A stretch of 64,000 nucleotides of DNA from an uncultured Olleya sp. (GTDB lineage: Bacteria > Bacteroidota > Bacteroidia > Flavobacteriales > Flavobacteriaceae): positions 248,001 through 312,000 of the forward strand of contig CANNFD010000002.1 of assembly GCA_947503885.1 (NCBI GenBank), written 5' to 3'. The stretch's first letter is position 1, and each line of letters begins with the position of its first letter. The position numbers and the translations under genes are program-made. Positions 1 to 64,000 of this stretch are shown one piece after another. Under the pieces are notes generated by a model. The model saw nothing but the letters and a program-made list of their open reading frames with translations. It had not been told where the DNA came from and did no database searches.

Positions 1-414
1 GATCTACTAAATGAAGGTAAACAGCAACTGACGAGTTTATACCCAGAAGTTTTACAAATTGACAATGAAAAAGCACAAGAAATCCGTGAAACTAAAACTG
101 GTTTTGAGGTGACAACAAACAAAAACACCTATACCACAACACGAGTTGTGGTAGCTGTAGGCTATACTAATTTACTTTTTATAAAAGGGCTAGAACAATT
201 TATTAAACCCCACCCTAAAGCTGCTATAGAAAAAGATAGGATTTGGTTAGAAAACACAGATCACCTTATTAAAGAAAACTTATATGTAGCAGGCACCTTA
301 GCGGGTTGGAGAAGTCAATTTGCAATCGCTTCTGGAAGTGGTGCCCATGTTGGAACTGACATATTAACCTTATGGAATAATGGAAAACACACTAAAGTAC
401 ACGACAAAGCCTAG
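1..414 (+). CDS. FAD/NAD(P)-dependent oxidoreductase, thioredoxin-reductase-like (C-terminal part; 5' end outside window)
   Basis: Frame 1 is open from base 1 (DLLNEGKQQLTSLYPEV...), so the listed GTG start at 109 is internal. The C-terminus '...LYVAGTLAGWRSQFAIASGSGAHVGTDIL' resembles the FAD-binding end of the TrxR-like family. Confidence 0.6.
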   Translation, partial: DLLNEGKQQLTSLYPEVLQIDNEKAQEIRETKTGFEVTTNKNTYTTTRVVVAVGYTNLLFIKGLEQFIKPHPKAAIEKDRIWLENTDHLIKENLYVAGTLAGWRSQFAIASGSGAHVGTDILTLWNNGKHTKVHDKA

Positions 415-461
415 ATGAAAAACCCTTCTAGAAAAGAACTTTTTTAGCTAATCGCTTCTTT

Positions 462-848
462 ATGTTTTACAGCTATTTTGCTAAAGACGACCATTAAGAT
501 TTAACTTTTTTAAAAGGCATATTTAAAGAGCACGAGCATATCCATCGCAGAAAAGGGAATGACTTTTACTTTATCCACTTAGAAAACGACAAATATTTAA
601 TCCCACAAATTTATAGTTCTGCTTTTAATAAAAAAGGGTTTTTAAATCAAGTCAAGAATGGTGACAATTTAACCTTAAGCATAGAGGGTAATAATGATAT
701 ACATCAGATAGAAAAAGAAGGCGTAAAATATATAGACACTATAAAAAAAGCAGAATTACTAAATAGCAATAATTTTGTTGGGCTAATTTTAGGGGTTATC
801 TTTTTTGTAGTTACTTTAATTTTAATTCCTACTTACTTAAAAAGTTAA
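462..848 (+). pseudogene. Small membrane-anchored protein disrupted by an in-frame stop
   Basis: ATG at 462 reads MFYSYFAKDDH, then TAA at 495-497, then continues in the same frame DLTFLKGIFKEHEHIHRRKGNDFYFIHLENDKYLIPQ...VGLILGVIFFVVTLILIPTYLKS to a stop at 848, with a C-terminal TM helix. Confidence 0.55.
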
Positions 849-850
849 AA

Positions 851-2443
851 TTAATTTGAGTTTTCAGACAACTCAATAACCTTATCAATCATAACATCAT
901 GCTTATTTAAAATCTTAAAATAAGCTCCATAACCATACAATTGTTCTGCAAGGGATGCTTTTAAGTAATGTTTAACTTCGTCTTTGTAAGCAACAAACAA
1001 TATGTTTGATCGTGTTTTTATTTTCAAAAATTCTTCGAATGATTTTACAACTTGATCAGAAATAGTAAAATTATCAAAAAAGTCTTCTCTAGAAATTTCG
1101 TTATAAAAGCTACGCTTCTTTTCAAGTTCTTCAAAAATAAAATTATTTAAAAACCCTCTTTTTTCTAAAAAAGTCAAAGTTTCGTTTTGCATTTTAGTAT
1201 CATAAGGCACAAAAACATCCGGAATTATTCCGCCACCACCATAAACAGTTTTCCCTTTAGGTGTAGTAAATTTTAAAGAGTCTGCAACTTCAATTTTCTT
1301 TTCATCTAAAAGCTCTCCTCTATTTAAACGGTCTGCAAAGTCATCATAATAATCTCTGTTTCCGTTTTGGTATGAGCGCTGGATGGACCTACCTGTTGGT
1401 GTATAATATTTAGACACTGTAAGCCTTACTGCGCTCCCGTCACCTAACATCATCTCTCGTTGCACTAAACCTTTACCATACGATCGTCTACCAACAATAG
1501 TCCCTTTGTCGTTGTCTTGTAATGCGCCCGCAATAATCTCTGAAGCTGATGCAGAATTTTCGTCTATTAATACATATACATGTCCATTTTCAAAACTTCC
1601 TTTTTTTGTTGCATAGCTTCGCTCTTCTTTACCTTTTTTGTTTCTTGTAAAAACTATTAGTTTATCGTCTTCCAAAAACTCGTCAATAATATTGACAGCA
1701 ATTTCCAAAAAGCCTCCAGGGTTACCTCTTAAATCTAAAGCCAAACTTGTTGCGCCTTGTTCTTTTAATTTAAGCAGCCCTGTTTTAAACTCTTTAAAAG
1801 TACTTTCGGCAAATCGATTAATTTTAATATACCCTAAATTGTCTGTTAACATATAAGCTGCATCAACACTTTTTATGGACACCTCATCCCTTGTTACATT
1901 AAAGGTTAGCAATTTAGGCTCGCCTTTTCTAAAAACTTTTAAGTTTAATTTAGTGTAACGATCGCCTTTTAGCTTATTAACAAGCGAGTCATTATTATAA
2001 CCACCACCTAAAAGCGATTCGCCATTTGCAGATATTATTCTATCTCCACCAACGATTCCCGCCTTAGCACTTGGACCGTTTTCAATTGTTTTAATAACTG
2101 TTATAGTATCTCTAAACGTATAAAAATTAATACCAATACCTACAAAATTACCTTTCATACTTTCGGTAACTTTTTGCATGTTTTCTTTAGGAATATAAAC
2201 CGAATGCGGATCTAGATTATCTAAAATCTCGTTTACAGTTACATCAACAATGCTATCCGTATTTACATCCTCAACATACTCGTAATCAATATAATCAATA
2301 AGCCTATTTAACTTGTCCTTTTTACTATTTGAAGTAAATAACTTGTCTGATGAGTCGCCAAAATTTAACTTTCCGCCAATAAATATCCCTGCTGCAATTG
2401 CAACACCTAATATTAAAGGAAAATATATTTTAGCTTTAGACAT
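851..2443 (-). CDS. S41 family C-terminal processing peptidase (PDZ-containing)
   Basis: Signal/TM N-terminus, PDZ-like region, catalytic 'DENSASASEIIAGALQDN' and 'GKGLVQ' typical of Ctp/S41. Confidence 0.92.
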   Translation of the reverse strand: MSKAKIYFPLILGVAIAAGIFIGGKLNFGDSSDKLFTSNSKKDKLNRLIDYIDYEYVEDVNTDSIVDVTVNEILDNLDPHSVYIPKENMQKVTESMKGNFVGIGINFYTFRDTITVIKTIENGPSAKAGIVGGDRIISANGESLLGGGYNNDSLVNKLKGDRYTKLNLKVFRKGEPKLLTFNVTRDEVSIKSVDAAYMLTDNLGYIKINRFAESTFKEFKTGLLKLKEQGATSLALDLRGNPGGFLEIAVNIIDEFLEDDKLIVFTRNKKGKEERSYATKKGSFENGHVYVLIDENSASASEIIAGALQDNDKGTIVGRRSYGKGLVQREMMLGDGSAVRLTVSKYYTPTGRSIQRSYQNGNRDYYDDFADRLNRGELLDEKKIEVADSLKFTTPKGKTVYGGGGIIPDVFVPYDTKMQNETLTFLEKRGFLNNFIFEELEKKRSFYNEISREDFFDNFTISDQVVKSFEEFLKIKTRSNILFVAYKDEVKHYLKASLAEQLYGYGAYFKILNKHDVMIDKVIELSENSN

Positions 2444-2874
2444 TAGTCTTCTAATTGTTGTATTAATTGTAAGTCGATACCTGCTTTTTCTAAAAATTTT
2501 AGCCCTGAATCATCTTTATATCCTTGATTATAAACAACACGAATTATACCTGCTTGGTGTATTAGTTTACTACATTCTTTACAAGGTGACATTGTAATAT
2601 AAAGTGTTGCCCCTTTACAAGATTGTGTAGATGATGCTACTTTTAAAATAGCATTAGCTTCAGCATGCAATACATACCATTTAGTATAACCTTCATCGTC
2701 TTCGCAAAAATTTTCAAAGCCACTTGGGGTTCCATTATAACCGTCAGAAATAATCATCCTGTCTTTAACAATTACTGCACCTACTTGTTTTCGCTTACAG
2801 TAGGACAATTTCCCCCATTCTGTAGCAATTCTTAAATATGCTTTATCGTATTTAAGTTGTTTTTGATCTGACAT
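2443..2874 (-). CDS. dCMP/cytidine deaminase family protein (ComEB-like)
   Basis: Zinc motifs 'HAEANAI' and 'SPCKECSKLI'. Confidence 0.9.
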   Translation of the reverse strand: MSDQKQLKYDKAYLRIATEWGKLSYCKRKQVGAVIVKDRMIISDGYNGTPSGFENFCEDDEGYTKWYVLHAEANAILKVASSTQSCKGATLYITMSPCKECSKLIHQAGIIRVVYNQGYKDDSGLKFLEKAGIDLQLIQQLED

Positions 2875-2991
2875 ATAGAAATAAATAGAAATTAAAACGC
2901 ATCAAATGACGTGTTTATATGTAAACGAAGATACTCGCTTCATATTTTAATTACAATTGTAAATTATAAGTTTATGAAAACTTTAATGAAA

Positions 2992-3582
2992 TTAATTTAA
3001 AAACGGACTGTTTAAAAGCATTGGGATAACCAAACCTACAACTACTGCCGATATAACCATAACCCAATCACGTTTAGAAAACCTAAATACCGTTTGAAAA
3101 ATATAGCTTAAAAACAAAACTACAAAGACGATAATAATTTGAGCGATTTCAATACCTAAAGCAAACTCTATAAGTCTGACAAATTTATTATCACCTTGGT
3201 CAAGACTCATCCTAAACTCTCTAGCAAAACCAAACCCATGAACTAATCCAAAAAACAAAGTAGAAACAAATAATAATCCTATTTTTTGATTTTTAGATAC
3301 CTTTCCTGCAGTAAACACATTGTAGATTGCTACTACCATAATGGTTACCGGGATTAAAAACTCTATTAAATCACCATCAATTTTAACTTTACCATAACTA
3401 GCTAATATTAATGATATAGAATGTCCAACAGTAAACATTGTTACCAACCAAAACACACGTTTCCAGTCTTTAAAAAGATAAGGTACTGCTAATACTATTA
3501 AAAACAAAACATGGTCGTAGGCATTGATATCAAGTACGTGGTTAATACCATATTGTACATTTATCCAAAAATCTTGGAACAT
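2992..3582 (-). CDS. HupE/UreJ-like membrane protein
   Basis: Multi-TM; 'GHSISLILA' and 'FGLVHGFGFA' motifs of the HupE/UreJ_2 family. Confidence 0.8.
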   Translation of the reverse strand: MFQDFWINVQYGINHVLDINAYDHVLFLIVLAVPYLFKDWKRVFWLVTMFTVGHSISLILASYGKVKIDGDLIEFLIPVTIMVVAIYNVFTAGKVSKNQKIGLLFVSTLFFGLVHGFGFAREFRMSLDQGDNKFVRLIEFALGIEIAQIIIVFVVLFLSYIFQTVFRFSKRDWVMVISAVVVGLVIPMLLNSPFLN

Positions 3583-3707
3583 AAATTTTAAATTTTAGGG
3601 TTGTGGTAAATATACGCAAAAACAAAAACGCTATCCAAATTATAGGACGTTTACAGTATTAAAAAAAGGATTTTTTAAAAAACAGTCAAAATATAACGAT
3701 AGTTTGG

Positions 3708-3715
3708 TAAATTTG
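3708..3715 (+). promoter_or_regulatory. Putative Bacteroidota -7 box (TAAATTTG) upstream of manA
   Basis: TAnnTTTG consensus about 25 bp before the start codon. Confidence 0.35.
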
Positions 3716-3740
3716 AATCCTGAAGAACCCTTATTGATAA

Positions 3741-4712
3741 ATGATATTATACCCTTTAAAATTTCAGCCCCTTTATAAATATAGAATTTGGGGAGGTGAA
3801 AAACTAAAAACTGAACTTGGTAAAAATTATACCGAATCGCTAATTGGTGAATCTTGGGAAATATCTGATGTTAAAAATGATGAAACCGAAGTATTAGAAG
3901 GCCCATTAAAAGGTCAAACACTAAAACAGTTGATTAAAAAGTATAAAAGCGACTTTTTAGGACAATCTGTTTACAACACTTATGGAGAAGAGTTTCCGTT
4001 ACTTATTAAATTTATAGACGCCAAAACACCATTATCCATACAAGTACACCCAAGTAATGAGATTGCTAAAAAGCAACATAACTCATTTGGTAAAAATGAA
4101 ATGTGGTATGTTATGCAAGCAGAAAAAAATGCCGAATTAATCATTGGTTTTAAAGAAAACATTACTCTTGAACAATACCAAAACCACTTAAAAAACAATA
4201 CTATACTAGAAGTCTTACATCAAGAAACAGTAAATAAAGGTGATGCATACTACATTCCGACAGGTCGTGTGCATGCTATTGGCGCAGGAGTGTTACTAGC
4301 AGAAATACAACAAACCTCTGATGTCACCTACAGAATCTATGATTATAATAGGGTTGATAATGCTACCGGTAAAAAAAGAGAGCTTCACACAGAACTAGCT
4401 AAAAATGTTATAGATTTTTCTGCTCATAAAGATTACAAAACACACTATAATAAAACTAAGAATCAATCTAATGTCTTAGTACATTCTCCTTATTTTAAAA
4501 CTAACTATTTAAAAATAGAAGGCACTCTAGATAAAGACTACTCAAAAATAGATTCTTTTATAATTTACATGTGCGTGGACGGGGATGCTAAAATAGAATG
4601 GAAAAAGGACACTTTTACATTAACTAAAGGTGAAACCTTACTACTACCCGCTACGATTAAAAACGTATCAATATCCTCAAAATCTAGCGAATTGCTAGAG
4701 GTTTATTTATAA
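3741..4712 (+). CDS. manA: Class I mannose-6-phosphate isomerase
   Basis: N-terminal 'YKYRIWGGEKL', 'PLSIQVHPSNEIA', 'YYIPTGRVHAIGAGVLLAEIQQTSD'. Confidence 0.9.
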   Translation: MILYPLKFQPLYKYRIWGGEKLKTELGKNYTESLIGESWEISDVKNDETEVLEGPLKGQTLKQLIKKYKSDFLGQSVYNTYGEEFPLLIKFIDAKTPLSIQVHPSNEIAKKQHNSFGKNEMWYVMQAEKNAELIIGFKENITLEQYQNHLKNNTILEVLHQETVNKGDAYYIPTGRVHAIGAGVLLAEIQQTSDVTYRIYDYNRVDNATGKKRELHTELAKNVIDFSAHKDYKTHYNKTKNQSNVLVHSPYFKTNYLKIEGTLDKDYSKIDSFIIYMCVDGDAKIEWKKDTFTLTKGETLLLPATIKNVSISSKSSELLEVYL

Positions 4713-4721
4713 TAATATATT

Positions 4722-5732
4722 ATGAAAAAAATCACTTTAAAAGATATTGCAAATCATTTTAATGTTTCAATCTCTACTGTTTCTAAAGCTCTAAACAACA
4801 GTCCTGAGATTAGTAAATCTACTTCAAAAAATATTAAAGCATACGCTAAAGCAAATAGCTACACTCCAAACTTTAATGCCTTAAGTTTAAAAAATCAAAG
4901 CACAAAAACTATTGGAATTATTATCCCAAATATGCTTAACTATTACTTTGCACAAGTCTTAAAAGGAATTGAAAAAACTGCTACTAAAAACGGTTATAAA
5001 ATCATTACTTGCATCTCTAACAATTCTTTAAATAAAGAAATAGAAACCATAGAAATGCTATCAACAGGTGTCGTAGATGGATTTATACTATCCGTTGCAG
5101 AAGAAACAGAAACTAAAAATGAATTTAATCATTTTAAAATTTGCAATAAAAAACAAATCCCTTTAGTCATGTTTGATCGTGTTGTGGAAGACATTGATTG
5201 TGATAAAGTAATTACAAACGACTTTATGGCGTCAGTTAATGCTGTTAATTACTTAAAAAATAAAGGGTGCAAAAAAATAGCATTTGCAGGTGCTAATTTA
5301 GACTTAAACATTGGCAAATTAAGACATGAAGGCTATTTGGCTGGTTTAAAAAACAACAACCTAGATATTGACCAAGCAATTATAATTGCAAAACATGAGG
5401 TGTATTACAAAAACCATGAAGCACTTATAAAACCATTATTTGATCAGTCCTTTGACGCTTTAATTACCTCAAACGAGTCTGTTGCAATTGCTGCAATAAA
5501 AATAGCACAACAAAAGGACATAAAAATACCCGAAGACCTTTCAATTTTGGCGTTTTCTAACGGAATTTTAGCCAGACATTCTAACCCAAGATTAAGCACC
5601 ATAAGTCAACATGGTGAAATTATAGGTGAAAGAGCAGCAACTTTACTTATAAATAAATTAGAAAATAACATAACTACCACAACAACTGAAACAATTGAAA
5701 CAGATATTGTTTTAAGAGAATCTTCAAAATAA
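4722..5732 (+). CDS. LacI family transcriptional regulator
   Basis: N-terminal HTH 'ITLKDIANHFNVSISTVSKALNNSPEIS' and a periplasmic-binding-like sensor domain. Confidence 0.93.
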   Translation: MKKITLKDIANHFNVSISTVSKALNNSPEISKSTSKNIKAYAKANSYTPNFNALSLKNQSTKTIGIIIPNMLNYYFAQVLKGIEKTATKNGYKIITCISNNSLNKEIETIEMLSTGVVDGFILSVAEETETKNEFNHFKICNKKQIPLVMFDRVVEDIDCDKVITNDFMASVNAVNYLKNKGCKKIAFAGANLDLNIGKLRHEGYLAGLKNNNLDIDQAIIIAKHEVYYKNHEALIKPLFDQSFDALITSNESVAIAAIKIAQQKDIKIPEDLSILAFSNGILARHSNPRLSTISQHGEIIGERAATLLINKLENNITTTTTETIETDIVLRESSK

Positions 5733-5734
5733 AA

Positions 5735-5776
5735 AAAAACCTACAAACCATTAATTATTAACGATTTATAGGTTTA
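5735..5776 (-). terminator. Rho-independent-type hairpin; duplicated tRNA-Leu terminator at the left element boundary
   Basis: On the - strand AAACCTATAAATCGTT...AATGGTTTGTAGGTTT pairs fully with G-U wobbles, followed by a T-run. Confidence 0.6.
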
Positions 5777-5803
5777 AAAAGTACTCAAGGCGGGAATCGA
5801 ACC
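5745..5803. repeat. attL-like direct repeat (duplicated tRNA-Leu 3' end plus terminator)
   Basis: 59-bp direct repeat of 11531-11589, 55/59 identical by eye; identical 31-bp core TTTAAAAAGTACTCAAGGCGGGAATCGAACC at 5773-5803. Confidence 0.9.
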
Positions 5804-5934
5804 TATTAAAACCACACCCTCCTACAACCTCAACAAAAACAACGAAACTTCAATAAACACCACTATTAAAGGGCATAGCAAAAACAATACAGCAATTGAA
5901 TTAAATTTAATACGATTTAATATGTTGCTAATTT

Positions 5935-5956
5935 GGTTGTCATATGGTTGTCAAAC
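5935..5956 (+). repeat. Left tandem motif GGTTGTCATAT-GGTTGTCAAAC, candidate integrase/excisionase arm site
   Basis: Two 11-bp iterations of GGTTGTCAnAn; near-identical pair at 11490-11511 inside the right end. Confidence 0.5.
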
Positions 5957-6000
5957 TAGTAAAAATTGTTTAATTTTACTTAGTTCAAAATTTATAAAAT

Positions 6001-7311
6001 ATGGCAACTGCAAAATTTGAGGTACTAAGCAATTCTATTAACGCACCTATTTATTTAAGACTATCAATAAAAAGAGGATTAACACCACGAGCAAAAACAG
6101 GCTTATTTATAAACTCTAAAGACTGGAGTAAAGACACTAAACTACCCAAGCAAAGCAATGCTAAAAATAAAAATCTAAAAACTGATTTGTTGAAACTACA
6201 GGCTTACATACTTGACAAACATAACGAGGCTTACAAAAACAATACAACTACAGACAAGCAATGGCTTGAACATTATATAGATGTTTACTTCAATCGTAAA
6301 GACGAAAACAACACCAAAACAAATGTTACATATTGGATTGAGTACATAATTAAGAACTCACACCTAATGAATAACTCAAAAGGTGGATACGGACTAAGCA
6401 AGAACAGACTAAAGGCTTATAATAGTCTTTTAAATAGGTTTACAGAGTTTCAAGGCAATAAAACAATAAACATTAAAGACCTAGACAACAAAACCTTTAA
6501 CAAGTTTAAAAAGTGGTTGTTTGAAGACAAAGCATATAGTCCAAGTACTGCAACAAAATTTTTAACAGACCTACAAAGAGTAGTCAAAGTCGCATCCGAA
6601 TTTACACCAATTGCAGAAAATTTTAATAGTATTAAATTCAAAAAAGTAAGTACTTATGATGACGATATGAATGTAATAACCTTAACTGAAAATGAAATTA
6701 TTAAAATACAAAAAGCAGACCTAAAAAAAGAAGCATTAATCAACGCAAGAAAATGGTTAATTTTAGCCTGTTACACAGGTCAAAGAGGCGACACCCTATT
6801 AAACAGGATAAAAGAAGAAAACTTTATAAAACGAGGTAATGATTTCACAATAAATATTAAACAAAAAAAAGTAAACCAATCAATTAAAATACCTGTATTA
6901 CCTCAAGTTAGAGAAATTTACGAAAACGGATTGCCTTATAAAATATCCACACAAAAACTCAATGAACACATTAAAACCATTTGTAAAATAGCCAAAATTG
7001 ATGATTTGGTAATGGGTAAAAAAGTTAATAAGGACACGAAAAGAAACGAAAAGAAATTAAGACCGAAATACGAATACATAACAAGCCATACTGGAAGACG
7101 TACTTTTGCTACTATTCATTATTCAAAAATACCAACTCCTTTATTAATGAAAGTAACAGGTCACAAAAAAGAAAGCACTTTTTTAGAATACATTAACCAA
7201 AGCCAAGAAAACCACGTTGATATAATATTAGACTACTACAGAACTCTAGAACTTAAAGAACGTAAAGAACCTGTATTAAATATAGTTGACAAGGCTTCAA
7301 ATCAAAATTAA
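6001..7311 (+). CDS. Tyrosine recombinase / phage-type integrase
   Basis: Catalytic motifs 'CYTGQRGDTL' (R), 'TSHTGRRTFAT' (HxxR), 'VTGHKKESTFLEYI' (H...Y); SAM-like core-binding region. Confidence 0.95.
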   Translation: MATAKFEVLSNSINAPIYLRLSIKRGLTPRAKTGLFINSKDWSKDTKLPKQSNAKNKNLKTDLLKLQAYILDKHNEAYKNNTTTDKQWLEHYIDVYFNRKDENNTKTNVTYWIEYIIKNSHLMNNSKGGYGLSKNRLKAYNSLLNRFTEFQGNKTINIKDLDNKTFNKFKKWLFEDKAYSPSTATKFLTDLQRVVKVASEFTPIAENFNSIKFKKVSTYDDDMNVITLTENEIIKIQKADLKKEALINARKWLILACYTGQRGDTLLNRIKEENFIKRGNDFTINIKQKKVNQSIKIPVLPQVREIYENGLPYKISTQKLNEHIKTICKIAKIDDLVMGKKVNKDTKRNEKKLRPKYEYITSHTGRRTFATIHYSKIPTPLLMKVTGHKKESTFLEYINQSQENHVDIILDYYRTLELKERKEPVLNIVDKASNQN

Positions 7312-7725
7312 AAACAAAAATAATATTAACTCTTTATTGTTAATACTTTTTTGATTCTTTTTAAATATCTGAAACCCCTTTAAAAACTGCTTGTAGACCT
7401 ACATTTCAACAATCGATGTTAAGAACGTTGACTAGATTTAAAATAATACAACTTAATAAATGTATTTCAATTATTATATTTGTTATATAAACAAAAAGAG
7501 TCCACCTTTTCAAGCAAACTCTTTGAAATTCATTTATTTAGTTAAGTTTTTGCGGACAAACTAAATATTGTATTTTATTCTGATACAAATATAATAATTT
7601 ATAATTAATATCATTTTAATTATATACTTATTTTTAATGAAGACTGATTCTACTATTATAAGTAGTGTTAGTTTAATTCAAAGACTGTTGGTTAAAGTAA
7701 CTCTTTAAATAAATTTTATTTAATT

Positions 7726-8010
7726 ATGAGTAATAACCAAATTCAATTAATTCAGTTATCTACTGAACAACTTCAAAACGTCGTAATTGAGGGCGTAAAA
7801 ACGTATCTAAACGACTTTAGAAAGCAATTAGAACCAAAGACACCAACCGAGTATTTAACACGCCGAGAGGTCGCGAAAATGCTTTCGGTTGACTTGTCGA
7901 CAATTCACAATTGGAAGAAAAAAGGAATTTTAAAAGCCTATCAAGTTGGTGGTCGCGTAATCTTTAAACGTGAAGATGTTGAAAATGCAATAGTTGAACT
8001 TAAAAACTAA
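7726..8010 (+). CDS. Helix-turn-helix (excisionase/HTH_17-like) protein
   Basis: 'EYLTRREVAKMLSVDLSTIHNWKKKGILKAYQVGGRVIFKREDVENAI' is a typical MerR/Xis-like HTH. Confidence 0.88.
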   Translation: MSNNQIQLIQLSTEQLQNVVIEGVKTYLNDFRKQLEPKTPTEYLTRREVAKMLSVDLSTIHNWKKKGILKAYQVGGRVIFKREDVENAIVELKN

Positions 8011-8014
8011 TTGT

Positions 8015-8404
8015 ATGGCAACGCAAACACAAAAACCAAATGTCTATGTTTTTAATGAAATTAACATAGGTAAATATAAGGGCGTAAAACATTACGAACT
8101 TAACGAGCAGACAACCTCATCTGAAAAGTTAGGTAGATATTTAAACATTAGTGTTAACAGAAAATTTGCCTTATCAAACCCAGACTATTGGGTAAAAGTA
8201 AAAGAGGGCAAAAAGTGGAAAACACATTGCTTAACAGGATTGTTTAAAACCAACTTTAAAGAAGTTTACAAAGGAGATGCAGACAGAAAAAAACACCTTT
8301 TGCTTTTTAAATTTGTAGACAATCAAACCAAAGTTATTGTTTACTACTTTGAGAACTACTTCACAAACGATTTAAGCAACGTTTCGCAACAAATTAACCT
8401 TTAG
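8015..8404 (+). CDS. Hypothetical protein of the integrative element
   Basis: ORF with likely ATG at 8015 (MATQTQKPNVY), not the listed 7994 start that overlaps the upstream gene; followed by a terminator. Confidence 0.6.
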   Translation: MATQTQKPNVYVFNEINIGKYKGVKHYELNEQTTSSEKLGRYLNISVNRKFALSNPDYWVKVKEGKKWKTHCLTGLFKTNFKEVYKGDADRKKHLLLFKFVDNQTKVIVYYFENYFTNDLSNVSQQINL

Positions 8405-8413
8405 TACTTAAAC

Positions 8414-8444
8414 AACAAAAGAGGGCGTAAAAACCCTCTTTGTT
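8414..8444 (+). terminator. Hairpin terminator
   Basis: AACAAAAGAGGG-cgtaaaaa-CCCTCTTTGTT. Confidence 0.7.
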
Positions 8445-8509
8445 ATTTCAAATGTTGAGGTAACGTGGCAACGCATACCCATAACTCAAATATACAAAAT
8501 TTTATATAA

Positions 8510-9427
8510 TTGCCTTTAGATTTTTTAAAAATAAAGATAGTTGACACTACTACAATAAAGGCATTGTGGGAAAACCCTCTATTGTATTTTCACTCTAAAG
8601 ATGAAACACTTTTAAAAGACAGGGAAACAATACACACTAAAGACAAAAAGCAATATAAAGGAATACTATTTGAACTAACATCATACGCCTTATATATAGA
8701 GTTTAAACCTCATTATTTTTTTAATGACAACAAACACAATGCTAATGATTTTAGTGTTGAGAATTGCATAAAAACACTATCTAAATTTATTAATCTTTTT
8801 AGTTTAAATCCGTTTCATTTACAAGTTATAAATATTGAGTTTGGCGTAAATATAATAATACCAAAAAAACTGATTTGTGTTAAAGAATTATTATTGTGTT
8901 TAGTATTTCATAATAAAAATGCATTTCACACAGACCGAAGATTTCCTTTTACAAGATATAGTTCAAAATCAAATGTTATTGGCAAAACAAATGTATATAA
9001 GATAATAAAAGCCTATGCTAAAGGAGTACAATTTCCAGCAGTAACAGATGTAAATACTTTTAGGTTTGAAGTTAAAAGTAATAGAAAAGAATATATTAAA
9101 AAATTAGGTGTTGAAACATTAAACGATTTACTAAACAAAGACACCTATTTAACTTTAGAAAAACATATTTTAAACGAGTTTGACAACGTTTTAATAATAG
9201 ATGACACAATAACTCCTAAAGTATCAAAGACAAGGCTAAAAACACACCAAAAACGATTAAACCCTATGACGTGGCACAGGTATTTACAAAGCACAAGAAA
9301 TGTTTTTAGGCGTAATTTTAAAGACTACTACAAAACACTTGACACTTGTAAATCACATCTTAAAAAAGAACTAAGGTTATTGATATATAACAAACTTCAA
9401 GAATTAAAAAAAAGTGTGCAGATTTAA
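8510..9427 (+). CDS. Putative phage/plasmid replication initiation protein (Phage_X / gpII-like)
   Basis: 'TFRFEVKSNRKEYIKKLGVETLNDLLNKDTYLTLEKHILNEFDNVL' resembles the C-terminal half of filamentous-phage-type Rep proteins; start codon uncertain. Confidence 0.5.
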   Translation: MPLDFLKIKIVDTTTIKALWENPLLYFHSKDETLLKDRETIHTKDKKQYKGILFELTSYALYIEFKPHYFFNDNKHNANDFSVENCIKTLSKFINLFSLNPFHLQVINIEFGVNIIIPKKLICVKELLLCLVFHNKNAFHTDRRFPFTRYSSKSNVIGKTNVYKIIKAYAKGVQFPAVTDVNTFRFEVKSNRKEYIKKLGVETLNDLLNKDTYLTLEKHILNEFDNVLIIDDTITPKVSKTRLKTHQKRLNPMTWHRYLQSTRNVFRRNFKDYYKTLDTCKSHLKKELRLLIYNKLQELKKSVQI

Positions 9428-9459
9428 ACCTCTATATAGGTTTATTACGCACACTTTTT
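9409..9459 (+). terminator. Hairpin terminator overlapping the end of the Rep-like ORF
   Basis: AAAAAGTGTGC ... GCACACTTTTT with inner AAACCT/AGGTTT stem. Confidence 0.75.
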
Positions 9460-9662
9460 ATTTATTACAACTTAACGCAATAGAGTATGTTTTTTAATTA
9501 ATTAATTAATATTAATATTAATGTTTAGTTATTAGAGTTAATTGCTCTTTAGGTTAGCAAATCAATAGTTGTTTAGAATTGATTAATCAAACTTTTTTCA
9601 ATTCCATAAATACTTTATAGTCTAATGTAATATATTAGTACAATTAATCAATTACAATTTTT

Positions 9663-10697
9663 ATGGATAACAAAAGACTCAAACAGATAACTAACCAAAT
9701 ATCTAAGAATTTACAAAGTTGGGATTTTGACAAAGCAATAAGTTTTAGTACAGACGAAACTCAAACAAGAGATTTCTTAATTGAGCCATTTTTTGAATTA
9801 CTCGACTATAGTAAAATGGATGACTATTTACACGAGTATATTGCAGATATGGGAACTAAAAGAGGGCGTCGAGTTGATATGGCTATTAGTTTTGGCAAAA
9901 ACCAACCAACAATTTTAATTGAGTGCAAAAAAGCAACTATAAATTTAACAGACAACCACTTTAGGCAATTAAACGAATATTGTCTTTACACAGAAACTGC
10001 GAAAATTGGCATAGTAACTAATGGAATCGTTTATGATTTTTATGCTCGTAGTAGTGAGAATAATGTAATACTTAATGAAACGCCTTTTTACTCATTTAAT
10101 TTAACAGACTACACCGATGCAGATATTGAAAAATTAGCATTATTCTATAGACCAACATTTGATATTAATTCTGTATTGCAAGAGGCAGAAGACGTGTATT
10201 TTTTAGAAAAATTTGACAATGCTTTATTTGAAACCTTATCAAATCCTGCTGATGATTTTATAAAACTAATTTATAAAAAAATGGGAGGCAAAAGATTAAC
10301 GCAAAACGTATTAAATCAAATTTACGGATTGATAAACTCTAATTCATTAAAAGTTATAGTTGACAGAATAGTATCAAAAGAGATAAGAGAGTCAAATTCT
10401 GGAATTATAACAACTGCCGAAGAAATAAAAGTTTACAATATAATTAAGACAATATTAGCAATGTCTTCTAAAATTAAAGATGCTGAACTAAGTAGAATAT
10501 CATACAGAGATTTTAAAGGCTCTTTTGCAATTATAGTGGATGAAAGTAGTAGAAAGAAAATCTGCTCATTATTACTGCACAAAAATTTAATTGAAATAAA
10601 TAAAGACACCTTTGAGTTAAAAGGAACAAATACAACATCACTTACTGAATTCAAAAAAGAACTTGTTGCATCTGCTTTAAAAAACCTTAGTGAATAG
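9663..10697 (+). CDS. Solo type I restriction enzyme HsdR-N-like / PD-(D/E)xK nuclease protein
   Basis: 'GRRVDMAISFGKNQPTILIECKKATINL' fits a PD-(D/E)xK core as in HSDR_N; no helicase domain, no adjacent hsdM/hsdS. Confidence 0.75.
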   Translation: MDNKRLKQITNQISKNLQSWDFDKAISFSTDETQTRDFLIEPFFELLDYSKMDDYLHEYIADMGTKRGRRVDMAISFGKNQPTILIECKKATINLTDNHFRQLNEYCLYTETAKIGIVTNGIVYDFYARSSENNVILNETPFYSFNLTDYTDADIEKLALFYRPTFDINSVLQEAEDVYFLEKFDNALFETLSNPADDFIKLIYKKMGGKRLTQNVLNQIYGLINSNSLKVIVDRIVSKEIRESNSGIITTAEEIKVYNIIKTILAMSSKIKDAELSRISYRDFKGSFAIIVDESSRKKICSLLLHKNLIEINKDTFELKGTNTTSLTEFKKELVASALKNLSE

Positions 10698-10748
10698 TAT
10701 AGCCTAAACATTACGCACGTGAAGATGCTAAATAAAGTATTTTAAAAG

Positions 10749-10865
10749 ATGAAGAACTATAAGAACGACACAAGGTTTACATTGCTTTATAGTAAAACAT
10801 TTTGGATTGTTTTAATTGTTTTATTCATTGCATATTCTATACTTAAATCAATTAACTATATATGA
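10749..10865 (+). CDS. Single-TM microprotein (38 aa), not in supplied ORF track
   Basis: MKNYKNDTRFTLLYSKTFWIVLIVLFIAYSILKSINYI; stop overlaps the next ATG (ATGA). Confidence 0.5.
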   Translation: MKNYKNDTRFTLLYSKTFWIVLIVLFIAYSILKSINYI

Positions 10866-11152
10866 ACTTAGAAGAACTACACAAGCATTGCAAAGATGCA
10901 ACACGCAAAGCCTTTAACGAGTATAAAAGGCAAATAGATGTTGCTTTGTTTCCTTTTGATAATTCGGTTAAAGACACACTTCAAGACCAAATGTTAATTG
11001 AAATTGGCAACCCAATAACTAAACACTTTGTAAATAATTACAACCTATCCAGCAAGCAATTAGAATACATTAAAAACACTATTGACCAATATAGACAGAT
11101 TGCATTAAACACTTCAAATAATTACGCCAAACGTTATTTAATTAATGACTAA
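10862..11152 (+). CDS. Hypothetical protein (96 aa)
   Basis: ORF overlapping its neighbours on both sides by 4-8 nt. Confidence 0.6.
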   Translation: MNLEELHKHCKDATRKAFNEYKRQIDVALFPFDNSVKDTLQDQMLIEIGNPITKHFVNNYNLSSKQLEYIKNTIDQYRQIALNTSNNYAKRYLIND

Positions 11153-11249
11153 TAAAGAGCCTAAGAACTACGCAAACCATTTAATAATTCTGTTATTTAT
11201 TATTGCAGTAGTAATTGCTTTAAAAATTGTCTTTAAACTAACAGAATGA
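11145..11249 (+). CDS. Single-TM microprotein (34 aa), not in supplied ORF track
   Basis: MTNKEPKNYANHLIILLFIIAVVIALKIVFKLTE; starts inside the end of the 96-aa ORF and overlaps the next ORF by ATGA. Confidence 0.5.
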   Translation: MTNKEPKNYANHLIILLFIIAVVIALKIVFKLTE

Positions 11250-11470
11250 CATTATACGAGTTTAACATATTAGACCATAACGAACGTATGGAGGTGGTTA
11301 ATCAAAAAGGCGTTTACTTAGATACATATTCAGAACTAACAGAACGTTGCTTATTATATGCTATAGATATGTTTTTTGTAGAGGTTGTTTATGACGTAGA
11401 CCAAAATAAGATTGTCAACTTGAATAGTTTTAAAACAGGTCACTTATTAGATAAGTATTCAAGTCATTAA
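11246..11470 (+). CDS. Hypothetical protein (74 aa)
   Basis: ORF overlapping the preceding microprotein by ATGA. Confidence 0.6.
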   Translation: MTLYEFNILDHNERMEVVNQKGVYLDTYSELTERCLLYAIDMFFVEVVYDVDQNKIVNLNSFKTGHLLDKYSSH

Positions 11471-11489
11471 ATATTGGTTATTTAAATAA

Positions 11490-11511
11490 AGTTGTCAAAT
11501 GGTTGTCAAAA
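11490..11511 (+). repeat. Right tandem motif AGTTGTCAAAT-GGTTGTCAAAA, candidate arm site
   Basis: Matches the left motif at 5935-5956, same orientation. Confidence 0.5.
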
Positions 11512-11520
11512 TAAGAAATT

Positions 11521-11563
11521 AAAAACCCGTAAACCATTAATAATTAACGATTTACGGATTTAA
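11521..11563 (-). terminator. tRNA-Leu terminator hairpin
   Basis: - strand AAATCCGTAAATCGTTAA...TTAATGGTTTACGGGTTTTT with G-U wobbles. Confidence 0.6.
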
Positions 11564-11589
11564 AAAGTACTCAAGGCGGGAATCGAACC
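11531..11589. repeat. attR-like direct repeat overlapping the tRNA-Leu 3' end
   Basis: Pairs with 5745-5803. Confidence 0.9.
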
Positions 11590-11647
11590 CGCACTCCTAA
11601 GAATCGGATTTTGAATCCGACGCGTCTACCAATTCCGCCACTTGAGC
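11568..11647 (-). tRNA. tRNA-Leu (anticodon CAA)
   Basis: - strand GCTCAAGTGGCGGAATTGGTAGACGCGTCGGATTCAAAATCCGATTCTTAGGAGTGCGGGTTCGATTCCCGCCTTGAGTA; full cloverleaf, short variable arm, no encoded CCA. Confidence 0.95.
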
Positions 11648-11731
11648 AATTAGGCATGGCAAAAATAAATATATTTTAGACAAAACCTTTAAAAATAGCG
11701 TCTAATATCCTTAAATACTAAAAAAATATCT

Positions 11732-11739
11732 TAAATTTG
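11732..11739 (+). promoter_or_regulatory. Putative -7 box TAAATTTG for prs
   Basis: TAnnTTTG motif about 50 bp upstream of prs. Confidence 0.4.
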
Positions 11740-11791
11740 CACCTCATTAAAAAACACGTAGCCTAAAAACCTACCTAACAACAGATTAACA

Positions 11792-12733
11792 ATGCCAAAT
11801 ACAAAGCCAGAAGCTAAAATATTTTCCATTACGCAAAGCAAAGCTTTAGCAGAGAAAATTGCTAGTGCATACGGAACAGACTTAGGCAAAGTGATTACCT
11901 CAACATATAGCGATGGAGAGTTTCAACCTTCATTCGAAGAATCAATTAGAGGGACTCGTATTTTCATCATTGGATCTACTAATCCAAGTTCAGAAAATTT
12001 AATGGAAATGTTGTTAATGATTGATGCTGCAAAACGTGCTTCTGCAAGACACATTACAGCAGTACTACCTTACTTTGGTTGGGCTAGACAAGATCGTAAA
12101 GACAAACCTAGAGTACCAATTGCTGCAAAATTAGTAGCTAAAATGCTTGAAGCAGCAGGTGCAACTAGAATAATTACAATGGATTTACATGCAGATCAAA
12201 TACAAGGCTTTTTTGAAAAGCCTGTAGATCATTTATTTGCATCAACAATATTTTTACCATACTTAAGAGATTTAAAATTAGACAATTTAACTATTGCTTC
12301 TCCAGATATGGGAGGATCAAAACGTGCTTATGCCTATTCAAAAGCATTAGAGAGTGATGTTGTTATTTGCTATAAACAACGTGCTAAAGCAAATGTTATT
12401 TCTCATATGGAGTTAATTGGAGATGTAACAGGAAAAAATGTAGTTTTAGTAGACGACATGGTAGATACAGCCGGAACTTTAACAAAAGCAGCGGACTTAA
12501 TGATGGAACGTGGCGCATTAAGTGTAAGAGCCATTTGTACGCACCCTATCTTGTCTGGAAATGCCTATGAGCGTATTGAAAATTCAAAACTAGAAGAATT
12601 AATTGTAACAGATTCAATTCCTTTAAAACAAGAAAGTAAAAAAATAAAAGTATTAAGCTGTTCAGATTTATTTGCCGAAGTAATGCAAAATGTACATTAC
12701 AATAAATCAATTAGCTCTAAATTTTTAATGTAG
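11792..12733 (+). CDS. prs: Ribose-phosphate pyrophosphokinase
   Basis: 'YFGWARQDRKDKPRVPIAAKLVA', 'VLVDDMVDTAGTL'. Confidence 0.97.
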   Translation: MPNTKPEAKIFSITQSKALAEKIASAYGTDLGKVITSTYSDGEFQPSFEESIRGTRIFIIGSTNPSSENLMEMLLMIDAAKRASARHITAVLPYFGWARQDRKDKPRVPIAAKLVAKMLEAAGATRIITMDLHADQIQGFFEKPVDHLFASTIFLPYLRDLKLDNLTIASPDMGGSKRAYAYSKALESDVVICYKQRAKANVISHMELIGDVTGKNVVLVDDMVDTAGTLTKAADLMMERGALSVRAICTHPILSGNAYERIENSKLEELIVTDSIPLKQESKKIKVLSCSDLFAEVMQNVHYNKSISSKFLM

Positions 12734-12794
12734 TCCGATTACAACATCTAACTACTTAATAACGTATTTTAATAATTAAATATAAATAACAAAA

Positions 12795-13421
12795 ATGAAA
12801 TCAATTACAATCAACGGATCTCAAAGAGAAAGCGTAGGCAAGAAAGCAACAAAAGCCTTACGTAATGCTGGTCAGGTTCCTTGCGTACTATACGGAGGAG
12901 ACAAAGCAGTTCATTTCTCAGCAGCTGAATTAGCATTCTCTAAATTGGTGTACACACCAAATGCGCATACAGTTGTAATCGAATTAGAAGGTGGAACAGT
13001 TTTTAACGCTATTTTACAAGATATTCAATTTCACCCAGTAACAGACAGAATTTTACACGTAGATTTCTATCAAGTATTTGAAGACAAAGAAATTACAATG
13101 GACATACCGGTTAATTTTATTGGTAACCCAAGAGGTGTAAGAAATGGTGGTGTTTTACGTAAAAACAAACGTAGTTTACGTGTTAAAGCATTACCAGGAA
13201 ATTTACCAGATTTTATCGATGCTAACATCGAAGAACTTAAGATCGGTAACAAACTTTACATCACTAAGCTAGAAAACGAAGCTTATACTTTCATGCACCC
13301 AGATAACACTGTTGTATGTTTAGTTAGACGTTCTAGAGCTGCTGTAGTTGAAGACGATGATGATGAAGAAGGTGAAGAAGGAGAAGAAGGTGCAGATACA
13401 CCTGAAGCTACTCAAGAGTAA
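12795..13421 (+). CDS. rplY: 50S ribosomal protein L25/Ctc
   Basis: '[21 protein letters not shown]', 'HVDFYQV'; acidic C-terminal tail; prs-rplY-pth order. Confidence 0.95.
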
Positions 13422-13439
13422 ACTCTTATTTTAAATATT

Positions 13440-13475
13440 AAAAAAAGCATTCTGTTAATTCAGGATGCTTTTTTA
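13440..13475 (+). terminator. Hairpin terminator after rplY
   Basis: AAAAAAGCATTCTG...CAGGATGCTTTTTT. Confidence 0.75.
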
Positions 13476-13565
13476 TTTTTACAAAAACACTTTATTATGT
13501 TTGAATGGATTATTCAACTTTTTAAAAGCAATAAATCAACAAACTTTATTGAAGAACAAGATCCT

Positions 13566-14132
13566 ATGAAGAAATTTTTAATTGTTGGCTTAGGTAATAT
13601 TGGCGAAAAATATGAAAACACACGCCATAACATAGGTTTTAAAATATTAGATTTTTTAGCAGAAAAAGAAGCAATTGTTTTTGAAACTCAAAAACTAGGT
13701 GACGTCGCTTCGTTTAGGTTTAAAGGTCGAACCTTTATTTTACTAAAGCCTAGTACCTACATGAACTTAAGTGGTAAATCTGTATTATATTGGTTAACTA
13801 AGGAAAAAATTCCTTTAGATAATTTATTAATAATTACTGACGATTTAAATCTACCTTTTGGAAGCTTAAGAATAAAAACCAAAGGTAGCGATGGCGGACA
13901 TAATGGCTTAAAAGATATTCAAGACAAATTAAACACAACTAAATATAACCGCTTTAGATTTGGTATAAGCGATGCTTTTAGCAAAGGAAGACAAGTGGAT
14001 TATGTTTTAGGAGAATGGGACGATGAAGAAAACAAAAAACTACCTGAACGTTTTGAAAAATCTGCAGAGGTCATCAAATCATTTGGTACTGCTGGCATAA
14101 ACAATACTATGAATAATTTTAATGGTAAATAA
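13566..14132 (+). CDS. pth: Aminoacyl-tRNA hydrolase
   Basis: 'FLIVGLGNIGEKYENTRHNIGF', 'KPSTYMNLSGKSV', 'GSDGGHNGLKDI'; family start is near 13566, the listed ORF starts at 13497. Confidence 0.95.
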   Translation: MKKFLIVGLGNIGEKYENTRHNIGFKILDFLAEKEAIVFETQKLGDVASFRFKGRTFILLKPSTYMNLSGKSVLYWLTKEKIPLDNLLIITDDLNLPFGSLRIKTKGSDGGHNGLKDIQDKLNTTKYNRFRFGISDAFSKGRQVDYVLGEWDDEENKKLPERFEKSAEVIKSFGTAGINNTMNNFNGK

Positions 14133-14164
14133 AAAAAGGAAGCTAATAGCTTCCTTTTTTTTTA
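14131..14164. terminator. Bidirectional hairpin terminator
   Basis: AAAAAAAGGAAGCTAATAGCTTCCTTTTTTTTT between convergent genes. Confidence 0.8.
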
Positions 14165-14173
14165 TAATAGTTT

Positions 14174-17100
14174 CTATTTTATAATAAGTTTTCTTGTTGC
14201 TTTTGACTTACCATCAGTAACGCTTAACATATATAAACCAGACTCTACATTATTTAATTTAATGGTTTGATTAAAGTCATTACTATTTTTAAATGAGTCA
14301 TCAAATACACGTCTACCTCTAACATCATAAACGACAACATTAACATCACTACCAAGGTTATTGTTTTTCATTTGAATAACAAATTCTCCATTATTAGGAT
14401 TTGGATAAACATTAAAGTTGCTAAAATCGCTAAACTCATCCACAGACAAAGCTGCCATCACATTAATTCGATAATCTTCAACTTCAGCATCATGTCCATT
14501 TTGACAAGAAGTAGCAGCAGAAAAATATTTGGTAGTTACTCGCATAGTTGTAGCTCCAATTACAGCATCTGAAGGAACAGCAACAATCATTCCTGAATTA
14601 CTTGAAGGACCGTTAGTAACATCATTTGCAGTACCTAGGTCATACGTCTCATTAGCTTCAAATAAACAATTTTGATTCCAATCAATCCAAACACTTGTTA
14701 CACATGTATAAGGCCCATCAGTATTTTGGTTTGTAACTAACGAGTATCCTGTACCTCTATTAACATCTGTAGTTTGAGTCGCTGTAGGATTACTAGTATA
14801 ATCACTATAACCAGAAGGTTTTCCAGAAGGGTTAGCAATAGTCCCAAACTGCACAAAAGTAGTACTCGTAGCGTAGCTTGTATTTGCTACTGATGCACAA
14901 ATACCATCAATAATTGTTAATGGCAAATCAACAGCTTTTGTCTGAGTTGCTGAAGTCCCTGTTACTGTTATTATATAATCACCAGGAGTTGCTCCTGTTA
15001 AACTAGAAACATCAACTTGCAAATCACCATCTGTATTTAAACTAGATGGTGTAAAAGACACGTTTGCAATGGCTAGTGCCGGACTAATAACAGCTGTAAA
15101 ATTAGTAGTTTCAGAAAAACCATTAACTGTTATCATGTTTACATCATATGTAACAGCATCAATACCACATGCTACTTGAGCTCCTGTCTGACTATTTAAC
15201 ACAAAAGAAGGAGTATTACTTATAGGAAAAATTTCTGATAAAGCATAAAAAATATTATCCGCAGCTTCAACCATAACTCTTGCATTGTTAGTATCAGCAA
15301 TAGCTGGTATCGCAACAGTTTCTGAACCATCATTAGGCACACCAGACGCTAAAATAGTTGGAAAAGTTAATCCACCATCTGTAGAGAATTTAATATTTAC
15401 AGTTTGACAATTGATAGTTGCTCCATTAGTTGCACCTACATTCCAAGTTAAAGTTTGATTACTTCCAGAGCCCCAAGCAGGAGGTGTTACGACAGTAAAA
15501 GGTTGATTTCCTACAACTTCCACAACCATTAAATCTGCATCAGTCTGACCAATTCCATTAGCAAAACCACTAGCATTATCTCTAACAATAAAAGAAAAAT
15601 TCATTGTTCTAGCTACTGCAGGAGTAACTTCCCAAGTTGGGGTTAAATTTCCTGCAACGACATCACTATAACTTGGCATATACCTGTCAGGAGAATCTGT
15701 TGGCAGAATCGACCTATACATTGGTCCTGTAGTCCAATTTGGTTGTGGCGCACCATTAGTTGGCGCTTGGGATGGGTCATTTGGACTCCAGTTGTAAGTT
15801 AGACTGGCCAAACCATCAGGATCTGTAGCAGAACCCCTTAATACAAATGCAGTACTAGGTGGTATTGAATAATCAGGACCAGCATCTGCTACAGGTGGTT
15901 GGTTTGTAAGCGCCATAGTTACACCACAATCACTAGTTCCCCCCGGTTGGATGTTTGCTGATATATCTCTAATATTTACATAATTAAAATGGGCATCACT
16001 ATTATTCTGCACATTAGTAGCACAGATACCTGCATACCCCATAATTGAGCTACCAGAAGCAGGCTCAACCTCAGTCATTCCATTACCAGAACGACTACAA
16101 GTATTCATACTATGCCATCCATCAAATTGATGTCCCATCTCATGTGCAACATAATCAATATCAAACGCATCTCCAGTAGGGTTTGCTCTTCCAGTATATC
16201 CTCTACCCTTTTGATTTCCTGTATAAGGCGGTGCTCCATCTAAACATACACAACCTAAACAACCTGCACTACCTCCACCAGAGGTATTAAAGTTATGCCC
16301 GATATCATATAAACTTTCATCATTTAAAGTTGTCGAAATAACTTGTTGTGTTGTTGTATTATATTCTCCTGCCCAAGGATCTGTAAGAGGGTTATAGTAT
16401 ATTAATTGGTCATTTTGATTTATAAAAACTAATGTTATAGCTAAATCTCTTTCATAAACTTCATTTACTCTATTAATGGTAATCGCCATTTGAGCCTGAA
16501 TATTTTGTTTTTTTTGAGCATCAGTTCCTGCTCCAGCAAATATTTCTCCATATTCTCCATTACAAGTTTGTGCTAAACGGTAAGTTCTAAGCTGCATATC
16601 GTCTGTATCTGCTAATGATTTAGCGGTTTGATTAGTTAAAGAACTTAGCTCAACCTTTTCATCTGTTAAACATTCAAAACCTTGTAAGTCCTGTCCTAAA
16701 GCGCTTCTTAAATAAACGATATAAAAGTCATTAGTTGTTGTATAAGGATCAATAAATAATGAGCTTCTTTTACCTGACAAAGACATTGTATGCAATCCAA
16801 ATTGAGTCAAACTAAATCTCATAGTCGCAGTAGGGTCGTCAACACCAACAGCTTTATAAGTTTTAATCATTGGGTTTTTTGCAGCTAATTCTGACTCCAT
16901 AATTGGAGATTCTGATATACTAAATCGCTCTAAATTACCAGAAGCATTAGGAAAATAAGCGATCACATTTGACTTTCCTAAATTTTCGCTTCTTAAAGGC
17001 GCCTCCTTAATAGCTAATTTAAATTTTTCAAGATTTAATGAAAAAATTTGGTAGTCATCCGGGAAAGAGGCCCGTCTTACCTTATCCAAAGTAGATGTTT

Positions 17101-17200
17101 TATCTTTAGTTGACTTTGTCCAATAATCTTGTTGTCCGAAGGACAATACAAATGAAAACATCATAAGTATTGTCCAAAAATTAAGTAGTTGTGTTTTCAT
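14174..17200 (-). CDS. Reprolysin-like (M12B-type) secreted metalloprotease with GEVED-like domain and T9SS sorting domain
   Basis: 'HEMGHQFDGWHSMN' metzincin motif; 'CVTSVWIDWNQNCLFEANETYDLG' GEVED-like; C-terminal 'NVYPNPNNGEFVI...KLIIK'. Confidence 0.9.
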   Translation of the reverse strand: MKTQLLNFWTILMMFSFVLSFGQQDYWTKSTKDKTSTLDKVRRASFPDDYQIFSLNLEKFKLAIKEAPLRSENLGKSNVIAYFPNASGNLERFSISESPIMESELAAKNPMIKTYKAVGVDDPTATMRFSLTQFGLHTMSLSGKRSSLFIDPYTTTNDFYIVYLRSALGQDLQGFECLTDEKVELSSLTNQTAKSLADTDDMQLRTYRLAQTCNGEYGEIFAGAGTDAQKKQNIQAQMAITINRVNEVYERDLAITLVFINQNDQLIYYNPLTDPWAGEYNTTTQQVISTTLNDESLYDIGHNFNTSGGGSAGCLGCVCLDGAPPYTGNQKGRGYTGRANPTGDAFDIDYVAHEMGHQFDGWHSMNTCSRSGNGMTEVEPASGSSIMGYAGICATNVQNNSDAHFNYVNIRDISANIQPGGTSDCGVTMALTNQPPVADAGPDYSIPPSTAFVLRGSATDPDGLASLTYNWSPNDPSQAPTNGAPQPNWTTGPMYRSILPTDSPDRYMPSYSDVVAGNLTPTWEVTPAVARTMNFSFIVRDNASGFANGIGQTDADLMVVEVVGNQPFTVVTPPAWGSGSNQTLTWNVGATNGATINCQTVNIKFSTDGGLTFPTILASGVPNDGSETVAIPAIADTNNARVMVEAADNIFYALSEIFPISNTPSFVLNSQTGAQVACGIDAVTYDVNMITVNGFSETTNFTAVISPALAIANVSFTPSSLNTDGDLQVDVSSLTGATPGDYIITVTGTSATQTKAVDLPLTIIDGICASVANTSYATSTTFVQFGTIANPSGKPSGYSDYTSNPTATQTTDVNRGTGYSLVTNQNTDGPYTCVTSVWIDWNQNCLFEANETYDLGTANDVTNGPSSNSGMIVAVPSDAVIGATTMRVTTKYFSAATSCQNGHDAEVEDYRINVMAALSVDEFSDFSNFNVYPNPNNGEFVIQMKNNNLGSDVNVVVYDVRGRRVFDDSFKNSNDFNQTIKLNNVESGLYMLSVTDGKSKATRKLIIK

Positions 17201-17345
17201 ATTTTTAGGTTTTAGTTGTGTTTATTTCCCTAAAGTAGTAAGAAATGTCATAAAAAGTTGAATAAAATCGATTTTACTATTAAAATTTAACACCATAATT
17301 ACTAAATTTTATATAAATTTATCCAATAATTAAAAAAATCCATCG

Positions 17346-20099
17346 ATGAAAAAAATTACACTTTATCTTTTTTCTCTATTATTTTCCTTAAGCCTAGTTG
17401 CTCAAGACGGTAAGAGAGTATCTAATCAACAAAAACTAACACCTGAAAATGCTATTAGTCTTAAAGAGACTGGTTTTATCAAGTGTTCAAGTACAGAGTA
17501 CGAAGCTTACTTAGCTCAACAACACCCAGAAAGAGCTACAGATTACCAGTTTGAAAACTGGATGGCAACTGAAATTGAAAAAGCAAAACAAGAACGCCTT
17601 GCTAATCCTAATGATAAAAGCATGGTGGTTATCTCAATACCTGTAGTGGTTCATGTTGTTCATTCTGGACAACCTATAGGAGTAGCACCAAACATTACAG
17701 ATGCACAAGTAATTTCTCAAATTACTGCAATGAATGAAGACTTTAGAAAAATGTCTGGAACACCTGGAGATGGTACTGGAGTTGATGTAGAGATAGAATT
17801 TTGTCTTGCACAACAAGATGAAAACGGAAACCCTACCAACGGTATTAACCGTTTTGACTCAACTGGATTAGGATCAACAACTTGGTCTGGACCAGGTGGA
17901 AACACTGATACGGTTCTTAAACCTGCAACAATCTGGGATCCAACAAAATACATGAACATGTGGTCTGTAGAATTTACAAATCCATCTTTATTAGGTTACG
18001 CACAATTCCCAAATGCTTCTGGTCTACCAGGATTAAATGCAAACAATGGTGGTGCAAACTCTGACGGTGTTGTTGCCGCATATTCTACTTTTGGTGATAT
18101 TGGTAGTAATGATGGTACATTTATGCTAAACGCTCCTTTTGATAGAGGTAGAACAATGACTCATGAAGTAGGTCACTATTTAGGATTAAGACATATTTGG
18201 GGTGATTCTAACTGTGGAGATGACTACTGTGCTGATACACCAACTCAACAAGGTGCTAGTAGTGGTAATTGTCCAGCGTCAACAACTTGTGATGCTGTTG
18301 CAGATTTAACAACTAATTACATGGATTATTCAAACGATAGCTGTATGAATAATTTCACTCAAAATCAAAAAGATAGAATGTTAGTTGTAATGGCTAATTC
18401 ACCTAGAAGAATGGAATTAAGCTCATCAAATGCATGTAATTCTTCTTCAATACCTTTTATAGACATTTCTCCTGGAACTCCTTCTCCTGGGCAAGTTGCT
18501 GAAGGAAGTGATTGTAACTTCCAAGATTTTACTATTGATTTAACAATTTCATTAGGTGGAAGTGCTGCTTCAACTGTTACTCTTGTAAACAGTGGAACTG
18601 CAACTGAAAACGAAGACTTTGAATTATTAAACAACTCGGTTACATTTGCTGCTGGATCAACAACACCTAGTAACTCTGTAACTTTAAGAATATTTAATGA
18701 TAGTTTTGTTGAAGCTGACGAAACAATTGCATTAACATTAAACGTAACTACAACTGGTGACGCTATAGCAACTACAGCTCCATTTAGTGTTATCGTATTA
18801 AATGATGATGAAGCTGTAACTAACACTTCTACAAACACTATTTTCTATGATGATTTCTCTGACGGAGATAATAATGGATGGGTATTAATTGATGCTGACG
18901 GAACACCTGATGATGACTGGACTGTAGTAGAAGAAGCTAATTGGACTGCTCCATTTGGAATCTACACAGATTTCTTTATGGCATCTTATTCTTGGAATGG
19001 TTCGGTTTACACGCCAGACAATTATATTTCTAGTCCTTTAATTACTATTCCAGCTGGAGCAAACAGTGCCAATCTGAGATATTTTGCAGGATCAGGGTCT
19101 GATGCTACATATTATAATGAAAACTACGAAGTATATGCTTCATCAGCTATAGGGTCTGTTACAAATATTCAAGCAGGAACATTATTAGTTGATACAGTAA
19201 TTCCTGCTCAAGGAGGTGCTTATTACGATGTAGATGTATCTGCATTTATTGGACAAAGCATCTATATTACTTTTAGACACCATGATACTTCTGATGAGTG
19301 GGTGTTAGGAATAGACGAAGTAGGAGTAACAACAGAAGGGACAGTTGATGTACAATCTACAGTTAACACGACTACACCAGACCAAATTAATGTTGTTGGA
19401 CCAGGTCAAGCTTACTCTACAGATGTAAACTCTGGAGATATTATGTTAGACATAGACAATACTGGAGGATTTAACCATGGATGTGCTTCAATATCAGTTT
19501 CTAGAGACGCAACAACTGCTGGAGCAGCTGCTGTTTCTTACGCTGGTGGAACTAACACTGCTGGTTTTGTTACTGCTAAGACATTTGACATTAGCACTAC
19601 TAATGCAAGTACTACTGATGCAGCAACTATTAATTTTTACTTCAAAGAATCAGAAATTGCAGCTTGGGAAGCAGCAACTGGAAACAACAGAAGTGTGTTA
19701 CAAGTTAAAAAAGATGGAACAAATGAAGTTGCGCCAGTAGCAATCTCTGCATTTGGAACAGATGTAATATTAACAGCATCATTTACAACAGGTATTGCTG
19801 ACACGTATTACTTTGGATCTCAATTAGCTTTCTTATCAGTTAATAGTTTTGAATTAGCTAATACTTTATCAATATACCCTAACCCTTCAGTTAATGTATT
19901 AAACATTAAAGTAGCTAACGATAATGATTTACCAAATGCATACAAAGTTTACAACATGCTTGGTCAATTAGTAACTGAGAAAAATATCAATAACGCTCAA
20001 GACCTAACTATAGATACAGCACCATACAGTAATGGTATGTATTTTATTAAAATTTCTAAAGGAGGTAACTCTGCAACGTTCCCTTTTATCAAGAAATAA
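17346..20099 (+). CDS. Secreted M43 (pappalysin/cytophagalysin-type) metalloprotease with Calx-beta-like region and T9SS sorting domain
   Basis: 'MTHEVGHYLGLRHIWGD'; 'VEADETIALTLNV'; C-terminal 'SIYPNPSVNVLNI...PFIKK'. Confidence 0.92.
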   Translation: MKKITLYLFSLLFSLSLVAQDGKRVSNQQKLTPENAISLKETGFIKCSSTEYEAYLAQQHPERATDYQFENWMATEIEKAKQERLANPNDKSMVVISIPVVVHVVHSGQPIGVAPNITDAQVISQITAMNEDFRKMSGTPGDGTGVDVEIEFCLAQQDENGNPTNGINRFDSTGLGSTTWSGPGGNTDTVLKPATIWDPTKYMNMWSVEFTNPSLLGYAQFPNASGLPGLNANNGGANSDGVVAAYSTFGDIGSNDGTFMLNAPFDRGRTMTHEVGHYLGLRHIWGDSNCGDDYCADTPTQQGASSGNCPASTTCDAVADLTTNYMDYSNDSCMNNFTQNQKDRMLVVMANSPRRMELSSSNACNSSSIPFIDISPGTPSPGQVAEGSDCNFQDFTIDLTISLGGSAASTVTLVNSGTATENEDFELLNNSVTFAAGSTTPSNSVTLRIFNDSFVEADETIALTLNVTTTGDAIATTAPFSVIVLNDDEAVTNTSTNTIFYDDFSDGDNNGWVLIDADGTPDDDWTVVEEANWTAPFGIYTDFFMASYSWNGSVYTPDNYISSPLITIPAGANSANLRYFAGSGSDATYYNENYEVYASSAIGSVTNIQAGTLLVDTVIPAQGGAYYDVDVSAFIGQSIYITFRHHDTSDEWVLGIDEVGVTTEGTVDVQSTVNTTTPDQINVVGPGQAYSTDVNSGDIMLDIDNTGGFNHGCASISVSRDATTAGAAAVSYAGGTNTAGFVTAKTFDISTTNASTTDAATINFYFKESEIAAWEAATGNNRSVLQVKKDGTNEVAPVAISAFGTDVILTASFTTGIADTYYFGSQLAFLSVNSFELANTLSIYPNPSVNVLNIKVANDNDLPNAYKVYNMLGQLVTEKNINNAQDLTIDTAPYSNGMYFIKISKGGNSATFPFIKK

Positions 20100-20120
20100 A
20101 AGAATAAATAAAAATAATCT

Positions 20121-20156
20121 TAAAAGCCAATTGGATTTAATCCAATTGGCTTTTTT
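20121..20156 (+). terminator. Hairpin terminator
   Basis: AAAAGCCAATTGGATTTAATCCAATTGGCTTTTTT. Confidence 0.85.
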
Positions 20157-20163
20157 ACTTTTG
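20156..20163 (+). promoter_or_regulatory. Putative -7 box TACTTTTG for ribF
   Basis: TAnnTTTG immediately after the terminator and just upstream of ribF. Confidence 0.45.
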
Positions 20164-20173
20164 TATTATAATA

Positions 20174-21097
20174 TTGAATACTTTGAAAACAAACCAAAAG
20201 CAAAATACAGTATTAACTATTGGTACTTTTGATGGTGTCCATATCGGACATCAAAAAATTATCAAACAATTAGTTGAAGTTGCTAATAAAAAAGGACTGC
20301 AACCCTCTTTGTTAACTTTTTTTCCACATCCTAGAATGGTGCTACAAAAAGACGTTAACATTAAACTAATTAATACTATAAGTGAAAAAGAATTGCTTTT
20401 AAAGCGTTTTGGAATAACTAATTTAGTAGTAAAAAAATTTACTAAAGAGTTTTCCAGATTAACTGCCGAAGCGTTTGTAGAAGACATATTAGTCAATCAA
20501 TTAAAAGCTAAGCATGTTATAATAGGTTATGACCATCATTTTGGTCGTAATAGAAATGCTAATATCGATGACTTAAAACGTTTTGGAGAACAATTTAATT
20601 TTGAAGTTGAGGAAATCTCCATGCAAGACATTAACGACGTAGCTATAAGCTCTACCAAAATAAGAGCTGCATTAACAGAAGGAGATATAACCACTGCAAA
20701 TGCTTATTTAGGTTACAATTTTATGCTAACTGGTAATATTGTAAAAGGTAAAGGACTAGGAAAAACAATTAATTACCCAACTGCAAATTTACAAATAGAA
20801 GAGTCTTACAAACTTATACCTAAAAAAGGGGTTTATGTTGTGCAAGCTATAATAGACGGTGAATTAAAATTTGGAATGATGAATATAGGCAACAACCCAA
20901 CAGTAAATGGTACAAGCCAAAGTATCGAGATCCATTTTTTAAATTTAGATAAAAATTTATACAGCAAAAATCTATCAATAGAAGTATTACATAGACTTAG
21001 AGATGAACAAAAATTTGAAAGCATAGAGCTACTAAAACAACAACTAGATGCAGACAAAATTAGTACTAATGCCTTTTTAAAAAAGTATGATAAATAA
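20174..21097 (+). CDS. ribF: Bifunctional riboflavin kinase/FAD synthetase
   Basis: 'TIGTFDGVHIGHQKII', 'GKTINYPTANL', 'KKGVYVV'. Confidence 0.95.
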   Translation: MNTLKTNQKQNTVLTIGTFDGVHIGHQKIIKQLVEVANKKGLQPSLLTFFPHPRMVLQKDVNIKLINTISEKELLLKRFGITNLVVKKFTKEFSRLTAEAFVEDILVNQLKAKHVIIGYDHHFGRNRNANIDDLKRFGEQFNFEVEEISMQDINDVAISSTKIRAALTEGDITTANAYLGYNFMLTGNIVKGKGLGKTINYPTANLQIEESYKLIPKKGVYVVQAIIDGELKFGMMNIGNNPTVNGTSQSIEIHFLNLDKNLYSKNLSIEVLHRLRDEQKFESIELLKQQLDADKISTNAFLKKYDK

Positions 21098-22406
21098 GTT
21101 TCTGTTTAAACATATAGACAATAGTGCATTAATAGTTTTTAGAATTATTTTTGGTTTATTATGTTTTCTAGAATCTGTAGGAGCCATTTTTACTGGATGG
21201 ATTAAAAATACTTTGATCGATCCAGAGTTTACATTTAATTTTATTGGATTCGATTTTTTACAACCATTACCTGGTAATTGGATGTATTTATATTATTTAA
21301 TAATGGGCTGTTTTGGCTTACTAATTATGGTAGGTTATAAATATAGACTAAGCATGATTGCATTTACAATCCTTTGGTCAGCCACCTACTTAATGCAAAA
21401 ATCATCTTACAACAACCATTACTACCTATTGTGTTTACTAAGTGGGATTATGATATTTCTTCCCGCTAATAAATACGCTTCTTTAGATGTAAAGCTAAAT
21501 CCAAACATTAAACAGTTTAGCATGCCCAGTTGGTGTAAATGGATTTTTGTAGTACAATTGTTTATCCTTTATACATACGCGTCAGTAGCTAAAATGTACC
21601 CAGATTGGCTAGACTTAAGTGTACCAACACAATTATTAAAAAACAAAGCTAATTACCCAATAATTGGAGAAGCTTTACAAAATCAATATTTACCATATAT
21701 AATAGCTTATGGCGGAATTTTATATGACGGATTAATTATCCCTTTATTACTATTTAAACCTACTAGGAAGCTAGCATTTTGGGGATCTATAGTTTTTCAC
21801 TTATTCAACTCGATAGTTTTTCAAGTTGGAATCTTTCCATACTTAGCATTAGCGTTTAGCTTATTCTTTTTTAATCCAGAAACCATCAAAAATATTTTCT
21901 TAAAAAAGAAACCCTTTTACAAAGACAACAAAGTTATAATACCTAGTTACAAACCAATTTTAATAGGGTTTGCATCATTGTATATAGTTATACAAATAAT
22001 ACTACCTATCAGACATCACTTTATAAAAGATAATGTATTGTGGACAGAAGAAGGACATAGACTGTCATGGCGTATGATGTTAAGATCAAAATCAGGGTAT
22101 GCTACCTACAAAGTCATAGACAAAAAAACTAATAAAAAAACGCTCATCCAGTTAGATGATTATTTGACAAAAAAACAACAACGTCTAGTCACAACAAGAC
22201 CCGATGTTATTTGGCAATTTGCACAACATTTAAAAAAGGATTATAAATCTAAAGGCCAAGACATAGCAGTATATGTTAAAGCAAGTGTTAGTGTAAATGG
22301 TAAGCCCTATCACACACTAATAAACCCAGAAGTAGACCTAGCTAATGTTAAATGGGATTACTTTAAACATAGTGATTGGATACTTCCATCACAATTAGAT
22401 AAATAA
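21087..22406 (+). CDS. HTTM domain membrane protein (vitamin K-dependent gamma-carboxylase-like)
   Basis: Multi-TM; 'ALIVFRIIFGLLCFLES', 'HLFNSIVFQVGIFPYLALA', 'RHHFIKDNVLWTEEGHRLSWRMML'. Confidence 0.85.
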   Translation: MINKFLFKHIDNSALIVFRIIFGLLCFLESVGAIFTGWIKNTLIDPEFTFNFIGFDFLQPLPGNWMYLYYLIMGCFGLLIMVGYKYRLSMIAFTILWSATYLMQKSSYNNHYYLLCLLSGIMIFLPANKYASLDVKLNPNIKQFSMPSWCKWIFVVQLFILYTYASVAKMYPDWLDLSVPTQLLKNKANYPIIGEALQNQYLPYIIAYGGILYDGLIIPLLLFKPTRKLAFWGSIVFHLFNSIVFQVGIFPYLALAFSLFFFNPETIKNIFLKKKPFYKDNKVIIPSYKPILIGFASLYIVIQIILPIRHHFIKDNVLWTEEGHRLSWRMMLRSKSGYATYKVIDKKTNKKTLIQLDDYLTKKQQRLVTTRPDVIWQFAQHLKKDYKSKGQDIAVYVKASVSVNGKPYHTLINPEVDLANVKWDYFKHSDWILPSQLDK

Positions 22407-22600
22407 TTATTTTAAAGCAACTAAAATCTTACTACTTTTACAACTTATAATTTGACGTTACAAATTGCGTTTAGGAATATTCGTTTATTTTAAATTTACA
22501 ATAAATACTCGCTCAAACGATGTATAGATTGGAGATTATTTTCACCTTAAAAAATAAATTAACGACACCCTAACTTTAGGTAACGCACAAAACAAAAAAC

Positions 22601-23872
22601 ATGTTACAGGTACCATTTATTAGAGAAAACAAAGCGTTAGTTATCAACAGATTAGCAGTTAGAAATCTTGATGCTACAACAATGATTGAAGATGTATTAA
22701 ATTTAGATGATCAGCGTCGTGCTATTCAAACTAAATTAGATGCAATATTAGCAGAGTCCAATGCGATCTCAAAAGAAATTGGTATTTTATTTAAATCCGG
22801 TCAAGCCGAAAAAGCGAATGCTTTAAAAACTAAAACTGCAGCTTTTAAAGAAGAATCTAAAGATTTAAACGAGCAATTAAATACTACTTCCGAAGCTTTA
22901 AACCAATTATTATACAAGATTCCAAATATCCCTCATCAATCAGTTCCTAAAGGAAATAGCGAGGAGGATAATGAAGAAATCTATAGCGAAGGTGACATCC
23001 CTAAATTACATGAAGGTGCATTACCACATTGGGAATTAGCTAAAAAATACGACATCATAGATTTTGAGCTTGGGACAAAAATTGCAGGCGCTGGTTTTCC
23101 TGTGTACAAAGGTAAAGGTGCTAGATTACAACGTGCACTTATCGCTTATTTTTTAGATAAAAATACAAGTGCGGGTTATACAGAGTATCAATTACCACAT
23201 TTAGTAAACGAAGCTTCTGGTTTTGGCACAGGTCAATTACCAGATAAAGAAGGACAAATGTACCATGTTACTGAGGATAATTTATACTTAATCCCAACAG
23301 CAGAAGTACCAGGAACAAATATATTTAGAGACGTTTTACTTAACGAAACTGATTTACCAATAGGCATTACAGGCTACACACCTTGTTTTAGACGTGAAGC
23401 TGGTAGTTATGGTGCGCATGTACGTGGTTTAAACCGTTTGCACCAATTTGATAAAGTTGAAATTTTACGTGTTGAACATCCAAGCAATTCATACAAAGCA
23501 TTGGACACAATGGTGGAACATGTAAAAGAGATATTAAACGAACTAAAATTACCATTCAGAATTTTAAGATTATGTGGTGGAGATACAGGTTTCACCTCTG
23601 CTTTAACTTTTGACTTTGAAGTGTTTTCTACAGCTCAAGACCGTTGGTTAGAAATATCAAGTGTCTCTAATTTTGAAACGTTTCAGGCTAATCGCTTAAA
23701 ATTACGTTTTAAAAATAGTGATGGAAAAAATGAATTAGCACATACTTTAAACGGTAGCTCTCTAGCATTACCTAGAGTATTAGCAGGTATATTGGAAAAC
23801 TATCAAACTGAAAACGGTATTAAAATCCCAGAGGTTTTAGTACCATATACAGGTTTTGAATACATCAATTAA
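22601..23872 (+). CDS. serS: Serine-tRNA ligase
   Basis: 'TGQLPDKEGQMYHV', 'PCFRREAGSYGAHVRGLNRLHQFDKVEI', C-terminal 'NGSSLALPRVLAGILENYQ'. Confidence 0.97.
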   Translation: MLQVPFIRENKALVINRLAVRNLDATTMIEDVLNLDDQRRAIQTKLDAILAESNAISKEIGILFKSGQAEKANALKTKTAAFKEESKDLNEQLNTTSEALNQLLYKIPNIPHQSVPKGNSEEDNEEIYSEGDIPKLHEGALPHWELAKKYDIIDFELGTKIAGAGFPVYKGKGARLQRALIAYFLDKNTSAGYTEYQLPHLVNEASGFGTGQLPDKEGQMYHVTEDNLYLIPTAEVPGTNIFRDVLLNETDLPIGITGYTPCFRREAGSYGAHVRGLNRLHQFDKVEILRVEHPSNSYKALDTMVEHVKEILNELKLPFRILRLCGGDTGFTSALTFDFEVFSTAQDRWLEISSVSNFETFQANRLKLRFKNSDGKNELAHTLNGSSLALPRVLAGILENYQTENGIKIPEVLVPYTGFEYIN

Positions 23873-24022
23873 TGTGTTTTTTATCGATAAAACTAACGTG
23901 AAATTGTTAAAAAAAACGTTAAAACGTTAAAAAAGACGTTGTTTTGCAACATTTAGCTTGTTTTGTTTTGTAGTTTAAATAAATTAACCTTTATTTGATA
24001 TACCAAACATAACCTACTGATT

Positions 24023-24142
24023 ATGAAAACTATTGCAAGGCTTTTGCTTTTCATATTTCTTTTAGCTGTTATGGTTAAAGTTTTAGATAAAAACTCCGAC
24101 CAAGACAATCATAAAGAAACAATAGCTCAAGTAAAACGATAA
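24023..24142 (+). CDS. Small membrane/secreted peptide (39 aa), tentative
   Basis: MKTIARLLLFIFLLAVMVKVLDKNSDQDNHKETIAQVKR; hydrophobic N-terminus. Confidence 0.35.
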   Translation: MKTIARLLLFIFLLAVMVKVLDKNSDQDNHKETIAQVKR

Positions 24143-24230
24143 AATATTAAAATTACATAGATACCCCCAATCAAGTAATTGAATCTTATATTGAATATAT
24201 ATGATTAATAGCACATTTATTAGATTGGCT

Positions 24231-24262
24231 AAATGCCTGAACTTTGTTCGGGCATTTTTTTT
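24231..24262 (+). terminator. Hairpin terminator
   Basis: AAATGCCTGAAC-ttt-GTTCGGGCATTTTTTTT. Confidence 0.8.
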
Positions 24263-24310
24263 GCATACTATTTACATTATCTAGCTTTTGGATTTGCTAT
24301 ATTTACACTT

Positions 24311-26095
24311 ATGATGTTTAAACGCTTACTAACAGTAATAATTTTAATGCTTTCTTTTGCAACAAACGCTCAAGAAGATATTGTTGCACGCGAGTATTTT
24401 TCAACTGGACAGTTTGAAAAAGCATTAAGTAGCTATAAAAATTTATACAGCAAAAACACAAACAACAGTGGATATTTGTTAAAAATAATAAAAATAGAAC
24501 AGCAGTTAGAGTTATATAAAGACGCTGAAGTTAGACTTGTAGAAGCAATAGCCAAAAGACCTGCTCCTGACTTATTAATTGAGCTTGGTTATAATTATAA
24601 ATTACAAAAAGACACCATAAACGCACATATTTATTACAATAAAGCAATTGCTACAGTAGATCAAAATCCAAATAATGCATTTCGGGTAGGTCGTACTTTT
24701 GAAAGTTTATCTCTTTTAGAAGAAGCTATAACTACTTATAAAAAAGCTATGGCGCTAAAACCAACGCTTAATTTTAATATTCAATTATCACGTATTTACG
24801 GAGAACAAGGGGAAGTTGAAAAAATGTTTATAAGCTATATTGACTTAATAGAAAGCTCCCCAAACTACATTAACACCATAAAAAGAAGTATTAGCGAGTT
24901 TATATCTGAAGATGACACCAATCCAAACAATGTGTTTCTTAGAAAAACTCTGCTTAAAAAAAGCCAACAATCTCAAGATTTAATTTGGAATGAGATGTTA
25001 AGCTGGTTATTCATTCAGCAAAAGGATTACAACAAAGCTTTTATACAAGAAAAAGCAATCTATAAAAGACAATTAGAAAGTTTAGATCGGCTTGTAGAAC
25101 TAGGATTAATAGCTGAAAACCAAAAACAATATGATGACGCGTTAGCTGTATTTAATTTTATTATTGAAAACACTCAGGATACAGACATGAAGTTAGCAGG
25201 GCATCAAAAAGTGTTACAAATCAAAACTAAAATAGCATTACCAAAAGATTATAACACCATAAATAATAGTTACATTTCTGTTTTTGACACCTATGGTAAA
25301 ACCCCTCAAACACTGGAGTTACAAATTAACTATGCTCACTTTTTAGCATTTTATTTAAATAATCAGGACGAAGCTATTTCAATATTAAAAAACACTTTAA
25401 AATATAATGTTTCAGAGTTAGATCTAGCAGCAGTAAAACTAGAATTAGGAGACATTTTAATTTTGGAAGAAAAATTTAACCAAGCCTTAATATATTATAC
25501 ACAAATTGAACGCAACTTAAAAAATAGTACAATAGCACAAGAAGCTAGGTTTAGAATTGCTAAAGCTAGTTACTATAAAGGCGATTTTAAATGGGCAGAA
25601 TCACAGTTAAAAATATTAAAATCGTCAACCTCGCAGTTAACAGCAAATGATGCTTTAGATTTAAAACTGTTAATTAGTGATAACAGAGCCGAAGACTCGC
25701 TTCAAACAGCTTTAACAAAGTATGCTAAAGCAGATTTATATGCATTTCAAAATAAAAATGACAAAGCTATTTTAATATTAGACACTATATTAAAAGAACA
25801 TAAGACAGAAGTTATTGTTCCACAAGCATTACTAAAACAAGCTTTACTATTCGAGAAAAAGCAAGACTTTGAAAAAGCAAAAACAAACTATTTACGCATT
25901 ATTAACGACTTTAAAGATAGTATCTTACTAGATAACGCGTTATATTATCTTGCCCAAATTTTAGTCAATCAACTAGCACAACCGGAAGAAGCAAAAAAAC
26001 TATACGAAAACATTATATTTAATCATTCTGACAGTATTTATGCTGTTGAGGCTAGAAAAAAATTTAGAGCACTTCGCGGGGATGCATTAAACTAA
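24311..26095 (+). CDS. Tetratricopeptide-repeat secreted/periplasmic protein
   Basis: TPR-like repeats; signal peptide MMFKRLLTVIILMLSFATNAQ begins at 24311; the listed start at 24233 lies inside a terminator. Confidence 0.85.
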   Translation: MMFKRLLTVIILMLSFATNAQEDIVAREYFSTGQFEKALSSYKNLYSKNTNNSGYLLKIIKIEQQLELYKDAEVRLVEAIAKRPAPDLLIELGYNYKLQKDTINAHIYYNKAIATVDQNPNNAFRVGRTFESLSLLEEAITTYKKAMALKPTLNFNIQLSRIYGEQGEVEKMFISYIDLIESSPNYINTIKRSISEFISEDDTNPNNVFLRKTLLKKSQQSQDLIWNEMLSWLFIQQKDYNKAFIQEKAIYKRQLESLDRLVELGLIAENQKQYDDALAVFNFIIENTQDTDMKLAGHQKVLQIKTKIALPKDYNTINNSYISVFDTYGKTPQTLELQINYAHFLAFYLNNQDEAISILKNTLKYNVSELDLAAVKLELGDILILEEKFNQALIYYTQIERNLKNSTIAQEARFRIAKASYYKGDFKWAESQLKILKSSTSQLTANDALDLKLLISDNRAEDSLQTALTKYAKADLYAFQNKNDKAILILDTILKEHKTEVIVPQALLKQALLFEKKQDFEKAKTNYLRIINDFKDSILLDNALYYLAQILVNQLAQPEEAKKLYENIIFNHSDSIYAVEARKKFRALRGDALN

Positions 26096-26280
26096 AGTCA
26101 ATAAGTTTAAAAACTTTACTTATTAATACCACATGCGTATTAAATTTAATATAAAATTGAGGGTTTAGTAACTAAAAAAAGACAAAACCCTTTGAGGACG
26201 ACTCAGAACTTATGTTATTTGCAAAAAACATTACTCTAATTGTCATTTCTGTTACAACAGAAATCATTTAAACATAAAAA

Positions 26281-26604
26281 ATGTACATATATAACGTCAC
26301 AATAAATATCGAAGATAGTGCACATGACGAATGGCTAATCTGGATAAAACAACACATTCCAAAAGTTTTAGCAACTGGTAAGTTTGAAAAAGCGACCTTT
26401 ACAAAAGTTATGGTGGAGGAAGATATGGGCGGACAAACCTACTCTATCCAATACAAAACATACTCTAGAGAAGCATTGGATGCTTTTTACAGAGAAGATG
26501 CTGATAAATTAAGACAAGAAGGTCTAAAAAAGTTTGCCGACAAAATGTTAGCCTTTAGAACAGAGCTTCAAATTGTGGATGAGTATTCTGTAACATTTAA
26601 ATAA
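26281..26604 (+). CDS. DUF4286-like family protein
   Basis: '[35 protein letters not shown]' pattern. Confidence 0.75.
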
Positions 26605-26632
26605 TTCAGCTAAAGCTGAAAAAAACCTTTTT

Positions 26633-27424
26633 ATGGCAAATCAAAACAATCATCAAGTTAAAGCAAAAAAATTCTTAGGGCAACACTTTTTAGAAGACGA
26701 AAGTATTGCTAAAGATATTGCAGACTCATTAACTTTAAATGGTTATAAAAACGTTCTCGAAATTGGGCCAGGAATGGGTGTGTTAACAAAATACTTACTT
26801 AAAAAACCAATTACTACTTACGCTATCGAAATTGATACAGATAGTGTAGAATACCTTAAAAACAACTATTTAAATTTTGCTTCTAGAATTATAGAAAAGG
26901 ATTTTTTAAAGTATGATTTAAGCGAAACTTTTAATGACCAACCTTTTGCTATAATTGGTAATTTTCCTTATAATATATCCACTCAAATAGTTTTTAAAAC
27001 TTTAGAGCTACGGGATCAAATTCCAGAATTTTCTGGAATGTTTCAAAAAGAAGTTGCACAACGTATCTGCTCTAAAGAAGGCAGTAAAGTTTACGGTATA
27101 TTATCCGTTTTGACACAAGCGTTTTATGATGCCGAGTACTTATTTACGGTGCCTCCAACAGTTTTTAATCCTCCACCTAGAGTTGAGTCTGGTGTGTTAA
27201 GATTAATAAGAAAAAAAGATTACAGCTTACCTTGCGACGAAAAACTATTTTTTAGAGTCGTAAAACAAGCCTTTCAGCAACGCAGAAAAACAATGCGTAA
27301 TAGCTTAAAAACATTTGATTTGTCTGATAGTTTAAAAGCAAATGCTATCTTTGACAAGCGACCAGAACAAATAAGCGTAGCGCAATTTTTAGAGTTAACT
27401 AGCCTAATCGAAAACGACAAATAA
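26633..27424 (+). CDS. rsmA: 16S rRNA (adenine1518-N6/adenine1519-N6)-dimethyltransferase
   Basis: '[16 protein letters not shown]', '[12 protein letters not shown]', '[13 protein letters not shown]'. Confidence 0.96.
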
Positions 27425-27428
27425 TTAT

Positions 27429-28802
27429 TTGGTGGAAGACAATCAGAACATACAATTTCAGCTTACTGACGCACTTATTGAGCAAGTAGAGTTACTTATC
27501 GAACAAAAAAACGATAAAGAACTACGTGGACTTTTAGAAAATTTTCACTATGCTGATATTGCCGAAATCCTAGACGAAGTTAATCTAGAAGATGCAATGT
27601 ATGTTATTAAACTTTTAGATTCTGAAACCACATCTGATGTCCTAATGGAATTAGATGAGGACAATCGAGAAAAAGTTTTAAGAAACCTATCCTCTAAAGA
27701 GATTGCAGAAGAAATTGAAGAACTTGATACCGATGATGCAGCAGATATTATTGCCGAGTTACCGGAAGAGCGTCAAGCTGAAGTAATTTCTAAAATAGAA
27801 GACCAAGAACATAAAGCCGAAATCCAAGAACTTTTAGCCTATGACGAGGATACAGCAGGGGGATTAATGGCAAAAGAGCTTGTAAAAGTTTACGAAACAT
27901 GGACAGTAGCAGGATGTTTACGTCGTATACGTGGTCAAGCACAACACGTTAGTCGCGTCCATTCTATTTATGTCGTAGACAAACAAGAAAAACTTTTAGG
28001 TCGACTATCATTAAAAGACCTAATAACCGCAAAAAGTGACCAAAAAATAGCCGAATTATCTAATAGCAATGTAGACTATGTTTACGTTGAGGAAGATGTA
28101 GAAGAGGTTGCCAAAATAATGCAAAAGTATGACCTAGAAGCCATACCAGTTGTAGACCAAAACAAAACACTATTAGGTCGTATTACTATTGACGATATTG
28201 TAGATGTTATCCGTGAAGAAGCCGACAAAGATTACCAAATGGCAGCAGGTATCTCTCAAGACGTAGAGGCTGATGATAGCATCTTAAAACTAACCAAAGC
28301 ACGATTACCATGGTTACTAATTGGTATGTTTGGTGGGCTAGGTGCAGCAAGTATAATCGAAGGGTTTAACGACTCCATGGGCGAGTTTGTTATCCTTCTA
28401 AGTTTTGTCCCATTAATACAAGCAACCGCAGGAAATGTAGGGGTACAATCCTCTGCAATTGTCGTCCAAGGATTAGCAAACAACAGTATAGATGGCAAAA
28501 TAATTAAACGCCTTTTAAAGGAGTCCCTACTGGGATTAGTTAACGGATTAGCAATAGCACTTATAGCAATAGTAGTCACACATTTTATTTTTAAAACACC
28601 ATATTTAATATCAGTAACTATAGCAATAGCTTTAATTGCTGTAATAATTATGGCAGCATTAATTGGTACATTTATACCAATATTTCTTGAAAAAAGAGGG
28701 ATTGATCCAGCAGTAGCAACAGGACCATTTATCACAACAAGTAATGACGTCTTTGGTATCTTACTTTACTTTTTAATTGCAAAATCAATATTAGGTTTTT
28801 AA
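27429..28802 (+). CDS. mgtE: Magnesium transporter MgtE
   Basis: MgtE-N repeats, CBS pair, TM domain with 'ATAGNVGVQSSAIVVQGLA' and 'ATGPFITTSNDVFGILLYFLIA'. Confidence 0.95.
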   Translation: MVEDNQNIQFQLTDALIEQVELLIEQKNDKELRGLLENFHYADIAEILDEVNLEDAMYVIKLLDSETTSDVLMELDEDNREKVLRNLSSKEIAEEIEELDTDDAADIIAELPEERQAEVISKIEDQEHKAEIQELLAYDEDTAGGLMAKELVKVYETWTVAGCLRRIRGQAQHVSRVHSIYVVDKQEKLLGRLSLKDLITAKSDQKIAELSNSNVDYVYVEEDVEEVAKIMQKYDLEAIPVVDQNKTLLGRITIDDIVDVIREEADKDYQMAAGISQDVEADDSILKLTKARLPWLLIGMFGGLGAASIIEGFNDSMGEFVILLSFVPLIQATAGNVGVQSSAIVVQGLANNSIDGKIIKRLLKESLLGLVNGLAIALIAIVVTHFIFKTPYLISVTIAIALIAVIIMAALIGTFIPIFLEKRGIDPAVATGPFITTSNDVFGILLYFLIAKSILGF

Positions 28803-28807
28803 ATAAT

Positions 28808-28897
28808 TTGGGCGTTACCTAAAGGTCGTGTCATCCGTTATATCTTTTTTTGCCATATATGGTAGCAAAAAAAGGATGCCACTTCTACCACTAACGC
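28808..28897 (+). repeat. Intergenic palindromic repeat (copy 1), GGGCGTTA...TAACGC ends, internal hairpin
   Basis: TTGGGCGTTACC...CTTTTTTTGCcatatatggtaGCAAAAAAAG...CTAACGC. Confidence 0.55.
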
Positions 28898-28953
28898 TTA
28901 AAATCCTTACTTTTAAAACAAAACTCTAGTTACACATTAGAAGCAATCTAATT

Positions 28954-29892
28954 ATGAAAATACTTCACATAGACTCTAATCATCCACTACTTATCAATCA
29001 GTTAAACGATTTAGGATTTACTAATCATGAAGACTATACCTCATCAAAAGCAGATATTCAGCAAAAAATAAACCAATATGATGGCTTTATTATTAGAAGT
29101 CGCTTTAGTATTGACGCCAATTTTTTAGACGCAGCAACAAACCTAAAATTTATTGGACGTGTTGGCGCAGGATTAGAAAACATAGACTGTGATTACGCAA
29201 CAAGCAAAGGCATTGCATTAATTGCTGCACCAGAAGGCAATCGTAATGCAGTTGGAGAACACTGCTTAGCAATGCTCCTATCTTTATTTAACAAGCTAAA
29301 TAAGGCCGACAAAGAGGTTAGAGCTGGAAAATGGCTACGAGAAGATAACAGAGGTTTAGAATTAGACGGAAAAACAGTGGGTTTAATTGGCTATGGCAAC
29401 ATGGGTAAAGCATTTGCAAAAAAACTAAGAGGCTTTGATGTTAAAGTGTTATGCTACGACTTAAAACCAAATATAGGGGACGCAAACGCCACACAGGTAA
29501 GCTTAACAGAGCTGCAGGACAAAGTAGATGTTTTAAGTTTACACACACCAGAAACAGCTTCTACAATAAATATGATTAACACCAAACTAATAAATGGATT
29601 TAAAAAACCATTTTGGTTAATTAATACTGCACGTGGTAAGAGCGTGGTTACAACAGACCTGGTTTCAGCATTAAAAACTGGAAAAATATTAGGGGCAGGA
29701 TTAGATGTATTAGAATACGAAAAATCATCCTTCGAGAATTTATTTAGCGACAACAATATGCCAGAAGCCTTTAAATACTTAATACAGTCTGACAATGTTT
29801 TACTGTCACCACATGTAGCGGGATGGACCATAGAGAGTAAGGCAAAACTAGCACAAACCATTGTAGATAAAATTAAAGCAAAATTTTGCTAA
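28954..29892 (+). CDS. D-isomer-specific 2-hydroxyacid dehydrogenase (phosphoglycerate dehydrogenase-like)
   Basis: 'VGLIGYGNMGKAFAKKLRGF', 'INTARGKSVVTTDLVSAL', 'LLSPHVAGWT'. Confidence 0.93.
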   Translation: MKILHIDSNHPLLINQLNDLGFTNHEDYTSSKADIQQKINQYDGFIIRSRFSIDANFLDAATNLKFIGRVGAGLENIDCDYATSKGIALIAAPEGNRNAVGEHCLAMLLSLFNKLNKADKEVRAGKWLREDNRGLELDGKTVGLIGYGNMGKAFAKKLRGFDVKVLCYDLKPNIGDANATQVSLTELQDKVDVLSLHTPETASTINMINTKLINGFKKPFWLINTARGKSVVTTDLVSALKTGKILGAGLDVLEYEKSSFENLFSDNNMPEAFKYLIQSDNVLLSPHVAGWTIESKAKLAQTIVDKIKAKFC

Positions 29893-29918
29893 CTTTATTC
29901 AATTAAAAACTACCACAA

Positions 29919-30377
29919 ATGACCTCTCAAGCAGACACCCCTCAGGAGTATATTAATCAACTACCAGAAGACAGAAAAGCACCTATCACCAAATTAAACA
30001 ACCTAATATTAAAACACATGCCCAAAGGGTTAGAAGCCGGAATGGGATATGGGATGCTAGCCTATTATGTGCCAAAATCTATATATCCACCAGGTTACCA
30101 CTGCAAGCCTTTTCCCCCATTACCTTTTATAAATTTAGCTTCTCAAAAAAACTTTATCGCACTATACCATTCTGGTTTGTATGCAAAAAAAGAATTATAC
30201 GATTGGTTTGTTACAGAATATCCTAAACATTGTAAATACAAGTTAGATATGGGAAAAAGTTGTATTCGATTTAAAAAAATAGATGACATCCCTTATGATT
30301 TGATAGAGGAATTATTAGGAAAAATGAGTGTAGAAGAATGGATAACAATTTATGAAACAGCTTTAAATAAAAAATAA
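29919..30377 (+). CDS. DUF1801-like domain protein
   Basis: 'TPQEYINQLPEDRKAPITKLNNLI', 'YGMLAYYVP'. Confidence 0.75.
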   Translation: MTSQADTPQEYINQLPEDRKAPITKLNNLILKHMPKGLEAGMGYGMLAYYVPKSIYPPGYHCKPFPPLPFINLASQKNFIALYHSGLYAKKELYDWFVTEYPKHCKYKLDMGKSCIRFKKIDDIPYDLIEELLGKMSVEEWITIYETALNKK

Positions 30378-30378
30378 A

Positions 30379-30768
30379 ATGAAAAAACGTGTTACAGGAA
30401 TTGGAGGTTTGTTTTTTAAGACAAAAGATCCAAAAGCAACTAAAGATTGGTACAATAAACACTTAGGTTTTAATACCGACGATTACGGATCTACCTTTTG
30501 GTGGAAAGATAAAGAGGGAAACGATTGCTCCACACAATGGAGTCCTTTTGATAAAGACACTAAATACTTTGAACCTTCTGAAAAAGAATTTATGTTTAAC
30601 TACCGTGTAGAAAACCTACACGAGTTAATTGCAGTTTTAAAAGAAGAAGGCGTGACCGTGGTTGGAGAAATTGAAGAATACGACTATGGTAAGTTTGGTT
30701 GGATTTTGGATAATGAAGGCAATAAAATTGAGCTGTGGGAACCTATAGATAAAACATTTTTAAAATAA
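30379..30768 (+). CDS. VOC/glyoxalase family protein
   Basis: 'GGLFFKTKDPKATKDWYNKHLGF', 'GWILDNEGNKIELWEP'. Confidence 0.9.
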   Translation: MKKRVTGIGGLFFKTKDPKATKDWYNKHLGFNTDDYGSTFWWKDKEGNDCSTQWSPFDKDTKYFEPSEKEFMFNYRVENLHELIAVLKEEGVTVVGEIEEYDYGKFGWILDNEGNKIELWEPIDKTFLK

Positions 30769-30819
30769 CCATTTATAATTGTAATATATTAGCCCTCAGA
30801 AAATTAATACAAACAAACC

Positions 30820-31362
30820 ATGAGTGAAGATAAAAAAAGTGTTGAAGACAAAACAGAGGACGCTATAAACAAAATAGAAGACAACGTTGAAAATGTAACG
30901 GAAGACACAAAAGAAGCTTCTAAAGAGACTTTAGAAGCGGTAAAGGATAAAACCAATGAAGTTGTAGATAAAGCAGAATCTAAATTTGAAGAACTTAAAG
31001 AAGATGCTAAAGACACCTTTGAAAAGGCAAAAGCTAAAGCTAATGAGTTTTTAAACGAAGACGCTAAAGAGTTTATGGATGATGCTAAAGAAAAAGCATC
31101 AAAGTTTGCAGACGAAGCAGGTGATAAATTTGAAGATTTAGCTGATGAAGCTAAGGAAACTTATCAAAATGCTAAAGCTAAGGCAACAGAATTTATTAAT
31201 GAAGACGCTAAAGAACTTTTAGATGACGCTAAAGAAAAAGCATCTAAATTTGCAGATGAAGCTGGTGATAAACTTGAAGATTTAGCTGAAGATGCTAAAG
31301 AAGCGATTGAAGAAACTACCAAAAAAACTAAAAATTTTTTCCAAAGGTTATTTGGAAAATAA
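30820..31362 (+). CDS. LEA/YtxH-like amphipathic repeat protein
   Basis: A/K/E/D-rich; 48-aa tandem repeat 'NEDAKExxDDAKEKASKFADEAGDKxEDLA...' (144-nt period). Confidence 0.75.
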   Translation: MSEDKKSVEDKTEDAINKIEDNVENVTEDTKEASKETLEAVKDKTNEVVDKAESKFEELKEDAKDTFEKAKAKANEFLNEDAKEFMDDAKEKASKFADEAGDKFEDLADEAKETYQNAKAKATEFINEDAKELLDDAKEKASKFADEAGDKLEDLAEDAKEAIEETTKKTKNFFQRLFGK

Positions 31363-31422
31363 TTAAAACATAAATTTAAAAAACCAAAATCTGTATTGAT
31401 TTTGGTTTTTTATGTATATTTA

Positions 31423-31450
31423 TAAACGTGATATTGCAATATCACGTTTA
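31423..31450. promoter_or_regulatory. 28-bp perfect palindrome, candidate ArsR operator
   Basis: TAAACGTGATATTGCAATATCACGTTTA is its own reverse complement; ends 25 bp before the ArsR start codon. Confidence 0.7.
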
Positions 31451-31475
31451 CATTAACAAAATTAGTCATTAGTAT

Positions 31476-31802
31476 ATGGGTTTTTCAAAAAAACAACTAT
31501 TTAATACGTCTCAAAATCAAGTCGCTAATTATACTAAAGTATTAGGTCATCCAGCAAGAATAGCAATGATCCAACATATCAGCGAGCATAAAGATTGTAA
31601 TTGTAATGCACTAGTTAAAAGCACAGGCTTATCACAACCTACAATATCTCAGCATCTTGGTGAAATAAGAAAAATAGGATTACTTAAACAGAAAGTAGAA
31701 GGTAAAAACCTATTCTATTCTATCGATTTAGAGCAACTAAATGAATGTAGACGTGTTGTTAATGACTTTTTTGTAAAGACACAGGTTAATTGCAATAAGT
31801 AA
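31476..31802 (+). CDS. ArsR/SmtB family transcriptional regulator
   Basis: wHTH 'LVKSTGLSQPTISQHLGEIRKIGLLKQKVEGKNLFYSI'; 'DCNCNAL' resembles the alpha-3 metal motif region. Confidence 0.92.
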   Translation: MGFSKKQLFNTSQNQVANYTKVLGHPARIAMIQHISEHKDCNCNALVKSTGLSQPTISQHLGEIRKIGLLKQKVEGKNLFYSIDLEQLNECRRVVNDFFVKTQVNCNK

Positions 31803-31807
31803 AATTA

Positions 31808-33646
31808 TTAGCGATCAGTATTAGGTTTATCACCGTTCTGCTCAGTAAACTTACGTTCTAACTCTGCTTGAAACTCTTCCATTACAGGTCGAACTGTACT
31901 TTCTGGTAGGTCAGCAATTTTAATATACATCAACCCATCAACTGCATTATTAAATAAAGGGTCAACATTAAATGCTACTAAGCGTGCATTTTGTTTAATA
32001 TACTTTTTAAGTAATACTGGTAATCTTAGAGCACCTGGCTCAATCTCGTCAATAATTTTATCAAACTTATTTAAATCTGCTTCAGTAGAGTCAAATACAA
32101 AGTCTTTATCTGCGTCTTTAAGTTTTACTTTAAACTCTTTTTTAGGATGCACATATTGTGCAACATATGGGTCGTAGTAATGAGATTTCATAAACTCAAT
32201 CATTAATGATTTTGAGAACTCTGAAAACTGGTTACTAATGCTTACTCCTCCAATTAAATATTTATGTTCTGGATGTCTTAAGGTTGTATGTACAATTCCT
32301 TTCCATAATAAAAATAAAGGCATTGGTTTTTGTTGGTACTCTTTAATAATAAATGCGCGTCCCATCTCAATAGACTCACTCATCATTTTATAAAGCTCAG
32401 GTTCAAAACCAAAAAGATCTTGTAAGTAAAATCCATTAATACCATAGTTAGCAAAAATTTGAGAGCCAAGTCCCATTCTGTAAGCTCCTGCTAAAACATT
32501 AGCTTCGCTATCCCATAAAAATAAATGGTGATAATAATTATCAAACTCATCTAAATCTATTGGTTCGTTAGTACCCTCTCCTACTTCCCTAAAAGTTATT
32601 TCTCTTAAACGTCCAATCTCACGAAGTAGATTTGGCATATCTTGAGCGGTAGACAAGAAAACCTCGTAGTTTTTACTTGTTAGTAATTTACAGTCTTTGT
32701 CTCTTAAAAAATCTACCTCTTTTATCATAGCCTCTTGGCTAACAGGAGTAACTATTTGCTTGGGTGCTTTAACAGATTTGGGTGCTTTAAGACTTGATGA
32801 AATGGTATCTATAATTTTCTCTTTAGGCTCAAAAGCATTAGATAACATATAAGTTTTTCTTCTTATAAATTCTGAAAATTCTAAAAGTGATTCATGCTCA
32901 GCTTGATCTTTTATAGAAATTGGTTTACCAATTCTAACCTTAATAACTCTTCTTTTTTGAGTTAATAATTCTGAAGGTAATTTTGCTGTCCTAAAGGTGT
33001 CATTAATTTTAGATAGCTTATAAAATAATTTACTGTTTTTAGCATGAAAATAAATTGGAACAATTGGCACATTTGCCTTTTGGGCTAACTTCATCGCTGC
33101 TTCTTCCCAAGGTCTGTCGACTACAAGCTTACCGTCTCTATAAGTTGACACTTCTCCTGCCGGAAATATACCTAATGGATGCCCGTCTCTTAAATGTGAA
33201 ATTGCGCTTTTAAATCCTGCAATACTAGACTTAACATCTTTTCTATCTTCAAATGGATTAACAGGCATTATGTATGGCTTCATCGGCTCTATACGATGTA
33301 ACAAAAAATTTGCAATAATTTTAAAATCATCTCTTTGTTCAAGCATTAGTTTTAAAAGTAAAATACCATCAATACCTCCAAGCGGATGATTAGAAACTGT
33401 AATATAAGCTCCGTCTTTAGGTAGACGTTTTAAGTCTTCTTCAGGAATTTCAAATTTAATTTGAAATTCGTCTAAAATCCCATTTAAAAACTCTAAATGT
33501 GACAAATGTTTGTTACGATCATAGATTTTGTTTAAAGTTGAAATCTTTAAAACCTTCATTAATAACCAACCAACAAAAGTCCCTAAAAACCCATATTTAT
33601 TGAGCTTTATAGCTTTTGAAACTTCTTTTGCAGTGACTAATCCCAT
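31808..33646 (-). CDS. Bifunctional acyltransferase: PlsC-like N-terminus plus GNAT/hemolysin-type N-acyltransferase C-terminus (OlsF-like)
   Basis: 'VSNHPLGGIDGILL' acyltransferase motif; C-terminal 'IGRLREITFREVGEGTNEPIDLDEFDNYYHHLFLWD'. Confidence 0.8.
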   Translation of the reverse strand: MGLVTAKEVSKAIKLNKYGFLGTFVGWLLMKVLKISTLNKIYDRNKHLSHLEFLNGILDEFQIKFEIPEEDLKRLPKDGAYITVSNHPLGGIDGILLLKLMLEQRDDFKIIANFLLHRIEPMKPYIMPVNPFEDRKDVKSSIAGFKSAISHLRDGHPLGIFPAGEVSTYRDGKLVVDRPWEEAAMKLAQKANVPIVPIYFHAKNSKLFYKLSKINDTFRTAKLPSELLTQKRRVIKVRIGKPISIKDQAEHESLLEFSEFIRRKTYMLSNAFEPKEKIIDTISSSLKAPKSVKAPKQIVTPVSQEAMIKEVDFLRDKDCKLLTSKNYEVFLSTAQDMPNLLREIGRLREITFREVGEGTNEPIDLDEFDNYYHHLFLWDSEANVLAGAYRMGLGSQIFANYGINGFYLQDLFGFEPELYKMMSESIEMGRAFIIKEYQQKPMPLFLLWKGIVHTTLRHPEHKYLIGGVSISNQFSEFSKSLMIEFMKSHYYDPYVAQYVHPKKEFKVKLKDADKDFVFDSTEADLNKFDKIIDEIEPGALRLPVLLKKYIKQNARLVAFNVDPLFNNAVDGLMYIKIADLPESTVRPVMEEFQAELERKFTEQNGDKPNTDR

Positions 33647-33688
33647 TTATTTTTTTCTTATTAGAGATTACAAATGTAATCAATAGAT

Positions 33689-34939
33689 TTATTTAGTTAC
33701 TATTTGTAATGTTTCTTGAAACATTTGCTTTAATAATACTGTTTTTCCTGTTTCCAATTCTTTTATAGCTTTTGGGTTGTAATGTCTTATTGTATACAAA
33801 GATACGTTATCATTACAGGTCACTTTAAATTTAGCTTTTAAATGTAATAATAAAGACTCTAAATTATTATAGCTATTATCAAAACAAACGGAGAAACTAA
33901 TTGCGGAATTTTGAATCACATCAACTTTCATTTTATACTTGGACAGTAAGTTAAAGATTTCGCTAATATTGTCTTCTACTATATAAGAAAAATCAAGAGT
34001 TGACAACGATAAAAGCACTTGGTTTTGTTTTACAATAAAACAGGGGACTTTAGGTAAAATTCCTTCGGTTTTACTAACAACTGTACCATTGGCTGTTGGA
34101 TTTAAAAATGACTTTACGTATAACGGAATTTCTTTTCGTTGTAATGGTTGTAACGTTTTGGGATGAATAACTGATGCGCCATAAAAGGCCAACTCAATTG
34201 CTTCTGTGTAGGATATAGAGTTTAGTAATTGTGACTGTTCAAAATGTTTAGGGTCTGCATTTAAAACCCCAGGTACATCCTTCCATATTGTTACACTTTC
34301 TGCATTTAAACAATAAGCTAATATAGCAGCTGTATAATCACTACCCTCACGCCCTAAAGTTGTCGTAAAATTGTTTTTATCACTAGCTAAAAAACCTTGG
34401 GTAATATTTAGCTTATTAGTGTCTACTTTTTTAGTTATCAATTGCTGGGTTAAGTCCCAATTTACATTGGCACGACGGTAGTAATCGTCTGTTTTAATTA
34501 ATTGTCTAACGTCAAGCCAATTATTATTAAATCCTTTTAAATTTAAATAATGACTTATAATTGTTGTGGATAACAACTCGCCAAATCCTATAACTTGATC
34601 ATACACAAAATTATAATCTGGAGATTTATTAGTTATTAAAAAGCTTTTTAACTCTTCAAAAAGGGTATTAGTTTCATTAAAAACTGGGTGGTTTTTATTT
34701 TCAAAAAGGGCTAAAACAATGTCATTATGGTAAGTTATTATATGTTGAACTGCACTTTGTAATTGTGTTTTGTCATTAAAATAACAACCAATTACTTGCT
34801 CTAAAGCATTAGTCATTTTGCCCATTGCAGATACAACTATAATTGTATTTTGATGACCCACTTGCTCTAATACCGAAATCAAGTTTTTAACACCTCTAGC
34901 ATCTTTAACGGATGCTCCACCAAATTTAAATACTCTCAT
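33689..34939 (-). CDS. Aspartate kinase
   Basis: 'MRVFKFGGASVKDARGVKNL', 'TTLGREGSDYTAAILA', 'SVTIWKDVPGVLNADP'. Confidence 0.93.
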   Translation of the reverse strand: MRVFKFGGASVKDARGVKNLISVLEQVGHQNTIIVVSAMGKMTNALEQVIGCYFNDKTQLQSAVQHIITYHNDIVLALFENKNHPVFNETNTLFEELKSFLITNKSPDYNFVYDQVIGFGELLSTTIISHYLNLKGFNNNWLDVRQLIKTDDYYRRANVNWDLTQQLITKKVDTNKLNITQGFLASDKNNFTTTLGREGSDYTAAILAYCLNAESVTIWKDVPGVLNADPKHFEQSQLLNSISYTEAIELAFYGASVIHPKTLQPLQRKEIPLYVKSFLNPTANGTVVSKTEGILPKVPCFIVKQNQVLLSLSTLDFSYIVEDNISEIFNLLSKYKMKVDVIQNSAISFSVCFDNSYNNLESLLLHLKAKFKVTCNDNVSLYTIRHYNPKAIKELETGKTVLLKQMFQETLQIVTK

Positions 34940-35419
34940 TTATATATTCTCAATATAATTTTTTATACTTTTTTCATCCATTTGCACTAAAAACCAATCT
35001 TTTAAAAGGGTTGCGCCTTTACTTTGGTAAAACTTAATTGCTGGTTCATTCCAATCTAAAACTTCCCAACAGATTCGTTTTACACCTAGACTATAGCCAT
35101 ACTTAATAACTTCATCTAAAAGTAATGTGCCAAGCCCTTCTCCTCTATACTCATCTTTTACAATTAAATCTTCTAAATGTACAGTTTGACCTTTCCATGT
35201 AGAAAAACGAAGATAAATTAATGCTATAGCTACTATTTCCCCCTCTTTTTCAGCAACAAAACATGTAAATAATGGTTGTTTACCAAAACCATATTCTAAT
35301 AAATCTGCTTCAGTAACAATTACTGCATCAGGTTCTTTTTCATAAACAGCTAACATTTTAATTAAGCCAAGTATAGCTGAAACATCCCTCTTTTCGGCAA
35401 AACGAATAGTAAATTTCAT
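34940..35419 (-). CDS. GNAT family N-acetyltransferase
   Basis: 'LEDLIVKDEYRGEGLGTLLLDEVIKYG', 'WEVLDWNEPAIKFYQSKGA'. Confidence 0.92.
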   Translation of the reverse strand: MKFTIRFAEKRDVSAILGLIKMLAVYEKEPDAVIVTEADLLEYGFGKQPLFTCFVAEKEGEIVAIALIYLRFSTWKGQTVHLEDLIVKDEYRGEGLGTLLLDEVIKYGYSLGVKRICWEVLDWNEPAIKFYQSKGATLLKDWFLVQMDEKSIKNYIENI

Positions 35420-35538
35420 AAAACTTTAATTTAATCAAATATAGTTTAAGAATTAATAGTAAACCAAATTATGAACAACTACAACGTTATAATTGCTAAA
35501 AAATACGATATTTGCGCAAACAACTACATTTAGAACAC

Positions 35539-36546
35539 ATGTCTAAAAAAAATCAAACGCTAGGAGAATTTATAATAGATAATCAAGCGTCTTTTAAGTA
35601 CACCTCTGGAGAGCTTTCTCGATTAATAAACTCAATTCGTTTAGCTGCCAAGGTAGTAAACCACGAAGTAAACAAAGCAGGTCTTGTTGATATTATTGGA
35701 GCTGCTGGAGATACAAACATCCAAGGTGAAGACCAACAAAAATTAGATGTTTATGCTAACGAAAAATTTATCCAAACCTTAACTAATCGTAATATTGTTT
35801 GTGGTATTGCAAGTGAGGAGGAAGATGATTTTATTACCATTAACAGTCAGGATGATAACAATCAAAATAAATATGTTGTCTTAATGGACCCCTTAGACGG
35901 ATCATCAAATATTGATGTTAATGTGTCTGTAGGTACTATTTTTTCTGTTTATAGACGTGTTACTCCTGTTGGAACACCAGTGACTATTGAAGACTTTTTA
36001 CAACCTGGCAACCAACAAGTCGCTGCAGGATATGTTGTTTACGGTACCTCGACAATGCTAGTATACACAACAGGTCATGGTGTTAATGGATTTACTTTAA
36101 ATCCTGCAATCGGAACTTTTTACTTATCTCATCCAGACATGCAGTTTCCTGAAGATGGAAACATTTACTCTGTAAACGAGGGTAATTATACACATTTCCC
36201 ACAGGGTGTAAAAAACTACATTAAATATTGCCAAATGGAAGAAGGTGATCGACCATATACCTCAAGATATATTGGATCATTAGTTTCAGATTTTCATAGA
36301 AACATGATTAAAGGAGGTATTTATATGTACCCAAAAAGTTCTAAAAACGAAGATGGTAAGTTAAGATTACTTTATGAGTGTAACCCTATGGCGTTTATTG
36401 CAGAACAGGCCAATGGAAAAGCTAGTAATGGTTTTAAAAGAATTATGGATATAGAACCTACAGAGTTACACCAACGTGTTCCTTTTTTCTGCGGAAGTAA
36501 AAACATGGTACTCAAAGCAGAAGAGTTTATGCAAAAGACCAATTAA
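35539..36546 (+). CDS. fbp: Class 1 fructose-1,6-bisphosphatase
   Basis: '[24 protein letters not shown]', '[22 protein letters not shown]'; likely start 35539. Confidence 0.95.
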
Positions 36547-36570
36547 ATGTTAATATGTCCTATTTTTTGT

Positions 36571-36578
36571 TATTTTTG
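36571..36578 (+). promoter_or_regulatory. Putative -7 box TATTTTTG for the GTPase operon
   Basis: TAnnTTTG between fbp and the 36,596 ORF. Confidence 0.4.
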
Positions 36579-36595
36579 ATATATAAATTATCCTA

Positions 36596-36952
36596 ATGGC
36601 AAAGACAGACAAAATCAACGAAACAAACATGCAAAATTCATCTGAAGCTACTTCTAAGATAGATGCAATTAAACAACTTATTTTTGGTGAAAACATGCAG
36701 GCTTACGATAGTGAGTTTGAAACACTAAAGAAAGATATTCTTAGTAAAAAGCAAGAATTAGAAGCATTAATGGAAGAGGTAAAGTCTGAGTTACTTCAAA
36801 ATATTGACAACCTAAGTACAGATATCAATATTAGAATTACAGAACTTGAAAACTCTTTTGAAGACAAAGCAGACGCTTTAAACCAAAGCAAGGTTGACCG
36901 TAAATTACTTGGCGAACTATTTACAAAATTAGGCGAAAAAATAAGTCAGTAA
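36596..36952 (+). CDS. Coiled-coil hypothetical protein
   Basis: 'EFETLKKDILSKKQELEALMEEVKSELLQNIDNL...' heptad-rich. Confidence 0.7.
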   Translation: MAKTDKINETNMQNSSEATSKIDAIKQLIFGENMQAYDSEFETLKKDILSKKQELEALMEEVKSELLQNIDNLSTDINIRITELENSFEDKADALNQSKVDRKLLGELFTKLGEKISQ

Positions 36953-36967
36953 TAACTTGATTTACTA

Positions 36968-37786
36968 ATGAATCAAGAAGATAAATTAAAGATTTTAAAA
37001 GACATCTTACTTAAAGATGAGCATGAGTATGCCTTGTCCATAGAAGAGAAACTTTTAAAACTTGAAGACTTAATTACCAAGCAAAATAATTTATCAAAGC
37101 ATATAGACCCTATCCTAGAAGAAAAACTAGAAGAGTTTATAAAAGAAATGCCAAAAACATTAGGCCCAACTATTACACAAACCTTAAAGGAGGAAATTAA
37201 AAACTCTCAAGATGCTGTAGTAGAAGCGCTTTACCCTATCATGGGTAAAATGATTAAAAAATATATCCAGAAAGAAATCCAAATACTTTCAGACAATATA
37301 AACAAAAGTGTAAACAACACTTTTTCTTTTGAAGCATTTAAAAGAAAATTTTGGTCAAAAAAGACAGGGGTTTCTGAAGCTGACTTAATATTACAAAATC
37401 AGTTTAAGCCTAAAATAGAACAAATAATGGTCATTGAAAGTGGTTCTGGTTTAATCGTGTCTGAGTATTCTAAGACTAAAGATATAGATCAGGACACTGT
37501 AGCAGGAATGTTAACAGCTATAAAAAGCTTTGCACAGGATGCTTTTACTGCCGAAATGCAAAATTTAGAGTATATTGAGTATGAAAATTACCATATACAT
37601 CTTCAAAACTTCTCTAATTATTACATTGCTGTAGCTATTTCTGGAGCACTGACCGCAACATTTAGAAGCAAACTTGAAGATAAATTGTTAGATTTTGCAC
37701 AAAATATTATAAATAAAACCGATTTAAAAAATAGCGATATTTTTAACTCTAAATTAAAAGCCTACTTTGAAAATGAAGATATCTAA
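36968..37786 (+). CDS. Protein resembling the N-terminal region of some OmpA-annotated proteins, without an OmpA domain
   Basis: 'VEALYPIMGKMIKKYIQKEI' and 'IEQIMVIESGSGLIVSEYSKTKDIDQDTVAGMLTAIKSFAQDAF'. Confidence 0.65.
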   Translation: MNQEDKLKILKDILLKDEHEYALSIEEKLLKLEDLITKQNNLSKHIDPILEEKLEEFIKEMPKTLGPTITQTLKEEIKNSQDAVVEALYPIMGKMIKKYIQKEIQILSDNINKSVNNTFSFEAFKRKFWSKKTGVSEADLILQNQFKPKIEQIMVIESGSGLIVSEYSKTKDIDQDTVAGMLTAIKSFAQDAFTAEMQNLEYIEYENYHIHLQNFSNYYIAVAISGALTATFRSKLEDKLLDFAQNIINKTDLKNSDIFNSKLKAYFENEDI

Positions 37787-38279
37787 AAAAATAGTTTTAA
37801 TAGGTCACTTTGGTGTCGGAAAATCATCCTTAATTAGACGATTTGTTGAAGACACTTTTAGCGAAGACTATAAAGTAACTATTGGTGTACATGTTTTAAA
37901 AAAGGAAGTTACTATACCTGAAACAAATGATGACATCACACTTGTAATTTGGGATCTTGAAGGTAATGACGACATTACTAACACAAGACCGTCTTATCTT
38001 ATTGGCACAAACGGATTTTTGTATGTGTTTGATATGACAAGACCTACCACTTACGAGAAATTAGAATTTGACCTTAACTACATAAAAGAGCGTTACCCAA
38101 ACATCCCAATGCGAGTTATAGGTAATAAAAAAGATTTAGTAACAAACGAGTTTATAAAGCAAAATAAAGACGTTTTTGGACGTTTTGTAGATTTTTACAC
38201 TAGTGCTAAGTCTGGAAAAAATGTAGACGATGTTTTTTCTAATTTAGCGCAAGCTTTACTTAAAGAAGCAAAAAAATAA
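37767..38279 (+). CDS. Rab/Ras-like small GTPase
   Basis: P-loop 'GHFGVGKSSLI', 'TIGVHVLKKEV', 'WDLEGND', 'GNKKDL', 'TSAKSGKNVDDVF'. Confidence 0.93.
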   Translation: MKMKISKKIVLIGHFGVGKSSLIRRFVEDTFSEDYKVTIGVHVLKKEVTIPETNDDITLVIWDLEGNDDITNTRPSYLIGTNGFLYVFDMTRPTTYEKLEFDLNYIKERYPNIPMRVIGNKKDLVTNEFIKQNKDVFGRFVDFYTSAKSGKNVDDVFSNLAQALLKEAKK

Positions 38280-39799
38280 TGTTAGAGCAGTACAAAAAAG
38301 AGCATTCACAATCAGTCAATCAGTATATTATTGTCCAATTAGACGGAACAGTAGTAGAGTCTGACGACGTTATTTTTCCAAAAATAGTTGGTAAAAACAT
38401 CTCAACTATTCATCCTTTTTTTGAAAGCATACACGACGCTTTAAAAGAAAACAATAAAAGACATATCTTTTCTTGTATCCATTTAACAAATACAAATAAC
38501 CAAACAATAATAACAGATGTTATTATTAAAACATTTGATGGCAAAAAGCTACCTCTTATTGTTATATTAGACTTAACTGTACATTACAATAATTACCAAA
38601 CTACAGCACAGGTAAGAAATGAATCTGTAATAAACTCGCAAATTCTAGAATTAAAAAATGAGTACCTTCAAGAAAAGGAAGCGTTTAAAAACACTTTTAT
38701 TGCTAATTTTAGTCATGAGTTAAGAGACCCGTTAACAGGTATATTAACTTTTTCAGACATACTAAAAAAGACAAACTTGAGTGATGAGCAGCTTAACTAC
38801 TTAAAAGTAATAGACTCTTCATCAAACTATTTAAAACAATTAATAGAGGATATTTTAGACATCTCTAAAATTGAAGCAGGTAAATTAGAATTAGTAATTA
38901 AGCCTTTTAATATAAGAGAATTATTAGAAGACATTAAAAATGTTTTCACAATAAAAGCACAACAAAAAGATTTAGAGCTGATAACTAATTTTAACGATAA
39001 TTTACCAGAGATAATTGGTGGAGACGCCTTAAGATTAAGACAAGTTTTATCAAACTTATTAGAAAACGCTATCAAATTTACCGAAGTCGGCACCATTACA
39101 TTTAATGTTTCACTTAACCAAATCAGAGCCCAAAAAGCAAGTATTCATTTTCAAATAATAGATACCGGAATAGGTATCCCAAAAGAAAAAACAGAAGACA
39201 TCTTTACCAGTTTTACCCAACTTAATAATGCACAAGTCTATAAAGGTGCTGGATTAGGTTTGGCAATAGCAAAACACCTAGTCAGTTTAACACATAGTAA
39301 GATTAGCGTAGATTCTACAGTAGGAGAAGGCAGTACGTTTTCTACTAACATCAATTTTGTTTTAGACCACAGTTATAAAAACATACCTAAAACTAAAGAG
39401 AAAACTTCGAGACCAAAATCAGATAAAAAGTACAGTATACTTTTAGTTGAAGATTCAGAAATCACCCAATTATCAATATTAAAAATATTAGCCTCAAAAG
39501 GTAATTACTTTTTAGATATTGTAACAAAAGGAGAAGACGTTATTCCTCGAATAGAAAACTCAGAATTTGATTTAGTATTAATGGATATTAAATTACCAAA
39601 CAGTTTTGGAGACGAGATTACTAAGCTAATTAGAAAAATGCCAGAACGCGAGCACAAAAAGGTACCAGTAATAGCACTGACTGCCCGAGTTATGAAAGAC
39701 GATTTAAAACGTTATAAAAAAGCAGGCATAAACGACGTAATAAAAAAGCCTTTTAACGAAGACGCCTTAATGTCCAAAATAGAAGAATATTTAAAATAA
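38279..39799 (+). CDS. Hybrid histidine kinase with C-terminal receiver domain
   Basis: 'FIANFSHELRDPLTGILTFSDIL', 'DTGIGIPKEKTEDIFTSFTQ', 'GAGLGLAIAKHL'; receiver 'DLVLMDIKLPNSFGDEIT'. Confidence 0.95.
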   Translation: MLEQYKKEHSQSVNQYIIVQLDGTVVESDDVIFPKIVGKNISTIHPFFESIHDALKENNKRHIFSCIHLTNTNNQTIITDVIIKTFDGKKLPLIVILDLTVHYNNYQTTAQVRNESVINSQILELKNEYLQEKEAFKNTFIANFSHELRDPLTGILTFSDILKKTNLSDEQLNYLKVIDSSSNYLKQLIEDILDISKIEAGKLELVIKPFNIRELLEDIKNVFTIKAQQKDLELITNFNDNLPEIIGGDALRLRQVLSNLLENAIKFTEVGTITFNVSLNQIRAQKASIHFQIIDTGIGIPKEKTEDIFTSFTQLNNAQVYKGAGLGLAIAKHLVSLTHSKISVDSTVGEGSTFSTNINFVLDHSYKNIPKTKEKTSRPKSDKKYSILLVEDSEITQLSILKILASKGNYFLDIVTKGEDVIPRIENSEFDLVLMDIKLPNSFGDEITKLIRKMPEREHKKVPVIALTARVMKDDLKRYKKAGINDVIKKPFNEDALMSKIEEYLK

Positions 39800-39830
39800 A
39801 AAAAAGCGAACTTTTAAGTTCGCTTTTTTT
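39798..39830. terminator. Hairpin terminator between convergent genes
   Basis: AAAAAAAAGCGAACTTTTAAGTTCGCTTTTTTT. Confidence 0.8.
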
Positions 39831-39850
39831 ATATATCTAAACCAGAAATA

Positions 39851-40282
39851 TTATCTATTCATAGTTTTAATTTCATCTGTAAAAGTATCCAAATCAACAC
39901 CTTCATGCACCAACTCTAAAGCCTTGTGTGTAACATACTTAGCATTACTAGATTTAAATCCTAAACCAACACATAAACGCTCTAAAATAGCAGTCTGTTT
40001 AGGCCCTTCAATATGATCAGCCCAAACCATTCTAGCCAAATCATATAAACGCTCTAAACGCTGATCGTAAGAGGTTGGAGGGTTAATTGGGTGCTCTTTA
40101 TAATCTATTAAGATCTGCTCATATTCGCCTTCACTAATATCTAAATTACGTGCTAAACGATCTAAAAACGCTTTCTCAGCCTCACTAATCACACCATCAC
40201 TCATCGCTACACGTACAATTGCAGCAAAATGATCCTCATTACGCTTTTTAAATCCACTATCGAATAAATCTGAAAATGACAT
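39851..40282 (-). CDS. TerB-like (tellurite resistance/DUF533-type) protein
   Basis: 'AIVRVAMSDGVISEAEKAFLDRLARNLDISEGEYEQIL'. Confidence 0.85.
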   Translation of the reverse strand: MSFSDLFDSGFKKRNEDHFAAIVRVAMSDGVISEAEKAFLDRLARNLDISEGEYEQILIDYKEHPINPPTSYDQRLERLYDLARMVWADHIEGPKQTAILERLCVGLGFKSSNAKYVTHKALELVHEGVDLDTFTDEIKTMNR

Positions 40283-40356
40283 ACTATTTTATTTAATATT
40301 TAGACTACAAATATAGTTAAACCCCACACCTTTTAAAATTAAAAGTTTCTTTTTTT

Positions 40357-40454
40357 GGGCGTTTATTTTGCACCTTTTTAATTGGTGCAAAAAACCAGGC
40401 TCTCGTGGCTCGCTCTCTGCGAGGAGCTCAGACAAACCACTCCATCCTTAACGC
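40357..40454 (+). repeat. Intergenic palindromic repeat (copy 2), GGGCGTT...AACGC ends with internal hairpins
   Basis: GGGCGTTTA-TTTTGCACC-tttttaatt-GGTGCAAAA...CTTAACGC. Confidence 0.5.
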
Positions 40455-40522
40455 ATCTGCCAATGGTAATTTTTAAAAAGTTAATTTTTGTAAATCTAAA
40501 AGCTATTATTTTAAGCATTGCT

Positions 40523-40530
40523 TATATTTG
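40523..40530 (+). promoter_or_regulatory. Putative -7 box TATATTTG for mfd
   Basis: TAnnTTTG just upstream of mfd. Confidence 0.4.
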
Positions 40531-40546
40531 CATAAACTAAAGTTAA

Positions 40547-43500
40547 GTGAGTAAAACCTTAATCTCGCAGACCTATTTACAGTCTTTGCAATTGCAAAAA
40601 CTGCAAACTGCTATTGCCCAAACCCAAAGTAAAACACATTTAAAAGGACTAGTAGGCTCTTCATTATCCTACATTATCACACAAAGTTTTAAAGAAACAC
40701 AACTTCCGTTTTTACTAATATTTAACGATAAAGAAGAAGCTGCTTTTTACCTAAACGACCTAGAACAACTAATCAATAAAACAGACGTCCTTTTTTATCC
40801 AGGCAGCTACCGCAGACCCTATCAAATAGAAGAAACCGATAATGCTAATGTCCTGTTACGTGCAGAGGTTTTAAACCGTATTAACTCGCGTAAAAAACCA
40901 GCTATAATAGTCACATATCCTGATGCATTATTTGAAAAAGTTGTCACCAGAAAAGAACTAGAACGTAACACCTTAAAAATTACTGTAAACGATAGTTTAT
41001 CAATAGATTTTGTTAACGAAATCCTTTTTGAATACAAATTTAAACGTGTCGATTTTGTAACAGAACCTGGAGAGTTTTCTGTACGTGGTGGAATTGTAGA
41101 TGTGTTTTCATTTAGTCATGACGAGCCTTATCGTATCGAGTTTTTTGGTGACGAGGTTGATAGTATCAGGACTTTTGATGTCGAGACCCAGCTGTCTACA
41201 GAGCAAATTAAAAAAATTAGCGTCATACCAAATGTTGCTAATAAATTAATGGACGAGTCAAGACAAAGCTTTTTAAAATACATAGCACAAAAAACAGTCG
41301 TATTTGGTAAAAACTTTGACTTAACCTTTGATCGTGTCGACGATTTTTTTGATAAAGCAATTGCTGCTTTTGTTAAACTTAACAAAGACATTAAACACGC
41401 AGAACCATTAGAGTTGTTTTGTAACGCTGCCGAACTTAAAAAGCAATTATTAGACTTTAGTATTGTGGAGCTTGGTAATAATACCGTTTTTAATACAACT
41501 CAAACCATACAACATAACACCACACCTCAACCTGCATTTAACAAGCAGTTTAATTTATTAATAGACAATTTAAACAGTAATCATAATAACGATTACACCA
41601 ATTATATAGCTTGCGTTAGCGAGCAGCAAGCCAAACGTTTTCATGATATTTTTGACGATGTAGAACAAGATGTACATTATCAAACCGTAACACTATCGTT
41701 ATACCAAGGGTTTATAGACCATGACAATAAAATTGTTGTGTATACAGACCATCAAATTTTTGAGCGTTATCATAAGTTTCATCTTAAAAATGGATATGCT
41801 AAAAAACAAGCCATTACATTAAAAGAGCTAACTAACCTTGATATTGGCGACTATGTAACACATATAGACCACGGGATTGGAAGGTTTGGTGGATTACAAA
41901 AAATAGATGTCGAGGGTAATAAGCAAGAAGCCATTAAGTTGGTTTATGGCGAGCGTGACGTGCTTTACCTAAGCATCCACTCGTTACATAAAATTACAAA
42001 GTTTAATGGTAAAGATGGTAAACCACCAAAGGTTTATAAATTAGGTAGTAAAGCATGGAAAACTCTTAAAGAAAAAACCAAATCTAGAGTTAAACATGTT
42101 GCTTTTAACCTTATCAAACTATATGCAAAGCGTAAATTAGAAAAAGGGTATCAATACAAACCTGATAGTTATTTACAACACGAGCTTGAAGCGTCTTTTA
42201 TTTATGAAGACACTCCGGATCAAATTACTGCAACTGCAGACATAAAAGCAGACATGGAAAGTGAGCGTCCAATGGACCGCTTAATCTGTGGGGATGTTGG
42301 TTTTGGAAAGACAGAAGTAGCCATTCGTGCTGCTTTTAAAGCAGTAGACAATGGTAAACAAGTCGCTATTTTGGTGCCAACAACTATTTTAGCGTTTCAA
42401 CATCATAAAACAATTACAGAGCGTTTAAAAGATTTTCCGGTAACTGTAGATTATGTTAACCGTTTTAGAACTGCTAAACAAAAACGCGAAACACTAGAAA
42501 AATTAGAAAAAGGGCATGTAGATATTATTATCGGTACCCACCAATTAGCAAGTAAAAATGTAAAATTTAAAGATTTAGGTTTACTGATAGTTGACGAGGA
42601 ACAAAAGTTTGGTGTCGCAGTAAAAGAAAAGCTAAAAACTTTAAAAGATAATGTGGATGTATTAACACTAACTGCTACTCCAATACCTAGAACGCTACAA
42701 TTTAGTTTAATGGCAGCAAGAGATTTATCGGTTATTACTACGCCACCACCAAACCGATATCCAATAGAAAGTCACGTTATTAGATTTACAGAAGATGCAA
42801 TTAGAGACGCTGTAAGTTATGAGATTGAACGTGGCGGTCAAATCTATTTTATTCATAATCGTATAGAAAATATCCGTGAAGTCGCAGGGCTAATCCAGCG
42901 TTTAGTGCCTGATGCTAAAATAGGGATTGGACATGGACAATTGGAAGGCAAAAAATTAGAAAATTTGATGCTTAGTTTTATGGATGGCGAATTTGATGTT
43001 TTAGTAAGCACAACAATTATCGAAAGTGGTTTAGATGTCCCTAATGCAAATACCATTTTTATAAATAACGCCAATAACTTTGGATTAAGTGATTTGCACC
43101 AAATGCGTGGTCGTGTTGGACGTAGCAATAAAAAAGCCTTCTGCTATTTTATAACTCCAGAATACTCTGCAATGACTGACGATGCTAGAAAACGTATCCA
43201 AGCTTTAGAGCAATTTACAGAGCTAGGAAGTGGCTTTAATATTGCAATGAAAGATTTAGAAATACGTGGCGCAGGAGATTTATTAGGTGGCGAGCAAAGT
43301 GGGTTTATTAACGAAATTGGTTTTGATACCTATCAAAAAATCCTAAATGAAGCGATTGAAGAGCTAAAAGAAAATGAGTTTAAGGACTTGTATAACGAAC
43401 CATTAGAAGATAAAGAATACGTTAAGGATATTACTATTGACACAGATATGGAATTATTATTTCCTGATGATTATGTTAATAATATTGCTGAAAGATTAAG

Positions 43501-43885
43501 TCTGTACACACAGCTAAACAACTTTAAAACAGAAGCTGAATTAACCGAATTTGAAACACAACTTGTCGATCGTTTTGGAGAACTACCAACACAAGTCGTA
43601 GACTTAATAAATAGTGTACGTATCAAATGGATTGCTACTAAATTAGGAGTTGAAAAAGTAATAATGAAAAAAGGCAAACTAATTTGTTATTTTATAAATG
43701 ACCAAAAAAGTAGTTTTTATCAAAGTCCTAACTTTTCTAAACTTTTACAATACGTACAATCGCATCCACAAGCTTGTAAAATGAAAGAAAAACAAACCAG
43801 AAATGGCTTACGTTTATTACTTACCTTTGAAAACATTAAAACGGTCAAAAAAGCACTAAACGCTTTACAACCTATTTTGGAATAG
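40547..43885 (+). CDS. mfd: Transcription-repair coupling factor
   Basis: 'MDRLICGDVGFGKTEVAIRAAFKA', 'DEEQKFGV', 'TLTATPIPRTLQFSLMAARDLSVI', 'HQMRGRVGRSNKKAFCY'; CarD-like RNAP-interacting domain. Confidence 0.97.
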   Translation: MSKTLISQTYLQSLQLQKLQTAIAQTQSKTHLKGLVGSSLSYIITQSFKETQLPFLLIFNDKEEAAFYLNDLEQLINKTDVLFYPGSYRRPYQIEETDNANVLLRAEVLNRINSRKKPAIIVTYPDALFEKVVTRKELERNTLKITVNDSLSIDFVNEILFEYKFKRVDFVTEPGEFSVRGGIVDVFSFSHDEPYRIEFFGDEVDSIRTFDVETQLSTEQIKKISVIPNVANKLMDESRQSFLKYIAQKTVVFGKNFDLTFDRVDDFFDKAIAAFVKLNKDIKHAEPLELFCNAAELKKQLLDFSIVELGNNTVFNTTQTIQHNTTPQPAFNKQFNLLIDNLNSNHNNDYTNYIACVSEQQAKRFHDIFDDVEQDVHYQTVTLSLYQGFIDHDNKIVVYTDHQIFERYHKFHLKNGYAKKQAITLKELTNLDIGDYVTHIDHGIGRFGGLQKIDVEGNKQEAIKLVYGERDVLYLSIHSLHKITKFNGKDGKPPKVYKLGSKAWKTLKEKTKSRVKHVAFNLIKLYAKRKLEKGYQYKPDSYLQHELEASFIYEDTPDQITATADIKADMESERPMDRLICGDVGFGKTEVAIRAAFKAVDNGKQVAILVPTTILAFQHHKTITERLKDFPVTVDYVNRFRTAKQKRETLEKLEKGHVDIIIGTHQLASKNVKFKDLGLLIVDEEQKFGVAVKEKLKTLKDNVDVLTLTATPIPRTLQFSLMAARDLSVITTPPPNRYPIESHVIRFTEDAIRDAVSYEIERGGQIYFIHNRIENIREVAGLIQRLVPDAKIGIGHGQLEGKKLENLMLSFMDGEFDVLVSTTIIESGLDVPNANTIFINNANNFGLSDLHQMRGRVGRSNKKAFCYFITPEYSAMTDDARKRIQALEQFTELGSGFNIAMKDLEIRGAGDLLGGEQSGFINEIGFDTYQKILNEAIEELKENEFKDLYNEPLEDKEYVKDITIDTDMELLFPDDYVNNIAERLSLYTQLNNFKTEAELTEFETQLVDRFGELPTQVVDLINSVRIKWIATKLGVEKVIMKKGKLICYFINDQKSSFYQSPNFSKLLQYVQSHPQACKMKEKQTRNGLRLLLTFENIKTVKKALNALQPILE

Positions 43886-43919
43886 TTTTTGAAATTATAA
43901 TAAAAAATCATAGATAATA

Positions 43920-45275
43920 ATGTTTAAAAAAATACTTTTTTTATTAGCAATACTGCCAAGTGTTATCCTGGCACAAAACACAATAAAAGGAACATTTACA
44001 CCAGCAGAACAATTTAAGTTTGCCTTTTTATATCAAGTTACTGCAGACACCTCTATTTTTGTTGATAATGCTGATATTGCAGAGGATGGCAGCTTTGTTT
44101 TTAATCTTAAAAACACGCAAGCACCAGGGACTTACCGTATAGTTTATGCACAGCCACAAGACCAGTATAACTTCGATTTTTTATATAACAACGAAGACAT
44201 AGAGCTAACTTTTGACTTAGACAAAGGTTTAGAGTTTTCAACTTCAGAAGAAAATAAATTATGGACCTCTTATAACAAAAGCATGTCTATGATTGGTCAA
44301 AGTTTAAATGCATTTTATACTGCTGGAGGTGACAACGAAGACGATTTTAAAAACATAATTAATATTCTTAAAACTACTCAAACAGAGTTTGAAAAAGCTG
44401 CAGAAGGTAAGTTAGTATTAAACTTTATAACTGCTAGTCAACCATATATTCCAGAACACTTAATTGACGCTAAGACATTTACAGAAAACGCTAAAAACGC
44501 TTATTTTAAGCATATTAATTTTGGTAATCCTGTGCTTCAAAATTCAAACTTTTTAATTGAAGCAACTTTAAATTATGTATTCAATTTTATTGATAGTGAA
44601 GGCCAAAACAAATCTTACATTAACAACATAAACACTGTAGTAAAAGCAATAGGCAATAATCCAAAGGTTAAAAAAATATTGTTAGAGATTTTATGGAATC
44701 AATTTGCTATTGAAGAGGTTGAGCCAGTTGCCAACCATATTGCAAACGCACATTTATTAGCTTTAGCTAAAGCTGAAAATGATACAGAATTAATTAGCCA
44801 GTTAACCTATTTTTTAAACGCTTCTGTTGGTAATACTGGTAAAGACTTTGAAATAGTAATTTATGACAAAGAAGGCGAAGCTACTGTTACTAACCTATAT
44901 GATTTAAAAGACGCTAACAATTATTTAATCGCTTTCTGGAGCACAACATGCTCGCATTGTTTAGATGAAATTCCTGCGTTGCACAAATACGCAGAAACGT
45001 TAGAAAAAGGACAATTAAAAGTAATTGCAATTGCATTAGACGAAGACCGTTACAGATGGAAAAACATGACTTATGATTTTCCTGAGTTTTACCACGTGTT
45101 TGGAGAAGGTAAATGGGATAATGAAATAGGAAATAATTACAATGTAAAATCTACACCAAGTTATTTTGTGCTAGATAAAGACAAAAAAATAATTAAAAAG
45201 CCTTACGATTTTGAAACTTTTAAAGCCTATTTTAAAACGCTTCCTGCACCAAAAAAAGAAATTAAAAAAGAATAA
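43920..45275 (+). CDS. TlpA/thioredoxin-fold thiol-disulfide protein (DUF4369/DUF5106-like N-terminus)
   Basis: Signal peptide; 'LIAFWSTTCSHCLDEIPALHKYAETL' CxxC. Confidence 0.88.
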   Translation: MFKKILFLLAILPSVILAQNTIKGTFTPAEQFKFAFLYQVTADTSIFVDNADIAEDGSFVFNLKNTQAPGTYRIVYAQPQDQYNFDFLYNNEDIELTFDLDKGLEFSTSEENKLWTSYNKSMSMIGQSLNAFYTAGGDNEDDFKNIINILKTTQTEFEKAAEGKLVLNFITASQPYIPEHLIDAKTFTENAKNAYFKHINFGNPVLQNSNFLIEATLNYVFNFIDSEGQNKSYINNINTVVKAIGNNPKVKKILLEILWNQFAIEEVEPVANHIANAHLLALAKAENDTELISQLTYFLNASVGNTGKDFEIVIYDKEGEATVTNLYDLKDANNYLIAFWSTTCSHCLDEIPALHKYAETLEKGQLKVIAIALDEDRYRWKNMTYDFPEFYHVFGEGKWDNEIGNNYNVKSTPSYFVLDKDKKIIKKPYDFETFKAYFKTLPAPKKEIKKE

Positions 45276-45298
45276 TTTATATTATTAATATAGACCAT

Positions 45299-45326
45299 AA
45301 AGCTTCGAGAAATCGAAGCTTTTTTT
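45299..45326 (+). terminator. Hairpin terminator
   Basis: AAAGCTTCGAGAAATCGAAGCTTTTTTT. Confidence 0.8.
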
Positions 45327-45443
45327 ATGTGTTATATAAACGTTTCAATCAATTAGACATTGCTATTTAAACAAGTTAAAAAAGACTGTAAACACAATAA
45401 AAAAGGAGGCTTAACCCAAAATACACATCCAAAAATCATATAT

Positions 45444-45468
45444 TAGTTGTTATATAACACGCTAGCAC
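45444..45468 (+). repeat. Imperfect direct repeat A flanking the esterase gene
   Basis: TAGTTGTTATATAACACGCTAGCAC; 21/25 with 46345-46369. Confidence 0.55.
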
Positions 45469-45491
45469 TAATTTAATAAAAAATAATAATC

Positions 45492-46304
45492 ATGAAAAAA
45501 ATAGTCTTATATCTCATACTTATAGTTTTTACATTTAGTTGCAAAAACAAAACAATTACATACAATGACCCAATTCCAGAACACGATAGTTTAATTATTG
45601 CTTCTAAATATGTAAATGAAGACCGAGTTATCAATATTTGGACACCACCAAACTATAAACAAACTACAGATAGTCTACCTGTATTATATATGCCTGACGG
45701 AGGAATAAAAGAAGATTTTCCGCATATAGCAAATACATTAAAAAAATTGTTAACCGAAAATAAAATACCACCTTTTATCTTAGTCGGTATTGAAAATACT
45801 GAAAGAGGAAGAGATTTATCAGGTTTTTCTGAAGCTGAATATGACAAGCAATTTTGTCCAGTTACTGATGGAGCTAAAGACTTTAGAGCATTTATTTATG
45901 AAGAGTTAATACCGCAGGTAAATAAAAAATATAGAACCAAAAATAAAAAAGGAATCATCGGAGAATCCCTTGCTGGACTTTTTGTTATGGAAACATTTTT
46001 TATTAAACCAGAAACATTTGATTTTTACATCGCTATGGATCCCTCACTTTGGTGGAATGACCAATATTTAATGAAAAATGCAGATTCATTAATAGCTAAT
46101 TTTCCTAATAAAAATATTAAAATATGGTTTGCAGGTTCTGATGCAAAAGACATCTCACAAACAACAAGAAATATTGAAAAGACCTTCAAAAAGAATAATA
46201 ATAAAAACCTGACTTGGAAATATTCTGACGAACCAAACCAAAAGCATAATACAATATTTAGAGCTACAAAAGAAAAAGCATTGATTTGGACATTAAACGA
46301 ATAA
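45492..46304 (+). CDS. Esterase-like alpha/beta hydrolase lipoprotein
   Basis: Lipobox 'TFSCKNK'; 'DSLPVLYMPDGG', 'GIIGESLAGLFVMETFF', 'MDPSLWWND'. Confidence 0.88.
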   Translation: MKKIVLYLILIVFTFSCKNKTITYNDPIPEHDSLIIASKYVNEDRVINIWTPPNYKQTTDSLPVLYMPDGGIKEDFPHIANTLKKLLTENKIPPFILVGIENTERGRDLSGFSEAEYDKQFCPVTDGAKDFRAFIYEELIPQVNKKYRTKNKKGIIGESLAGLFVMETFFIKPETFDFYIAMDPSLWWNDQYLMKNADSLIANFPNKNIKIWFAGSDAKDISQTTRNIEKTFKKNNNKNLTWKYSDEPNQKHNTIFRATKEKALIWTLNE

Positions 46305-46344
46305 AAAGTAATCTTATCCAGAAAACAAAATTAAAAAGCATGTA

Positions 46345-46369
46345 TAGTTGTTTTGTAATACGCTACCAC
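46345..46369 (+). repeat. Imperfect direct repeat B flanking the esterase gene
   Basis: TAGTTGTTTTGTAATACGCTACCAC. Confidence 0.55.
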
Positions 46370-46395
46370 ATATATGAAAAAACCTAAACTCAAGA

Positions 46396-46882
46396 ATGAC
46401 AAATCTTAAAACACCTCTTGGACTATTTGCCTTTTCATATTTGATTTACGGAATTGTGATGAATATTCGAATGTTCATAGAACAAATGTGGCCTACATAT
46501 TTATTCATCATTTCAATGATTATTGGATTGATTCCCGTAACTTTTTTTTAGTTTATATGCTAATAATAAATAGTAATAGCGAATACTATTCTAATGTTCA
46601 AAACTCAATTAAAGAGAATACAACATATTTAAAAACGGAATTTGGATTGACGAAAAAGACACACTAATTGGAATTGAAATTAAAAATCGGAAATGAATAA
46701 TGTTTTATAAAGGAATGGAAACTGACTCAAGCGATATTTATGACTACAAGGTGACTAATAAATTGTCCGAATATGCAAATACTAAATTAAGACCAACTGA
46801 GTTTTTAATATTGACCAATAACTCGGATACTCTGAAATATGAAATACTTGAATATAATCAAGAGTTATTAAGCCTAATGTAA
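46396..46882 (+). pseudogene. Decayed small ORFs (membrane fragment plus frameshifted/stop-interrupted ORF)
   Basis: MTNLKTPLGLFAFSYLIYGIVMNIRMFIEQMWPTYLFIISMIIGLIPVTFF*; then frames ...NGIWIDEKDTLIGIEIKNRK-TGA(46694)-IMFYKGMETDSSDIYDYKVTNKLSEYANTKLRPTEF.... Confidence 0.5.
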
Positions 46883-47058
46883 TTTCCGAGAGGAAATATA
46901 TTAACTTATAAAATAAAATCGTCTAGTAACACCTTGAATAATTAATTACTTTTTTAGCCTACTTACCAAAACTCACACGGACATAAAATATAGTTTTGAC
47001 TAACTAACTTTATCGTATCAACACGATACTTATTTAAAGTCATTACAAAAACAAAATC

Positions 47059-47418
47059 TTAAAAATGATAAAAAGCATCTTTTAAGTGTTCTATCTTAAA
47101 CTGTTTATTATCTTTTACAATTGCAATAATATCAAAACGGACTTCTACATCTAACCCATTTACGGTAACATACTCGTCCACCGCTTTTACTAAACGTTGG
47201 ATTTGTTTTGGTTTTACAAAGTCTTGAGGGTTACCAAACGTAGTTGTTGATCTTGTTTTAACTTCGATAATTGCTAAAACATCTTCTTTTTGTGCTATTA
47301 TATCTACCTCAGCCTTATCAAACCTGTAGTTACGTTCAATAATTTCGTAGTTATTTTCAACTAGAAAATTAACTGCTAGTTGTTCGCCTTTTTTACCAAG
47401 TTCGTTATGGTTAGTCAT
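47059..47418 (-). CDS. YraN family (UPF0102) nuclease-like protein
   Basis: 'GKKGEQLAVNFLVENNYEIIERNYRFDKAEVDIIAQKEDVLAIIEVKTR'. Confidence 0.93.
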   Translation of the reverse strand: MTNHNELGKKGEQLAVNFLVENNYEIIERNYRFDKAEVDIIAQKEDVLAIIEVKTRSTTTFGNPQDFVKPKQIQRLVKAVDEYVTVNGLDVEVRFDIIAIVKDNKQFKIEHLKDAFYHF

Positions 47419-48425
47419 TATTTTTCAAAAACTACTGTCGCTTTTTCTTTTTCAACATTTAATGTTAATTGTCTACCTAAAATCAAAGCTCTGTTATCAT
47501 CTTCGTGTCCTGCTGGCATATTAAAAGCTATTGGAAAGTCGTAATCAGATAAGGCTTCTAAAACAAGTTGCTCTATGGATGTTCCCCATTTTGTAGTGTT
47601 TTTTCGCAGCTTACTCATATCTCCAACAATAACTCCTTTACAATTATCAAAATAACCCGCTCGTTTTAAACTTTGAAGCATCCTATCTATATGGTATTTA
47701 TATTCGCCAATCTCTTCAATAAATAATATTTTACCAGAGGTATCAATACTGTCTTTAGAGCCCAACATGGTGTGTAAAATAGTTAAATTTCCTCCCACTA
47801 AGACTCCTGTTGTCTTACCTTCTTTATTATAACTTGACCCTTTTAGCGTGTAGCTTAAAGGCTTACCAAAAATGGTGTTTTTAAACGTTGTTATACTGTC
47901 TTCAATATCAGACAAGTTTTCTGGCAAACTTACACCCATTATAGCATGTAGTGTTTGCACTCCTAAATTATGTATTTGATTATGTAAAGCAGTAATATCG
48001 CTATAACCGATAACCCATTTTGGCTGATTTAAAAATTTAGTATAATCTAATTTATCTAAAATTCTAACGGTACCATAACCACCACGTGCAGACCAAATTG
48101 CTTTAATTTTTGGGTCGTCCAAAGCTGACTGAAAATCTTCGCAGCGTTCTTGATCTGTACCTGCAAAATGATTGGCTTGATTAAAGACATGCTTACCAAT
48201 AACAACATGTAAGTCCCAACTTTCTAAAAGTTTTTTGGCACGATTAACTTCTTCTGTTCTGTTTTTTAAAACACCTGAAGGTGCAACAATAGCAACAGTG
48301 TCTCCTGTTTTTAAATAAGGTGGCTGTATCAATTTAGTTTCGGTTTTATTTTGCGCAAATCCTATATAATTTCCGAAGAAAAAAATAGTACAACACACAA
48401 TCAATAATAATCTATTTTTTGACAT
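47418..48425 (-). CDS. LD-carboxypeptidase (S66 family)
   Basis: '[14 protein letters not shown]', '[20 protein letters not shown]', '[12 protein letters not shown]'. Confidence 0.93.
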
Positions 48426-48497
48426 AGTGTAAAATTACATTTTTTTTCTAAATGGCTATCAAATTGCGTATTTTTACACCATCAAAAGAAAACAAAA

Positions 48498-50546
48498 ATG
48501 TCAAAAAGATATACTATTACTGCAGCACTACCTTATACCAATGGACCAATACATATTGGACATTTAGCAGGGGTTTACGTGCCAGCAGATATTTATGCTA
48601 GATACAAAAGATTAACAGGTAACGATGTTGCATTTATTTGCGGTAGTGATGAGCATGGTGTGCCAATTACTATAAAAGCTAAAAAAGAAGGGGTTACCCC
48701 TCAAGAAATTGTTGACAGATATCATAAAAATATAAAAGAATCTTTTAAAGAGTTTGGGATTACTTTTGACAATTACTCGCGTACGTCAGCAAAAATACAT
48801 CATGATACAGCATCTGAGTTTTTTAAAACTTTATATGATAATAATGAGTTTGTTGAAGAAGTGTCAGAACAATTATACGACGCAGAAGCTAATCAGTTTT
48901 TAGCCGATCGTTTTGTGATTGGAACCTGTCCAAAATGTGGTAACGAAGAAAGTTATGGTGACCAATGCGAAAAATGTGGAACGTCACATAATGCTACCGA
49001 TCTAATTAATCCTAAATCAGCAATTACAGGTAATGTCCCAAGCTTAAAAGAAACAAAACACTGGTTTTTACCTTTAAATAAGCACGAAGCATTTTTAAAA
49101 GAATGGATATTAGAGGGTCACAAAAAAGATTGGAAACCTAACGTTTACGGACAATGTAAATCTTGGATTGACGACGGTTTACGTCCTCGTGCAGTAACAA
49201 GAGATTTAGATTGGGGAATACCGGTTCCTGTGCCTGGAGGTGAAGGAAAAGTGCTTTACGTATGGTTTGATGCACCTATTGGCTACATCTCTTCTACTAA
49301 GGAGTGGGCAACTAGAGAGGGGAAAGACTGGGAAGCATATTGGAAGGATAAAGACACAAAATTAGTGCACTTTATTGGTAAGGATAATATTGTGTTTCAT
49401 TGTATTATTTTTCCAGCTATGTTAAAAGCAGAAGGCAGTTATATTTTACCCGATAATGTACCAGCTAACGAGTTTTTAAACTTAGAAGGTAATAAATTAT
49501 CGACTTCTAAAAACTGGGCGGTTTGGTTACCTGAATATTTAGAAGATTTTCCAAATCAGCAAGATGTACTACGTTATGCATTAACAGCAAACGCACCAGA
49601 AAGTAAGGATAATGACTTTACTTGGAAAGATTTTCAAGCAAGAAACAATAACGAGTTGGTAGCTATCTTCGGAAACTTTATCAATCGTGTGGTCGTTTTA
49701 ACTAATAAATATTACGAAGGGGTGGTTCCAACACCTGCTGAATACTCTACAATTGACGAAGAAACTTTAGCAACAGTCAAAGCATATCCTGCAGTTATTG
49801 AAAGCTCTTTAGAACGTTACCGTTTTAGAGAAGCTGGTCAAGAATTAATGAATCTTGCTAGACTAGGAAACAAGTATCTTGCAGATGAAGAACCTTGGAA
49901 ACTAGTAAAAACTGACGAAGCCCGCACAAAAACAATCATGTTTGTTGCCTTGCAAATAGCAAGTGCACTAGCAACTTTATCAGAGCCATTTTTACCTTTT
50001 ACATCTACTAAATTAAAAAACATCCTTAATACAAATGAGAACTCTTGGAGCGATATTTCTTCAAAAGACATACTACTTCCATCAGCACATAAAATTGGTA
50101 AAGGAGAATTGTTGTTTAGTAAAATAGAAGATGAAACTATCCAAAAACAATTGGACAAATTAGAAGCTAGCAAAAAAGCTAATGAAGCTGCAAACAAAGT
50201 AGTCGAGCCTCAAAAAGAAGAAATCACTTTTGATGATTTTACTAAGTTAGATTTACGTGTCGGTACTATTTTGGAAGCCCATAAAATGCCAAAAGCTAAA
50301 AAACTTTTAGTATTAAAAGTAGATACCGGTATTGATGTTAGAACAATAGTATCTGGTATTGCAGAAAGTTTTACAGCAGAGGAAGTCGTTGGTAAAAAAG
50401 TAACCGTTTTGGTTAATTTAGCACCAAGAGCTTTACGCGGTGTAGAGAGTCAAGGTATGATTTTAATGACAGAAAACGCAGCGGGCAAATTGGTATTTGT
50501 AAATCCCGATGATGCTAGTGTTAATAATGGTTTACATATTAGCTAA
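48498..50546 (+). CDS. metG: Methionine-tRNA ligase
   Basis: '[26 protein letters not shown]', '[11 protein letters not shown]', C-terminal tRNA-binding domain '[24 protein letters not shown]'. Confidence 0.97.
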
Positions 50547-50560
50547 CAAGTTAACAACTA

Positions 50561-50601
50561 AAACACCTATGGTAAAATTAAATTTTACCATAGGTGTTTT
50601 A
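50561..50601 (+). terminator. Hairpin terminator after metG
   Basis: AACACCTATGGTAAAATT-AAATTTTACCATAGGTGTTTT. Confidence 0.85.
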
Positions 50602-50875
50602 ATTTAAAATTATATAATAACAACAGTTTTAACAACCCTCTTCTTCAAACCTTACTCAAGTACAATTCTAGTTACCTTTTAGGAAAATATATCCAAAAAG
50701 CTAGACTTTATACTTTTAATAGGTTTACCTTATAGATATAAAAACATCCTGTTTTTTTTAATTACACTACACTTTCAAGGAAAGTGGTAATTATATAAGT
50801 CATAAAATTAATCTTGTAATACAAAACCTAATCTTGTGTTGCATCTTTGTAACACAATCAAATCAATTAATTAAT

Positions 50876-51346
50876 ATGAAACAAATTATAACAGTTTTGT
50901 TTTTAAGTCTGCTATTTAGTTGCGGATCTTCAAAAACAGTAAGAGAGTCTAAAAAAACCATAAAAGGAGAATGGGTTTTAAGCACTATAAATTATAGCGA
51001 AGCCGGAACCTATAACGTTACACTTTTAAATGATGCGTCTAAAGCGTGTTTTGAACAAAGTACTTGGAAATTTATCCCAAACAACAACTCTGGAATTTAT
51101 ACTATAAATGACTCAAATTGTAGTATCGGTGAAAGATTTTTCAATTTCACTATTCAGGAAGTAGACCAAACGACTGGTTTATACCATTTTCTTTTAAAAC
51201 CAACAGATGCTAAAAGTAATAGCGAAACTAATCAAGGTTTTAGATTAAAACTAGCACAACTATCTGACACAAACATGAGATGGGAACAAACACTTACAGT
51301 AGATGGAAAACCATTTACAATTAACATGAACTTTTCAAAATTATAA
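50876..51346 (+). CDS. Lipocalin-like lipoprotein
   Basis: Lipobox in MKQIITVLFLSLLFSCGSSK; 'IKGEWVLSTINY'; start corrected from 50834. Confidence 0.8.
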   Translation: MKQIITVLFLSLLFSCGSSKTVRESKKTIKGEWVLSTINYSEAGTYNVTLLNDASKACFEQSTWKFIPNNNSGIYTINDSNCSIGERFFNFTIQEVDQTTGLYHFLLKPTDAKSNSETNQGFRLKLAQLSDTNMRWEQTLTVDGKPFTINMNFSKL

Positions 51347-51351
51347 AAACT

Positions 51352-52059
51352 ATGAAATCTATATTTAATAAATTATCAATTAGCGTTTTAACTTTAGCAT
51401 TGGTAGTTAGTTTTACTAGCTGTAGCAGTGTAAAAAACGCAAATAACAAACAAAAAGGTGCTGTAATTGGTGCAACTGGTGGTGCTATTTTAGGTGCTAT
51501 TATTGGTAACAACGTTGGTAAAGGTGGTAATGGCGAATTAGGAGCTGTTATTGGTGGTGTTGTTGGTGGTGGTGCTGGTGTACTTATTGGAAACAAAATG
51601 GACAAGCAGGCTCAAAAAATTGAGGAAGAAATCCCTGGTGCAGTAGTGGATAGAGTTGACGACGGTATTGTTGTTACTTTTGACGAGAATAGTGGTGTGT
51701 ATTTTGACACTGCTAAGTACAATATTAATAGTGCATCACAACAAACACTTAATAAGTTAGTTGCAGTTTTTAAAGAATATCCAGACACAAATATTTTAGT
51801 TGTTGGTCACACAGATAGTGTTGGTAGCGAAGAAAATAATATGATATTATCTAAAAACAGAGCTTATGCAGTGACTAATTACTTAACTAATCAAGGATTA
51901 AGTAGTGGACGTTTTACTACTAATTGGTTTGGAGAATCTCAACCAACTAATGATAATAGTACTGCTGAAGGTAGAGCAAAAAACAGACGTGTAAACGTTG
52001 CAATTTTACCAAATCAAAAAATGATTGACGACGCTAAAATGGAGTCTGGAGAAAACTAG
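51352..52059 (+). CDS. OmpA family lipoprotein with glycine-zipper domain
   Basis: 'GAVIGATGGAILGAIIGNNVGKGG...GAGVLIG' and 'ILVVGHTDSVGSEENNMILSKNRAYAVTNYL'. Confidence 0.93.
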   Translation: MKSIFNKLSISVLTLALVVSFTSCSSVKNANNKQKGAVIGATGGAILGAIIGNNVGKGGNGELGAVIGGVVGGGAGVLIGNKMDKQAQKIEEEIPGAVVDRVDDGIVVTFDENSGVYFDTAKYNINSASQQTLNKLVAVFKEYPDTNILVVGHTDSVGSEENNMILSKNRAYAVTNYLTNQGLSSGRFTTNWFGESQPTNDNSTAEGRAKNRRVNVAILPNQKMIDDAKMESGEN

Positions 52060-52108
52060 AATTCTTTTCGATTTTGTTCGGAAAATTAAGCAGAGTTAAA
52101 TATATTAC

Positions 52109-52144
52109 AAGACCTTATTTATATAATTAATAAGGTCTTTTTTT
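52109..52144 (+). terminator. Hairpin terminator
   Basis: AAGACCTTATTTATATAATTAATAAGGTCTTTTTTT. Confidence 0.8.
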
Positions 52145-54265
52145 ATGCTTTTAAAATACATTATTTCTCGTACTAACTTAAACGAAACTTCAGTAAAAAA
52201 CACTGTAGATTTACTTAATCAAGATGCAACCATCCCTTTTATTTCTAGATATAGAAAAGAAGCAACTGGTAATTTGGACGAAGTACAAATTGGTAATATT
52301 GTTAAGTATAAAGACGAATTTGAAGCTTTAGAAAAACGAAAAACTGCCATACTAAAAGCTCTTGAAGAACAAGATGTTTTAACAAGTGAATTGCAACAAA
52401 AAGTAGAAGCCTGTTTAGACCTAACTACACTTGAAGATTTATACTTACCCTACAAAAAAAGCAGAAAAACTAAAGCCGAAACTGCACGTAAAAACGGATT
52501 AGAACCATTAGCTAAAATCATCATGTCTCAAAATGCAAATGATGTTGAATCTGTTGCGTTTAAATATGTAAAAGGAGACGTTAAAACTGTTACTGATGCT
52601 TTGGAGGGCGCACGACATATTATTGCCGAGTGGATTAATGAGCGTACTGATATACGTAATAATTTACGTAAACAGTTGGAGCGTTATGCTATGATTTCCA
52701 CGAAAGTGGTAAAAACAAAAAAAGACGATGAAAACGCTCAGAAATTCAGAGATTATTTTGAGTGGGAAGAGTCCTTAAGTCGTATTCCATCACATAGGTT
52801 ATTAGCTATTTTAAGAGCCGAAAAAGAGGGTTTTATTAGAGTTAAAATTGAAATTGATAAAGTAAAAGCGCTTGAAAATATAGATCGAAAAATAATAAAA
52901 AGTGACAACGCTTGTGCTGACCAATTAGAGTTAGCCATTAGCGATGCTTACAAACGCTTGTTATTTCCATCCTTAAGTAATGAAGCTTTGCAAAAAGCCA
53001 AAGAGAAGGCTGATGAGTCTGCTATTTCGGTGTTTGCTAAAAACTTAAAACAGTTATTATTAGGTTCGCCTTTAGGCGAAAAAAGGGTGCTTGCAATCGA
53101 CCCTGGTTTTAGATCTGGTTGTAAAATTGTTTGCCTTGATGCTCAAGGCGCTTTATTACACAACGAAACCATTTACCCTCATCCTCCAAAAAGTGATAGT
53201 ATTGGAGCCATGAAAAAGCTGTCTACATTAACAGAATCTTATAAAATTGAAGCGATTGCAATAGGAAACGGTACTGCATCTAGAGAAACCGAAGCTTTGG
53301 TCAAAAAGGTGCATTTTAAAAACAACATTCAAGTGTTTGTGGTTAGTGAGGCTGGAGCAAGTATTTATTCGGCTTCAAAAATTGCACGGGATGAGTTTCC
53401 TAATTACGACGTAACGGTTAGAGGTAGCGTGTCTATTGGGCGACGCTTACAAGATCCTTTGGCTGAATTGGTTAAAATTGACGCTAAATCTATTGGTGTT
53501 GGACAATACCAACATGATGTGGACCAAAGTAAGCTTCAAAAACAATTAGATGTTGTGGTAGAAAATTGTGTTAATAGTGTTGGTGTTAATATCAATACTG
53601 CAAGTACCTCTTTATTAAGTTATGTCTCCGGAATTGGACCTAAGTTAGCTGAAAATATTTTTAATTACCGAAATGAAAATGGTGTTTTTACTAGCAGAAA
53701 CGACATTAAAAAAGTACCAAGATTAGGTGGTAAAGCGTTTGAACAAGGGGCTGCTTTTTTAAGAATAAAAGACCCTAAAAATCCATTAGACGACTCGGCA
53801 GTACACCCAGAAAGTTACAAAATAGTCGAAAAAATGGCTAAAGATTTAAAGGTAACATTGGAGGAATTAATTGGCAACGCTACTTTACTTAAACAAATAG
53901 ATTTAAAAAAATATTGTACAGATACTGTTGGATTACTTACACTTGAGGATATTATTAAAGAGCTTGAAAAACCAGGTTTAGATATTAGAGAGGAGGCTAA
54001 AGTATTTACTTTTAATCAAAATATTAAAACTATAAATGACTTGGTTGCTGGTCAATTATTACCAGGAATAGTCAATAACATTACCAACTTTGGGTGTTTT
54101 GTGGATGTTGGTATTAAAGAAAGTGGCTTAATACACGTTTCAAACCTGTCCGATAGCTTTGTTAAAGATGTAAATGAGCACGTCCATTTACACCAACAAG
54201 TAATTGTTAAAGTATTAGAGGTTGATGTTCCGCGAAAGCGTATTCAATTAAAATTACATAAATAA
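52145..54265 (+). CDS. tex: Tex family S1 RNA-binding transcriptional accessory protein
   Basis: 'VLAIDPGFRSGCKIVCLD', 'NTASTSLLSYVSGIGPKLAENIFNYRNENG', C-terminal S1 domain 'GIVNNITNFGCFVDVGIKESGLIHVS'. Confidence 0.95.
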   Translation: MLLKYIISRTNLNETSVKNTVDLLNQDATIPFISRYRKEATGNLDEVQIGNIVKYKDEFEALEKRKTAILKALEEQDVLTSELQQKVEACLDLTTLEDLYLPYKKSRKTKAETARKNGLEPLAKIIMSQNANDVESVAFKYVKGDVKTVTDALEGARHIIAEWINERTDIRNNLRKQLERYAMISTKVVKTKKDDENAQKFRDYFEWEESLSRIPSHRLLAILRAEKEGFIRVKIEIDKVKALENIDRKIIKSDNACADQLELAISDAYKRLLFPSLSNEALQKAKEKADESAISVFAKNLKQLLLGSPLGEKRVLAIDPGFRSGCKIVCLDAQGALLHNETIYPHPPKSDSIGAMKKLSTLTESYKIEAIAIGNGTASRETEALVKKVHFKNNIQVFVVSEAGASIYSASKIARDEFPNYDVTVRGSVSIGRRLQDPLAELVKIDAKSIGVGQYQHDVDQSKLQKQLDVVVENCVNSVGVNINTASTSLLSYVSGIGPKLAENIFNYRNENGVFTSRNDIKKVPRLGGKAFEQGAAFLRIKDPKNPLDDSAVHPESYKIVEKMAKDLKVTLEELIGNATLLKQIDLKKYCTDTVGLLTLEDIIKELEKPGLDIREEAKVFTFNQNIKTINDLVAGQLLPGIVNNITNFGCFVDVGIKESGLIHVSNLSDSFVKDVNEHVHLHQQVIVKVLEVDVPRKRIQLKLHK

Positions 54266-54267
54266 AA

Positions 54268-54304
54268 ATACCACCAATCTAAACACTAGAATGGTGGTAT
54301 ATAA
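54268..54304. terminator. Hairpin between convergent genes
   Basis: ATACCACC...GGTGGTAT. Confidence 0.65.
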
Positions 54305-54322
54305 TAATGTTAACACTTTATA

Positions 54323-54823
54323 CTATGAAGCCTGTTTAAGGCTAGTAGTTCTGGTTAAACTATCTGAGATTACGTCTTGCCAGTTTTTAGCTCGGCGTGC
54401 CTCGTAATCTTCCAAATAGGCTTCGTCAGTGTCAAAAAAGCTAAGCATTACCACTTCTTTATTTGCTAAATTAAAAGTGATCTTTAAATCTAAATGTTTT
54501 AAACTACTCACTTTATCTTTATCTATTTTATAATCCGATATAACTTCGCAGGATTTGATTTCGGCTAAGTTTAGGTTTAGAACCTGATTGCCTTCTTCTT
54601 TAAAAGCGATATAGCTTAACACTTTTTTATCTTCTGTTAATCCTATAAATTTATTGTTCCAAACTTCTTTTAAATTGTATTTAAATCCATTTGATTTTAA
54701 TAAATTTTCTGCTTTATGTTTTGTTTTTGAAGTGTTATTTAATCCTTTAAAAATAAATATAAAAAAAGGTACAAAAACACTTAATACTACTAGTATTGCT
54801 AGTAATGTGAATGATAATTTCAT
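54323..54823 (-). CDS. Hypothetical membrane-anchored protein
   Basis: N-terminal TM helix; no family recognised. Confidence 0.65.
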   Translation of the reverse strand: MKLSFTLLAILVVLSVFVPFFIFIFKGLNNTSKTKHKAENLLKSNGFKYNLKEVWNNKFIGLTEDKKVLSYIAFKEEGNQVLNLNLAEIKSCEVISDYKIDKDKVSSLKHLDLKITFNLANKEVVMLSFFDTDEAYLEDYEARRAKNWQDVISDSLTRTTSLKQAS

Positions 54824-54916
54824 TTGTTTTAATTTTTTGATTTAATGTATGATAAATCAATACTAGACCTTTAAGTAAAAGGTAGTATTGCAATAGTTAT
54901 TTAAAATCTATTGCGT

Positions 54917-55261
54917 TTATGTAAACCAATGAAATGGATAAATAATTTGTCTTGTAGACAGTCCAACAGTAATACACTTGCTAGTCTTTTGATACGCCAA
55001 GAAGTTTTCTTGCTGCTCTCTATAAACCGCATTAATTAAACCTAATTGTTTAAAAAATGGATTACTATCGTCTAGTTGTAGGTTAACAATAATTTCTAAT
55101 TGAGAATCTACAATTACTCCTTGACTACTATAAGCAGTACTTGCTTGTACTGTCTGTTGCGGAAAAGTATTATGTACAGTAGTTGTTACCTCGCCCCCCG
55201 AAAAGAAAAACGTAGATAACGCTAAGAAAAAAGAAATAACTAGAAAGTTAAACCTTGCCAT
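54917..55261 (-). CDS. Hypothetical exported protein
   Basis: Signal-like N-terminus; TACCTTTG -7 box on - strand at 55284-55291. Confidence 0.6.
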   Translation of the reverse strand: MARFNFLVISFFLALSTFFFSGGEVTTTVHNTFPQQTVQASTAYSSQGVIVDSQLEIIVNLQLDDSNPFFKQLGLINAVYREQQENFLAYQKTSKCITVGLSTRQIIYPFHWFT

Positions 55262-55392
55262 TTTAATACTTTAAATTGTAATACAAAGGTAGAGGATTAC
55301 TTGTTAAGAAGATGCTAAATTTTTTAAATGAAGTTCATTTTTTTATGAAGTGGCTAAGCCTTAAATTTAAGACTTAAACCATAGTTGTATTA

Positions 55393-56298
55393 ATGCTTAA
55401 AATAGCCTACCATCCTATTTATTGTCACCCATTACCCGAAGGACATCGATTTCCGATGTTAAAATACGAGTTACTTCCTGAGCAGCTAATTCATGAAGGG
55501 ACTTGTATTGCAAACAACTTTTTTGAACCTAAGAGGATGTTGGACGAAGCACCAATCTTAGCGGTTCACGATCCTGAGTATTTTTACGACCTACTAAATA
55601 TAACTTTAGACCAACGTGCTGCAAGAAAAATAGGTTTTCCTTTAAGTGAAGTTTTAATCGAGCGCGAAATAACGATTGTAGATGGCACTATAAAAGCTAG
55701 CGAGTATGCTTTAAAAAATGGTATTGCTATGAATATTGCTGGAGGCACACACCATGCGTATACAAATCGTGGGGAAGCATTTTGCATGCTTAATGACCAA
55801 GCAATTGGCGCAAGATATCTTCAAAAAAAAGGATTAGTAAATCGTGTTTTAATTATCGATTTAGATGTGCATCAAGGTAATGGTACTGCCCAAATATTTA
55901 AAAATGATGCTTCAGTATTTACTTTTTCCATGCATGGACAACATAATTATCCATTTAAAAAAGAGCAAAGCGATTTAGATATTGCACTAGAAAACAATAT
56001 TGGAGATACCGAGTATCTGTCTATTTTACGTGAAACTTTACCTAAACTTATAACAAATTTTAAACCTGATTTTATATATTATTTATGTGGTGTAGATGTA
56101 ATTGCAACAGATAAACTAGGCAAGCTTGGACTTACAGTTACAGGTTGTAAAGCACGGGACCAATTTGTATTAGAAACTTGTAAAACCAACAACATCCCTG
56201 TGATGTGTAGTATGGGAGGCGGTTATAGCCCAGATATTAAAACTATTGTTGATGCCCATGCTAATACTTTTAGACTAGCACAAGATATTTATTTTTAG
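55393..56298 (+). CDS. Histone deacetylase family protein
   Basis: 'AGGTHHAYTNRGEAFCMLNDQAIGARYL', 'VLIIDLDVHQGNGTAQIF', 'CGVDV'. Confidence 0.93.
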   Translation: MLKIAYHPIYCHPLPEGHRFPMLKYELLPEQLIHEGTCIANNFFEPKRMLDEAPILAVHDPEYFYDLLNITLDQRAARKIGFPLSEVLIEREITIVDGTIKASEYALKNGIAMNIAGGTHHAYTNRGEAFCMLNDQAIGARYLQKKGLVNRVLIIDLDVHQGNGTAQIFKNDASVFTFSMHGQHNYPFKKEQSDLDIALENNIGDTEYLSILRETLPKLITNFKPDFIYYLCGVDVIATDKLGKLGLTVTGCKARDQFVLETCKTNNIPVMCSMGGGYSPDIKTIVDAHANTFRLAQDIYF

Positions 56299-57050
56299 GA
56301 TTTAAGCTGCTCTAAAAACTGTTGTCTGCGATTACGAGAGACAGGAATTTTTGCTTTTCCTGTCAAGATTACATAGCCTTCATTTAGATATTTTTCTATG
56401 TAGTTTAGATTAATTAAATGAGATTTATGTACTAAATAAAAGTCACTACTTTCCAACAGCTTATGGAAGTGCCCAATACTGTTTGAGCTTAGTAATGGTT
56501 TACCTTCTTTTAAATAAATTTTGGTATAACCATCTTCCCCTTTGCAATGGATGATATTTTCAATTTTTATAAATTCTAAACCATCAACAGATGGTATTAT
56601 AATTTTCTTTTTTTGGAAGGTTTGTATGCCTAAATTTTCTATTAATTGTCTGTTTTTTTGAAGCGATGATTTTTCTTCAATATTTTTCTCTGCATTAGCG
56701 ACAGCATCAACCAAATCTTTGTTATCTACTGGTTTTACTAGATATCCTATTGCACAATGCTTAATAGCTTCTATTGCATAACTATCAAATGCTGTTGCAA
56801 AAACAACTTCAAAATCAGGATTTTCAAACTGTTTTAATACTTCAAACCCGTTTAATTCTGGCATCGCAATATCTAAAAATACTAGGTCTGGTTTTAAAGT
56901 TTTAATAAGCTTTATCCCTTCTTTTGGATTTTGTGAAGTTGCTATAATCTCTACATTTGGGCATAAGCGTTCTAACTTATTTTTAAGTATGGCTAGTGCT
57001 TTACGCTCGTCGTCAATTAATATGGTTTTAATAGTCATAATCGTTTTCAT
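56295..57050 (-). CDS. LytTR-type response regulator
   Basis: Receiver 'DLVFLDIAMPELNGFEVLK'; C-terminal LytTR 'ENIIHCKGEDGYTKIYLKEG...LVHKSHLINLNYIEKY'. Confidence 0.95.
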   Translation of the reverse strand: MKTIMTIKTILIDDERKALAILKNKLERLCPNVEIIATSQNPKEGIKLIKTLKPDLVFLDIAMPELNGFEVLKQFENPDFEVVFATAFDSYAIEAIKHCAIGYLVKPVDNKDLVDAVANAEKNIEEKSSLQKNRQLIENLGIQTFQKKKIIIPSVDGLEFIKIENIIHCKGEDGYTKIYLKEGKPLLSSNSIGHFHKLLESSDFYLVHKSHLINLNYIEKYLNEGYVILTGKAKIPVSRNRRQQFLEQLKS

Positions 57051-57852
57051 TTAAGTCTTCTTTAAAAATTAAAGTGACTATAGTTCCTGTTTTATCAGAC
57101 ACATCTGCACGGTCGATGATTGTAAAATCAATGTTCCAAAGATTACTTTCTTTTAACAACGATAAGCGTTCTTCAAGTACAAAACCAGAATGCTCAGTAT
57201 GTGTTTGATGTTTTTTAGCATTAATCGCTTTGGATTTATTAATACCAATTCCGTCGTCTATGATTTCAACTTTAAAACTATAATCGCTAATAGTTGAAAA
57301 GATAATATTGACCAGTCCTTTTCCTATTTTATGAAAAATACCATGGTTAATTGCGTTTTCTAAAATAGGTTGCAAAATCATTGGAGGCAAAAACAATTCT
57401 TGAGTATCTAGTGCTTTATCTACTTTTATATTAAACTGAAAATCGTCCTCAAAACGGAGTTTTTCAATATCTAAATAGTTTTTTAATAACGAAACTTCGT
57501 TTTCTACAGAGATTCTATCTTTTCTAGAATACTCGAAAAATTGTCTCATTAATTTTGAAAATTTAGAGAGGTAATCTTCACTTTTTTCGACTTCGTTTAA
57601 CTGAATATAATACTGAATTGCATTAAGCGAATTGTGTACAAAATGCGGATTCATTTGTGATCTAAGTGCATTTAACTCTAACTCGTGTAGACGCTTTTGG
57701 TTATTAAGTTTTGTTTCTAGTTGTTCTTGAATTAGTTTGTTTTTACGGGTGTTAAACGTTATAAACAGCAAAATTACAGTAACTAAAAGCAATAATACTA
57801 TTACAAAGATTACTACAAATATGTGGTTTATATTTTGCGAGATTTGAAGCAT
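57028..57852 (-). CDS. LytS-type sensor histidine kinase
   Basis: 'ALRSQMNPHFVHNSLNAIQYYI', 'PPMILQPILENAINHGI', one N-terminal TM. Confidence 0.93.
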   Translation of the reverse strand: MLQISQNINHIFVVIFVIVLLLLVTVILLFITFNTRKNKLIQEQLETKLNNQKRLHELELNALRSQMNPHFVHNSLNAIQYYIQLNEVEKSEDYLSKFSKLMRQFFEYSRKDRISVENEVSLLKNYLDIEKLRFEDDFQFNIKVDKALDTQELFLPPMILQPILENAINHGIFHKIGKGLVNIIFSTISDYSFKVEIIDDGIGINKSKAINAKKHQTHTEHSGFVLEERLSLLKESNLWNIDFTIIDRADVSDKTGTIVTLIFKEDLNENDYDY

Positions 57853-58457
57853 AAAAATGATTTAATAAAACAACTATATAAAATGATATTTAAAATTAAA
57901 ATTGGAATGCGATAATAATAAGTGTTTGAATCAAAAAAAGTCATAAATAACAATAAAGGTAAAAATCCAATATGGTACATTAATACTCCTGTTACTATCC
58001 AAAATTCTGGCATCTTTTGAAACTTAATCACTAAGGGTTTGTGTAATAATTCTGAATAATATAAATACACACAAAATAGCACTAACACAGCACCAATACT
58101 CCACATTACCTTCCAAATACCATTAAAAAAACTTTCAGTAAATAACGAAATTAATATAGACACTGTAAATATTACGGTTACAGGTTTAAACCATTTTTTT
58201 GTTTTTAAAATCAGGTTAAACCAATAAAAATAAAACAAAAAAAGTAGTAGTGATAGGATGTTATATATTGGATAATTACTGTAATTTAAAACTTCTTTCA
58301 TATAAGTTGCTAAACCTTCTGAAAATAAAACTACTGCTATTAAATATAAAAAATAACGCTGTGAAGTTTTCTTAAACTTATTCCAATTTAAAACACCAAT
58401 TATTAAGGCTAATACTAGGATACTCCATAGTGCTATTTTAAGTTGAAATGACGTCAT
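57828..58457 (-). CDS. Hypothetical multi-TM membrane protein
   Basis: About six hydrophobic helices; overlaps the kinase gene. Confidence 0.75.
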   Translation of the reverse strand: MTSFQLKIALWSILVLALIIGVLNWNKFKKTSQRYFLYLIAVVLFSEGLATYMKEVLNYSNYPIYNILSLLLFLFYFYWFNLILKTKKWFKPVTVIFTVSILISLFTESFFNGIWKVMWSIGAVLVLFCVYLYYSELLHKPLVIKFQKMPEFWIVTGVLMYHIGFLPLLLFMTFFDSNTYYYRIPILILNIILYSCFIKSFLCFKSRKI

Positions 58458-58459
58458 TT

Positions 58460-58966
58460 TTATAAAGGATATTGAAATTCTACTTTTCCGGGATCTCCCA
58501 TATTTAAGGATTTTACATCTCCTGTATTGGTCCTGCTAGCATTAGGATTGTCTTGAGGTGCTCTGGTAACTTCTGAGTGAGTTGGTGTAAAAAACACTGT
58601 ATTTTTTACTATCCCTGAAGCATCTTGTTTAGCTCCAAAATACATACGCATACCTAAATCCTCTAAACCTAAAGTGTCAGCATTTTTTCTTACGTATTTG
58701 ATATAATTATCTAATTCGTCTAAATCAAACCAAACCTCTCTATAATCTTCAACTACAGGATTATTTGTAGAAGCAATAATTTCGTTTTTAATACTTTCTT
58801 TTAATTTAAAGGCTTCCTCATATTGATTGGCTATTGTGTCTGTTATTAACCCTATTGGCTCTTGATAAACCTGACTACAATCTTTGCCAGACTGGCATTC
58901 TTTAAAAAGTAAAAGCGCTAAGACTAAGCATATAATAAATAACGATTTTGATGCTAAATTTTTCAT
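58460..58966 (-). CDS. Hypothetical exported protein
   Basis: Signal-like N-terminus 'SLFIICLVLALLLFKEC'; 2-bp gap to the membrane protein gene. Confidence 0.65.
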   Translation of the reverse strand: MKNLASKSLFIICLVLALLLFKECQSGKDCSQVYQEPIGLITDTIANQYEEAFKLKESIKNEIIASTNNPVVEDYREVWFDLDELDNYIKYVRKNADTLGLEDLGMRMYFGAKQDASGIVKNTVFFTPTHSEVTRAPQDNPNASRTNTGDVKSLNMGDPGKVEFQYPL

Positions 58967-59170
58967 TGGTTGTTGATTTTTAATTAATAGCTAGATTACT
59001 AAGATATAATGTTTTAATTTAACTAGCAGATCCAATTGTTAATGCGCGAGAATAACAAGTCCCTCTGTTAATTAGATTGACTATTATTGTACCGCAATTA
59101 ATATCTTGAGAACTATAAAAAATTAAAACCCAAGACTATACTAGCCTTGGGCTTGTTAGACTAATTTTGG

Positions 59171-60517
59171 TTAATTATTACATAAGTCGTAACATCTATT
59201 GGCGTCAAAAACTTCAACATCACCGATGTTTCCTTTTGTAGAGGTACCATCTAAACCATCAAAATCGATAAAAATATCTGTATCTTGATTTGCATTTGGA
59301 GCTGCTACAGAAAAGGAGTTATTACCTGTGTAATCAACACCTTGAATCCCATAAATTAAACTTAAGTTGTTAGTTCTATTTCTCATATAATTACCCGTAG
59401 CCCAAAAAGATTCGTCGCAAAACGCACTAATATCTCCATCTTGTTCCGTAGGATAAAAATCAACTCCTCCAGCAGAGTTTTCGCCATCTGCTCCTGCATT
59501 TGCTCCTACAAAATATTGTAAGTTATAGTTCCAGCTTCCACCTTTATTATAACTCATTACTTTAGAGCTATGTGGACCTGTACGCTCTGCAATTAACATC
59601 TGATTTGTTGTTGATGAAAACGCTATATCTGAAATCCTGAGCTGTGTACCAGGTACATTAGGTATTTCTATCACTTCTGCATTTGAAGTTGAAGGAAAGC
59701 TACCATCACTTTGTAATGTTAATGAGTAAATGCTTCTTTCTGGATTTGTAGCAGTCGCTACTCTTGGAAAATAAACTTTTGATTGCCCACTTTCATAATT
59801 TACACCAATACCCCAAATTTGTTCTTCTTGTCTTTCTATTCCAGAAACTAAGTCATCAACACCCCATGGATCATAAGTCTCTAGGACTAACCCTGATGTT
59901 GTTAATCTGTAAATTTTACCATCCTCTAGATTAGTTGCAAATAATTGGTTGTTTAATTTATCATATGCAATGTTACCGATTCCATTACCTACATCTCCCG
60001 TGTTTGGTAGATTAGCAATTTGTACTGCTGTAAAACTAGGTGCTACACATTTGTAAATGGCGCCTGGTCTTGTATTAGAAGATGAAATCCCAATTCCGAA
60101 ATAATAAATATCCGATGCAGCTAAATATATATTTGCAGAGTCGTCAATAGCTATTCCAAATACTTGCCCAATATCTGTCCTAGTCCAATTAGTTGGTGAT
60201 ATAGAAGTTACTTGAGTACTTAGTGTTGTCGTACCCCAGTCATCACCTAAAGGTGCATTAGAGTTTAATTGTGTATTAAAAATTGCGCCAACACTAGCAT
60301 TTGCATCTTCGTCAAAATTAGTAGTTACTGTAAATCCAGAATAATCGTTATTTTGTTGTGTAAAGTCGCACTGTACATTATTTGTGTAACCACAAGCTTC
60401 ATCATCACTACAAGAAAAAGTAACTAGCAATAATGTTGTAGCAAATAATAATTTTATTGTTATGAAAAATCTAGATTCTAAATCTTTATTTTTCGATGTT
60501 ATATATATTGTTTTCAT
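59171..60517 (-). CDS. Lipoprotein with beta-propeller-like repeats
   Basis: Lipobox 'LLLVTFSCSDDE' after an extended leader MKTIYITSKNKDL; 'VFGIAIDDSANIYLAASDIY', 'GNIAYDKLNNQLFATN'. Confidence 0.7.
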   Translation of the reverse strand: MKTIYITSKNKDLESRFFITIKLLFATTLLLVTFSCSDDEACGYTNNVQCDFTQQNNDYSGFTVTTNFDEDANASVGAIFNTQLNSNAPLGDDWGTTTLSTQVTSISPTNWTRTDIGQVFGIAIDDSANIYLAASDIYYFGIGISSSNTRPGAIYKCVAPSFTAVQIANLPNTGDVGNGIGNIAYDKLNNQLFATNLEDGKIYRLTTSGLVLETYDPWGVDDLVSGIERQEEQIWGIGVNYESGQSKVYFPRVATATNPERSIYSLTLQSDGSFPSTSNAEVIEIPNVPGTQLRISDIAFSSTTNQMLIAERTGPHSSKVMSYNKGGSWNYNLQYFVGANAGADGENSAGGVDFYPTEQDGDISAFCDESFWATGNYMRNRTNNLSLIYGIQGVDYTGNNSFSVAAPNANQDTDIFIDFDGLDGTSTKGNIGDVEVFDANRCYDLCNN

Positions 60518-60529
60518 TAGTTCTAAGTT

Positions 60530-61462
60530 TTAATTAGTAAGACAGAAATTATCAAATCCAATAAACATTTTTCCATAATCCATAAATGGTAAATGAGAGT
60601 TTGTTATCATTATATGATTGACACCCACACCTGGCATTCCGGTTAATGTATTAGTATCTATTGTAAATGTAGCAGTAGACCACGTATTTGTTGTAGTAGA
60701 AGTAATTACTACCTCTCCTAAAAATACAGTATTACTAGAGCCAAATAAATCTAAATTTGAAGGCGTACCTAATCCTGTTGGAGATGCTGGTAATGGGTCT
60801 GTTGCTACATGATTAACACCGTAAACTCCGACTTTTATATCATTAGAAGCTATACTTTGACTCATATTTGCATAATCAAAAGTTAGCGTATAACTACCTG
60901 AGTTTGGTAAAATAGAAGCTGTAAGCTGGTTAAACATACCTTCTCTATAAGTTGCTGGTCTTGATTGGTTTGTAGAGTTTTCTATCCACATTCCAGCAAA
61001 CACACCAGAAGCTGGTGTTGGAGCAACAAAAGAGGCGCTACCAAAGTTAGTAGTTGCATTATCAAAAAGATCTGCAAGACTTCCGCTTTGCCAAAGTTCT
61101 TTCCAGCTTGTTGCTAAATCTATGTCTTCATCCACTACATTGTTTGGATCTCCAGTAATATCTTCAAAATCTCCATTTTGAATAAATCCTGGACACTGAC
61201 TAATAATAGTCATATCAGGAATACATTCGCAAAACTGATTAATTGTTCCATCATTAATACTATCTCCATTAGAATCGCATGGATCTCCATAATTTAATTG
61301 AATGTTTGGACAATCAAACGCTTCATTTTGATCGTAATCACATCCTTCATTACTACAAGAAAAAATAAGTAGTAAAAAGGTAAGCATTACTAACATTTTA
61401 AATCTTATAATAAACAAAGCCTTTAAGTCTTTGTTTTTTAATGTTATATATATTGTTTTCAT
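60530..61462 (-). CDS. Hypothetical lipoprotein sharing the MKTIYIT-KNKDL leader with the adjacent gene
   Basis: Lipobox 'LLLIFSCSNEG'; jelly-roll-like C-terminal half. Confidence 0.65.
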   Translation of the reverse strand: MKTIYITLKNKDLKALFIIRFKMLVMLTFLLLIFSCSNEGCDYDQNEAFDCPNIQLNYGDPCDSNGDSINDGTINQFCECIPDMTIISQCPGFIQNGDFEDITGDPNNVVDEDIDLATSWKELWQSGSLADLFDNATTNFGSASFVAPTPASGVFAGMWIENSTNQSRPATYREGMFNQLTASILPNSGSYTLTFDYANMSQSIASNDIKVGVYGVNHVATDPLPASPTGLGTPSNLDLFGSSNTVFLGEVVITSTTTNTWSTATFTIDTNTLTGMPGVGVNHIMITNSHLPFMDYGKMFIGFDNFCLTN

Positions 61463-61481
61463 TGTTTCAAAGTTTTAAAAT

Positions 61482-61531
61482 AAGTCAAGACAGCTAGCAG
61501 TAGCAAACTAATAGCATTACTGTCTTGACTT
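61482..61531. promoter_or_regulatory. 12-bp inverted repeat between OmpA-type gene and downstream lipoprotein gene
   Basis: AAGTCAAGACAG...CTGTCTTGACTT; no T-run immediately 3' on the - strand. Confidence 0.45.
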
Positions 61532-61553
61532 GGCATTGATTAATAGCCTCTTT

Positions 61554-63323
61554 TTAGTTTATACAAACTACTTTAAATTCTGTTCTACGGTTAATAGTAT
61601 GCTCACTTTCTGGACATTGCACACCATCTGCGCAACGGTTAAGCAATTCTGACTCGCCCGCACCACGTGCAATTAAACGCTCTCTAGAGATGCCTTTTGT
61701 CATTAAGTAGTTAACAGTAGATTGTGCACGTTTTTGAGATAACTCTTGGTTGTATTGGTTACTACCTCTAGAGTCTGTATGAGAAGACATTTCTACCTTA
61801 ATAGTAGGATTATCTAGCATTAATTTTACAACATAATCCAAGTCTGGACGTGCTGCTGGTAAAATATCCCATTTATCTAAGTTGAAAATAATGTTATCTA
61901 ATTTAATAGCTTGTCCACATGGATTAACACACATTTCAAAATCTATAAATAATGATTTATTTCTATCAATTCCTGATGTAGTGACTTCTACTTCATTTGA
62001 AAAATAACCATCTTTTCTTCCGTTAAGTGCATAAGTTGATGCTTGTTTTAAGTGAAAGATAAAATTACCATCAGCATCGGATAATGTGTTTTTTTGTCCA
62101 GCTTTAATTTTATCTTTTAATAAGATGTCTACGCCTTGAATACCATCAGCAGTATTACACTCGACTACATCTCCTTTTAAAATAAAGTTTAAGTCACCAT
62201 ATTTAATAACTTTTTGTATGCTGTTACCGTCTTTTTTACAAGCTTTAAATTCGTCTTTAGAGATACTAGTTTCTTCTAAACTAACGTTATAAAGTTTTCC
62301 TTTTACAATTAAATCGTCTTCTGCAACATCAGTAAATACAACAACTCCGTAAGAGTTAGTAGTCCCTGACTGTACAATGTTTCCGTTTAAGTCTGTTAAA
62401 ACAACGTCAGTAAATGGCAATGTTTCATCTGTAAATTTATCTCTAGCAGTAACGGTTACTCCACAACCACAAGTTGCGCAACATCTAGGCATATGATCTT
62501 CTCCACAAACCTCGCACACGTCTTCTTTTATTTTTTTATTGAATTTTAATGTTACCCCTGCAAATAGTCCAACAGAAGAGATGTCACAATCACAAGGTTC
62601 TTCTCTTAAAACTGGTCCATTTGGATCTAAATTATTTGAAGGTTGTCCATTTGCTGAATTTCCATCAACTACAGGATGATATCCTGCAGACACACCTAAT
62701 GGTGCATCAAATAACTCTGTTGCTCCAAAATGACGCATATAATACGCACCAGCATTAATTCCAAAATTATCATTTAAGTAATATGTAAAACGCACTTGAC
62801 CTTTAAAAGTAAATACACTTGACACATCATAACCTGCATGAAAATTTAGTGGCATAACTGGAGTAGTACTTTCTAAATATGTTCTTCCGCCTTTAATTGA
62901 AGCTAATCCAAAACGCGTATTAAACTCTGTTGTAAACTTTTTAGATTGACTTCTAAATTGAATATTTGGACCAATCCCATAAAATAATCTAGTAATATTA
63001 TCTTCCGTAAGGTTAAAATTAGTTAACAATGTTGGACCACTTGGATCATATAAATTATCCGTAGGATAGGTGCTTTCTGGCTTGTTCTTGATGTAATCAA
63101 CATCAATACCTAATCCAAACCAATTCCAATAGTAATCTAAAGAGAGACCTAAATCTAAGCCTCCTTTATAATCAATGTAAGGTGTGTTGTTATTATAACT
63201 TGGAAAGTCATAACCAATTCTAGGTGACAACTGAAAATAATTAGTGTCCTCTTGTTGCGCATACGTAGTAAATGCCGAAGCAGATACTAATATAATTAAT
63301 AAAAATTTTAATAGATTTTTCAT
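61554..63323 (-). CDS. OmpA family outer-membrane protein with N-terminal beta-barrel, Cys-rich linker and carboxypeptidase-regulatory-like region
   Basis: C-terminal 'VEMSSHTDSRGSNQYNQELSQKRAQSTVNYLMTKGI'; 'CEVCGEDHMPRCCATCGCG' linker. Confidence 0.9.
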   Translation of the reverse strand: MKNLLKFLLIILVSASAFTTYAQQEDTNYFQLSPRIGYDFPSYNNNTPYIDYKGGLDLGLSLDYYWNWFGLGIDVDYIKNKPESTYPTDNLYDPSGPTLLTNFNLTEDNITRLFYGIGPNIQFRSQSKKFTTEFNTRFGLASIKGGRTYLESTTPVMPLNFHAGYDVSSVFTFKGQVRFTYYLNDNFGINAGAYYMRHFGATELFDAPLGVSAGYHPVVDGNSANGQPSNNLDPNGPVLREEPCDCDISSVGLFAGVTLKFNKKIKEDVCEVCGEDHMPRCCATCGCGVTVTARDKFTDETLPFTDVVLTDLNGNIVQSGTTNSYGVVVFTDVAEDDLIVKGKLYNVSLEETSISKDEFKACKKDGNSIQKVIKYGDLNFILKGDVVECNTADGIQGVDILLKDKIKAGQKNTLSDADGNFIFHLKQASTYALNGRKDGYFSNEVEVTTSGIDRNKSLFIDFEMCVNPCGQAIKLDNIIFNLDKWDILPAARPDLDYVVKLMLDNPTIKVEMSSHTDSRGSNQYNQELSQKRAQSTVNYLMTKGISRERLIARGAGESELLNRCADGVQCPESEHTINRRTEFKVVCIN

Positions 63324-63530
63324 GATTTACATTTTTAATTTTAGTTATACATCTTTATATAAAGAAGGTCTTAAGTTTGTTACCCTGCTTTTTATAAAAT
63401 TTTGCATTAATTAATGGTTTTATGGAATACTGATATGTAACAAATATCATTAGTAAAACCTTGTAAATAAGACACCATTACCTAACTGGTGGTTTTGAAT
63501 CTATAACATGTCATTATGATTGGATAAAAG

Positions 63531-63562
63531 AAAAGCCTGCTATTAAATAGCAGGCTTTTTTT
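63531..63562. terminator. Bidirectional hairpin terminator
   Basis: AAAAGCCTGCTATTAAATAGCAGGCTTTTT. Confidence 0.8.
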
Positions 63563-63581
63563 ATGTAATAAAAAAGTGATT

Positions 63582-63959
63582 TTAAATACTTTGCAGTAAT
63601 ATTAAACCTAATATTAAGCTAACAAAAGGTAAACTTAGTAGCAACATTAAATTATGACTACTAGCTTTACTCCGGTTAAATTTTGCATTTAAGACTTTTC
63701 TAGTTTTACCGTTATACTTTAACCAATTTTTAATATGAATTGCAAAAGCTGATAACACAAAAAGTGTCCAAGCTTTATCGCTTGAAATTGTAGAGGCATT
63801 CATTTTAGTTAAAAAAGTAGCGACAAACACCCCTAATAAAAAGAATAGTGCTATTTGTAAAGCCGAAATGTACATTAAGGCTATACTATTAGCTTTTTGT
63901 TTAAAACGTGGCTTATACGCTGTAAATACCGTAAAGAAAAATTGATCAAATGTTGTCAT
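63582..63959 (-). CDS. Hypothetical membrane protein
   Basis: Several hydrophobic segments; no family recognised. Confidence 0.6.
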   Translation of the reverse strand: MTTFDQFFFTVFTAYKPRFKQKANSIALMYISALQIALFFLLGVFVATFLTKMNASTISSDKAWTLFVLSAFAIHIKNWLKYNGKTRKVLNAKFNRSKASSHNLMLLLSLPFVSLILGLILLQSI

Positions 63960-64000
63960 ATATATATAGAATAAAAAAAACCTGCTACAATGTAGCAGGT

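Follow-up and report, generated by a model that had tools for sequence, protein, structure and literature searches.

What is the 5.8 kb segment that lies between near-identical repeats at a tRNA-Leu gene of an uncultured Olleya sp., and how does it replicate and move? A preliminary description of the 64,000-nt stretch of DNA analysed here (the window) had suggested a minimal integrative or satellite element of a filamentous or rolling-circle type. Our analysis points to a probable answer, namely a site-specific integrative element of 5.8 kb that in its free state is a small circle, copied by the rolling-circle mechanism.

Element boundaries and integration site

The flanking 59-bp direct repeat that had been reported was confirmed (55 of 59 positions identical, 5745-5803 against 11531-11589, E 1.3e-20), as was its identical 31-nt core (5773-5803 and 11559-11589). 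The repeat extends further, to 62 of 69 positions, and the element occupies 5735-11589. As had also been described, one copy, the right-hand one, rebuilds the 3' end of an intact tRNA-Leu(CAA). The features of the site are as follows.

5735..5803, left att repeat: distal element end, with the native tRNA-Leu 3' end and its terminator hairpin
5936..5963, GTTGTCA double repeat: probable integrase arm site (86% match to 11491-11518)
11491..11518, second GTTGTCA double repeat: probable arm site at the opposite element end
11521..11589, right att repeat: completes the 3' end of tRNA-Leu
11567..11647, minus strand, intact tRNA-Leu(CAA): integration site (ARAGORN; Rfam RF00005, 5.6e-12)

Related genomes were searched for empty tRNA-Leu sites, as the preliminary description had proposed. 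Of nine congeneric species, eight have one between the same flanking genes; in the ninth, unrelated genes lie at the tRNA-Leu site. One congener (L100), where these same flanks lie 6 kb apart, was considered as the carrier of a second element, a reading that we dropped: the interval holds exonuclease, ligase and helicase genes, without an integrase. An integrase accompanied by att sites at a tRNA gene is the arrangement of integrative and mobilizable elements (IMEs), and NBU1, a small integrase-driven IME of Bacteroidetes, likewise integrates at tRNA-Leu.

Gene content

The genes proposed previously (integrase, HTH/Xis-like protein, 305-aa protein, nuclease and small ORFs) are present as described.

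6001..7311, plus strand, tyrosine integrase (PF13102, 2.5e-9; PF00589, 2.3e-7; PHROG integrase, 5.7e-12)
7726..8010, plus strand, MerR/excisionase-type HTH protein, 94 aa (HTH_17, 1.4e-10; TIGR01764 excise, 3.2e-9; PHROG excisionase, 1.6e-10)
8015..8404, plus strand, conserved 129-aa all-beta protein (orf129), adjoining rep in many relatives
8410..8494, minus strand, candidate antisense RNA unit opposite the rep leader (predicted transcript)
8510..9427, plus strand, predicted Rep, Rep_trans-type rolling-circle initiator, 305 aa, TTG start, putative nucleophile Y169
9663..10697, plus strand, HSDR_N-type nuclease, cargo (PF13588, 3e-11; phrog_4225 endonuclease, 1.1e-53)
10749..10865, plus strand, 38-aa single-TM ORF (hydropathy, synteny)
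10862..11152, plus strand, 96-aa ORF (orf96), 56% identical to an ORF of an Oceanihabitans element (L081)
11145..11249, plus strand, 34-aa single-TM ORF
11246..11470, plus strand, 74-aa ORF, 67% identical in L081 and 35-41% in others

All catalytic residues of the integrase are present (R262, HxxR at 363-366, H388 and Y397), and the cargo nuclease carries a PD-(D/E)XK-like VD...ECK motif. In the Oceanihabitans element, a 50-aa TM ORF occupies the same place before orf96. The 129-aa protein is 41-57% identical across nine relatives, and its AF2 model (pLDDT 80.6) matched no solved fold at E<=0.001. The seven element ORFs that we scanned contain no Zot, capsid, relaxase or T4SS domains, in agreement with the earlier description; no terminase gene was recognised in the element, nor any packaging or capsid-redirecting gene such as marks a PICI-like phage satellite, although the element does include uncharacterised small ORFs.

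A predicted replication protein

The 305-aa protein had been described as a Phage_X/gpII-like Rep. The proposed comparison with PF05155 and PF05144 (Phage_X and Phage_CRI) gave no match, nor did TIGR01629 among the Rep members, and indeed the protein and 25 relatives match no Pfam, NCBIfam or PHROG family; the PF02486 Rep_trans model misses all 26 members, a PADLOC scan of Rep and its relatives assigned no identity, and Rep has no match in the PDB by sequence.

Structure was more informative. Foldseek comparison of the AlphaFold (AF2) model (pLDDT 88, pTM 0.86) with the PDB returned a sole entry at E<=0.001, the plasmid-type Rep_trans protein RepSTK1 (4CIJ; E 1.2e-4, prob 1.00). The model has the TBP-like catalytic fold of the Rep_trans superfamily, at a modest Foldseek TM-score of 0.38-0.43 to 4CIJ, and its best viral match in BFVD is an inovirus G2P (8.5e-8). 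The metal-site and tyrosine-site residues of RepSTK1 (PMC4797284) are matched by order and spacing at D4, E110, Y169, K171, Q174, R185 and E187, a pattern (D, D/E, K/R-x-Y-x-K-x-x-Q, R-x-E) shared with the pT181 family that comprises the catalytic tyrosine, flanking basic residues and three metal carboxylates. Six of these residues (D4, E110, Y169, K171, R185 and E187) are invariant in the 26 members, and Q174 is present in the Rep of the window. Because the modelled fold matches RepSTK1 and G2P and the active-site residues fall at matching spacing, we identify the 305-aa protein as a Rep by predicted structure; by sequence it is not a Phage_X/gpII member, and of the earlier assignment only the Rep identity is retained. 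No origin or nick site was identified in the element.

A candidate antisense RNA opposite the rep leader

On the strand opposite the rep leader we noted the sequence features of a counter-transcribed RNA, correctly oriented: a conserved -7 promoter box, TATATTTG (8494-8487), a hairpin at about 8459-8479 and a terminator hairpin (8441-8418). Loop lengths vary, so that RNAalifold, run on MAFFT leader alignments, yielded a poor consensus; it was replaced by hairpin detection in each sequence, scored against a whole-locus background. By this measure, box and terminator occur together at the rep leader in 14 of 40 elements (0.03 expected), against 6 in 1.34 Mb elsewhere. The folding z of the unit is -4.65, its stem varies between relatives with pairing kept, and it is absent where the HTH gene abuts rep. 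An 87-nt antisense RNA, RNAI, lies over the rep leader of pT181 and controls its copy number (PMC5703833); by analogy, the conserved unit upstream of rep probably serves in copy control as well.

A family of related elements

The element is not a solitary minimal element. It belongs to a family with a fixed core and a changeable cargo, often anti-phage systems in the relatives, that occupies the interval from rep to the tRNA gene. The family is widespread and apparently undescribed: Rep relatives were found in 51 of 398 Flavobacteriales genomes sampled (about one in eight), and family elements occur in other Bacteroidia too. About 25 elements could be delimited (5.1-12.3 kb); they share att repeats and the recurrent order int - (slot) - HTH - (orf129) - rep - cargo - tRNA, inserted at tRNA-Leu, -Asn, -Arg, -Asp, -Ala and -Met genes and at tmRNA. 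Between genera, int and HTH-rep share 88-91% identity but the flanks only about 67-78%, from which we conclude that the family moves horizontally. No Rep relatives were found in PLSDB plasmids or, by two scans, in IMG/VR, and INPHARED yielded only one, in an unannotated faecal phage record; a long-lived free form is therefore not seen.

Proposed mechanism and alternatives

In the mechanism that we propose, the integrase, aided by the HTH protein, would recombine the att repeats at the tRNA-Leu(CAA) 3' end to excise or insert the circle, as their families and the att anatomy suggest. Rep, as a Rep_trans-type tyrosine endonuclease, would nick an origin on the circle and start rolling-circle replication, and an antisense RNA of about 70 nt over the rep leader probably holds down Rep levels, in the manner of RNAI in pT181. 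The interval from rep to the tRNA gene serves as a cargo bay, filled here by the HSDR_N nuclease and small ORFs. Transfer between cells may rely on a helper that mobilises the element, in which case Rep would also act as a MOBT-like relaxase; packaging and vesicles are the other candidate vehicles.

It is possible, at somewhat less than an even chance, that the element is instead an IME whose Rep_trans-like protein acts chiefly as a MOBT-like relaxase, passing a strand to a helper conjugation system. In Tn916 and ICEBs1 the MOBT relaxase is a Rep_trans protein with roles in mobilisation as well as replication, and Rep-like relaxases are also employed by streptococcal IMEs (PMC5704250); the spread of our family across genera would fit. 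These elements share with ours a Rep_trans-type endonuclease, an integrase and an excisionase, but we detected no sequence similarity to them, and no coupling protein, oriT, T4SS or canonical relaxase was recognised. The host genome also lacks a TraG-D_C protein, and the antisense unit, resembling a copy control, suggests replication.

That the element is a phage satellite, packaged by the virion proteins of a filamentous or other helper, we consider unlikely. The G2P fold match, tRNA integration, the anti-phage cargo of relatives, a terminase gene beside a distant relative and, in the host genome, a virus-like locus that encodes a Zot-domain ATPase speak for it, but no capsid, Zot/pI ATPase, coat, terminase or packaging gene was recognised in the element, and the family is nearly absent from phage records. 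Of the type first suggested, the integrative element with a rolling-circle Rep stands; the filamentous-satellite reading has no support. A degenerate remnant that has lost mobility is quite improbable, for despite its few genes and the 7 of 69 positions at which the att copies differ, integrase and Rep are intact with every catalytic residue, the att core is identical, both terminator hairpins still pair, and gene content is as in relatives.

Comparison with known elements and implications

The integrative element with a rolling-circle Rep that we favor differs from pT181-family plasmids in its chromosomal location with an integrase, its Bacteroidia host, the extra 129-aa protein and the lack of a PF02486 match. 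The Bacteroidetes IMEs NBU1, Tn4555 and Tn5520, likewise small and driven by an integrase, encode a canonical MobP-type relaxase (for NBU1 and Tn4555, PMC5704250), which our element lacks. The 10K genomic island of Riemerella anatipestifer, inserted at tRNA-Arg and excised as a circle (PMC6764341), is likewise small, carries an integrase and comes from a species of Flavobacteriales, a likeness not known to include Rep; its att pattern had no match in the genomes of 13 relatives searched. Rep-Arvir of archaeal viruses is similarly a family with the Rep_trans fold that sequence profiles miss, but it is archaeal and has a wHTH domain, and its report (PMC13107129) mentions no Bacteroidota. Charybdis elements (PMC12324425) were considered and set aside on account of their archaeal hosts and lack of a replication gene.

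These elements form a new family of an already known kind of mobile element. We are evenly divided on the broader reading, that they form an undescribed class in Bacteroidia with profile-invisible Rep_trans-fold initiators and their own antisense-RNA copy control, carrying anti-phage genes from one genus to another although no relaxase, secretion or virion genes are recognisable in them. Because Pfam, NCBIfam and PHROGs all miss the Rep family, such elements are likely to pass for an integrase with hypothetical genes next to it. Compact as they are, they carry defence systems as swappable cargo, and they allow a direct test of how islands that lack recognisable transfer genes spread.

Integration at tRNA-Leu(CAA)

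The element is a real integrated unit, and its limits fall at window positions 5735-11589. Its features are as follows.

5936-5963 and 11491-11518, a GTTGTCA double repeat inside each element end
6001-7311, integrase (PF13102, PF00589), with R262, H363-x-x-R366, H388 and Y397 present
7726-8010, HTH protein of the MerR/excisionase type (TIGR01764, 3.2e-9)
8015-8404, 129-aa protein, all-beta by predicted model, with no known relative
8510-9427, Rep
9663-10697, HSDR_N nuclease (PF13588, 3e-11; phrog_4225, 1.1e-53)
small ORFs, two of which, 34-38 aa long, each have a single predicted TM segment
complement(11567..11647), tRNA-Leu(CAA)

The 59-bp direct repeat (55/59) of the preliminary description is genuine (E 1.3e-20) and lies inside a longer, 69-nt att repeat, the copies of which are identical at 62 of 69 positions, including a 31-nt identical core. 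As had also been proposed, one copy, the right one, rebuilds the 3' end of tRNA-Leu(CAA). The outer portion of both copies can be read as a terminator-like hairpin, the pairing of which is kept despite several differences between them. These differences between the tRNA terminators (window 5735-5775 and 11521-11561) are compensatory, although terminators here vary strongly among congeners; a close relative may have been the source of the element. The GTTGTCA double repeats are placed as one would expect of arm sites for a tyrosine integrase. Separately, GTTCAAA repeats stand directly before the int start codon (window 5970-6000; 4590-4660 in the Ichthyenterobacterium magnum locus L077; similar int starts) and again in the rep leader, which suggests a shared operator.

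Each of the nine congeneric genomes has tRNA-Leu(CAA) adjoining PRPP synthetase, and the LacI-type regulator matches too. We looked for empty tRNA-Leu sites in these relatives and found them in eight, where a regulator-tRNA gap of about 36-96 bp holds the terminator alone. At the site in the ninth, about 6 kb of sequence carry genes for exonuclease, ligase and helicase, but none for an integrase. The window's integrase is found at this site in none of the nine, and one congener carries a 30% identical integrase elsewhere. Because eight of the nine sites are empty and none holds the integrase, the insertion is recent relative to the genus.

Predicted fold and active site of Rep

Neither Rep nor 25 relatives matched a family in Pfam, NCBIfam or PHROGs with a credible E-value. 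The AlphaFold2 model of this 305-aa protein, made from an alignment with 14 homologues from named genomes (pLDDT 88, pTM 0.86), predicts a Rep_trans-type fold: the sole PDB entry at E<=0.001 was 4CIJ, the rolling-circle initiator RepSTK1 (probability 1.00), and the top viral model was an Inoviridae G2P (8.5e-8), with viral TBP-like proteins also among the matches, as expected for this fold. Of the earlier Phage_X/gpII-like assignment, the Rep-like fold thus stands, whereas membership of the Phage_X/gpII family found no match in those databases. A Rep-type family of archaeal viruses, reported in 2026, likewise has a Rep_trans fold that sequence searches miss (PMC13107129).

RepSTK1 has metal residues D9, D116 and E196 and nucleophile Y179, with R177, K181, Q184 and R194 nearby (PMC4797284). 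Their counterparts in the window Rep, drawn from order and spacing rather than structural superposition, are D4, E110 and E187, Y169, and K167, K171, Q174 and R185; the spacings are 106 vs 107 (D to D/E), 59 vs 63 (D/E to Y) and 18 vs 17 (Y to E). D4, E110, K167, Y169, K171, R185 and E187 are invariant across 26 Rep sequences, a set that reaches down to 20% identity with the window Rep. Many relatives (L077:8001-9248 and other long Reps) are longer at the C-terminus by about 110 aa, in a segment that bears a CxxTGxDISMQK-like motif; the window Rep lacks this extension.

A candidate antisense unit in the rep leader

The interval from the 129-aa gene to rep contains a conserved stretch: a hairpin (8418-8441), then TTCAAATGTT, another hairpin with GGCAACGC, and lastly CAAATATA (8487-8494). 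The Bacteroidetes -7 box has the consensus TAnnTTTG. Read on the minus strand, the stretch offers such a box, a structured transcript of ~70 nt and a terminator, and so would form a candidate antisense unit. The box and a perfect terminator stem, 53-64 nt apart, lie opposite the rep leader in 14 of 40 elements; elsewhere in those loci the same pairing of box and stem occurs 6 times in 1.34 Mb, for an expectation of 0.03 opposite the leader. Among the stems of 18 elements there are 15 sequence variants, with changes on both sides, and 12 loops contain GAAC. Since stem detection required complementarity, position and background count support the unit more than the pairing does. In the window itself the T-run is weak (TGTTGTTT). 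A -33 box could not be established, and the stretch had no match in Rfam.

In pT181 plasmids, the initiator of which is likewise of the Rep_trans type, an 87-nt antisense RNA covers the rep leader (PMC5703833). Copy control would run through the candidate RNA, and the replication origin could also lie within this stretch. The unit is missing from elements whose HTH gene abuts rep, which therefore need another control.

Distribution and transfer of the family

A single-sequence search found Rep in 30 of 400 Flavobacteriaceae genomes, and a profile search in 51 of 398 Flavobacteriales genomes; in a phylum sample that included Flavobacteriales the profile was positive in 22 of 396, other orders of the class among them. 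The genes around Rep come in a set order: int, a variable slot, HTH, in many relatives the 129-aa protein, rep, another variable slot and the tRNA 3' end. Att repeats mark off about 25 elements, 5.1-12.3 kb long, at tRNA-Leu (four isoacceptors), Asn, Arg, Asp, Ala and Met and at tmRNA. The most complete relative, in Oceanihabitans sediminis, has everything except the nuclease. In a Tenacibaculum MAG (L087:1-11163) two such elements stand in tandem beside tmRNA; Rfam identifies a c4-2 antisense RNA there, at 4068-4149.

Between I. magnum, Winogradskyella ursingii and UBA5079, identity reaches 88-91% in the integrase and in the HTH-to-rep block, whereas it is about 67-78% in the flanking chromosomes (higher in the stretch adjoining the tRNAs), and the slot genes differ. 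We conclude that elements of the family moved recently between genera, with exchange of cargo.

Rep_trans proteins can act as relaxases (PMC5704250), which makes mobilisation by a helper our leading guess for the vehicle; the host genome contains no TraG-D_C coupling protein. Elsewhere in that genome (G000:C9:24000-40000) small genes form a virus-like series; it includes a Zot-domain ATPase (PF05707, E 1.3e-6) and a Fic-like protein, as well as an ATPase/helicase pair that looks like a defence module.

Cargo

PADLOC, applied to 114 cargo ORFs from relatives, called DndC/DndD, type III and type IIG restriction, SoFic, PbeC and Tmn, to which Pfam adds Abi_2, DndB and DndE; a second set of 82 ORFs, at more distant loci without fixed element borders, adds type I HsdM/HsdS, C5 methylase and Gp49-like toxins. 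Such cargo points to a role in defence, which the window's nuclease, with no PADLOC match, may share. Zot, capsid and relaxase Pfam models were absent from the 25 commonest families listed for the relatives' cargo. In Tamlana sedimentorum a Dnd phosphorothioation module lies in an 11.6 kb element at tRNA-Leu(TAG), the rep frame of which has a stop close to its end. At L139:4789-7595 the neighbours of a distant Rep relative are a resolvase and a terminase large subunit, a possible link to packaging.

Standing of the element

The element is probably active, and would excise and replicate by a rolling circle. Our literature search, with most subscription papers outside its reach, found no published description of the family. 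Small integrative elements with a rolling-circle initiator are a known kind; the Rep family is new here, as are its antisense leader and its range across Bacteroidia.
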